From assembly GCF_026151205.1 (NCBI RefSeq), contig NC_087073.1, forward strand, positions 19,434,837 to 19,498,836: 64,000 bases of DNA, read 5' to 3'. Below are positions 1-64,000 of this stretch, piece after piece. The notes beneath the pieces were generated by a model. It was not told the DNA's origin. It did not search any database and saw nothing but the letters and a program-made list of their open reading frames with translations. How positions within the stretch are numbered: the stretch's first letter is position 1; every line of letters begins with the position of its first letter. This stretch comes from Bolinopsis microptera. Lineage: Eukaryota > Ctenophora > Tentaculata > Lobata > Bolinopsidae. The translations under genes and the position numbers were made by a program.

Positions 1-1416
1 CCTTTTTGTTTGTCTTTGGACGACTTGAAATCCGTATCAGACACCTTGTCTCTCTACGATCTAACAAAGAGGTCTCTTGAGATTGGTGTCGAGTTTACGA
101 AACCAGAAATTATTGGTGATCGTAAAACATTTTCATATGAAAGGACAAATTCTGGCTTTATTGGGCATGCTTATCAAAGCTTAGAACTGTTCGATGATGA
201 GCAGATGCCATCTAGTTTGGGTGGTGCAATCTTTTCTTTAGTCAGTTACAATAACTACAATAGATTAAAAGATCGCCAGTCAAGTTTTAACGAGGTCTTG
301 CTCCCTCAATCAGAACCAGTTGCACCGTCCCAAGAAATTAGCGATTACTCAAATTGTGAGCCAAGCGAAATAAGGGCATCATCTGGAAATGTGATAGATG
401 ATCAGTTAAACTTGGATGATATAAATTTACATATCTCTAACATGCATTCAAACTCTTCCGCATCTACATCAAACATCTCAGCTGAATTATTCAAGGAACC
501 GCTGATGTTTCAGTCTCTTGCTAACAGCTCCTCCATCGGTGATCCTGATCTTGTTTGTGACACAATCCCTTTTCCAGTGACAACATCATCTAATATCCCG
601 ACGACATCACCTTTATCCGCTACTCTTGATGTAAACACACGCCCTAATACCAATCCTGTTGCTACGGCAGGAGGAAGTACTGACACCAGCTCCGGTACTG
701 ATCATAATCGCAGTGATGAACTTCCTCCATGGGGCTTGGAGGTTATTGGGGATCTCGCAAACTATTTACGGAAGAAGGGAGCTTTTCCGTCGATCAGATA
801 TCATCCAGTCGAGCACACAGATGTTAACAATCGACCTGTTTTCTCTGACACTGTTACATTTCAGATAGATTCTTGTGAGTATAAATTCCCCGAATCTCCG
901 GGATCCACTCGTTTCATTAAAAAGTCGGATGCTAAAAAGAACGTTGCATATCAAGCATGTAAAGCCCTGAATGTGTATGATGATGGAAATAAGGACGATG
1001 AAATTGAATCAGATGTACCTAATCTTATGGGGGCATCGCCTGATAAAAATCAAAGTGAACTACCTTCTCAAGCATTAAATGTTGACGAAAATTTACAAAG
1101 TTTAGATGCGGTAGACCCCCAAAATCTCGATCTTGGACATGAAGTGTTACCTTCCAACCCAGATGACAGTGGTCTTCCTCCTGAGGGTTCAAATGTTGTT
1201 GGAAAGCTCAACGAACATTTACAATCTTTACATGCGCTGCACACTCTAAAATGGTCAAATGAAATTGGTATAGAATATTTTTCAGTATCTTTATCGTTTA
1301 TGATCAACCAAACTGAATACAGTTTTAGATCTTCAAAAGAGTTTTTTAATAAAAAAGATGCTAAGAGAAGCGCGTTTTATAATGCTTGTAAAGATTTAGG
1401 GTTGTACAAAAGTTAG
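1..1416 (+). CDS. 3' part of a protein with two dsRNA-binding-like domains
   Basis: The frame is open from the left edge of the window to a TAG at 1414-1416, so the true start lies outside and this is a partial gene. About 470 residues are visible. Two segments, roughly residues 239-322 and 393-468 counted from base 10, resemble the dsRNA-binding fold. Each has an N-terminal helix, beta strands and a basic C-terminal helix; the two helices contain the patterns KKSDAKKNVAYQACKAL and NKKDAKRSAFYNACKDL, like the SKK-AK helix of that family. The segment between them is Ser/Thr/Asn-rich and acidic, probably disordered. The RNA-contacting basic residues are only partly kept, so dsRNA binding is inferred. 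An AATAAA at 1464-1469 fits a polyadenylation signal. I do not recognise the protein family. Confidence 0.55.
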   Translation, partial: PFCLSLDDLKSVSDTLSLYDLTKRSLEIGVEFTKPEIIGDRKTFSYERTNSGFIGHAYQSLELFDDEQMPSSLGGAIFSLVSYNNYNRLKDRQSSFNEVLLPQSEPVAPSQEISDYSNCEPSEIRASSGNVIDDQLNLDDINLHISNMHSNSSASTSNISAELFKEPLMFQSLANSSSIGDPDLVCDTIPFPVTTSSNIPTTSPLSATLDVNTRPNTNPVATAGGSTDTSSGTDHNRSDELPPWGLEVIGDLANYLRKKGAFPSIRYHPVEHTDVNNRPVFSDTVTFQIDSCEYKFPESPGSTRFIKKSDAKKNVAYQACKALNVYDDGNKDDEIESDVPNLMGASPDKNQSELPSQALNVDENLQSLDAVDPQNLDLGHEVLPSNPDDSGLPPEGSNVVGKLNEHLQSLHALHTLKWSNEIGIEYFSVSLSFMINQTEYSFRSSKEFFNKKDAKRSAFYNACKDLGLYKS

Positions 1417-1674
1417 ATTGACTGATATGTTGTTGAATGTCCACAGTTTTTATTTGCTTATTTAATAAACAAAAATTGGTTACTCATGTGCATACTTATT
1501 GTTTTGGTAATAGTGTTTCATTTAGGTTTAATTTTGCATGGTATTTTAAATGATATGTACTAATCCACTGTAAGTTCCGTTTTTCTTTGATTTAATTGGT
1601 GACTCATAGATTTGGATTCTGGTTGGGAGGTGGTGCATATTTTCTGGTACATGACAGCAATAAACCAATAAGCC

Positions 1675-1753
1675 TATGAGTATTGCTGAAAGCACAGTGT
1701 AAGGCCTACACGGACCGCCTCTAACTAGTCAATCCCTGTTTACATGCCGTGTA
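1675..1753 (+). repeat. 79-bp direct repeat, copy 1
   Basis: This block is repeated without a mismatch at 1953-2031, 278 bp downstream. It begins TATGAGTATTGCTGAAAGCA and ends ATGCCGTGTA. The sequence between the copies is unrelated, so this is not a simple tandem array. It may be the pair of ends of a small element or a recent segmental duplication. Confidence 0.8.
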
Positions 1754-1952
1754 GCAGGGGACTAGAAAGAGCTAAACTAGTAAGCGGGGCATAGCCAATA
1801 CACTATACTTCCATCATTGAGTATATTACCAACCAGAAGGAAAATTTCCTTGTGTTTGGAATCTACCAAGACGAAAGTTGTACAATCCAGCGAAATTCCG
1901 AAGAATCATTCCAGTAGACTAGGCGCATTGCAACCACAGCCACGGAAATACT

Positions 1953-2031
1953 TATGAGTATTGCTGAAAGCACAGTGTAAGGCCTACACGGACCGCCTCT
2001 AACTAGTCAATCCCTGTTTACATGCCGTGTA
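1953..2031 (+). repeat. 79-bp direct repeat, copy 2
   Basis: Identical to 1675-1753 as read by eye. Confidence 0.8.
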
Positions 2032-3217
2032 TAATCCGCTTTTACGATTGACCTATAAAACCCTTACCCCAGAATCAATGTTACGACATCACGTGTAAAA
2101 AATATGCTTCACCTCCCCATCAGAATCCACATAATATAACTGAATTTTCAATGGAGTTTCAGTATGGATAGATAACAGATGTGACATTATATTATGTTGA
2201 TGCCGCTTCTAACAGATCAACAATTGTGTTCCCATTGTTGCTGGCTGTTAAAATTTCAAAATGAATTAAAGACACTCAATTGATTGTAAACTTTTAAAAA
2301 TATTTTGTTGATGTTAACTGGTCATTCCAGCTCAATACTACGATAGGGGGGGTACCAATGGCATAAATGGCATAATGGAGAATTGGCCAAACAAAATTTC
2401 CATTTATGCCATGAAATTTCTATGCCATTTGATGAATTTTATGCCATTTTTCTCCATTCTATGCCATTCGAAATATGAAATTTTAAAACTTTGAACTGAG
2501 AATTTAATTTAACGAATTGTCTGCACCCCACTAGTACTGTCCACCTTTATCTCTATTTATTGTACTACACCATCTATTTTCACCCATTAAATTCCTCAAA
2601 ATATCCCTAGCAATGGGCATTATTGATTATAATTACGTTCAATGTATATCAATATGATATGATGATTTGGTTGATTGTGGACAAGTGACCGAGCAGTATG
2701 GCATAGTACACGCTACACACCGTATAACAGAGAGGACAGTCGACTGAATGCTCCCAGTCAATCGGATATCCAAATTAACAGTGGAAAACTGTAACATTAC
2801 CAACTCGATTAAAATATTATTTGTTAATGATGTGTACAGATGTATCGTGTCGGGACCGTGTTCATATAGAATGTTTTGAAATTTAAACATATTCACAAGA
2901 TTGATAATGATCTGTGTTTCGAATGGGTAGCCTCTTAAAAATAATATTCATTGATATCTCGATGAACCTGTATATTAGTATTACATAGCAGTTCACCAAA
3001 TGACCTGAAATACTTGCTTCCTATTATACAAAATTATGATGACATAATATTTTGCTTAAATATCTTCATATTCACTGCTGCATGGCAACATAGCACTCCT
3101 TAATTAGTTTTCTATAATAACGTTAATCTAGTATAATCATTGTAGGCTTTTGAACATCTCACAATTTGGGCTGTAGGACTGTAGAGCGGGGGACTGTATG
3201 ACGTACTTGCATTGGTC

Positions 3218-4895
3218 AAAAGTAGGACCCAAGAGCGGAGTCAAATCGCCAGGGTAGGAATCTAGAGCGGAACCCCCTTACCGGAACCATACTATAAGGA
3301 CCCTAGAGTGGAGTCAAATCGCCAGGATAGGACTCTAGAGCGGAACTCCCTTACCGAAACCATACTATGAGGACTCTAGAGCGGTACCCACATGTAAATT
3401 TTGGACCGGTTAGAAATTTGAGATCGGACTGTAGAGTGGACTTGGTCGGAAGATTGAAATCAGATTAGATGCAACTCGTGATTGATTATTATAATAGTGA
3501 GATTAGAATAATTCATGGAGTTGTTGAAGCAGAAAATTGTCCTAGATTATTTATATTATACATCATATCATATTGTAATTTTTAGATACGTTAGACAATT
3601 GTTCGGTATAAACTTCTTCCATTTGACTGAAATATCCTGATGCTACTCTAAAATGCAAAAAGATTCTTTGATAAAGAGGTATAATTATGAACTGGTCGAT
3701 GTGATTTCGCTAAGCGAAATACCGACCAAGTACGTGCATGTGCACTCAAGCAGATCATTTAGGAATGAGGATCTCATCGCGTGACACTTTAGCACCTACT
3801 AAGGGTATCTCATGTTCAGTCTAGTGACAGGGTATGTTCCAGATCAGATCCCATCGCATAGCGGTTCTTGTTAGTGATTTCGATAGTGCAGTATAAATGT
3901 CACAGAGAATTTAGTTTAGTATATCACATTCGATTCCTACTCCTCTTTACAACTATCTACAATATGCTGAGTAACAAGGCCGTCTTCATCCGGGGACAAA
4001 CAGCTGAGATGGGTACGGGAGAACGGACTGAAGAAGGACTACGACGAAGGAATTAACGACCCCCTTACCAATTCCTGGACTTCAGGTCCTGTTCGAGTGT
4101 GGATACGTAGACTTATGCACTATGCAGCTTGCCTTTCTCCCAGTGGACGATGTTCTCCCTTCTTTCATGGAGCTCCTAGATCTTATACCCTCCCACCTTG
4201 GCCTCGACGACTTCCTTAACTACTTCATAAACCTGCCCGCTTTCCTCCGCAATCCTGGAACCTCGTCGACCGGACTACCTGCAACTTCAACTACGCAGAG
4301 GCCTTCAACAGAAAGTTTGCAGCAATGTTGGGACACTCTTACCCAACTATCTGGACCTTTCTTCAAGCCGTCTACATAGAACAGTCCGCTACAGATGAGA
4401 TGATGCTCAAGGAGAGTTACGGGGATGCTCCTCCTGCAAAACGTGCCCGTCAGCGTACCAAGGACAGCCGACTGGCACATTTAGTAAAAGTCTACGACGA
4501 TCATGACATTGTCTCACTCTCCCACCTTGACATGTTGAGGAACGTGATGGTCGAGGAACTGAGTGAACTATTCTAAGATATTTGATTCGCAGTATTAATG
4601 TATAATAAGTTGTATCAATTCTATCATCATTATGTGACGACTATTATTAATCATTGATTAAAAAACATAGCTCAATCTTCAAAACTTTACTCTCAAATTT
4701 CTAACCGCTCTAAAATTTGCATGTGGGTACCGCTCTAGAGTCTTCATAGTATGGGTCCGGTAAGGGAGTTCCGCTCTAGAATCCTACCTTGGCGATTTGA
4801 CTCCGCTCTAGGGTCCTCATAGTATGGGTCCGGTAAGGGGGTTCCGCTCTAGAGTCCTACCCTGGCGATTTGACTCCGCTCTAGGGTCCTACTTT
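3218..4895 (+). mobile_element. MULE-like DNA transposon with ~205-bp inverted repeats
   Basis: Left arm 3218-3423 and right arm 4691-4895 are inverted copies of about 205 bp with some mismatches. Each arm consists of short internal repeats around the motif CTAGAGCGG. Between them lies a decayed transposase C terminus (4032-4576). Long inverted repeats around a MULE-type transposase are typical of Mutator-like elements. A clear 9-10 bp target duplication was not found. It lies inside the larger composite element. Confidence 0.6.
4032..4576 (+). pseudogene. MULE-type transposase C-terminal fragment, frameshifted
   Basis: From about 4032 to about 4240 one frame reads a typical transposase stretch that includes ALAFLPVDDV-like residues (QLAFLPVDDVLPSFMELLD). 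The continuation, WNLVDRTTCNFNYAEAFNRK followed by HSYPTIWTFLQ, is in a different frame from about 4245 to the stop at 4576. The N-YAEAFNRKF and HSYPTIW motifs correspond to the conserved C-terminal part of MULE/FLYWCH-associated transposases, where a T-N-N-EGWH-like motif precedes HP-IW. The frameshift and the absence of the upstream catalytic DDE region make this a dead remnant. The basic tail PPAKRARQR looks like a nuclear localisation signal. Confidence 0.6.
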
Positions 4896-5028
4896 CGAAT
4901 TTGCTTTTCTTGAATAGTCAAATGTTTGGTATATTATTATTAAGAAACTGTTTACACCATTGAAATATTCAAAACCCCTAAAAGAAATCAAGTCATCCTA
5001 AAATGGTGATCAGTACAGATCAAGACAG

Positions 5029-6402
5029 CTAGAGTGACAATTTGATTCTCCAAGCAACTCTATCATCGGCTAATATCTTAAGCTTATTAAGATCATTCAA
5101 AGAGTTAAGTTTTAAACCTCTACGGGTCAAATCATTCACAATAATCTTGAACAAATTCTTACGATGCGCACCGACGCGCCCTTTACAGTTTGTTGTGACA
5201 GCAAACTTTAACGCTAATGCAGCGGGGGAGTCATCAGCACTACGCAAGATATGACCTAGGAGCTTCCACCTTGCTTTAGGGACACGATCTGATAGCTTTA
5301 CTGAGTTACATCTTAGGTATAAGTTTGCATTGGATATTGTTCCATGAGGCCAATAAATGTTCAGTAATGATCTAAGGTGTTTTCTATGGCAAATGTCTAG
5401 TTTTTCTAGTGACTTTGCAGTAGGACACCAACTACTGCAATTGTACATGATGATTGATACAATTTGGGCTTCGTATACTGCTATCTTTCTGGTAACGGAG
5501 ATATTCTGCTGAGACCAGATCTTGGTGAACTTATAGAAGGCATTGTTCCCAGCAATGCATCGAGCAGCTATATCACTTTCACTACACAACAATGACCCGA
5601 GAATCTTACTCTTCCGCCAATCTTCATTTCCACGTAACATGGTATCATCACGACCAGGGATTGTTTCCCCAACAGGAGCGAGGAAAACATGGGTAAATTC
5701 TGTTTTCTCTGTGTTAATGAACAGGTTAAACTCCTTGAAGACTTCCTTAGCTATTGGTAGGATAGCTTCTAAGGATTCTTTTTCCACGTTCATGAAGTTA
5801 CAATCATCTGAATACGCTGACTCCAGTGGCATACCTTCATTTGAAATAGGGGGATTGGGTATGTGTGGGGGAGACTCTGCAAGTCGATGGCGTAGTTCTA
5901 TAAGAGCTCCTGCCAGGACAAGAGTGAAAAGCTTGCCGGAGAGACTGTCGCCTTGAAAGGACCCAAGAAGACTCTCGAATACAGCAGATAGTTCTCCTTC
6001 CACTCTGACCTTGAGCATGGTGTTGGTTAAGAGGAGTCTTACTAGTCTGAGGTCGTCGTCTGTGCATCCAGCTTTGACAAGAAGGTTGAGTATTGTCTGG
6101 CGTTTGATTGTGTCAAATGCTCGAGACATATCTATGCCCATCTTGTGATACTGGAAGTGTTTACGCGTGACAACTGATATCAACATCCGCTCAGCCCACA
6201 CTAGATCACCACAACTTCTACCATGTTTGTACCCCGCCTGCGTGCTACCAGTGAAAGCATCAACTTTGTCTTCAATTCTCTTCAGTACAATCATGGATAA
6301 TATCTTACGAGCACCATTTGATAGACATAGAGGTCGTAGACTAGTGACAGGACCAGCTGGTTTGCGAGGTTTCGGTAAGGGTATATGTTTGATATAATAC
6401 AT
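5029..6402 (-). CDS. LINE-type reverse transcriptase, no endonuclease
   Basis: An uninterrupted 457-residue frame begins almost at RT motif 1 (YIKHIPLPKP). It shows DMSRAFD near residue 91, QGDSLSG at 150-156 in place of the commoner QG-SLSP, and YSDD at 197-200 as the catalytic box. A thumb/connection region follows, with a WRLLGHILR-like segment (RWKLLGHILR). A TGA lies directly upstream, and no endonuclease or N-terminal domain is present, so the element is 5'-truncated or RT-only. The reading frame is open and may be recent. It lies inside the composite element, antisense to the MULE fragment. The family belongs to non-LTR retroelements; the clade is not assigned. Confidence 0.75.
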   Translation of the reverse strand: MYYIKHIPLPKPRKPAGPVTSLRPLCLSNGARKILSMIVLKRIEDKVDAFTGSTQAGYKHGRSCGDLVWAERMLISVVTRKHFQYHKMGIDMSRAFDTIKRQTILNLLVKAGCTDDDLRLVRLLLTNTMLKVRVEGELSAVFESLLGSFQGDSLSGKLFTLVLAGALIELRHRLAESPPHIPNPPISNEGMPLESAYSDDCNFMNVEKESLEAILPIAKEVFKEFNLFINTEKTEFTHVFLAPVGETIPGRDDTMLRGNEDWRKSKILGSLLCSESDIAARCIAGNNAFYKFTKIWSQQNISVTRKIAVYEAQIVSIIMYNCSSWCPTAKSLEKLDICHRKHLRSLLNIYWPHGTISNANLYLRCNSVKLSDRVPKARWKLLGHILRSADDSPAALALKFAVTTNCKGRVGAHRKNLFKIIVNDLTRRGLKLNSLNDLNKLKILADDRVAWRIKLSL

Positions 6403-6815
6403 TTCTATTTTCTTTATTTGTCATATGAATCTTTAAAGATCATTCCAAGCGTTATAAAACATGAAACATGTCTCTTATTCAAGTACTAATAATATTTGCG
6501 AATTTAAAATCATCCTAAAGGTCAAATACGAAGAGCTAAATTCATGGCATAAATTGGCATAAATGGAGAATTGGCCAAACAAAATTTCCATTTATGCCAT
6601 GAAATTTCTATGCCATTTGATGAATTTTATGCCATTTTTCTCCATTCTATGCCATTGGTACCCCCCCCCCCCCTACGATAGTATACGTACAGATTCGAAA
6701 TCAGTGCCGTATACCTGTTGTTGAATTACTTTAAAAAGACTAATTTAACTGATTTCACTTCTCCTTTGCTAGAATTTCTATAACAACATTTTCAGATAAA
6801 GCACAGTAAGATATC

Positions 6816-9800
6816 ATGTCTATGACAACATCCTTAGACCCTTCTGAAGTTACTATGCCAACATCCTTAGACCCTTCTGAAGTTACCATGACAACTTCAT
6901 CAGACCCTTCTGAAGTCAATACAGGTGAGAATAATTTCTTATTTCTTTCAATTCTGTTAATTCTCAGCATATATTTTAAAAGAAATATCATTGCTGCAAT
7001 GCCCCCCCCCCCCCCCCCCCCATGATGACATGTCCCCCATTATTACAAGGCAGTGATGACGAGGACGAGGTGTTGCATCAGCTAGATGTCTACATCAGCA
7101 GATCACTGGGAAAGTTACTTCTTGCACAGTACCCGCTACGTCCCACGTACAAACCATATCAGAATGCGTCACGAGAGAGTGTGCGCATGCGCCCTGTGCA
7201 GTGTGAACTTGAGGTGGACATGAAGATTCAGAGTAATCCTAACAAACCTGCCCAGGTAGACTTAACATGTTCAGCTTGAGTGTCACAATATCTTCTTATT
7301 TATCTACGCTTATCTCAACTGAATGCTAAACTTTTCCAAGTTCTTATATATATCCAAAGTTGACTCTGATATTAACAGTTCACAATAACCTCCACCAGAT
7401 CCAGAAACTGACGGTATCCCAGCGCCCCATGTTGAAGCCACACAGCGCTATAGGTCTGGTCCGTGGTAACGAGCTGCATCTCACCCCACTGGACAGCATC
7501 GTGCAGCTTACTCCTTCCTTCGACCACATCGACAAACGGTAAACTTTGTCTTGATTGTGAAGGAATTTAAGGGTTGTTGTTTGGGTAATATTTCCGTTAT
7601 GAACATTGTTTTATAGCCACGGTTGTAGGTCGAGGAGTCTTCTTTCCTGCAGTTCATTCTATTTAAATTTACAGTAGAGAGTTTCTAAAGTCTCAAGCAA
7701 AAATAATTGTATTGATAGTTTTTCCTACTATCCATCACGCTAAAATATGGTTTGTTAGTGTAGCAGAAGATGCAAAGCTCAATGAAGTTGATCCGCCCGA
7801 AGCTTCCTCGACACAATCCATCACTCGCAAGTTCACTAAAGTTGAATCTGACAGAGATAAGGCTATCAGACTATCTTCCTTTCAAAATATACAGGTATTT
7901 CAAACTTTCAATTATCAACGGCACCTCCAATTTAACTGGAGATTTTAGTTTTTACGTCAAATGATTAAGGATTATTAAATTAGACTGTCAGAACGAAATA
8001 TTTTCATCTTTTTTGTACGTTTGCGCTATAATACAGCTTCTTACAAATATTGTATACTAAGTATTACACTAAAGATAGCCATATTTAGGCTTGTGATCGC
8101 TGAATAATATTGTGTAATGATAGAATTACACTTCGTCCTTTGATCACATTGAGATTTTTGTACATTTTGAAAATGTACCACAACGTACCACTCTTGCAGC
8201 AAGAGCGCCAGAGTGAGTCGTGGGTACCTTGTGATTACAGAGCTCCAGAACACCCCTACGCAGCTGGACAGAAACGGGCGATGCTCAACAAAAAGGGTCA
8301 GTACGGTACTGGCAGTACCACTTAATTAGCTAAATGGTTTTATACTATTATTGGTAGTTTAGAGAGCGCTGCAGTATGTGGTTTGCTCAAGAATATACAT
8401 ATTTACTATACAATATACATATTATATATTATATTTGATATATGTTTATATACATGTTTATATATAAACATTAAACATATATTATATTTGATATTGTACT
8501 TAGCGCTGTTCGTCTGATTCAGATAGTCAGATACTGTATACTTGCTTCACTTTTAGTTGTGTTTGTAATCTTCATTTCCTCTCGACCACAGAAAAGAAAG
8601 GGATATCAGGGATGGAAGTAAGCAAATCAAAGTACCTGGACATGTTTTTACCGGAGATTTCGTCTGAAGATTTCTCTGACAATAACAAATACGGACTCCG
8701 GGACCTCCCTAAACTTTCTACCGCTAAACAGGTTTGGTAATATATTTCTCCTCGGCATAATTCGTGTTTTTAGGACCAGTAAAAGTTTTGAATTTTGTAA
8801 CTCATAATTTTACAGTGCACTTTTAGTTCGTAACGTTATGTAACATACCGGTATGTAACATACCGTATGTTAGTAATCATCACATATAACAACTTAACAA
8901 TGAGTCTAGCCCCGACGCGATGAGGGCTAAAGTGGGAGGTTAAACGCTCAACTCTAAAATTAGCTCTACAGTCTACATCGGTAATATTATAATTAAATAA
9001 CATTCATAATGTTACCCCGAGGGTCTTTCAGGTGGAGTCTCTGATGAGAAACGCTCAAGTATTGAGATTTGCAGAAATCTGTCAGATCTTACCATCGATA
9101 CCCAAGTCAGACATTCTAACGGAGCTACAAAGCTCAGCTCATCTTGTTCAGGTGACAACTCTCGTGCTTTTGTTAATTACCATTCGCATTATTGAAATTT
9201 CTTTTAGTAATTTAAGTCAAGTTGAACTCGAGTCCATAATTTCAGTGACAATAGTTTCGATTTTTCCTTGAGATTGTGCGTTAAGGTGCGGCAACGTGTT
9301 TACTTTGAAACAAGCCACATTGAGAGCTTATAATATATCTGCAGAACTTGTGACTGAACCAATCTAATATCCTTAGACTGAGGTCACGTGACAATACAGC
9401 ATCTTTAGTTGCATATAAAGTGATCTATCCCACATCATGTAGTGCACAAAGTTGAACATTTTCGACAGCTTTACCAATTTGAACCGCTGTTGTAGAACAA
9501 ACGTGAGACCGTTTTGTCAAATTATACTAAATCAGAGCTCTCTTTTATGTTAAAACTTAAACCTTATCCAGGGAAGTTGGGTGATTTCCTCCAAAATGTT
9601 GTACCCAAAAGGAAGTAGATCAGATCAAACGGGAGTACCAGCCGAGCTTATGGTACGACATCGCAACTTTATACTGTGCTGCTTTGTGCAAAACCCCCTG
9701 TTAAAAAGGAAACACCTGCAAACCATCTGCATCAGCAAGATTCACCCCTCAGAAATAGAAGAGATACTGAAACAGGTTACGTCATCCTACGCCCTCGATA

Positions 9801-11974
9801 TATTTTAATGTAGAACTGGTTTTATATTTCATTTCGTGCTCTCTACTAGTAACCTGGTGTGATTCCTATTAAGTGTGTTAGTTGTAGTGAACTAGCATAG
9901 CTAAAGAAATTACACTACGGGAGATTATGCACATTGCACATGTTAGGAGAAATCTGAAACTATTTAGGAAGATTACTGTCGACGCGGCGGTTTAATTGCT
10001 AAATGTCATGAATATTCACGTCTTGTGATTTATTATGTGGATAAAGTTGTACTACTTATATTTTGCATAATATGTATAATTTATACATTTCGTTCACCAG
10101 TACAGTTATAGTGGCCACTACTTACTGTGGCTTTGTCAAAAATGAAAATCCAAGAATTCATGTACTTGTTTTGGTATAATACTGTTCGAGCGCTTTCTAA
10201 CATTGTGGACATTGTAAAGATAATATCTTACTAGAGACTTCTTATCGTTCTAGTAAACACTAATCATACACTTAATTTAATTACTTTTATTAATTATTAT
10301 TACTTAATCATTGATTATAATCACATAATTAACTTCCCATTTCCATCAGATCTCAACGTTTGTTCCCCTCGATGGATGGACCTTTAAGAAGCCTCCCTCC
10401 ACCCAGTTCGCCCAACAGTATCCAGATATTGATCAGTCCCAGAAGACAATATGGTCGGAGATCTATGATGATATCTACACTACACTACACGTAAGTTGTT
10501 GGTTACATTGTTACAGTTTTATCCGGTTATCCAGCATTGTGTTACGTGTGGGCAAAACGACTCTGTACCAAGGATATTCGACAAACTGCTTAACGTTTAA
10601 AAGTAGCACAATTGAGACAATAAAATTATATAAAATTATATGAAATTATATGAAATTATCTTGTCCTGTTCAGTTGAAGGCACATCGAAACAACCCACTT
10701 GTGGAGAAGAGAATTGAGAAACAGCCAGTGAACAAGGAGCTGACAAGTATAAACGTAGAGACAGCAACACATATAATCAGGAGGCTACAGTTAGACGAGA
10801 TCGTGGAACCCTTCCATTTAGTCGAGCTCAGCAACGAGTTCAGGGTTTGTTCCTCCTATTTCGTTTCTCAGCTGTGTTTGTTAAGTGTATGATATTTGAT
10901 ATCCCTGTACGCTGGTTTGGGTTAGTATAGGTACCTCTGTTTTTAATTTGTGTCATTTAGCCAAAAATGTGGATAGGACTGTGATACTGTAGGCTGTAAT
11001 ACTAAATAGGCTGTATAACTTATTTCCCTGTTGAAATATCACTGTAACCATGTTGAAATGTTGAAATATGACTGTAACCATGTTGAAATGTTGAAATATC
11101 CCTATAACCTCCCCCTCTCCTGACAGGAACTGATAGGACCGTCAGCAGTGGTTGTTGAGATTGTGGAGAATAGCATGTGTCGTTATATCCCCCCTGAACA
11201 CTGCAAACAGGTGCTTAACGAGATGTGCCGTGCTCTGAGACTGTGTTATGTCAACGTTCTTACCCAGGTCAGGACATTAAGAAGGGGGCCAGGGGGGTCT
11301 TTGTTGTTATAACAGAGCTGTATCAAATGATGGAGTAGTTCGCTGTTTATTAGTCTCGTGATTGAATTATACTGATAGTTGGATAATATCCGGTTGGAAG
11401 AGACAAGGACAAATGAAACATGAAGTTAGGAATGTAGGCAAATTTTCGGCGTCAACGCCATCTTCAGGCTAAAATTATTTGTTATATAGTAGTGTTGAAA
11501 GTATTTCTGTTTCATTTGTCCTTGTCTTTTCCAACCGGATATTATCCAACTATTAGTATAACAAAGCTGATTTAAATATAAGCATTGTTTGTTGCACGGT
11601 TCGTATATATTTTCAATCTGAAGACCAGTGAGGATTTTTGGTGGATTAATTGTCTAGATTGAAAATTTGTGAAAGTGAAATAACATGGAAGCTATGTTTA
11701 AAAAATAAATCACCCTTAGGAAGGAGAAAGAGAACAAGCTTTGGGGTACGAAAAAATCGGGAACGTATCCGACAAGTACCGTCAAGTTATCTTCTCGCTG
11801 TTCGAATCCCGGTATCAGATATCCAAATCCGAGCTGCGTGACGCGATCCACCAACAACTACAAACAACGCTAACGAGTAAGGAGTACCATGGTATTACCA
11901 GTGTGCTGTGTGACAGCCCTACAACATACAAATCAGGACATTGGGTGTTACGGGTTAAAAGGAACGCTGAGTAA
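6816..11974 (+). CDS. POLR3E: RNA polymerase III subunit RPC5 (12 exons)
   Basis: RPC5 is a peripheral subunit of nuclear RNA polymerase III that pairs with RPC4 in a TFIIF-like subcomplex. Exons: 6816-6924, 7050-7255, 7399-7538, 7759-7894, 8200-8296, 8592-8731, 9032-9151, 9572-9775, 10350-10490, 10674-10844, 11127-11267, 11720-11974. All have GT/AG borders with matching phases and give 619 residues (human is about 708). Recognisable family segments include LHQLDVYISRSLGKLLLAQYP, GNELHLTPLDSIVQLTPSF, the block around GVPAELMVRHRNFILCCFVQ and the C-terminal winged-helix end GHWVLRVKRNAE. Exon 1 codes for three copies of an 11-residue unit (MTTSLDPSEVT-like), which is unusual for this protein. 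The intron before exon 2 contains a 20-C run. The acceptors of exons 4 and 12 were chosen by phase. Confidence 0.9.
7002..7021 (+). repeat. C homopolymer run in POLR3E intron 1
   Basis: About 20 consecutive C, ending 28 bp before the exon 2 acceptor, so it forms part of the pyrimidine tract. Its length is probably variable. Confidence 0.8.
11368..11560. mobile_element. MITE-like element with 53-bp inverted arms in the last POLR3E intron
   Basis: Arms 11368-11420 and 11508-11560 are near-perfect inverted copies containing GGATAATATCCGGTTGGAA. The ~87-bp core, read on the minus strand, contains AATACTTTCAACACTACTAT and then a short hairpin, GGCG-TTGA-CGCC followed by GAAA. The same core occurs at 57714-57907 with different arms. 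No coding capacity. Confidence 0.7.
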
Positions 11975-12890
11975 TGCCATATCAGATTTCATTTTGTGGG
12001 GTCGATTCTCAATTTTCGGTTTTGTTCCTTTTTGTTCGCCAATGAGATTTTTACTAATTTATTTCTCACCCTCAGCTTGGTTAGCAGTGTGGTTTTTTAT
12101 TTATTGATAACGGTTTAATTTCATCAAAGAGGTTTTTATTATTTAAATTACAGACTTTTCTTCCTTACCGAAGTCCAACGGTCGTTTTATTTTCTGACTC
12201 ATGACTCATGACTTATCAGTGAGAAGAACTGAAATGTATTATGTTACCCGGTACCCCTGATACCCTAGTTACACATAACAATATTCTAAAGTAATTTTCT
12301 TTCACTTCCGTATGTGTCGATTTGTTGCTGTCTGTATTTGTGTGCAGTTTACTATTTTAATAAACCAACTCTTGTTGATGACGTAGTAATACATTTTAAC
12401 TACAGTGTAAACACCGTTAAATTACACTCTACATACATTGTCATTACAGTTTACATGCAAAATTACGTAACTTTTAACACTTACTTCAGTGAGTTGTGAT
12501 CATTGTTAAAGATAGGAGCAAGTTTTTAAAATGACTGGAATTTAGGAATCAGCCATCTTTTCCAACATGGTACACTTCAATGAAAATGTGTAATTTCCAG
12601 TTTTATTTAACGATGACACAATGGTCTGTGGATTTATTTCCCGACCATTAATTAGCCATTTCCTTTTCGATATTTTAATGACAAGGCATTTTGTGTGCTA
12701 TTTTGTTTATCCTGCCACCCAGCCTCTTTTAAATTCCAATGAAATTTGACTAACGTAATGTAATATAATATCTTTAAATGTAACTTGATGATCTTTGTAC
12801 ATTCGCATTTAAATATTTGCTACCCATTTTTCCGAACATTCGATCTTTAGTCTATTCTAACTTCACTATTTTATTAGCATAGTAGTCGAG
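11975..12890. other. Intergenic, POLR3E to UBE2L3
   Basis: AT-rich. It holds the POLR3E 3' UTR and the UBE2L3 upstream region. No repeat or RNA gene was recognised. Confidence 0.4.
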
Positions 12891-13767
12891 ATGGCAGCGA
12901 CTAGAAGGCTCAAAAAGGTAAGATAACACAATTTGTATTACACCGTTTATGCTATTCTTACTGATTGTAGCCAAATCAAAAATGTAAGCTTTGAGAATCG
13001 TGTCCTGGATATGTGATGCCCTAGCGCACATCAAGATAACAACTATTAACTATTTCAGGAGCTTGTTGATATCAAAAAACAGAACCATGCCTTTATTGAT
13101 AACATAGAGGCGAAGGACGATAACATATTGAAGTGGAAGGGACTTATCAAGCCACTAATGTCACCATATGACGAGGGTGCTTTCAAGATCGAACTGACAT
13201 TCCCCACAGAATATCCTTTCAAACCCCCAATACTGACCTTCCAGACACCTATCTATCATCCTAATGTTGACGAGAAGGGTCAAGTGTGCCTCCCTATCAT
13301 TAACGCAGCGAATTGGAAACCAGCAACCAAGACTGAACAGGGTTAGTAAAACCGGTACAGAGTCTGAGTTTGTGTTTCTGTAGCGCGCATTGAAGGATTC
13401 ATGTGGCACAAAAAGGCAGTCATGTCGTATTCTGCGCGGCTTTGAAAATAAAATTAATCGGAATGTCGGAACTAGACCTAAATCGGGAATCTGTCGATGA
13501 TTAATAATCATTAGATAGATATTATTTGTTATTGTCACATCTTATCCCAACAATCTTATTTCCTGTTTTTATTGTGAAGTTTATCCTTACATTTACCTAA
13601 ATATAATCTAATTTTCAGTGATACAAGCTCTAGTCGCTCTCATTCATGAACCCGAACCTGAACATCCCCTGCGATCCGAACTAGCCAAAGAATTCATGGA
13701 AGACAAGGCAAAGTTTATAAAGAACGCTAAAGATTTCACTAGCAAATTCGCCGAAAGCAGAAATTAG
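12891..13767 (+). CDS. UBE2L3: Ubiquitin-conjugating enzyme E2 L3-type (UbcH7)
   Basis: This E2 carries ubiquitin as a cysteine thioester and passes it to HECT and RBR E3 ligases. Exons 12891-12917, 13059-13341 and 13619-13767 join in phase to give 152 residues (human has 154). The first exon codes only for MAATRRLKK, matching the human N-terminal helix. The core shows EYPFKPP with Phe63, the residue that contacts E3s in this family. It also shows the motif [13 protein letters not shown] with the catalytic Cys at residue 86, the same position as in human UBE2L3. The [13 protein letters not shown]-like segment reads [13 protein letters not shown]. An AATAAA lies at 14246-14251. It is upstream of a gene desert and co-directional with POLR3E. 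Confidence 0.95.
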
Positions 13768-16669
13768 CCGAAAATTTCACAATTTCTCAGTTTTTATTTC
13801 TGGTTATGTATGAATGTTCGCTTTCAAAAATTTTGGCCGATGTATGTGATCAAAGCGAGGATAGGTGGGTCAGGGTTTTTAATTAGTAAGTATGATCCAA
13901 AGGATCGGTTTAAGAAGACTCCAAAACGTTTCAGTTTCTTGTTAATTGGTTGACCAATGTTTCACAATCTGGATGTAGTATTTTTATGGACCACAAATTC
14001 AAATCACTTTGGTGGAACATTGTAAGTGTCAATTGTGTTTGCTCTATAATCTTATTCATTTCAAATATATCCTGTTTTCTTCTCTACTACTGAATTCATT
14101 GTATTGGTCTACTTATTAGTCTAGACGTCATTTACTGGAATACGAATACAATACAGCTTTAACTACAAAGTGAAAAAATTATTCATCCTTAAATAACGTT
14201 CCCTTCTGCGAAGGAAGGAGGTTTTTAAAAAGTGTGATCTCTGTAAATAAACTGAAAAACCAATGATGAACTCCTCTGATGCGTAGTTGAAAGTAAGGGG
14301 TCGTTCACATATTACGTTATGACAGAGGGGGATGGAGGGGGTTTCTAAATAATGACGTGCAATTTTAACACAATGGCTATATTTTGTAAACGTGATTACG
14401 GCGAGGGGTTAAAATTGGCCAACAAATGATTACGTAATAATATGTGAATGACCCCTAAGTAGACTGCACGGAGCCGTGAAAAATGTGATCGACATCTATA
14501 TCTACATTCTGTATCTCGATCAATCCTTGATATGGGCTTGCTGGATTCCTTTAAAAATGATTATAATTCATTTGATTATAATTAAAAATGATTATAATTC
14601 ATTTGATCTATTCGATCAAAGGCATGTAGTTTTTCGTGCTGTACAATTAACCAAGGCCGTTTTGGGACATTAAATTCAAGGCTACTTGCAGACGTCAGAA
14701 TTATCATTTCACCCAAGGACACTAAGAGTTTTGTTACTAGATTTCATACACGTAGGAAGAGAGTTCTGTGAATTTGCGACCAATGAAGGAAAGGGTACAT
14801 GAAAAAGGGCTTTAAAAAGTGAACTTAATTTAAGAATTATCCTGAGTGAGTTTGTTTTTACACGTTACCATGACAGTCTCGGGGATATTCTAGAAAGAAT
14901 ATGTGATCTTACTATTCCGTACACAACTTAGTCCACTGCCTATTATTACATCTAATTCGACAATACTCTTCAAAAGCACGTACAAGGTTACCATACTCAT
15001 GAGTAAGCTTCCTAGAATGAGTTCCGGCAGTATGGAGATGGTTGGAGTAAGGAGCTCCTCTCTGCCACCATGTTCAACCCGAGGATAATGACTAAGGAGG
15101 AGGGAACCGGAGCGCTACATGGTAATTGAAACTACTTACATCGCAAAAGGCACTATCAAGTATGTTGAATTTATGTCCTGTCCTGAGTAAAGCTCGACTG
15201 TCAAAATGTGCCATGCCGACCATTGTTTCGGGAAATATGTGCGCTGTTTTCTCAGAATAGTGAAGTTAAATGCTTGGTTTCCAAACTTTCCCTTGAGTTG
15301 ACTGTTGAGCGTGTGTTTAAAAAACAGTTGTTATTGAACTAGGCAGTTAGAATTTAGTGTTTAAGATGGGCTATACCACTGGAAACAGTGAATCGTTGTG
15401 ACAAGTCAGTAATATGGAATCATCCTGATAATATTTATTCAGAATGGACCATTCTTCAAAATGTAGACATAATTATAATACGACCATGCATATGTATGCA
15501 GTACAGAATGGATTAGTCTGTCTTACGCTTGACACAGTTAAAAATGATTGTCTCATAAAACTCGAAGAATATATAGAAGGAATCGCCTTCGAAATACTAA
15601 ATGTTTTAATACATATTAATATTATGTACATCAATGCCATTGTTATGTAGGGACCCTTGAAGAATGGATCCGATCACAGCAGCTAGATTAGTGCTCAGAT
15701 TAGAGAATTAATAAATTGGAATGTACATACTTGCATTCAGGCATTTGCTGGAAATTGGCGGTTACAACGCTGTAAGAGATTGCATATTCTTTGTGTTTCT
15801 AAGAGATACAGTAATAGTTCCGTATTCTGACATGCAATACATTTGGAGCGTTTTACATACATTAATACTGTTCTTGGACAATGAAACATTGGTAGAGTAA
15901 CCAATAGTCCCTGGTAGCCGTGGACATTGGCCATGTACCGCCCAATGCAGAGGATGCAGCAGTCTGTATCACCAATTACCACAGTTGACACTGTTAAATT
16001 TACCCGGATATAGCGGACTGTATTTTTAGCTTTCCCAATTGTCAGGCAGCCAATCGTTCTAATCTTCTCGACCATTCGCTGAGCTGCGATCGCCAGGTTA
16101 GGTCATCTGACTGCCACTTTGTTTCCCAATCTTCTGAAATAATAACGATATCACGAGCGATTATTTTGGTAGATTCAGAATTAGCAGCTGTTAGGAGTTT
16201 GGATCTATATGTCTATCGAAATAACGGCTGCTTGTTTTTATCTATACCATCTTGCAACTTCCAATTATTCACACTTCGATGAGCTTTTTCAGTACGGAAT
16301 TGTCTCTCGCAACATTGCTTTTGGCAAATTGAACAAATTCGAATAACATTTTCTAACAAATAACGTAGCTGTATTTAATTTTATAATTGGAAATTGTTCT
16401 TTGTAATGTCGTCATAGACCATATTTTCGAACACTGTACTGCAAGAGTTATAATATCATCATTTTCGCTTTCGTATTTTAAGGTTCGTGAGAAAAAATAA
16501 AATGCTCGATGCTTATATACAATCTCAGTTTGACTTTGATCTCACTGCTACTTATCAATTATTCGTTTGCATTTAGATCAAACCAGAGATCTGCAAGATA
16601 ACATTTACACATTCTACTCCTTAAATCAAAGCGATTAAATATTCGGGTCAATTGCCACGTAATATAATC
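13768..16669. other. Intergenic, no gene recognised
   Basis: UBE2L3 3' UTR, one MITE (14296-14456), a short AT-rich tandem repeat near 14555-14605 and otherwise unremarkable AT-rich sequence. Short open frames near 14476, 14903, 15444 and 15737 show no family signal. Confidence 0.4.
14296..14456. mobile_element. MITE with AGGGGTC ends
   Basis: The left end AGGGGTCGTTCACATATTA is mirrored by TAATATGTGAATGACCCCT at the right end, giving inverted repeats of about 19 bp with one mismatch around ~120 bp. It has no coding capacity. A single similar end (AGGGGTCGTTTACA) occurs near 47079. Confidence 0.65.
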
Positions 16670-18900
16670 ATGTTATCCTGCTTGATTCAAGTAATTATGT
16701 TCAGCATGTAGCTAGTATGTTATCCTGCATGTAGCTGGCATGTTATCCAGCATGTAGCTGGCATGTTATCCAGCATGTAGCTAGTATGTTATCCAGCATG
16801 TAGCTAGTATGTTATCCAGCATGTAGCTGGCATGTTATCCAGCATGCAGCTGGCATGTTATCCTGCATGTAGCTGGCATGTTATCCTGCATGTAGCTAGT
16901 ATGTTATCCAGCATGTATGTAGTATGTTATCCAGCATGCAGCTGACATGTTATCCTGCATGTAGCTAGTATGTTATCCAGCATGTAGCTGGCATGTTATC
17001 CAGCATGCAGCTGGCATGTTATCCAGCATGTAGCTGGCATGTTATCCAGCATGTATGTAGTATGTTATCCAGCATGTAGCTAGTATGTTATCCAGCATGT
17101 ATGTAGTATGTTATCCAGCATGTAGCTGGCATGTTATCCAGCATGTAGCTAGTATGTTATCCAGCATGTAGCTGGCATGTTATCCAGCATGTAGCTAGTA
17201 TGTTATCCAGCATGTAGCTGGCATGTTATCCTGCATGTAGCTGGCATGTTATCCAGCATGCAGATGACATGTTATCCTGCATGTAGCTGGCATGTTATCC
17301 AGCATGTAGCTGGCATGTTATCCAGCATGTAGCTAGTATGTTATCCAGCATGTAGCTGGCATGTTATCCAGCATGTAGCTAGTATGTTATCCAGCATGTA
17401 GCTGGCATGTTATCCTGCATGTAGCTGGCATGTTATCCAGCATGTAGCTGGCATGTTATCCAGCATGTAGCTAGTATGTTATCCAGCATGTAGCTAGTAT
17501 GTTATCCAGCATGTAGCTGGCATGTTATCCAGCATGCAGCTGGCATGTTATCCAGCATGTAGCTAGTATGTTATCCAGCATGTAGCTAGTATGTTATCCA
17601 GCATGTAGCTGGCATGTTATCCAGCATGCAGCTGGCATGTTATCCTGCATGTAGCTGGCATGTTATCCTGCATGTAGCTAGTATGTTATCCAGCATGTAT
17701 GTAGTATGTTATCCAGCATGCAGCTGACATGTTATCCTGCATGTAGCTAGTATGTTATCCAGCATGTAGCTGGCATGTTATCCAGCATGCAGCTGGCATG
17801 TTATCCAGCATGTAGCTGGCATGTTATCCAGCATGTATGTAGTATGTTATCCAGCATGCAGATGACATGTTATCCTGCATGTAGCTGGCATGTTATCCAG
17901 CATGTAGCTGGCATGTTATCCAGCATGTAGCTAGTATGTTATCCAGCATGTAGCTGGCATGTTATCCAGCATGTAGCTAGTATGTTATCCAGCATGTAGC
18001 TGGCATGTTATCCTGCATGTAGCTGGCATGTTATCCAGCATGTAGCTGGCATGTTATCCAGCATGTAGCTAGTATGTTATCCAGCATGTAGCTGGCATGT
18101 TATCCTGCATGTAGCTGGCATGTTATCCTGCGTGTAGCTAGTATGTTATCCAGCATGTAGCTGGCATGATATTCTGCATGTAGCTAGTATGTTATCCAGC
18201 ATGTAGCTGGCATGTTATCCAGCATGTAGCTAGTATGTTATCCAGCATGTAGCTGGCATGTTATCCTGCATGTAGCTGGCATGTTATCCAGCATGTAGCT
18301 GGCATGTTATCCTGCATGTAGCTGGCATGTTATCCTGCGTGTAGCTAGTATGTTATCCAGCATGTAGCTGGCATGATATTCTGCATGTAGCTAGTATGTT
18401 ATCCAGCATGTAGCTGGCATGTTATCCTGCATGTTGCTGGCATGTTATCCAGCATGTAGCTGGCATGTTATCCTGCATGTTGCTGGCATGATATTCTGCA
18501 TGTAGCTGGCATGTTATCCAGCATGTAGCTGGCATGTTATCCAGCATGTAGCTGGCATGTTATCCAGCATGTAGCTAGTATGTTATCCAGCATGTAGCTG
18601 GCATGTTATCCTGCATGTAGCTGGCATGTTATCCTGCATGTAGCTGGCATGTTATCCAGCATGTTGCTGGCATGTTATCCAGCATGTAGCTGGCATGTTA
18701 TCCTGCATGTAGCTGGCATGTTATCGTGTATGTAGCTGGCATGTTATCCAGCATGTAGCTAGTATGTTATCCAGCATGTAGCTGGCATGTTATCCAGCAT
18801 GTAGCTAGTATGTTATCCAGCATGTAGCTGGCATGTTATCCAGCATGTAGCTGGCATGTTATCCAGCATGTATGTAGTATGTTATCCTGCATGTAGCTGT
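16670..18900. repeat. 2.2-kb satellite, 23-bp unit
   Basis: About 95 tandem copies of a 23-bp unit, GTAGCTGGCATGTTATCCAG plus CAT. Variants alternate GCTGGC with GCTAGT and CCAGCAT with CCTGCAT. The block beginning at 16861 recurs at 17643, 782 bp later, which equals 34 units, so there is a higher-order period. The unit is partly self-complementary (CATG...CATG, AGCT). Confidence 0.95.
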
Positions 18901-19968
18901 TAATTAGGAACTTTTAGTGGGTGGCCCGCCTCCTGGACGTCTAGTATGTGTCGTATGTTGCTACACTTCATGGTATACTAGTTAGCTGTGTCCGTGTTAC
19001 TGACAAGCTAGTATTACTTGTCGTGTTGATGTTTTGATCCATTGTTCGGCCGAAATGCTGGTGAACTGTCCAGGTATACTGTAATTACTGCAGGCAGTGT
19101 CTAGGTATCTCCGACACACGCTCCCGTTGCTTGCTTTCACACTGGGATCACGTGACGGACTAACGAGCGGCCACGTGGTATGTCACGTGATCCGATCCTC
19201 AACCTGGAGCGTGGGGTTCCAACGAGAGCTGCGCATAATCATACACTCGTCACGTGGCAACGCTGCCTGCTGCACGTGGTAGGCCGCATTGACACGTGGT
19301 ACACAGCACGTGTACAGATTATAATCATAATTTTCTAAGCTCTGTGGCTGTGACTTGTACTGAGCTATATGTGTGTGTATTGTGTATGATTACATTGCTT
19401 CATCTTGATCTCTGAAAGCCCCTATTTGCCCACAGTCACCACCTGGATCACGCGACCTTGTTTCTTACCACGTGACAACGTTAAAAAACCACGTGATCTG
19501 TACACAAGGTCGGAGTCTGTAGCCGGAAGGGAAGCGGTTAATGGCAGGCCACTTACTAGCAGTATTGTGAGCTTCTTACTGTATTATTAGCACAGTCTGT
19601 CTTCGGCATACATCCAGCATCGTTTTAGGATATATGCTGGCTAAACTCCATTGTTCGGGACCTGTCATCAGTTTTGACGAAAATCATTTAATCGCGATAC
19701 AGCGGCTGTCGAAGAAGAGAATGAGCTTTTAGGATCAGCAGCCTTATAGACAAATAAATGATGTCTATCCGATCGATTCAGCGCTCTCTGAACCAGCTCC
19801 CGCGACTCATTATATTTCTCGTTCTCAATTTCATGACTGTTGAACGATTTCACGACTTACATTGCTTACACTAAACAGTAAACAACCTCATATTATGATA
19901 ATTATGTCTAAGGTTCTTTAACCAATAAATAGTATTAGTTAATACTGGGTATTAGATACCGAGTGACT
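18901..19968. other. Intergenic segment with E-box cluster
   Basis: No gene recognised. The notable content is the cluster of CACGTG hexamers listed separately. The short frames here show no family signal. Confidence 0.4.
19149..19495. promoter_or_regulatory. Cluster of nine CACGTG E-boxes
   Basis: CACGTG occurs at 19149, 19172, 19184, 19251, 19273, 19293 and 19307 (seven in 164 bp), and again at 19469 and 19490. Several have the flanks GTCACGTG or CACGTGAC that bHLH-ZIP factors of the MYC, USF and MiT/TFE types prefer. No promoter or transcript is evident nearby, so a regulatory role is inference. Confidence 0.45.
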
Positions 19969-20475
19969 CAGTGTATTGTGAGTATACTGTGAGTGTATTG
20001 TGAGTGTATTGTGAGTGTATTGTGAGTGTTTTTTGAGTGTATTGTGAGTGTATTGTGAGTGTATTGTGATTGTATTGTGAGTGTATTGTGAGTTTATTGT
20101 GAGTTTATTGTGAGTGTATTGTGAGTGTATTAGTGTATTGTGAGTGTATGAGTGTATTGTGAGTGTATTGTATTGATGTGAGTGTATTGTGAGTGTATAA
20201 GTGTATTGTGAGTGTATTGTATTGATGTGAGTGTATTGTGAGTGTATGAGTGTATTGTATTGATGTGAGTGTATTGTGAGTGTATGAGTGTATTGTGAGT
20301 GTATTGTATTGATGTGAGTGTATTGTGAGTGTATTGTGAGTGTATGAGTGATTTGTGAGTGTATTGTATTGATGTGAGTGTATTGTGAGTGTATTGTGAG
20401 TGTATTGTGAGTGTATTGTGAGTGTATGAGTGTATTGTGAGTGTATTGTATTGATGTGAGTGTATTGTAATTGTA
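19969..20475. repeat. Minisatellite, 11-bp unit
   Basis: Degenerate tandem copies of GTGAGTGTATT, with a longer period containing GTATTGTATTGATGTGAGTG. The long open frame on the minus strand (20105-20548) is a by-product of the repeat and is not a gene. Confidence 0.9.
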
Positions 20476-23013
20476 TGATATGCATTATATATTGGAGATA
20501 AAGGTCGGCGCCTAATGTTGAATGTTCCCTATTTTGCCTCCAGGTCACCTCTCCGTTGTTTTTAATGTGGTGTGTTAACCTTTATAAAATATACGTCATG
20601 TGTTTCTTTAAGATAAAATCTCACATCCGCGGGGAAACATTTAGTTTTTAGCGAAATTGTGCCTGAATGCTGATGTTGTTGTTGTTGTGCTTGAAAAAAA
20701 GTTCAGTATCAATTCGGAAGTATTGGGAGAAGTTGGCATGATTATTATAATTTAAATTTAGGCAGGACAAGTTCGGCACTTTGGTCGTTGTACTTTGACG
20801 TGAACGGCGCATGAATAGGTAATAGCTGTATTTATTCATGTATTGGATGAATTTTAAATTCTCATCGTATTATTTTGTGCCGTACCGCATGGCCTCCCGA
20901 CCTGTGCTCCACATTCTGGGAGCACAGGGCAGTTGATAGGGCCTCATATCATCTGATGAAAGACCGAAACCTTATTTTTGTTTTTATCTGCACCATTTAG
21001 GATTAAGACTGAGACTGAATAGATCTGGTTAAACGATTGATATAGAATTCAGTCACATTTTATTTTGCATTTCCAGACATATTATATTAAAATCCTATCT
21101 GTAAAACGATTCCAAAATACAAGCCTTTACAATTTTTGCTGCCATTGTGTCAATACAAACCAAATTGATTCGATTAAGTATAAAAGTGCATTGTCATAGA
21201 TGACCCAAACATTCTGCAGCCTCAAATCCGGCAAAGGGCACTCTATTATGTCCGATGCAGCCGTTTAGAAAGTACATGACCAAAAATATAGATGCAGATT
21301 TTGAAACTTAAAAACGATGAGGTTTTTAAAGCTTTCATTAATCTTTTTTAGATCAGACCAGAAATTTTATCGTTAACCTAATTTTTAATATCCTGGACTT
21401 AAAACAGTTTTCTTTTCTGTGGTTTGTAGGCAGCAGATTAATGATCGTAGTCATATTTATTATGATATGCTGATTATGATCAATCCAGAACTCGTGTTTG
21501 AGCTATTGTGGCCAAATCTCTTGTATTTTCTCGTTAAAAGTACAATAGCAGATACCATTGAAATACCTGGAATTTTGAAACCGGAAACAGGAAACTCGGC
21601 TTTAGATTAGCGTGCCAACAGACATAATCGTTTATTGCATTGCGTGCAGATGAGAAGGAATAAACTCTTAAGAAAAAGGTATCGTTCATTTTCTGTCAGG
21701 AAGCCGAGTAACGAGTAAAAAGGGAGCGCGAGGGTTTGCCGATTATTAATTCTTATTTTTTTCTTAAGAAAAATCTTCTTACTTAAATTGCAGTATTTGT
21801 TTTAGATATATTGAAATTATTCTTATAGTGGCTCCAAAGTTCAAAACTTGTCTCGATCAAACTGCTCATAACCCGTACGTTTCACAAAAGTCCGTTATAT
21901 CCATTTGCATTGTTTACCATGTACGTGTGTGGTATAAAATAATTATACGTCACAATTTTCAGGTCTATACCACTAATGACCATATTGATTCCGTCCGGCT
22001 AATTTCAGCATTTCATCCTGGACATTTAAATGGTTTTATTTACATTCTTATTATGCTGCTGCATTGACCCATATTCACTGATACGTCCGTATATTAGCAA
22101 TTTAGAAACAGCAAATAAAAGGAAGATTGTGATTTATTGATGTCGATCAGGCCACACCGCACAACAGATTAAAATCATTATCCTCTCTTTTATCGAATTA
22201 GACGACCCATTTTTAGATACCAGCCATACACACGTGTTATCACGCAGGCGATTACTTCACCGCAGCTGGCATATACACTGGAAATCAGACCATCTCCTCA
22301 AGCTAAATGCTCAAATATCTTCTTAGACATTTTCGCCCGTTCTACACATGTAATCGACGATTAGATTCAGTCACTTGGTTCTTCAGGACGGATAAAATTA
22401 GTAGAGACTGGACAATCGAGCTGGTCTAAAGCTTTAATGAAACAATTATATTACAAAGCGGGCAATTAAAATCATTGCACAGCCTACTTGTACTTTGCCT
22501 TCTTTTTGACGGTAAGAGAAATCCTATGCTGCTTTATAACATTATGCTGTATCCAACCTTTTGTTTCATGGCACGAAATGTGAGCTTCATCGCGATATTA
22601 CGTAACTTTCTAATTTCCCGTTCGTCTTTCAATATCTCGTACTGCTTGATTCTTCAAGACAATATGGTGCAGTGCTTTAAAAATAAATCTCGTTGTTCTA
22701 TTTTGTGAAATATTGCTTCTATACCGTGTCACTTCCATGACAATCCAGATAGGTGTGTCATCTTATTGCTATCAGATTGTGATCATATTTGCCACTGCAT
22801 TCATCTCTTGAACAACCAAAATGTCTGGGAAATAGCCGGATTGGTATGAATAACAGGATTTACAGTCAAGTGACGGCATATCTAATTCTGATCATTAAGA
22901 CTGCACCTCACATCTTCGTGTTAAATTAGTTGCTATAATTATGAGAAGTGATAGCCGGGGTCCCTATGGTTTTGTGTGGAGTTTTGTAAAGGTGATACTC
23001 TCATTATATACAG
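20476..23013. other. Intergenic, no gene recognised
   Basis: AT-rich. A small hairpin (CTGTGCTCC...GGGAGCACAG) lies near 20900-20935, followed by CTGATGAAAGACCGAAAC near 20955. Nothing else is supported. Confidence 0.4.
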
Positions 23014-24410
23014 TTAAGGGGAGATACACCAAAACCGTTTTTGCTCCGAACATCGATTTTATTTTATATTATTTTTAAATAGACAAAAAGAATAAGATTG
23101 TACACCTTCAAAAATTTTTTAAAATATTCCCTCATCGAGAAAAAAAATATTTTTCTTTTTCGAAAATTTTTAAAATTTGGAGAAGTCTGTCACTGTAATA
23201 CCGATAGTTCGGCCATTTAAAAAGTTTTTTGGCTGATTTTTTTACTGAACATTACTTACACTCCGTACTAGAAGCCATTGAAAGGATTATATAATTGAAC
23301 AATAAATGACTAAGTTACAGACCGAACAAGGTGAAAAAAGAAAAATTGGGATTTTTGCCTACCACCAAAGTTGTACATTTCACCACCCGCCCAGGTCATC
23401 TGATATCACTTCAAAAATTCTTGTGAGTGTAGTTGATGATCATGGCAAGCTTTTTGGAACCGGATTTCTCTCGATTTTGAGTTTTAAGCTATGCAATGTG
23501 GCCTCAAACGACTTAGTAAAATTCATCGTAAAAAAGGGCAAAAAAGGCAGATTTAAGGCTTAAAATGCCTATAACTCAAAAAGTATCAGTTTTTTTGAAA
23601 TAATTGTTACAGGATCGTAATCAGCTTGGTAAGACGAATCTTTTAGTACGACATTTATAATATTCAAAGCCACAAAATTTGTAAAAAAATGTGTACAATT
23701 TGTACAAAATTTATACAAGGGGGGACCCTTGTGTTCGAGCTAGAAAATTATTTAAGACAATTTGTCTTCTAAAAGCACCTATTTGGTACTAAAAGATTCG
23801 TCTTACCAAGCTGATTACGATCCTGTAACAATTATTTCAAAAAAACTGATACTTTTTGAGTTATAGGCATTTTAAGCCTTAAATCTGCCTTTTTTACGAT
23901 GAATTTTACTAAGTCGTTTGAGGCCACATTGCATAGCTTAAAACTCAAAATTGAGAGAAATCCGGTTCCAAAAAGCTTGCCATGATCATCAACTACACTC
24001 ACAAGAATTTTTGAAGCGATATCTGATGACCTGGGCGGGTGGTGAAATGTACAACTTTGGTGGTAGGCAAAAATCCCAATTTTTCTTTTTTCACCTTGTT
24101 CGGTCTGTAACTTAGTCATTTATTGTTCAATTATATAATCCTTTCAATGGCTTCTAGTACGGAGTGTAAGTAATGTTCAGTAAAAAAATCAGCCAAAAAA
24201 CTTTTTAAATGGCCGAACTATCGGTATTACAGTGACAGACTTCTCCAAATTTTAAAAATTTTCGAAAAAGAAAAATATTTTTTTCTCGATGAGGGAATAT
24301 TTTAAAAAATTTTTGAAGGTGTACAATCTTATTCTTTTTGTCTATTTAAAAATAATATAAAATAAAATCGATGTTCGGAGCAAAAACGGTTTTGGTGTAT
24401 CTCCCCTTAA
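23014..24410. mobile_element. Foldback element, ~640-bp arms, TTAA ends
   Basis: The left arm, from 23014 to about 23652, is the inverted copy of about 23770-24410 with only rare mismatches, around a ~120-bp loop. The ends read TTAAGGGGAGATACACC and its complement. TTAA at both borders fits the target preference of piggyBac or Kolobok transposons. The matching 85- and 95-residue frames in the two arms are mirror copies and show no transposase motifs, so the element is non-autonomous. Transcription across it would give a very long hairpin RNA. Confidence 0.8.
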
Positions 24411-26968
24411 TAGTTAGCAATACTGCGTCAAATAGCCAGCCTGCCCTTAACAATATAGGGCTACAAAGTTATTAATCAGATGTTCTGGTGGCATTGTTTT
24501 GATTAAATATCACGTTAGCACTGCAGGTTTGCTGTGGTATCTGATCCCTCAAGTGATTTGGCGTTCATACCATAGAATGGTGCTTTCTTCGAGTGTAATA
24601 ACAGTAACATGCTATTATAATACATCACAGACCTTTTTTACTGCCGCGCTCTTTTTGGCAAAAATCAAAGGCTATGCATATTAATATCATATATTATAAT
24701 ATATATATTATATATTATTTATATATTATATATTATTATGATATGTGTGTTCATTCAGCGATTGAAAAGTAGGTCGAAAATAAATGTTCCTCATTCTCTC
24801 CTAATATGATGGTCACTCGATGGTGAACCTACATGTCTTTGAAGGGAATACAGATTTACTTGCCTCGAACAAATAGGGAATCTTTTGATCACGCTTTCAA
24901 CCATTTTGGGATCGACTCTTTAACATTTAAATATTCCGGGACACCATTACTACAAAAATTATAATCTAGTCTCATTTCTGTCTGTAATATTTTATTACAA
25001 CTTATAACTATGTTTTGGGCATTGAATAAAGTTGAACTATTTTGGCGCTCAAAACTAACTTGCTTTCTAAAATTGCTTTATAAAATTGTCTATTGTTTTA
25101 CTTTTAAGATACAGCTAGTACGGAGTAGAAAGGGTGTGGTAAGCTACAACTTAATCATTGGCGTAATTGATTTCCACTATTTTATTGTTAAAACCAATTT
25201 TGTTTTGTCTCCTGATTGAAATTTGGTAATTTTGCTGGAAATGGAAAGTAATATCACAATGCAGTGCTTTACATCGTTCCGATAATATCGCCAGTTGCTG
25301 GGTATAAATCCGCTGAAAATATTCATTCTATCCGTCTTTGATCGCAGGCCAGACTTTACAATTAGTAAACAAAAACCAGGAAGACCGCACTACTCTCTTC
25401 ATGCTTTATTGCGTCATTGCATACCTCTTTTTGAAACCACCAATTTGACCATGTGACGATTGGAAGGTATTACTTAGGTGCATCACTGAGCTGTTGCTAC
25501 GTTCAACTTTTGTAGTCTAGTCTTTTGGGCACACGTTGCTTCTTATAGTAGTTTAGAACTTTTATTCAAATCTAATCAAAAAGTTTTAGATATTGTATGA
25601 GGAACACATGATTTCATATCTGAGATGCCATCGTCTCGTCACTGTCTAATGGGACCTATTGTCCTGATTAATTTTCATTTTTTATGAGTCTGAAAATTTG
25701 ACTTACGCGTTTTGTAAGGCTTCTCCACGTTCGATCAAATTTTAAAAGTGGGTTGTAGTCTGCTGCCCAATCTGAAAAACCTGATCCTCTCAGTTATTAC
25801 TGTAACTCTGAATTAGCACAGACTGGCTGACCTCGCAAAACTTTGTTATCCAATTGATCCTCGTGGTTCCTCAGTTTCCTAAACAATCGTTTTTATATTG
25901 TGTTCAGGGCACGTTCACTGATTGCCTGCGTCAGCTTGTTTTAAGCCGATCATGCTCACGTTTCCCAGCTGTTTTTAATATTTCTGTAAGCGTGGCGATC
26001 ATGCCAATTTGAGATCGGTATTGAAGCTGACAGTTACCAACCCCACCACAAACAGCCCAGAACACACGTGCTGAGACTTTCCTACTAAAAATAGGACGCA
26101 GTAATTGGCGCGTCATTAGTGATATTACTACAGCTTGATTACTCTGTCGCTTAACAATGTTGTCATGACAATTATGCAGCGGATCTATCTTGACGATGAG
26201 ATCCCCCATTTCCGCGATCCACCGTAATTTTCATATAACGATCAGCTTATAACGACAGCAAATCAGCGGTGCACCATCACAATTTCATTGTTGCTGTGTC
26301 ATGTTGTCCAACGGTAGATATTTGATAAATTTATCAAGTACACACGTATACTGAATAGCCTAGCGACGTTCGTTTGCCTCTGCAATTCACATTTTCCTCG
26401 ATAATGGATATGCGGACATTGTGTGTCTCTTTTGTGTCGCACTTTCTGTGTCCATTGTTGCAGCGTATATCAAGCCACATCCAGCCCGTAATTACAGCGA
26501 ATTGTAGCCTGATCTTATTGAGGCGGTTGATCCAGGTATACCTTCGCATGTGAGCGATTAGTGCGACAAATGTTGTAGTATAATGAGCTGACTGTATGTG
26601 AGGCTGATGCTAGAGAGAGAGAGAGAGAGAGCGGCGGGTGAGGAGGATCAGTGTGCCAAGTATTATTATGATGATGATGATGATGGTGGTGTGCACTGTG
26701 AGCTAATTAATAACAACACTACTCTCACTCCCCCATCATCCCACGCAATCAGGCCCTGTCGTAACACGTTTTGTATCCTGTACGCTGTGAACTGTGAAGT
26801 GTTTGTTATTTCGTTGTAAGTCGTATTCTTATTTTGCTTGCGTGCTAAAGTTAATCTATGACCCTTCCTATTTATATTTTTATACTTTTTATACTTTATA
26901 ATTTCATGTTCGTAACATTTCCACAAGGTGGTCCCTTAGTTTAATCTCCACTTCAGTAGGCAGCGAAG
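24411..26968. other. Intergenic, microsatellites
   Basis: No gene recognised. An AT-palindromic tract lies at 24688-24740, a GA repeat near 26612-26630 and a GAT repeat near 26668-26684. Confidence 0.4.
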
Positions 26969-27652
26969 ATGGCATCGTTTAGGAGTATGGTAAGTTGGTT
27001 GCTCCCTCCGGGAGTTCACCGTGCCGGACCAATGCCGTGTTGTTCTGTCCGGACCAGCTCGCTGGAACAGAGCCGAGTGGTTAATCAGACGGACTACTGG
27101 CTGAAATACTGGTATAACGACGCTTCAGAGGGGGGTGGGGAGGATTTTGAGGTACTGGACGGGTTTTGGGAGCCCCCTGACGAGGACGATGAGGATGACT
27201 TTGAAGACATCACTGTGACACAAGGGACAGTCAAACCTGTTCGACTGGGAAACATAGCATCTCAAGTAAGCCTCGTGGCCCAGGCTAAAGCGAAGAAAGA
27301 TTCAGTTGGTGACACCAATGATAATATGAATATGAGTATGGGTAGCTTTGGACTCGCCCAGGGTATGAAACTCTGTATGCAACCATTGGTGAATTCAACA
27401 GTAACTGAAACAATCACTGTGGCTGAAGAGAAACTGGAACCGGAGGATTATTTTTCCCGCCTCAATTCAAGAATCAGAACACAACTGGAGGTCTCCTTCG
27501 GGCACCCCCCTTTAAAACGGGAGAATTCGGAAGATGCAGATGTGGAAGACAACAGTTATGAGGAAAGCTATTGGTGTGAGACTCCGAGTGCAATTCTGGA
27601 ATTATATCATCTACCTCAGAGTGCTAATTTGCAGATCTATCATATACCTTAG
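26969..27652 (+). CDS. Unrecognised acidic protein ORF, 227 aa
   Basis: An ATG in a good context (AAGATGG) opens a 227-residue frame, long for this composition. It contains Trp/Tyr-rich YWLKYWYND near residue 47, a strongly acidic patch EPPDEDDEDDFED near residue 68, a hydrophilic middle and YEESYWCE near the C terminus. No known domain is recognised. A GTAAGT donor directly after MASFRSM and a possible donor near the end mean the real exon structure may differ. The last ~20 residues look like readthrough into non-coding sequence. A gene is likely here, but its borders are uncertain. Confidence 0.45.
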   Translation: MASFRSMVSWLLPPGVHRAGPMPCCSVRTSSLEQSRVVNQTDYWLKYWYNDASEGGGEDFEVLDGFWEPPDEDDEDDFEDITVTQGTVKPVRLGNIASQVSLVAQAKAKKDSVGDTNDNMNMSMGSFGLAQGMKLCMQPLVNSTVTETITVAEEKLEPEDYFSRLNSRIRTQLEVSFGHPPLKRENSEDADVEDNSYEESYWCETPSAILELYHLPQSANLQIYHIP

Positions 27653-30445
27653 AGTGCTAATACTGAGGCTTAAGTTTCAACATTTACTTGTCTCTATCAT
27701 TTTAATTTGCAGGTTTGATCGTCTATTAGTAATTTTAATCTCATTTTGAACTTTCTATTTTTTAATCTGATTCGTCCCCCAATTTTAAAGCACATTTGGA
27801 AGTTGATTCTATCTTTATCTTAGTTTTTCTTCATTTTTTTCCAGTTTTATCAGAAATTATTCTGAAATTTGAGAAACTCATTCTCAATCTTGATCTGATT
27901 CTTTTATCCAACATTTCACCTTTCGTTAACTTGGACTCTCCTTTTATCAAACTCTAAATACTCCTTTAGTTGCTCTCACATTTGTATAATACGCGATAGT
28001 AGTAGTCGGATCCCAACCGTTCTAAAAGGCTATCTCGTTAGCTTTTCGTGTTAAAAGCGATTTCTCAACGGTTATCACCTCTCTAGATGATTCTTAAAAC
28101 ATTTGGACACTATTGCATTTTTGAAAAAAATGCAATAGTGGTGTTTTCGGCCACACCCTTTTTCAGGGTTTCGCGGTAAGTCGAATTTTTGTATTTCAGC
28201 CCAGGAAGGTCTTAAAGACTATTCCGATACACCAAAATGTGCCTAATAGCCACATTTATTTACAACTTATCAAGCAACATATACTTTAAAATGCTTCGTT
28301 TCGGAAATATGACCGAAAAACGGTTTTTGGCTAGATGCAGTTCATAATTTCCGTGATTTTTGGCATTTCCGCCTAGGAAGATCGTAGAGACTATTTTGAT
28401 ACACTAAAATGTACACAATGGCCACATTAATATACAACTTATGAAGCAACATATACCCTAAAAGGCTTATTTTCGGAAATGTGGCTGAAAAACGGATTTT
28501 TGCCGAGGGAAAAATGACAATATTCACAAATGGGCTATTGGACTGTTAACTAGAAAAGTCTTAAAGATATTTTTTGTAACAAGATGTAAGATGACTCACT
28601 TTGTGTCCAGAAACACCTAAAAAATTGGAGAATGATCTACTTTATTGGGCATCTCTCTTAATGGGCCAGGCCAGCAGCATATTTGTCTTACGAAAGGGTA
28701 ATTTTTCAAAATTACGGTTTCTTAAGGTCAAAGGGTCGGCTGCTAACAGCAAATTGTTTGCAATTACCGACCCATATCATCATATAGTTATACTGAAAAA
28801 CGCTCACTTTAGGAGTCATCAGCTAATAAGTTTAACTAGTACTACTGCATGATTTGTGAAAACTCCAACAATTAATTTTCATTGGCACCAATTTAAATAG
28901 AATGTGTGCCAGACCAAAATTGAAAATTCAACTTCAAACTTTTTATTTATTCATGCCATGAAACCATGATATATGTACCAAAATAAATCGGCACTGGATC
29001 CGGGCCAGACTGTTGCTTGACCGCTGACCAGTACCCCACTTTATAATTATGATTGATTTCGCTGCCTCGACCAATATTGGTCTGTAATCCCTGGATTGAG
29101 ATCTGTTGGCTGCAGTTTAATTTATCTAATTTCCTATAATACCGCAGTGGTTTGGTTCCCACTTCAGAATGACCCCATATTCTTTTTTTCAGTCGCATAG
29201 ATTTTCTCATAGCATGATATTGCGTATCATTCCCTCGTTTTTAATCAAATGGTGACTGGTTAGTTCTTCTGTTATTACAGCTGTGAGCTGCCTCGAGATA
29301 TTTTCTGGGGCATGGGCTATAGTGTGTTATTGCTGATACACAGTACTGAGTACAGCCTACTTTAATTATTGACCATTACGGAAAGTGGTGAATTCGGCAC
29401 AAGCTCCTAACAGCTCTGCCGTTCGGAGCGTGTGTATTATACCTTATAGTAGATTCTTGTGAATTTAGTATACCTTCTAGTAAATTCTTGTGGATTTAGT
29501 TCAGGCTTCCAGTAACAAATTCACCTTTATCTAAGATTGTACATTCCGTGCTACTATTTGGCGTTTATGATTTGGTTTCTGGAAATCTTTCTTGTTGCAG
29601 CCATGTTGCACATTTCATTTTGGTGTAATTTTGATAGCACTTCTTTTTATTTCACTACTCGAGCACCAACTTATTCCGCTTATTTGTTGAATTACTGATT
29701 GTTTGTACTGAACGATTGTTAACTGAGTAACGCTAGGTGAATGTGACGCCGTCCACACATTTACACGCGTCTAAACTGCAGGGGTAAGTCTATATAGTAT
29801 ATTCTAATATATTTCTGTGACCGACTCGAGCGCAAGAATGAACCATTCTTCATAAACATTTTTTGCATTTTATAGGTTACTGTCCTTAATGAGAAGCAGT
29901 GGACTGTGGAGTTGTTAAAATAATGAAATATTTGCGATCTATAATTACCATATATAACAGATTTAGAACTTAGAAATTATAGATCTACAGGAATGGCTCA
30001 TTCTTTCGCTCAAACAAGTCACACCTCAATAAATTCATCAATGAATTTCTGGGCTTATTGGCGTCTTTTACATTGAAATATTAAACGATTGCTGTGAGAA
30101 TATGCCAGACAATTGTTATTTTCAACAAACGCTACCAATTCATAGACAAATAAACAAAGAGGTCTGATTCATGTGACAACTTATACAATTTATACCCTTA
30201 TCAGTTACTACTTTGCATATTTTTAGTTGGTGTCGCCGTTATTTATTCACCACCAAAGTTTTGTAAAATTTTGTTGCCACTTTGATGCTGCTGAGGTACT
30301 CAAGTCCATTCTGATTTTAAAAGTTTGTATTTCTATGATTTTGTAAGGTGCATGGTTTTAACATTATTAGCTATGTTTCCTAAATTTGTATATTGAAAGT
30401 CTTGGTAAACTTGGTAACGCATCAATTACCATACTTATGCTTTAG
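27653..30445. other. Intergenic, diverged tandem duplication
   Basis: Contains the ~175-bp repeated segment listed separately at 28195-28515. The remainder is AT-rich with no recognised gene. Confidence 0.4.
28195..28515 (+). repeat. Diverged tandem duplication, ~175-bp period
   Basis: About 28195-28345 and 28368-28515 share the order AGGAAG, GACTATT, GATACA, CCACATT, ACAACTTAT, AAGCAACATATAC, CGGAAAT and GAAAAACGG, with many differences. This is an old direct duplication or two diverged copies of one repeat family. Confidence 0.6.
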
Positions 30446-30537
30446 TGACCGTAGTAACGCACTAGTAACCGTAGTAACGCACTGGTAACCGTAGTAACGC
30501 ACTAGTAACCGTAGTAAAGCACTAGTAACCGTAGTAT
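30446..30537 (+). repeat. 20-bp minisatellite upstream of junctophilin
   Basis: About five copies of a 20-bp unit, ACCGTAGTAACGCACTAGTA. It ends a few bases before the splice acceptor or start of the first junctophilin exon, so copy number could affect the promoter or 5' UTR. Confidence 0.8.
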
Positions 30538-30571
30538 CAACAGGTCACTGGAGGCGGAGGATGGTGACGGT

Positions 30572-37435
<6,864 letters not shown>

Positions 37436-38493
37436 ACGGAAGGTTTGATTGGCTTGGGATTTGAAGCTGAACGTTAAATTCCAAGCTGGAAAGTGATACG
37501 AATTCGATTTTTGTCGGTCAGGGAGCTGTGCAAGGGTCGAAATATTTTCAAACGGCTCCGGTTGGAAGCCTTGTGGCAACTATTACAAGATTGTGAAGAC
37601 ACAGCTGTAACCTACGTGATGACTTCCCGCCATTTCTATCATCAAAACAGAACATATTGAAGAAGCAATGGAACTGGGAGCGTCTCTTTGAGAATACATG
37701 CTTAAGTTGTTGAACTTTTGACCATCAGAGTTTGGGTACTTAAGCGAGCTTTATTGACAACTCATCGACTGTAAAACCCGTGTGTCACTGTTGTCCACGC
37801 TGTCGTTTTACCAATTCTCTCAAAACATAAACTGGATGCTGCTTCGTGCTTGCTGACTGTTTATTTAGAAAAGAGTCTACAATATAGACGACATTATTAC
37901 CTCCGCTGTTAAAAAATTGTGACCTGATCAGATTGTGTATCTGATTTCGTGTTCATATTCGAATTCGGGCAGTGTTCCTGCCTCTTGAGTTTTTTAAGAT
38001 ATTATCATGACAAATTATAATCAAACTATTTATTGAATGTATATTAAGACATTGTTTAGGATTGTACAAAATGAGTATAAACATGCGGCAGGTCATTGGC
38101 TTGCTCGATTATGCTACAAGGGGTATAACTGGCACTAGTCGCTAGTTGTACCACGCACACACAAATACTAAATAAAATACATCGGGATTTCCAGCTAGGT
38201 GCTCCGAGGAATTCCTTCGCATGGGTTGGTTTTCCTTGAAAATAGCCAATTATTAAATGAGAACGAGTGGAATGAGTTCAATTGAGCATATCACTCAATC
38301 CGTGAGCCTATATTATATGAAAACAGTTATATCAAACGGCCGAAATTGTGAGCAAAGGTACTGCAATAATATTCCCAATATCAAAAGCTTAAAATTCAAA
38401 TCATTAAAGTAGGATATTTACAATTTCTTTTGATTTGATATTGGCGATGCAACAGCTGGCTAAAAGTGAAAACTACGAATCAGTAACTTCTGC
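37436..38493. other. Convergent intergenic region
   Basis: Junctophilin 3' UTR and the 3' end of the minus-strand gene that follows. An AATAAA lies near 38170. No other gene was seen, and no transmembrane-coding exon for junctophilin was recognised here. Confidence 0.45.
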
Positions 38494-40657
38494 TCAGGTA
38501 GAAATATTGGCAGGTCGACTTGTCGCGGCTCCATTGCTCTCCTCCAGAGAAGTTTTCTTCTTGAGACTCTCCTTTTTGAGGCTAAGTCTCTGCTGATAAG
38601 AGCTGTGACTGACTCGTCTGGTCTTGGTAAGTTTCTCCTCGACAACGTTCATGTTCAGACTAGGATCTATAGTGTCGTCCACTGCAGTGGGACTCTGGGT
38701 ATTTGCATCTCATATATCTTACACAATTGTACGTGCACTTTCATGTTTTAATTTTACATCGAATGCGGTCACATCAAACGGAGCTTTTTTTATATTATTT
38801 TACAACTATAGAGTTTTACACCACTAATCACTGAAGATAAGGGAAAAAGTGATAACTCACGGTTTGTGCGGTTGTATCAGTAGAATGTCCTTGCTCCTTG
38901 GTCACCGTCTCCTGAGACGCCATCCTCCGCAACAGTTTCTGTTTGGTCACCGCTTTATTCTCCATCTTGCTCGTTCTTCTGGATCGTTCTATCTTTTTTT
39001 CTGTGTCATCAATGTTCAAGCTGGGGTCCACGAGGTCATCACTGCCTACGTCTGATACTGCCACATTGTCATTATCGTCTGAACAAAGGCAAATATTACG
39101 ACAATTTGTTACCTTCCGGTTTGATGAAAAGAGAAAGAATTGTCGAAATTGATATTGAATGCCCATTGTGTTCATACTAATAGTTTGAACTGGAAGGAAG
39201 AAATTTCAACACTATTGTAACTTACCCATGTTATAGTCTTCTAGATGTATTTCTGGTACTGAGTTAGGGATTTGTGTGGTTGTATTAGGGCCGTTCTGAA
39301 ATCCTGAGTCAGTCTTCAACCCCTCTCCCTCCACACTAGGTCATAAGAAATACTAAATAGCTTATAATATTCAGACTTAATTCCTCTAACTCCTGTTAAC
39401 CAAACTGAAAGCAATTATGTGTCTCTGGACATCTCAAGATGAAATTATCATGAGCGGGAACTGAACTATTGGAATAACAATTTAATACCTGATAGGATCT
39501 TGGTGTGTAGTGGTTTGTACCCTTGGAGGTCGTGTTGTACCGTTCCCTGTTTGGGCTCCCTGTTTGGGGTTCTCTTGTGGCTTGATGTATACCGTCTCTA
39601 CTCGTCTGGAATATTACGGCTGTCAATAATTACAATCACCACTAACGGTACTTATTATCCCTCGTTAAAGGATATGGTGCCCTCAAAAGCAGAATCAAAG
39701 TTTCAATGTCCTAATTATTCCATCCGCTTAGTTGTAAATAACAGCGATATCGATACAAAACAATCTTTAAGAAAAAACACTTACTTTCAGCTTTCCTGAT
39801 CAATACAATTTTGACTAACACAGTAACTGTGAACAGGCACAGTGGCAAATGCTCATGTGTGCATATATTTGGTCCAAAATATGATCAATTATGATTGATG
39901 ATCGATAGATTCATATTATATCAATTCGTAAAAATTACAGTGGACGGAAATCGCAATGAAGATTAGCAGTTTTAAGGCCTCCTAGTCCTTACCTTCTTAT
40001 CTCAATTCACAGTTGGCAATTAAATTTCCACAAAATTATATCAAACAGCACAATATGTAAAAATACCCAAAGTCTCGTATTACCAGCCGACGGCCGCGTA
40101 TAACCAGTCCCAGAGTTAAGAACTTAGTCGGGTCACGTGACCAAATATTACCCCACGAGAACCCAATTGATCAGCTGAACAATTCCGGTACAGCGGGTTT
40201 TTAATTTCATCAAAATTTAAGAAGGGCAGTGCAGGTGGCTGACCGAGTCGCTAACAGTCGTTTGTAACAATGACACAGATTAGTTTTGAGATGAGATCTT
40301 GGGGTTATTTGTTGTCGCTGGTGCGTATCGTCCAGTGTGTACCCCTTTGAAATGTGATCATCAGACTCAAAGTAAAAAGAAATTGGTTTACTACGTCCAT
40401 TACTCAAATGTTCTCGAATGGTCGAAATTCTATTCACTGTTTGATCTGCCTAAGAACGTCACCGGTGGACCTAAATTTAGGACAATGAACTTTCGTAACT
40501 GCTTCTGATCTTATTTTTGAATAAGACTAAGACTAAGACTAATACTAATAAGTAAGAGGCTGTCTGAAAGTGAAAACTCAAAAGTAAGTTATCGAAAGTT
40601 AAGCCGACACAACAGTACTTACGTTTCCGCAGGAGACACGGAGCACGCAGCCCCCAT
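38494..40657 (-). CDS. Unrecognised 226-aa protein with MGAAC N terminus (5 exons)
   Basis: Minus-strand exons 40657-40623, 39605-39489, 39335-39226, 39078-38861 and 38694-38494 have GT/AG borders, agree in phase and give 226 residues. The start MGAACS has Gly2 and Cys5, suggesting N-myristoylation and palmitoylation. The middle is Asn/Thr/Gln-rich and low in hydrophobics. Two copies of a module follow, one per exon: DDLVDPSLNIDDTEKKIERS and DDTIDPSLNMNVVEEKLTKT. Each leads into a basic R-R-x-S stretch (RRTSK, RRVSH) that looks like a basophilic kinase site. No enzyme or known domain is recognised. A peripheral membrane adaptor or scaffold is an inference from composition only. The other downstream ATGs were rejected because the phase-consistent chain begins at MGAAC. 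Confidence 0.65.
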
Positions 40658-43316
40658 CTTTAGTATTCCAGGGGTTTCTTTTATATACAGTCTTGTAGTA
40701 TCGTGGTGTAAAGGATTTGCGGGAGTGGTTCCTCTACCCTTGTTTGCTTCACAACATTTTACATATCTGAAAACTAAATAGTTGTGATTAATGCAACATG
40801 TCATTTGCGTGCATTATTTAAGTTTGAGTCATCCAAATACATAAAATCAACATTTGATTTTAACAATTTGTAAAACAGCAGCTGTTGGTTATGTAGATCG
40901 AGCGCCTCAGGTTCGATATTCATATAGCTTGACAGCTAATCTGTTGACCAATGCGGTGAACCTTTATAATTTTGGCAATTGAACCTATTGCTAGCAATAT
41001 AAATTATGATCATGACTTTGGGACGTGCATTATAAATAAAGCAATTAGCGCAGTAACTATTCCCACAATACACATTGAAAGCACAAATATAGTAAGTTGC
41101 TAAGAGAACTGAGAAGGAAATGTGATAAGTGCACGAGGAACCACATAATGGGCCTGCACACTTCCACTGTTTTACCATGATGCTTCAGTCTAGTACAGTT
41201 AGTGTTACTGCGAGGGTAGAAGCCAGTGTCGCCTGGTAACCAATGTTAAGTTTAAAGCTGAGTCCACAATCCATGAGCAACTATTTAGATTACAAATTAG
41301 GGCAAGCAGAGTTGAGACACAGTTAATAAACTGCGGAGTGACTAAAATGCTATACATCAAAACAGAAGGCTCCAACCAAACACTCTACCTACTGATCCTA
41401 ACCACCCTAACCACTTTCTAACTCAATCTCTAATAATTGTGTATATTGGTCGTTAGAATATAGCGAGATTTCATTGCTTCTATTATGATGTCGTAAGAGA
41501 GGGTAGAATGTTTTATGATAAATATTTTAAGTAGTGACCCAAGAATTTGTTTCACTCTAGTATGCATTTCATTCTTATACGCTTTAAACCAATACCCAAA
41601 GGATTTGAACTTTTGCTCTGCAGAAGAAGCAAAGTCGATAGATAATTTGTGACACAATACAACAGCAGACTTTAATAATACAGAGTGATACACTTGTAAT
41701 CATGGTAAATACTTATTATTTTCCGCTTGGCTAAGCGCAGAGACAGTAGTTCCTACCCTCTGATAGCTCGGTACTATGAAGAAGGAAAGTAGTTGGAGTA
41801 ATGAAGTAAAGAAATTACCATTTGATGAGATTTCACTCATTGCTTCACCTGCTGTTTCCTCAGCAACGACATTTACATTGTTTTTGAATGACCTTACCAC
41901 GGGTACAACTACGCTGATTGTCGAGACAATGCCAATCGTCAAGACTTCAATCCCAATAGAATTATTATAATAATCGGATTATCCTAATCACGATTTGAAT
42001 ACAAATTACATTTCTACCCCCACGTCCGATTCAGGAATAAAAACGTGGGAGGAATTACGGTCAAGTTGTTCAACTGTGCCATACCATTTATTCAAATAGG
42101 CGACAAAATCCTAAAATTGAGTAAGACTAAGAGAGTCCTGCACAGTAGGAAAAGGGTCTGGTTGAAAATTGCTTCACATAACCGTCAGTGAACAGAACAA
42201 ACGAGTTAGCAATTGAAGCTAGTTCTTATAGCTAGACTATTAGTATTTTATAAATTAACTGGTAGCATGATAATAAGCATGGTCCTTTTCATGACGTGTT
42301 AGCTATCAGTTACTGTTTCATTTTAAAGCCGGCATACAAATAGAAAATGAAGAATTAACTCTGCATAGTGAATTATAATCCATACGAATAAGAAGATAGA
42401 TAAGCATTGAGCATCAATTGCTTCGAAAGTCGTCTAATCCCTCCCTATCATGCATAAGTGAGGTAAGACGAATTTCGGCTGAGCTCAAGTCTCCGAATGA
42501 AATTGGTGTGCTTGTTGTTTGGGAGTTAGACAGCAACTGCTCGGATCATAAACAAATATCGTGCTGGTAAAGTAAGTAATCTTAGTGAGATTCTAACCAA
42601 ATCAAAACCATCAGATACGATATGATTCTAACAGAGGAGAGCCTCGCTGAGAATACGAAAGCATGTAAACTGTAAGTACTAGGAGGGAACCTACATAAAT
42701 CAGTTGTATATTCGTTAATTTGTGTTACACCCAGACTACTGAAATATGAACCAGGGTTTTTTTGCAGTGTAAAATTATCATACCCACCATTGATATGTAT
42801 TTATTACGGCAATTGCTAATGAGCTGAACGGGCTCACTCAATTATATTTTTAGAAATGTTTTATACGGTACTCCTACCGGTAGGACATATTCGAATTTCA
42901 GCATTCCACGACCCAAATTTCACCATTCACTGTTTTGACTGAGTTTTTCTTGAATTGTGAATGGCGGCCATCTTACAGGGTCACTGAGGTTTGAGGATGG
43001 CACAAGACACGATTGACGTACTGATCAAAGTTCTATTCCCAAAGAAAGCTTTGATTAACGGGAAATCATCAGAATTTAAAAAGAGATTTTTGAAGAGAAG
43101 CTTTTCTGCCGTTTCCTTGACCGAAATTTGGCGGTCTTGACTGAAATTTTGACAAGTGACCAATGAGTGAGGTCGGTGAGAGTGACACAAGGAATCAAAC
43201 CGCTCTGCTCCCGCTCCTACTAAATCGGGTTAAAATGCTTCCCTGGAGAGTTATGGGCAAAAAACCGTTTTGGTCACGTGACAGGCTAGTAAAATACGAA
43301 TTCGATTGTTTAGGGC

Positions 43317-43400
43317 CCGGGTTAGGGTTAGGCCTAGGGTTGTGGTAAGGGTTATGGTTATTCGGGGTTATGGTTAGGGTTAGAGTTGGGATTAGGGTTT
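43317..43400 (+). repeat. Degenerate telomere-like (TTAGGG)n tract
   Basis: Repeated GGGTTAGGGTTAGG, GGGTTATGG and TTAGGGTT units over ~85 bp with substitutions. TTAGGG is the canonical metazoan telomere repeat. This is an internal, decayed block. Confidence 0.75.
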
Positions 43401-44250
43401 ATGTAAAACCTTTTTGTACGGCTGCAAAACCATAAAAACCAAAGTCACGTGAAATTTTTGGGCGAGCGAATTAGTAAAAGCCTCCACGATTGGACAATTA
43501 GTCTTACTAACGAAACATATCGTGGACCCTTAAAACCACGTGTTGATTGACGATGTCAATCCGTCAACGATGCGAAGCAAGAATGCTAGTTTGCGCGGCG
43601 CGTCGAAGCGGCGAAGTCCTCCAAAACCACGTGTTTATTAAAAATAAACATTTTAGCAAATTAGTATGTGGATAATATTTGTGCTGGTTTCAAAATTACC
43701 GTCGTAGAGGAACTCAGACAGGAAATTGTTCTTAACCTTTTTAACGACAGGTTCCAGGTTAATTTTTATCTGAGATTTGATAAATCTATTTTTCGTAATA
43801 TAATATTGCAATTAGTTTTATTATTTAAAAACTTCAAACTTGTTTCAATTCACTTATGATCCTTATATATGAAATTTTAAAAAATATATAATTTTATCGA
43901 ATTCAAACAAATTATTGAAAGTAAATTATTTGAATTACTTACAAACGCTTGGCTAAAAACATAACCAGTCACGATTAGCATATATTTATATAATCTATTT
44001 ATCAATATCACCTTACAATTCTACAGTCATCAGTCATGTCACGATTCGAATGCAATTACTAATACTACGATACAGTGTTAAACTACTATTCAATTTGAAC
44101 CGGAACGTGATTTTATTTGAAACCGTAGTACAATTTGGTCATAATATTGTAGCGCGATGCACTACTGGGTCGCGCCGCGCATCAAATAATTCTTCTCGGT
44201 AGATCGGCGAGATGCACCTCTGACCACTGTGCCTCACCGAGCTTTGTCAT

Positions 44251-44432
44251 ACGTTGTATGACCCGCCGCGCACGAAGTGCGCGGCTCCCCCTGTAGCGTC
44301 GAAGACGCTACTATAGTGAAGCGGCAGTGGGGGTCACCGCGTGATACAAACCGAGCTGCGAAGGATTGACATCGTGAATCAAGTCATAATACGTTGTATG
44401 ACCCGCCGCGCACGAGTGCGCGGCTCCCCCTG
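44251..44432 (+). repeat. Duplicated GC-rich hairpin block
   Basis: ATACGTTGTATGACCCGCCG followed by a CGCGCAC-GA(A)-GTGCGCG hairpin and GCTCCCCCTGTA occurs at about 44251-44295 and again at about 44390-44434. The first copy adds a second hairpin, GTAGCGTC-GAA-GACGCTAC. The GC content is far above the surroundings. Confidence 0.7.
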
Positions 44433-44479
44433 TATCGTAAGAACGATAAACCTTGTGATATATGACAGTAGATGAATCC

Positions 44480-46804
44480 ATAAATTTGGAACATGGGCAC
44501 ATCGCAGTATTGGCCGTATTTGAGTGCTGGGAAGCCTCAATTCGGTTTTCTAAGATGGATATGGCCGTAAGCTAGGCCTAGGAGCCATCAAAAGTCGTAT
44601 AAAATTACCCATGGAATGACCAGAAATGAACGAAAATGAACATTCTTCTCAAAGTGCTCCGAGTGGTTTAAAATGGGTCGGAAAGTGTTTATATTGGTCC
44701 TAGGACCACTCAAACCAAGGTTGGGAATCACTGCACGTCTAGAACCGATGTTACCTATGTTCCAAAATGTTCCAATTTTGGGACAATAATCCTCCTGAGA
44801 ATCCAGATTTTTGGAACATGGGCACATCGAAGTATTGGCTGTATTTAAGTGCTGGGAAGCCTCAATTCGGTTTTCTAAGATGGATATAGGTAAAAACTAG
44901 GCCTAAGAGCCATCAAAACTCAAATAACATTACCCAGGTTCATGGAATGAACGAAAATGAACTAAAATGAATATTTATTTTTAATTGTAGTTGACGAAAT
45001 GAGAGTCTCCACTCAGTGTGTTAAAACATAATTCTTTGTCGACGTTTCGGCTACATGCCTTTGTCATAAACAGGACGTACTGAAAACTTACATAGCTCAA
45101 TAAATGTAATAGATTTGTAGTGTTGTAATTAGTTTAAATAAATGATTGACCCACTCATAAGAGCAAAACAAGATTACCAGTAAAATGAATATTGTCCTAA
45201 AAATGCTCAGAACGGTTTAAAATTGGTCGGAAAGTGTTTATATTGGTCCTAAGACCACTCAAACCAAGTTTGGGAATCACTGCACGTCTAGAACCGATGT
45301 TACCTATGTTCCAAGATGTTCCAATTTTGGGACAATAATCCTCCTGAGAATCCAGATTTTTGGAACATGGGCACATCGAAGTATTGGCTGTATTTAAGTG
45401 CTGGGAAGCCTCAATTCGGTTTTCTAAGATGGATATAGGTAAAAACTAGGCCTAAGAGCCATCAAAACTCAAATAACATTTATACCCAGGTTCATGGAAT
45501 GAACGAAAATGAACTAAAATGAATATTGTCCTAAAAATGCTCAGAACGGTTTAAAATTGGTCGGAAAGTGTTTATATTAGTCCTAGGACCACTCAAACCA
45601 AGTTTGGGAATCACTGCATGTCTAGAACCGATGTTACCAATGTTCCAAAATGTTCCAATTTTGGGACAATAATCCTCCTGAGAATCCAGATTTTTTCCGT
45701 TCACCCTTTTGTAAAAAGGCAATAGTTCATTTTCGATCATTCCATGAACCTGGGTAATGTTATTTGAGTTTTGATGGCTCTTAGGCCTAGTTTTTACCTA
45801 TATCCATTTTAGAAAACCGAATTGAGGCTTCCCAGCACTTAAATACAGCCAATACTTCGATGTGCTCATGTTCCAAAAATCTGGATTCTCAGGAGGATTA
45901 TTGTCCCAAAATTGGAACATTTTGGGACATAGGTAACATCGGTTCTAGACATGCAGTGATTCCCAATCTTGGTTTGAGTGGTCCCAGGACCAATATAAAC
46001 ACTTTCCAACCAATTTTAGACCGTTCTGAGCATTTTAGGACAATATTCATTTTAGTTCATTTTCGTTCATTCCATGAACCTGGGTAATGTTATTTGAGTT
46101 TTGATGGCTCCTACTATGCCTAGTTTTTACCTATATCCATCTTAGAAAACCGAATTGAGGCTTCCCAGCACTTAAATACAGCCAATACTTCGATGTGCCC
46201 ATGTTCCAAAAATCTGGATTCTCAGGAGGATTATTGTCCCAAAATTGGAACATTTTGGAACATAGGTAACATCGGTTCTAGGCATGCAGCGATTCCAAAA
46301 CTAGGTTTGAGTGGTCCCAGGACCAATATAAACACTTTCCGACCAATTTTAGACCGTTCTGAGCATTTTTAGGACAATATTCATTTTTGTTCATTTTCGT
46401 TCATTCCATGAACCTGGGTAATGTTATTTGAGTTTTGGTGGCTCGTAGGCCTAGTTTTTACCTATATCCATCTTAGAAAACCGAATTGAGGCTTCCCAGC
46501 ACTTAAATACAGCCAATACTTCGATGTGCTCATGTTCCAAAAATCTGGATTCTCAGGAGGATTATTGTCCCAAAATTGGAACATTTTGGAACATTGGTAA
46601 CATCCGTTCTAGACATGCAGTGATTCCCAAACTTGGTTTGAGTGGTCCTAGGACTAATATAAACACTTTCCGACCAATTTTAAACCGTTCTGAGCATTTT
46701 TAGGACAATATTCATTTTAGTTCATTTTCGTTCATTCCATGAACCTGGGTAATGTTATGCTACTTTCGATGGCCCCTAGACCTAGCTTGCAACTATATCC
46801 ATCA
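44480..46804. repeat. Inverted array of ~330-bp repeats
   Basis: About three copies in one orientation (44480-45690) and about three in the other (45745-46804) meet at a short unique centre (45690-45745). The block GGAACATGGGCACATCG marks the unit at 44488, 44813 and 45362. Its complement starts at about 45861, 46196 and 46527, so the spacing is ~325-335 bp once the 205-bp insertion at 44976 is removed. Copies are highly similar. The 70-80-residue frames inside are translations of the repeat, not genes. Confidence 0.9.
44976..45180 (-). mobile_element. 205-bp retroposon with 13-bp target duplication
   Basis: Neighbouring array units lack this segment, so it is an insertion. TAAAATGAATATT occurs on both sides (44963-44975 and 45181-45193) as a 13-bp target duplication, a length typical of retrotransposition. 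Read on the minus strand it contains CAACACTAC, then CCTG, a GGC-ATGTA-GCC hairpin and GAAACGTCG. It has no coding capacity. The hairpin-GAAA layout is like that at 11445 and 57815. Confidence 0.75.
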
Positions 46805-47451
46805 TTTACAATTATTTAGGGCACTATTTAGAGCTTATTGGGGCAAATAAATGCATGGGACTGCACTTACTTTTTTTTACTTTGCGGGCGATCCTCGATC
46901 GAAATCCCGTTCACTATCTTCCTCAAAATTTTTTGATTGCACATGGCACAAGTTTATCCGGAGAAAACTTGGACGGATAATGAAAATTTTGAAAAATATG
47001 TCCTTTAGCCGATAGGACATTTTCAGAATTCAGCCTTGCTTCTGCATTGTGCATTGCAGATTTCAAATTCTACTGTTTAGGGGTCGTTTACAATTTATTA
47101 AATCAAAATATTTTTCAACAGGTCATAACTTCAATTGTATCACGTCGTGACCCCCATTGTCGTTTCACTGAGCATAATGTAGATCAGCAGCCTTTCAGAA
47201 GAAAAATAAAAATACACTTTTGAATTCATAAGTTAAGTATTTACACAGCTATACAACTATGAAGCAATGTATTGAAAATGATCATACTATGTGATTGGCA
47301 TGCGTGTGAATTTGAAGTGATAAAAACACTGATTACATATTTACAATATATATATTTATTTACACATCTCTCTGGAAAAATAAAATCAGCTTCTCTTAAT
47401 ATTAAAGATTCGTGATACCAAAATATTTCAGTTTGTTTAGTGTTCATCTGT
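46805..47451. other. Intergenic, downstream of ODAD2
   Basis: AT-rich. It holds a MITE-like end AGGGGTCGTTTACA near 47079 and the ODAD2 3' UTR. No gene recognised. Confidence 0.4.
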
Positions 47452-50400
47452 TCAACGCTGGGAGCGGTCAATGTCGTTTGCTAAAGCCAGATGGCGGATG
47501 TTGGCGATGCAGCCGGCAGCCGCTTCTTGGAGCTTCCAGTCGTCATCACCGACCATGTTGACGAGCCACTGTTTGGCGTGGTTCTCGTGCATCACCACAC
47601 AGTTTTCTGGTTCCTGAAAGTCGTGGGATATGAGCATTGAGCAACAACGCAAATCGCATTGGCAACACTCAAATAAACAATAGAAGGAAAAAATAAAAAA
47701 TAACGAACAATAAAAAAGGCTCAAGCCCATAAAGACCAGAGAAAGATATCAATGAGACGTTTGAAAGACTTATTGATACTTACAAGTGAAAGGTGGAAAA
47801 GTGCCATGGCAGCAGCTTTGTACACAAATGTGTCTTTCGATTTAAGATATTTTACCAAAGGCTTGACAACATCACGTGCACCAAACTCTTTCCTGTTGTT
47901 GCCCCAGATGCAACACCTGAAATGTTGCCCATTCACGACACAAAATATTGTCTAAGATTTAATAAGATACTAATGTTTTTGTGATTCTAAATATTAAGAG
48001 TTTTAATTGTATTTCTATAAAAAACATTTTTTTGTTGAAACCAACCTGCCGATAGCATCTGCTATGTGCCCTCTGACATAATCATCATTGGCATGAGCGA
48101 CGACTAGTTTTGAAAGAATGGGAACAACTCCATGATCTGTCAATACAGCCAAGTTCTGTTCGTCTTTAGCGATATTAGCAACTGCACTACAGATGCTAGC
48201 CAAAACTTCGCGATTGTCTGATTTTAATAAGCTGACTATCAACTCCAAACCACCTACTAAACTTCGAACCTGAAACAAAAGTGTTTAATTGTATTTGGTA
48301 AAGGTATCATGTATTTCTTAACCAAAAGCTCTTCATTTTTCAAATTATTGATTTGAAAAAACTTACCATTTCTCCTGCATCTTTGTTGTTGTCGATACAC
48401 GGACAAATAGCCCAGGCAGCACTGGACTGAACTTGAGGATTGGGTGATTTCAAAAGCGACCACAATAATCGTACACCATCATATTTGTCGATAATGCTGG
48501 CGCTATCGGGTTCAGTAGCACACTTTCCAAGGGCATGTGCCACGTTTATTAAGAGGATAGGATTTGTTCCGCTCAGTAGATTCACTAAGTGTGTTAACCC
48601 ACCTGAAGTTAAAAACGTTTTGAACTGTGAACATGTTTAAAATAGTCCAGGTTAGGCACATAGTTTTTAAAACCATAAAAGCTACTGTAGTGAATCGTTG
48701 CTAGGAGAAAGTGATTAAGTACGTGCTCAAATGCTATCAGCGGCACACTTTTCGTGAAAAAGCTTGGTTTTGGTGCTGGAACTTTTTACTTTTTGCGGCG
48801 CGCACGCGCGCTGTGATGGAATTCACAGCTGACATCTTGACTTTTGAAATAAAATACTACAAACCTGCTTTTCTGATCTGTTCGATGTTTTCTGGAATTT
48901 TGGCACATTCTGCGATGGATCCTGCCACATTTATCATGACTTCCTCCGGCTGGTTATGTAACAAAGGAACTAAAGATTCACAGAGTTTGAGGCCTTTGAA
49001 TATTTCGCAGTTTTCCTTGTCGATAGCAACTTTCCATATCGCTCCAGTTACTCCTTCTAACATGACAACATTTTCTGTAAATTTGATGAGTCTGGCTAAA
49101 GGTTCCAATCCGTCGTGTTGTCGAATGAGTGTTCTGCAAATTTCGTCTTCTGCACAATGGAAAATCGCTTTCGCGCAATGTGATACTAGTTCCTGAAATG
49201 ATATTAGATGGTAAAATATTTGTTCTAGAACTCCAGCGAACAGAATATGCTGGAAGAAGTTCCACGAGGTTTTCACAACCACTATTTTAACAAAGTAGGA
49301 GATATGCTAAGATAGTTCCTCTTTTTGTCTAACTTATACATCCGGTGAATATGTTCTAGAATATTCCAGCGCATGTTGGCGAAAACACTGTGCTCAACCA
49401 CGCGATAAATACGGAATACTCGTGAGAAAACATAAGCTGACCTGATTCTCTGACTCAAGGAATTTGCTGAGATACTGAATAATTCCACCGTCACATATGG
49501 CAGCCCTGTATTCAGGGTCAACTGAACACTCACTGAGTGTAGCTACTACTGGTACCAATATTGTTTCTACTTCCAGGGTTATCAGTTTACTGAGATGCTG
49601 GATCAGACCTGAACTCTTCATTTTCTGAAATGATTACGAAATCGTTAGCAAGAATTTGGTAGGCGTCGCGAAAGTAAGCAAGTGATTGTGTTTGATGAAA
49701 AATTGCGAAATTCAATACCAACACTGAATAAAATGAACTATCATGTTAGGTTTTCTTACCCTTTTATTTTTCTTGCTTTTGCTAAGAGAACACAATCCCA
49801 GAGCAGCACATCTGAGCAGCTCAACAGCTTGCTTGTCCTCCTTCAGTATATCAATGTTTGTGTTAGGTGGAATGTTGAGCAGAGATACGAACTTGCCTAT
49901 ACCGCCGTCTTTGCGCACGAGACGCCGAGCACGAGTCAATTTGGCGATGTTAGCGATGGTCTCCGCAGAGAGACACTGGAGGTCGGGTACCGTGGAGGAG
50001 AGAAGACCAATCAGGGACTGAATCGCACCAAGATCCGTCAGAGACCTGCTGATTGGCCGACTTTGGGAGATATCTTTCAGGATCTTCAACGAGGCTATCT
50101 GACACCTGTCGAATACCCACAATAATTACCACTATATGCTGGGTTGATTAGTTAGCAGCGGAATACCCATGGAATGAGTTACATTACTTGGTTATGACCA
50201 ACGCAACATTATATTGATCAGAGAATTTAATCAAGCTTAAGTTACACCACTCTACTGAAACTTCAGTATAATTTTAATTAACATCTAAAAAACAAACAAG
50301 TGACTCACTTGATCTCAGTAGTATCGAGCAAGTTGACCAGAGCTTCCAAACCATCCACATCCCTGATAGCGATCTGGCATATATCTTGTGACAAGTCAAA

Positions 50401-50976
50401 GTCTCTCAGGGAACAAAGAGCGATGAGTGTAGCGGTGGGGTTACCCCCTTTCAGATACTTGATCAGCTTCTGTATCTGCCAGTACTCAGATGGCAGATCA
50501 GCATTTATCTGGAGTGCAGACTAAACATAAAGATATGGAGTTGTAAGTAAGAGATCTAGTGCGACTTGGAGTGTTTTCGAGGATATGCTCAGAGGAGGAT
50601 GGTCTAAGTAACAAACATCAATTTCATTCATGGAAACAAATGTAGGGTCATCTAGAAATATAAAAGCAATCATCGTTTATAAAAGTTTGTCTGATAAGAA
50701 AACAAAAGGGACAATCTCTCGAAAGTAAGTAGCCTTTAAATAAAATGAATAAAGTAACCGATCTTAGAAACTATCATTACTGGGCAATAGATGAATATGA
50801 GAAGGATAGATCCATTGTCTTACCTTCCTACGGTCCCTGGTGTCATCATCATCGTCCATATCATCATTACTAGTCTCACTGTACGAGTCATCTGTTTTGT
50901 GTTTCTTACTGATGGACCGGCTGTTTGTCATGCTGCGCTGCACGCTGCGCCGTGTGCTTTCTGTTCGAGCAGGCAT
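47452..50976 (-). CDS. ODAD2: Outer dynein arm docking subunit 2, armadillo-repeat protein (9 exons)
   Basis: ODAD2 (ARMC4) is needed to dock outer dynein arms on ciliary doublets. Minus-strand exons 50976-50824, 50520-50309, 50105-49760, 49624-49442, 49192-48865, 48602-48367, 48269-48046, 47916-47784 and 47613-47452 agree in phase and give 658 residues. Family-specific segments include [20 protein letters not shown], the [19 protein letters not shown] region, [40 protein letters not shown] and the C-terminal [19 protein letters not shown]. Armadillo repeats fill the protein after residue ~75. The N terminus is short: exon 1 codes for 51 residues rich in Ser, Lys and Asp, whereas human ODAD2 (about 1,044 residues) has a much longer N-terminal region. 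Either that region is absent here or more 5' exons exist. Confidence 0.93.
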
Positions 50977-50984
50977 GGTTCTTA

Positions 50985-51598
50985 GCTACTAAAAATTGTG
51001 GGGGTTTTTAGGCAAAATAACAACTTTACTAATAACAACTTCACTAAAATTAATATCTAACTGATAAAATTTTGCGGTGTGAGAAATCAGCTGCAATCGG
51101 TCAACACAACGTTCAATATAAAGCTCAGCAACAAAGCTGTACAAAAGATATTTAAAAAATCGTAGTCCGTAGCAAAATGGATAATTTCTAAAGCATGTGC
51201 AAATATAGCAAGCACAGCAGTGCAATTTTGAGATTTATAGTGAAGCAAAACATTGAAACTATTCTTACTTTAGAATGGATAATGATACAAAATAAATTGC
51301 TATGATCGAGTAGATTAATAACTACAAATTGGTAAATAAATTAGAAATAAACAATGATGGTTAAAAAAAGAGGTTGAAATAGTATAAAATGCTTTAAGAT
51401 TAAAAGCAATAATCAAATGGGCAACTTTCTATGCAAAGCATTTAAAAGCCACTAATTTCTGGTTATAAATTGATAAAAAGGGTCACTGTATTCTCGACGC
51501 TAATAATCGAATAAGTTAAATTGAAAATAGCATTATAATAAATTAATTAAAAAGATACTCGATGAATTACCTAATACTTACGAACAATTGGAGAGTAC
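50985..51598. other. Selenoprotein H 3' flank
   Basis: Lies between the ODAD2 start and the SECIS of the next gene. AT-rich, with no other feature seen. Confidence 0.4.
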
Positions 51599-51669
51599 GG
51601 GATTAATATCAAGGTTCAGCCCTCTAAAAACTAGATTTAAACTAAACCCATCATATAAAAACAATCCCC
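51599..51669 (-). promoter_or_regulatory. SECIS element (form II) of selenoprotein H
   Basis: On the minus strand, nine bases after the stop codon, GGGATT and AATCCC can pair as helix I. They enclose the quartet strands ATGA and TGAT. Helix II pairs GGGTTTAG with CTGAACCT, including two G-U pairs. An apical AAA then precedes a mini-stem, TCTA-GTTTT-TAGA. The AA lies 12 bases after the ATGA strand, as in known eukaryotic SECIS elements. This recruits SBP2 and the Sec-specific elongation factor to recode UGA. Confidence 0.85.
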
Positions 51670-51677
51670 ATAACCCC

Positions 51678-52034
51678 TTACTTCATCTTCTCCTTCAGCA
51701 ACTCCACAAAATCATCATCCTCAACGAACTTGAGCCTCCTGGGTGGTCCCAGCTTGATTCCAGACCAAATCTCAGTAACCTCCTCTCCGTCATGATAAGA
51801 CACCTCAAAACTCTTGGATCTGGGTTTAGTGGTGTTGATGAGGACCGGAATGTCGGAATGTTCAGTTGAGATGAGTTTGTCGAGGCGAGTAGCGTGGCGT
51901 TTGTATACGGATCAGGACTTGCAGTGCTCGATGTAAAAGTATTTGGTGAGGTTTGTGGGCTCTGGCTCTTCAGAGGAGGTTTTGACCTTCTTTTGAGGGT
52001 CTGCTACAGTGGATTTCTTCTTTCGTTTGGGCAT
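51678..52034 (-). CDS. SELENOH: Selenoprotein H (UGA = Sec at residue 41)
   Basis: Selenoprotein H is a nuclear/nucleolar, thioredoxin-like, DNA-binding redox protein. The 118-residue frame starts with a basic leader, MPKRKKKSTV, that fits nuclear entry. It then has the redox motif HCKSU, a CxxU with the in-frame TGA at 51912-51914. After the TGA the family signature continues: VYKRHATRL, NTTKPRSKSFEV and IWSGIKLGPPRRLKF. These match human SELENOH (VY-R-A, NPTKPRRGSFEV, WTGIKKGPPRKLKF). A SECIS lies just 3' (51599-51669). It is a single exon. Standard ORF calling sees only the two halves, because the TGA reads as a stop. It lies between ODAD2 and HSCB on the same strand. Confidence 0.95.
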
Positions 52035-52458
52035 GGTTAACTAAGTGATATCGGGATAGTAACTAGAATTAACTAATCATAACCCAAGATAACATCTTGC
52101 TGCAGATAAACAAGTTGACTGTTCAGGTTGATTTTAAATCTATCAACTTGCGTCTTGCACAGATAATAAAACTATAATTTTAGTCACGGAAATAAATTAA
52201 GGGTCATCTAGAAATATAAATGTTATTATCAATTAAACAATTTTGTTTGATACAGAACAAAAGGAACAATCTCAAAAGATACGCAGGCAAAATCAGAAGT
52301 CTCAACTTATCTTCTAATCTTATAATATAAATTTCTATTTCGTTGCTAATAATATAAACTTTAAATCAAACCAATTTATAGAAAACCCAAAGCTACCTTA
52401 ACAGATCTAAAAATGCGATAATCAACATTAAAACATCCACTAGTATTGAAGCTGAAGG

Positions 52459-53010
52459 TCATCTAAGCATGAACAACTCGCCCTGTTTATCAATCCTATC
52501 TCTAGTTTGTAGCAAAAATTTAACTTTAGACAACCGCTCCGCTGCCATTTTCAGATCATTATCATTAAAGTGCTCTTCGAATTGAGTGTAAAGCACAGCA
52601 ATAGCATCCTCATTAAGCTGCTTAAGTTCGAGTAAAGTTGTACTATCCTCGCACATTTCTATCTGGTCATTAAAATCCATCATATCTGACAAAAACTCCA
52701 TATCCATCGTTTTGATATTTGGATCAAAGTTGTTAATCTTGAGGAGTAACCTGGCACGGCAATAAGGATCTTTCAAACATTTGTTAGCTTCGTTAATCAG
52801 AGCTGAGTTTTTGGAGGCATGCTCCTGTTCTAGAGCAGAGGAAGTGGCGTGTTTATCAGGATGAAACTCTACTTGAAGTCGTTTGTAAACACGTGACAGT
52901 TTGGCCAGGTCCAGGCTAAAAGTGGGAGTCAGGGAGAAGACCTCGAAATAATTGCTGGATGTGAGGGGAGGTATTTTGCTGAGCAATCTGCGAAACAGGT
53001 GGAGCAACAT
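52459..53010 (-). CDS. HSCB: Iron-sulfur cluster co-chaperone HscB, mitochondrial
   Basis: HscB (DnaJC20) delivers the ISCU scaffold to the mitochondrial Hsp70 and stimulates its ATPase. The frame is one exon of 183 residues. The N terminus MLLHLFRRLLSKIP is basic and hydrophobic, like a mitochondrial presequence. A J domain follows: NYFEVFSL, then KRLQVEFHPDKH with the HPD tripeptide near residue 52. The C-terminal helical domain has the LLLKINNFDP and FLSDMMDFNDQIE segments, the latter matching the family ISCU-binding helix pattern. Human HSCB (235 residues) has an extra N-terminal CxxC zinc finger that is missing here. Confidence 0.93.
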   Translation of the reverse strand: MLLHLFRRLLSKIPPLTSSNYFEVFSLTPTFSLDLAKLSRVYKRLQVEFHPDKHATSSALEQEHASKNSALINEANKCLKDPYCRARLLLKINNFDPNIKTMDMEFLSDMMDFNDQIEMCEDSTTLLELKQLNEDAIAVLYTQFEEHFNDNDLKMAAERLSKVKFLLQTRDRIDKQGELFMLR

Positions 53011-53546
53011 AGCTGAGCGGTTTTCAGGAAGTTGTTACATGTCCTCACATGCTCCTCAATTCATAGTGTCCTCATTGAACATAGGATTCCTAAAGGGAGG
53101 TTGGATATTATTGTTCTAGGCTCAAACAGTGTTTGAAAAATATGAAATTGTGGACCAATAATTTTAGAATTCAGATGATATTTTTATCCGTACATACAAC
53201 TGATGCGACAGTTGGTATTTCTTTTACAAAAACGATCAGATTGATTTCCAAACAAAACACTTTAGAAAAATTTCAACGTCACGTCACATTCAGAGATCAC
53301 AATCTTAATTTTACTGTATAGCAATCGTTACCTCAGGGGTATTAACAAATCATAGAATTAAAGGTATATAAATAAATTAGCTAGATTTGAGCCTAGATCG
53401 AGCCTTTTATAAGGAGGCCGAGCCATGACAAACTTGTTAATTTGTTACTTGAAATTTGAATCAAACCCTCTTATAATAGCTAGCTAAAATATTTCAGATT
53501 AAGAGTCAGTTTCTCAGAGCAGGTGAATGAAGTCCAGTATAAAACA
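53011..53546. other. Intergenic, HSCB to COX5B-like gene
   Basis: AT-rich, holding the HSCB 5' region and the neighbouring 3' UTR. Nothing further recognised. Confidence 0.4.
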
Positions 53547-54495
53547 CTAGTGATGGACAGGATCCTCCCAGATTAGATCAGGTTCAGGGTGAGGAACACA
53601 TGCGTAACAAGATCCACAATCCCTGCATCTTCCCATCTGAAACAAGTGCTGTGTTAGTACTTTACTCAATATGTCATGAAATGTTTTTAAACTGTAAAAT
53701 GAAATATTCAACTATCAGCCATTTACTGAATATTCTCCAGAATAAAACTCTTCTTCAAAAAGGAAAAGAAGTAAGGCTAACAGCAAATAAAGTAATCATA
53801 TGAGTACCTCATTAACTCTTATGAGCATGTAATTGATGTAATGCTGGTCGTCCATGCAGTCTACACAACCAATAACACGGTAGTCCTCCATAGTGTAGAT
53901 AATGTGAGGGCGAGTGTGGTCAGTTCGGGGGTAGAACACACCCTCCACACACCAGGGGTCGGGGTTACCTGAAAATTATAGTGTTACAAAACCAGTACAG
54001 TGCAATGTGACATATTTAACAAATTTAAACTAAATTTACCATTGACATATATAATTTTGTGAAGCGCTGTTGATCGTTCCTTTTCACTGTACACATCAAT
54101 CACGAAATTCTGAGACATTGGAACTTACCAGCCAGGACTTGTCTATATTCCCACCCAAGTTTCCCTTCTGTAACATACTCCCATTCAGGGATAATTTCAC
54201 CTTTCTCCATCCTGTCAAGTGCTCCAGGCACTTTCCTTTCCACCATCATCTTGTAATCCTGAAATTTTCGATTATAATTTAGAATCATTACATCATTAAT
54301 CATTATGAATGCATTTTACAAGAAGTTATAATGGTTGAGCCTGTAATTTAGAGGAATTACAATAACGATTAATTTGCAAACCTTTTTGGATTTGGCCCAG
54401 TGGAAAGGGTTCAGCATCTCTGTAGTGATCACCTTTGACATCTTCGCCGTTTCTTTTACAAGTTGAAACAGCCCACGTCCGAGACCGTTTGACAT
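53547..54495 (-). CDS. Cytochrome c oxidase subunit 5B-like zinc protein (4 exons)
   Basis: COX5B is a nuclear-coded, zinc-binding matrix-side subunit of mitochondrial complex IV. Minus-strand exons 54495-54382, 54258-54129, 53968-53808 and 53636-53547 agree in phase and give 164 residues. The C-terminal half resembles COX5B: the segment RVIGCVDCMDD aligns with human RIVGCICEED, and GRCRDCGSCY aligns with QRCPRCGAHY. This gives likely zinc ligands Cys116, Cys119, Cys139 and Cys142. Differences are C-x2-C instead of C-x-C at the first pair, two extra cysteines (145, 148), an acidic tail and a longer N-terminal part. It could be a divergent paralogue rather than the housekeeping subunit. No strong presequence is seen beyond NGLGRGLFQLVK. 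Confidence 0.6.
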
Positions 54496-55130
54496 GGTTG
54501 TGCCCTAATTCAGTTAAACAAAAATTTTCAGTTAAACAAAAATTTCAATTTTATGCTATTTATTACATATTAAACAAGTTTACAATAAATCAATTTGATA
54601 TTTAACGGAATCCTAATTCAATGTGCAGTATGGTTGTCACTCTTTAAATAGATTAGATATAGGTTGACAGGGCAAAGGAGTGTTTGTGCTGTTCGCTATT
54701 GCTCACACCAAACGGCAACCTAGTAAATGGATTGGATTAATACTGTGATGAGAGTGACTGATGTACATTGAGTTTACAAATTTAGGAATGTGATGGTATT
54801 TTATTATTAATTTCAAATACATAATAGTTAAAAAAGGTAAAAACATCTTGCAGCTATTACATGTTTGGGAGTGAGGCCCATGGCCATGGTCAGTTATATC
54901 TTCAAAAAACCTCTGAGGATCAACGCTTTGAACCTCTAAAAATCGTCCAAAACCAGGGTTTAAGATTTTCTGTCCAGAAAATCTGGGGGGGGGGGGGGCC
55001 GGGGGGGGGGGGGGGGGGGGGCGAACCATATTAAAGTATATTAAAATGTAGGTTTTTTCCCCAATTTTGACCCGGGATATACTTTAATATACTTTAATAT
55101 ACTTTAATATACTTTAATATACTTTAATAT

Positions 55131-56638
55131 ACGGGTATATGGCCCCCAGAATATAGGTGGCCCCCAAAATATAGGTCATGTTAGTGGATACAGTTCTAAC
55201 CAAGATAAGCGATACTAATGGGATCTGTTACTGCTATGTTGGAGTAAAACATGTAACTAATGTTTCTGGATAAAAATTTTGGACCTACATGAGGTATTTT
55301 GGTATATTTGGTCATGACAGCGAAAGATTTAAACGATGTTGTCATTTTCTAGAGGGGTAAATATGGCGAAAAATTGTCATGACAAAAATCTGTCCAACAC
55401 ATGCCATTAAGACTACTGGTATGAGTATAAGTATTATTTTAAGCTATCTTTTCATCGAGACATCTGCAAACTGACAATTTGGAAAAAAGTTATGGCCACC
55501 ACAATTTTACGGGCCCCCAGAATATAGGTCTATACGACCCCCAGAATATAGGTTGGTCAAAAACCCTGAACATGCCCAAAACCATGCTTTGGGATGCTCT
55601 ACTTGTAGCTACTAGTCTCCTGAACCCACATATCAAGTTTTATCAAAATTGGATAAAAATTGGCCGAGTTATGGGATAAAAACAAAAACCATATGCCCAT
55701 ATTTGGGCATACGCACCAAAGCATATATTACACATTCTCTATGATTATCAGCTCAATATCTACCTAACTGTGGATTCTGTGTTCAAATAATCGCAAAAAA
55801 TGAACAAAATCGCCCATATCTCAAACTGACTTCGCTCAAAACAATAGAACTCAATAGGGTTTCAATATTTTCACATGAAATTTTCAGAATCAACGTAGTG
55901 TCTGATTTACAGTCATTGAGGTGCACATTGTATTGATACAGATAAAAACAGCCCCCCTCAATCATATCTAGGGACACTCCTTCAATCTTATTTAAGTATT
56001 TAGTTAAGATCCCTACTAAATGAGTGCATGAAAGCTTTTTAACTAGTAAAATTAAAGATTTTACTCATTACGGGTATATGGCCCCCAGAATATAGGTTTT
56101 AAAAAAAAAATAGCGACCAAGATTCTGCATTTTCTCTGTCACCCTGAGCATTAAGGAATGTGGGGTAGTGATGAGAAACAGTTAAAGAACATATGCTGAA
56201 GAGATGGCATCATCAAAATGTATGAAGGTGGAGTATTTGAGGACGATTTTTGCATACCTATATTCTGGGGGCCGTAGTTTTTGATTTTTTGCTATTAAGT
56301 ATACTCTAAACCATTTCAATTTAGTATCTGGAGCCATTGGCATCATCAATACAGTCTCAGCAACATATTCTGACTGCATATACCTGTCTGTGACAATTTT
56401 AGAACAACTTAGGAACAGATGTTTGGACCTATATTCTGGGGGCCCTGTTAAAAAATGGTATTTTTACAGGTGAAAAAAAAGTACACTTAAAAACCTAATA
56501 ATTATTTTCAACTACCCAAGAAACATTTAAAGGGTTATTATGTACATATTTACAGCCCTAAACATGCTTAGAAGTAGTTTTAACACCTGTTTCTAAGTGC
56601 TCAAAAAACGACCTATATTCTGGGGGCCATATACCCGT
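55131..56638. mobile_element. Non-autonomous DNA transposon with 28-bp perfect inverted repeats
   Basis: The ends ACGGGTATATGGCCCCCAG plus AATATAGGT are perfect inverted copies (55131-55158 and 56611-56638). The core motif GGCCCCCAGAATATAGGT recurs inside near 55160, 55511, 55536 and 56075 in one orientation, and near 56257 and 56428 in the other, with small changes. No transposase frame is present. Confidence 0.75.
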
Positions 56639-56686
56639 ACCTACATTATAAAAAAATATGTGAAAAATTTTGTTTTATTTAATGTA

Positions 56687-56928
56687 TACCTTACTCGGGA
56701 ATATTATGACTGGGATAAAGTGGTGGGTTTTGGAAAATTCCGCCATATTTTTCCCGGTCATTAATTTTCCCAGTCATAAATTAACCCGCTATAATGTTCC
56801 CGAGTAAGGTAAACTAATAGTAATACATTTTGATGCTTGGTGGGTTTTGGAAAATTCCGCCATATTTTTCCCGGTCATTAATTTTCCCAGTCATAAATTA
56901 ACCCGCTATAATATTCCCGAGTAAGGTA
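56687..56928. mobile_element. MITE with TACCTTACTCGGGAA ends and a duplicated half
   Basis: TACCTTACTCGGGAA at 56687 is mirrored by TTCCCGAGTAAGGTA at 56797-56811 and again at 56914-56928. A 91-bp segment (56721-56811) is repeated almost perfectly at 56838-56928. Confidence 0.75.
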
Positions 56929-57077
56929 GATTAGATTTACCTTTCATGTAAAGTTAGTCTTGTTCAAAGATATTGATACTTGACCAATTTATGAGCCAAA
57001 ATATATGAAGTATGAGTTCAGGGGACTAGCAACTGGCTTATCTTCTAATCTACTAATTGTAGGTGTATTAAAGTATA

Positions 57078-57377
57078 TTGGAGAGAGTGTTGAATGTGGA
57101 GAAGGCTACCTTCACCCCGGCTGTATTCCTCACATCTGGAGGAATGTCTAAAGAGTGTAAGCAGTTCGTCAACAGAGTAGCAGACCTCATTGCAAGAAAA
57201 AGGAAGGAAAGCTACTGCGATGTAGTAAGACACGTGAGAACTAGGATAAGATTTGCAATGTTGAGAACAACTCTTATTGCTCTACGAGGGTACCGAGGAA
57301 AGAAGGTGGACACCAAACGTGAGATTCAGCTATCAGAAGTTTCATACAACCTCATCTCTGCCCCTATAATGGAGTAG
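57078..57377 (+). pseudogene. Retroelement polyprotein C-terminal fragment
   Basis: The 99-residue frame contains VLNVEKATFTPAVFLTSGGM, then ECKQFVNRVADLIARKRKES and RTRIRFAMLRTTLIALRG. This order (FTP-VF-TSGG, KECK-F, I-x-RKR, R-x-I-x-F-x-LLR, LRG) resembles the C-terminal end of retroelement-encoded proteins I recall from cnidarians and fish, where it follows a nuclease-like domain. The catalytic parts are absent, so this is a remnant. The family assignment is from memory and tentative. Confidence 0.4.
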
Positions 57378-57587
57378 ATCATGTGTTTTGTTAAAATGTT
57401 TTTGAAAAATTATTGGTAGCAATGAATTGTGCTCTGCCAATTGCAACACTTAAAATTTGATTGTGCTCTGCCAATTGCATCACTTGATTTAATTGAATGT
57501 ATATATACTGTTTGACACACTTTTCTATTAAAGTATATTAAAATGTAGGTTTTTCCGATTTTGACCCGGGATATACTTTGATATGGT

Positions 57588-57620
<33 letters not shown>

Positions 57621-57713
57621 ATCTCCTCTAAATGGTCCCTAGGACACATCCTGAAAGTTGTAGGGTGATAGCTCAAGGAGTGTAGGAGATTGAAAGATGC
57701 TCAAGCAACACAA

Positions 57714-57907
57714 TTTTTTAGATATCATTGAGCATAAGCAGTGATACAACGTATTAAAACTTTTAATACTTTCAACACTACTATATAACAAATAATTTGA
57801 GATGATTCATCGATCCTGTTGATGGCGGTAAGCCGAAACTAGTCGAGACTTTGCGGATCATCCCGAGATACGTTGTATCACTGCTTATGCTCAATGATAT
57901 CTAAAAA
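57714..57907. mobile_element. MITE-like element with perfect 40-bp inverted arms
   Basis: Arms 57714-57753 and 57868-57907 are perfect inverted copies containing ATTGAGCATAAGCAGTGATA. The core contains AATACTTTCAACACTACTAT and a GGC-GGTAA-GCC hairpin followed by GAAAC. The core, but not the arms, matches 11368-11560. Confidence 0.8.
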
Positions 57908-58949
57908 ATCTTAAGATGTGAAATGTTCACAGTTCTGATAATGAGGAAATCAGAAAGAATGTTTAAAACTAGTGATGATGTTTATGTCATTATTCTTAAT
58001 CTAATCTAATCTAAGATCCTAACGTATTTTATCTTGGGAGGATTGCGGCTAATTAACACCCTTGCTGGACAATCTCTACTTTCCTTAACGTCAGCGAAAG
58101 CTTTATCAAGCAACACAATAACACACAAGCACTGACCTCAGACAGGCGATAACTTCGGCTAGGAACAATATTTTTCTATAGGATCAAAAGTAGCTGATTG
58201 GTATCACCCCCCTCTATTAGAAAAAAACTACTAAGTCGATTTCGAAAGTCTTTCCAGAGCGGTACCAAACTTCTTAATGTTGTGAAGAATGGAAAGACAA
58301 AGAGTCCTTTCTCTGACTGAAGTCTGTCTCCGCTCATAGATGCTCACTGTACATCTTATCTGGTTGCTTCCATACATTTGAGTATGTAAGAATGTCAATG
58401 AATGTTCTTTCAAACAGCAGCAACGTCAACACGGGCTTCACTACAATAGTAATAGTACGGAGAGAGAGAGAGGAAGTAAATAAGCAAATGGGATGGCTCG
58501 CCGGATGAGTTATAACAGGACTAAACAGCAAGTTTGTTTTATTACCGAAAATCAATTTTCACAGATTAAATGATTTTGGGACTGAACCTCGATTCCCAAG
58601 GCATTTCCGAGACGCTTGGTAGTACCTAAAATTGTGAAACAAATTTGTGAAACAAATTTAAAATTTTATCCTTTATTTTACAATCATAATATAATAATAT
58701 TTATAAGCCTCCGTTTTGAAAGTTTAAAATTTCAATATATCCGCATTTTTATTTAAAGTTCAATTCTATGTAAGTCAATAACTGTGAACTGGCCGTCAAA
58801 GCCGCACATTCATGAAAACAGTAATAACTTGTTTATAGTTATACGACAAAGTAAATTTAAAACTATCCGTGGTTTTTTAAATAATTTTTTTTAATGAAAT
58901 TAAATTATTTAAACAATATACACATAATATAGCAATGACCCTATTTAAT

Positions 58950-59055
58950 TGACGATGTCAATTCATCTCAGCTCGGCGCGGCACAGTAGCGCATCTCGCC
59001 GATCTAGAGAGGCCTCATTGAGTGCGCGGCGCGGCACAGTAACGCATCGCGCTAC
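58950..59055 (+). repeat. GC-rich dispersed repeat
   Basis: An ATTGACGATGTCAAT palindrome is followed by CAGCTCGGCGCGGCACAGTA and GCATCGCGCTACAAT. Related copies lie at 59461-59520 and, partly, near 44149-44190 and 43548-43600. Confidence 0.6.
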
Positions 59056-59214
59056 AATGATCCTATATAAAATCAACCCTTTAAGAATTCAAAAAATTCC
59101 CTTAACAATCAAAAATTACCCTTGGCCTTGTGGCTTCAAGTTAAGATCTAAACTGTTTATATCAACAATGTTTTTCTCGCACCTCTGTCTCCACGGAGAG
59201 AAATCACTGTTGTT

Positions 59215-59455
59215 TTAACCCATTAGGGACGATAGGGTCGTTTTTATGACCCACCTTTTCTAGACGAAAAACCAAATTACTAAACGCTATAACGAATCTA
59301 TGGCATATATGCTCAAAATTTATTGGGCTACGTATAATGAAGCCCAATAAATTTTGAGTATATATGCTATAGATTCGTCATAGCGTTTAGTAATTTGGTT
59401 TTTCGTCTAGAAAAGGTGGGTCATAAAAACGACCCTATCGTCCCTAATGGGTTAA
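59215..59455. mobile_element. Palindromic MITE with TTAA ends (piggyBac-like)
   Basis: Nearly the whole 241 bp is one palindrome. The left end TTAACCCATTAGGGACGATA is mirrored at the right end. TTAA plus CCC is the hallmark of piggyBac-type termini. No coding capacity. Confidence 0.8.
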
Positions 59456-60634
59456 GGTTAATTGACAATGTCAATTCATGGCAGCTCGGCGCGCGGCACA
59501 GTAACGCATCGCGCTACAATTCTAAGGATTTCAAAGCGAAGGCGCTTTCTAATGTATCCTTTTTGAATAAATTACAATCTTACCTATTTTGGTGTTAAGA
59601 TATTTATATTTTTCCATATCAGTGGTTTTCCTGTGCCAAGTTGATATAGTGATGAAAATCACAAAGCTAAAGTTACTGGGCCGCGCTCAGCCTGTCATTC
59701 CGCCAAATCTTTATTTATTATGTTTATTTCTTTATTTATTATGTTAATGAACATAATAGCCTGGGGTCCTCAGGTAAAGCTATAAAGGTGCCATAGTGCA
59801 AAGAAACTGCTGATCATGCTAAATATAGTGCTAACTGCTGCTAACTGCTGCTGACTCCTTCACCTAACCATGCGCTTTCGCGCCACTTCGGGCGCGCTTG
59901 TTTCACAAGTCAAAGCTAAAGTTAAAGTTACTGGGCCGCGCTCGTGAGGCGGGCGCGCGCGTGAGGCGGGCGCGCGCTACTGCAAGCGCAAGGGCTCTGG
60001 ATAGAGCAAGCTGACTCCTGTGTCGGACATCCACCAAATTTTTCGGACACTTTTGACCCCAGGAATCCTTACCGTTAGGGGCCTAACTTCGGAAGTAAAA
60101 GAAATAGAAACGTCTGGTTTTCAACAAAATGTCCGTCTCGTAAAACTAAAGTTAGCTCCCCAGGAGCCAAATTCAAAACAATGTAGATTTTGAATTATCG
60201 CGAAAAGTCATATTTTAGGCCTTATAAAACTGCGCAGCTTTAACTTTGCGGATTCTTGTTCTCTGATTGGCTGAATCGTATCACGTGATACCTGGTACAA
60301 TTGCATTCTTGGATTAATTGCAAAGCGTGCAAATGCAATGAACTAACGAGCACGCGCAGAGTTCAACAAGCTGTGAAAAGGCGATCACCCTGTATAGTAA
60401 TATCGCTAGCCGGTAAGGTCTGCTGGGTTACTATACGAAAAATATATGTTTTTCTGCATTCTGCAGATGTTCAGGTAGAACCACCTCTACTTATACCTGT
60501 GGATTGGTTACACTTACAGCTACCTAGATGCAACATTGTTTTAGCTTAGAGCTATTACATATTATTAATCTAACTAACTGTGAATTCTTGCAAACCTTCA
60601 TAGCAAACCTTACTGGACAGATAGACTTACTCAA

Positions 60635-63103
60635 ATGTCTAAAGCACTCAGAGAAGCAAAGAGATTATATATGAAACGTAACACCTTGTCGAACAAAGCT
60701 GCCCTAGATCATGCCAAAGGTTTGTTTGATGAAACTAGGAAAAAAGAGTGTCAAAAGTTCATTTTAACGAAAACTAACAATCTCAATGCCTCCCAATGTA
60801 CAAAGTTTTGGAAAGAATTCAATCGGATGTTTTCTAAAAAACGTGACAACAAGGTAGAGCCCTTCAAGGAAGCAAGTGGTGATCTTATCACAGATTCTAA
60901 AGACATTGAAGAAATTCTATTTGATAGCTTCTTTGCAGGTAAACATTTGCTGGAAAAAGGAACAGATTTTGATGCAAAGTTCTATGAAGATGTCAACAGA
61001 ATCTATAAGGAATGTCTTGAATCTAATGAAAGTGAGCCCCAAGACTCTACCTACACAACCGATGATGAAGAGGATATGCTAAATGGGGAGATAAATAAAG
61101 CTGAACTTCAACACTTCTTCAAAAATTATCAAGCAGCAGGAAAAGGCTTTGATAACTTTGAATTCCATCCCGTAATGTTTAAAAAATTGGGAGGAACTGC
61201 CTGTGAATGTATTCTTGCATTGTTGAATTCATGTTTGAAGACTGGCCACTGGGTTTGGGATATTGCTGATGTAATATTTCTCAAGAAGGAAGGCAAAACT
61301 GACTACAGCAAGGCAGGATCATATCGACCGATCTCTATAACATCCTATATTGGTAAGGTGTTTGAACAAATAATTGCTAATAGATTAGAAGAGCACCTTA
61401 GAAAAAAGGGCCTAAGCGATGAGTATCAAGAGGGGTTCACAAAAAAGCGCAACACTGTTCGTTATCTAAACAGACTGGATAATGATGTTCGTAATCATCT
61501 TCAGAAGAAATACACGGTCATCTGTCTCTTCATAGATTTTGAAAAAGCTTTTGATAGTGTTTGGAAAAAAGGTCTGATGAAAAAGTTGTCCGACTTTGGA
61601 GTATCCGGAAGTATGTGGAGACTTATAAACAGTTTTCTCTTCAACAGAAAAGTTCGTCTTGTATTCAACAACTATACTGGCTTCATTAGAGCATGTAGAG
61701 AATTTGGACTACCACAAGGTTCAGCATTATCTCCAATTCTCTTCAAATTCTATTTGCATGACCTTGCACAGGATCTCACTCTCAACCCAGATATAGGGGT
61801 TTTCAAGTTTGCAGATGATGGAACATTAAGGGTCAGAGGTGAAACAACACACCAGTGTCTTCTCAATCTACAGATGACATGTTATGCTATCTATAAATGG
61901 AGTATAACATGGAGAATGATAATAAACTGTGATCCCGGAAAAACTGAACTAATTGGATTTGGAACTGCAGAAAACGATGAAACGCTTCTTCCATTGTCAT
62001 TTCGTCTTGGTAGCAACGAGATCAAGTTCGTCGAAAAGACCAAAGTACTAGGCTTGATAATGGATAGAAAGCTCACCTACATCGAGCACGCAAAGGATAT
62101 TAACAGAAAGATACTTGGCCGGTGGGCTACAATTTGCAAGTATACAAACCGCAACTGGGGATTCAGACAACATGTCATTGTAAGGCTAATTGAAGTTCTC
62201 ATATATTCACGAATCCACTATGCTGGAACTGTCTGGATCAATAATAGAAGTATCAAAGAAGTTGAAAGTGCTTGGTATAGGACTATAAAAGCAGCTTTGG
62301 GTGCAGTGTTCAATGTAAGACTAACTACAGCTGAAATGATACTTGGTGTGTTGCCACTCAACATATCAAACAAAGTGAACTCAGTGAAGCACATCCTTAA
62401 ACTGAATATATTCCCGAATAAAGAGGATCCACTGAAACACCTTATTGATGACCAAATGAAATCAGGCAGTTACAGCCCACTAACTGGAAAGGTAAAAGAT
62501 GTATTTCAGTTTTTGTTGTGGAAATCTTCGATACTTCCTGAACACTTCACTAATGAGGATCTAAAAATCATAAATAACCATGATCTAGAAAAACTCACCT
62601 GTCTATCAGTAAAAGGATGCAGCTACAGTAAATCAGTGATGAAACATTACAGTGAACAGCTTTGGCAATCGTCCATAAACAGCCAGTACCAGCTGGAAGG
62701 GTATACAGAGGCACCTACAGTGAGCGCCACAAAGCTGAAGTTTCCACCTAAAACATCAAGGCAACTTGAAACCTTGTTTCTAAGCTTGTTCTATCCGAAC
62801 AACATAATGAATGAGTTTCTACACCGCTTCAAAAGCAGTAAATTTGATTCTCCACTGTGTGATTGCAGGCGAGGGGCTCAAAATTCACTTCACCTGCTTA
62901 CCGACTGTCCTGATGTACAAGCAGATAAAAGGAACAAAATGAGTGAGCTTCTTGAAAGACACCCATTCCACAACATCAAAAACCAAGGCTATGGTGGGAA
63001 CTCAATGTTGATATCATGGAGCAGACTTCGTGAGTTCTTTGATTTAGCACTTGAAATAACAAAGGATGCAGAAGAATTCCTTCGAATAGAGATAAAACTA
63101 TAA
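60635..63103 (+). CDS. LINE reverse transcriptase ORF, intact, without endonuclease
   Basis: An uninterrupted 822-residue frame. Residues before ~75 form the linker usually found between endonuclease and RT; upstream in-frame codons add KPYWTDRLTQ. RT motifs: SYRPISITSYIGKVFE, then FIDFEKAFDSVW, LPQGSALSP (359-367) and the catalytic FADD (392-395), then the thumb. The C-terminal part has CDCRRGAQNSLHLLTDCP, a CxC-x7-H-x4-C zinc knuckle-like motif common in CR1/Jockey-type LINEs. The apurinic endonuclease that should precede it is missing: a stop lies just upstream and no frame is seen back to 59600. The copy is therefore 5'-truncated yet otherwise undamaged, suggesting recent insertion. Confidence 0.85.
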   Translation: MSKALREAKRLYMKRNTLSNKAALDHAKGLFDETRKKECQKFILTKTNNLNASQCTKFWKEFNRMFSKKRDNKVEPFKEASGDLITDSKDIEEILFDSFFAGKHLLEKGTDFDAKFYEDVNRIYKECLESNESEPQDSTYTTDDEEDMLNGEINKAELQHFFKNYQAAGKGFDNFEFHPVMFKKLGGTACECILALLNSCLKTGHWVWDIADVIFLKKEGKTDYSKAGSYRPISITSYIGKVFEQIIANRLEEHLRKKGLSDEYQEGFTKKRNTVRYLNRLDNDVRNHLQKKYTVICLFIDFEKAFDSVWKKGLMKKLSDFGVSGSMWRLINSFLFNRKVRLVFNNYTGFIRACREFGLPQGSALSPILFKFYLHDLAQDLTLNPDIGVFKFADDGTLRVRGETTHQCLLNLQMTCYAIYKWSITWRMIINCDPGKTELIGFGTAENDETLLPLSFRLGSNEIKFVEKTKVLGLIMDRKLTYIEHAKDINRKILGRWATICKYTNRNWGFRQHVIVRLIEVLIYSRIHYAGTVWINNRSIKEVESAWYRTIKAALGAVFNVRLTTAEMILGVLPLNISNKVNSVKHILKLNIFPNKEDPLKHLIDDQMKSGSYSPLTGKVKDVFQFLLWKSSILPEHFTNEDLKIINNHDLEKLTCLSVKGCSYSKSVMKHYSEQLWQSSINSQYQLEGYTEAPTVSATKLKFPPKTSRQLETLFLSLFYPNNIMNEFLHRFKSSKFDSPLCDCRRGAQNSLHLLTDCPDVQADKRNKMSELLERHPFHNIKNQGYGGNSMLISWSRLREFFDLALEITKDAEEFLRIEIKL

Positions 63104-64000
63104 AAAGTTGATCATATTCTAACTACTATAACTACACCATCCCTATGATTAGTGAGCCGGGTTCAATGTTAGACCGGACGAAGCATATATTTCATGAGCC
63201 GGGGTCAATGTTAGACCGGACGAAGATATGGCTACATCTCAACAGTGGATAACACAGCAGAGGTTCTATTACAGTTAAATTCTGTTACCTGAACTCAACT
63301 AAACAGTTCTAATATTATAGCATATACTATAATATTATGAAAGATATTTTGTGTCAAAATGAGGCTGTTTAATCATTCTTACACACCAAGGTTGTTGTGT
63401 GTTTTTAATTTATTTATTATTGTTAAAAAGTTTATATTGAGAATTTTATACAGTAGTCTATAGACCAATTAAATTATTTACTGGTCACATATATGTGGTT
63501 TTAAGAATTATATGACATTGAACGAACTTATTTATTGCGAATTTAAAGGATTGCTAGTATTTTATGTATTTGTTTTCACTTCTGCACGTTTAGGCAGTTG
63601 CTCTTGTGACCAGAGTTTTAGAGTTATATATATATATATATGCAAATTGTTACAGCTATGGCGAGGTTTTCCCTCCTCTTCTTTCCTCTGTCTCCCTGTA
63701 TGGATATCACTGTGGTCCTTAGCAGCTCAAATCTCAGTCTTTTTCTAAAATAGGAGACTGAGTCTGAGTAGTGCTGTCCGGTTGTTCTTTCCATTTTTAA
63801 CTACAAATTAAGTCCTGCGCAGTGCCGCCAATGAAAATATTCGTTTTCGAAATTGCTCTTTCCATACATCACGATGTTAAATTAAGCATAAGGAGGGTTA
63901 TTAAGAAATATTTGTTTTCAATTCCGTATAAAAGACATTGCTATCCGCTGTGCGCTCTGTATCAAGTATGACAACACGTTATTTGACCTATGTTATAGTC
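63104..64000. other. LINE 3' tail and right edge
   Basis: Just after the RT stop, GAGCCGG(G)TTCAATGTTAGACC-GGACGAAG occurs twice (about 63151-63186 and 63195-63231), as expected of a LINE 3' UTR repeat. A short TA microsatellite lies near 63626. No gene recognised to the end. Confidence 0.5.

Follow-up and report, generated by a model that had tools for sequence, protein, structure and literature searches.

Does the reading frame that a single TGA interrupts on the minus strand of this locus encode a selenoprotein, and is the hairpin that follows its stop codon the SECIS that would decode the TGA? We analysed the locus within a 64-kb window, that is, the whole stretch of DNA under study, and conclude that it is almost certainly a functional Sec-containing selenoprotein H (SELENOH) gene of an animal. 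The frame, the TGA, the stop codon and the SECIS were found where the initial annotation had placed them, with the following positions:

51678-52034, minus strand: SELENOH coding sequence, 118 residues followed by a TAA stop, translated with TGA as U
51912-51914, minus strand: in-frame TGA read as Sec, residue 41, at the end of the CxxU box (CKSU, residues 38-41)
51678-51680, minus strand: TAA stop codon of the SELENOH frame
51599-51669, minus strand: form II SECIS with helix I, quartet, helix II, AAA and mini-stem, from Rfam SECIS_1, fold and descriptor scan
51651-51654, minus strand: 5' quartet ATGA of the SECIS, with 23 nt between the stop and the quartet
51609-51611, minus strand: 3' quartet TGA of the SECIS

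The translated frame reads MPKRKKK...EKMK, with a basic N-terminus (MPKRKKK) and the start context TTAGTTAACCATGCCC. Over its 118 codons it contains the single TGA, no further in-frame stop and no frameshift, and it needs no intron. GC3 is 0.63 before the TGA and 0.60 after it, compared with an overall GC of 0.28 in the 3' flank (51001-51570); since the values are alike on both sides of the TGA and unlike that of the flank, both parts of the frame look like coding sequence. The standard code breaks it into 40 and 77 codons, and for this reason it is absent from the program-made list of ORFs of at least 110 aa. Such a split, together with the absence from that list, makes plausible the earlier claim that ORF callers miss the gene. 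Very probably, the locus is a normal animal gene that gene finders easily overlook because a UGA stop codon serves for selenocysteine; read correctly, it is a selenoprotein gene that routine ORF calling would cut short or leave out.

For the profile searches, the TGA was read as a residue with Cys standing in for Sec. The NCBIfam model TIGR02174 (SelT/SelW/SelH family) scores 42.8 bits over residues 35-114, above its cutoff of 34.2, and thereby assigns a SelT/SelW/SelH domain to the protein; Pfam Rdx reaches 19.3 bits on the same frame, below its cutoff of 22.6. Local alignment with human SELENOH, in a provisional reference sequence, runs over nearly the full length with 50 identical residues out of 108 aligned positions, and scores 211 against a mean of 27 and a maximum of 49 in 500 shuffles (z 41). 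The TGA aligns exactly with the U of C-x-x-U in this reference sequence, in agreement with the proposed alignment to SELENOH with U at residue 41. The selenoprotein H identity given in the initial annotation holds, as the TIGR02174 score above cutoff, the position of the CxxU box, the type of the SECIS and its geometry all agree. An AlphaFold model computed from the single sequence has a pLDDT of 42.8, too low to inform on the thioredoxin-like fold. A full-text literature search with SELENOH-like peptide strings found no paper, and no close relative of the locus was confirmed in IMG/VR (9 stretches matched the pattern, 0 confirmed) or among GTDB genomes (44 matched, 0 confirmed), as is expected for an animal gene.

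The element behind the stop codon carries the AUGA and UGA core strands and the AAA of a SECIS. Counted on the sequence, 12 nt separate the quartet from the AA and 26 nt separate the AA from the GA, with GA/GA in the quartet and the AA unpaired; both spacings are within the limits of 10-13 and 15-39 given in the accessible text of PMC2375036. Beyond the AAA, the fold contains a mini-stem, UCUA/UAGA, with a five-base loop, which makes the SECIS one of form II. The core strands, helices I and II, apical AAA and mini-stem that had been described for this element are thus all seen in the Rfam alignment and in the fold, in which part of the quartet is drawn as ordinary pairs because the energy model has no non-Watson-Crick core. 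Rfam SECIS_1 (RF00031) aligns end to end with positions 51662-51600 of the minus strand at 29.0 bits, with an E value of 0.0015 on 701 bases and of 0.14 on the entire window. The score is below the gathering score of 35, a curated score cut-off and not a structural feature; the match is absent from the default Rfam scan.

The SECIS exceeds what is expected by chance. Its folding energies are -28.3 kcal/mol for the 96-nt stretch containing it (z -3.01), -20.8 kcal/mol for the 71-nt element (z -2.95) and -12.8 kcal/mol for the upper 50 nt of the element (z -2.52); of 200 shuffles in each case, 0, 1 and 4, respectively, were as stable. A descriptor scan of both strands of the window, using the primary pattern and energy limits in the accessible text of PMC2375036 plus our own helix filters, reduced 1638 raw pattern matches to 11 candidates, the most stable of which is the SELENOH SECIS at -22.2 kcal/mol. 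Dinucleotide-shuffled windows, 100 in number, contain 6.0 candidates on average, and three of them contain one as stable; none contains a candidate of that stability with the ATGA/AAA/TGA motif and 10 or more upper pairs, these strict criteria having been set after the candidate was seen. This control ignores the placement of the SECIS on the right strand and directly behind the right stop codon. Two other scan matches flagged by the strict criteria were rejected: the one at 51792 (plus strand) is antisense within the SELENOH coding sequence and the one at 28780 (minus strand) is devoid of helix I (+0.4 kcal/mol), and neither is in the Rfam list.

The rest of the window contains several recognizable features, and no tRNA gene was found in it by ARAGORN:

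52459-53034, minus strand: uninterrupted HscB-like co-chaperone ORF, upstream neighbour of SELENOH, from PF07743, TIGR00714 and PDB HscB chains
50125-49712 and 49306-48857, minus strand: two ORF pieces with Arm repeats, downstream of SELENOH
35005-35931, plus strand: PIM-like protein kinase in one ORF, with PIM2 and PIM1 as closest PDB sequences
5029-6420, minus strand, and 60584-63103, plus strand: two long ORFs that contain reverse transcriptase domains
16702-18899: tandem array of a 23-base unit, 95.6 copies
45723-46803: tandem array of a 331-base unit, 3.3 copies
19970-20478: tandem array, reported periods 11 to 49 bases
3224-3384 and 4730-4890: two arrays with a 73-base unit, separated by about 1.3 kb

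The HscB-like ORF matches PF07743 at 43.7 bits and TIGR00714 at 77.7 bits (cutoff 46.75), and its PDB matches are HscB chains. Human HSCB has an N-terminal cysteine-rich stretch; by eye, the ORF is without one, and a further upstream exon is possible. The closest PDB sequence to the Arm-repeat ORF at 50125-49712 is ODAD2/ARMC4 (E 3.2e-31). The reverse transcriptase ORFs likely come from LINE-type elements. Taken together, the HscB-like, Arm-repeat, kinase and reverse transcriptase ORFs point to a ciliated animal as the probable host. The 73-base units of the two arrays look reverse-complementary by eye, and the arrays may be the termini of a mobile element.

Several readings compete with a functional SELENOH gene. 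The locus might be a decaying SELENOH copy, for instance a retrocopy without introns, with a TGA and a SECIS that are merely inherited. Indeed, its frame and SECIS form one uninterrupted stretch, compared with vertebrate SelH, in which two exons share the 3' UTR and the last one carries the SECIS, and five mammalian SelH pseudogenes are tabulated in the portion of PMC3316567 available. In addition, the 1200 bases that follow the stop contain no AATAAA or ATTAAA poly(A) signal, the weaker variants within 800 bases including AATACA at 51492. Decay is nonetheless very improbable in view of 118 codons with neither a frameshift nor another in-frame stop, a GC3 that is coding-like on both sides of the TGA, and no second SELENOH copy found within the 64-kb window; moreover, the adjoining HscB-like ORF is likewise uninterrupted, so the missing intron is not peculiar to the SELENOH gene. 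Even less credible is a TGA bypassed by splicing or due to a sequencing error, accompanied by a SECIS-like hairpin formed by chance. Although 30 frame-keeping GT...AG pairs of at least 40 nt span the TGA, splicing at any one of the pairs listed would cost the message 33 codons or more, the Sec codon and some or all of the CxxU box among them, and splice bypass was discarded on this ground. As to the hairpin, an equally stable SECIS of the same motif occurs nowhere in 100 shuffled windows, and the element occupies the correct strand immediately behind the stop.

The family itself could be mistaken, since the curated model that the protein passed, TIGR02174, spans SelT, SelW and SelH together. 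The alignment score of 29 with human SELENOW, which shows no excess over 500 shuffles (maximum 40), is far from the 211 obtained with SELENOH, and the predicted protein has a basic N-terminus and TKPR..SFEV and GIK.GPPR.LKF stretches in common with human SELENOH; assignment to SELENOH over SELENOW is made on these two provisional human sequences, the only family members compared. A PDB sequence search with the frame gave 0 matches at E up to 10. We consider the chance that the protein is a SELENOW or a SELENOT to be practically negligible.

We thus retain a functional SELENOH gene, for which a mechanism of decoding can be proposed. The SELENOH mRNA would carry UGA at codon 41, and the SECIS just after the stop would bind SECISBP2, which, with eEFSec and Sec-tRNA, would let the ribosome insert selenocysteine at this codon. 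The predicted product is small; its N-terminus is basic, and a thioredoxin-like domain would hold the CxxU redox box. UGA recoding, the thioredoxin-like fold, a nuclear or nucleolar location and a redox role are all predicted by analogy with the family. In human HAP1 cells, according to the available text of PMC9599142, SELENOH is among the transcripts whose UGA read-through is clearly SECISBP2-dependent, with mixed recoding-efficiency ratios of 0.93, 1.51 and 0.55 for three measures. The available part of PMC13088273 describes CxxU as a redox box and states that SELENOH enzyme activity drops upon mutation of Cys and Sec; the Cys/Sec mutant retained both binding to PPARalpha and cooperation with it, so that not every SELENOH role needs the CxxU box (PMC13088273).

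How near to the stop codon does the SECIS lie? The gap from the TAA to GGGGAUU is 8 nt, the first G being unpaired in the fold, and pairing sets in at the 9th base past the TAA, as "nine bases after the stop" had it. The quartet is at +24, and the distance from the UGA to the quartet is 257 nt. Mammalian UGA-to-SECIS distances range from 207 to 5207 nt and the experimental minimum is 51-111 nt, as given in the accessible text of PMC3316567. In human GPX4 the SECIS stem-loop extends from +35 to +128 relative to the stop (as cited in the part of PMC1769511 available), so that it comes soon after the stop in both genes, with a first paired base at +9 here and a stem-loop start at +35 in GPX4. The available text of PMC7409322 reports SECIS elements at an average of 76 bases from the stop in the 3' UTRs of ciliate GPx genes, which are without Sec, and relates that the SECIS of fowlpox GPx4 is inside the coding region. 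In the claim that the SECIS is unusually close to the stop, the shortness is real (+9), but its weight was overstated, given a UGA-to-SECIS distance within the mammalian range and the fowlpox precedent. A literature search found no survey of stop-to-SECIS distances in invertebrates, and "unusually" therefore carries no figure. The placement is short yet inside what decoding tolerates, as the mammalian range and the GPX4, ciliate and fowlpox cases indicate, and the spacing is mildly unusual. With frame, stop and SECIS all within about 440 bases, the locus offers a compact natural case for how near the stop a SECIS may lie. A ribosome reaches some way past the stop codon at which it stands. Using this reach, one may speculate that a ribosome terminating at the TAA overlaps the base of helix I (+9) and not the quartet (+24), and that each termination could open the foot of the SECIS, reset SECISBP2 binding and couple termination to the next recoding event; we regard such a coupling as unlikely.

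Several invertebrates are already known to have a selenoprotein H, that of Drosophila being BthD; the locus adds one more gene and opens no new kind of biology. SelH is listed for Drosophila and Ostreococcus (PMC2375036, available part) and is among the selenoproteins of Ciona in the accessible text of PMC2874816. As a selenoprotein it is recorded in Trichoplax (2), Nematostella, Capitella and amphioxus (PMC3473315); the accessible portion of that source lists none for Amphimedon or Lottia. The present gene differs from the vertebrate SelH of PMC3316567, as far as the available text describes it, in that its frame and SECIS form a single unbroken stretch, the SECIS beginning 9 nt past the stop. 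Compared with the eukaryotic form II SECIS of RF00031, its score is below the gathering value, whereas the ATGA...AAA...TGA core, helices I and II and the mini-stem are the same. Like other metazoan SELENOH genes, it has its SECIS in the 3' UTR, and its predicted product shares the CxxU box, the basic N-terminus, a similar length and the SFEV and GPPR.LKF motifs with the human SELENOH reference sequence.
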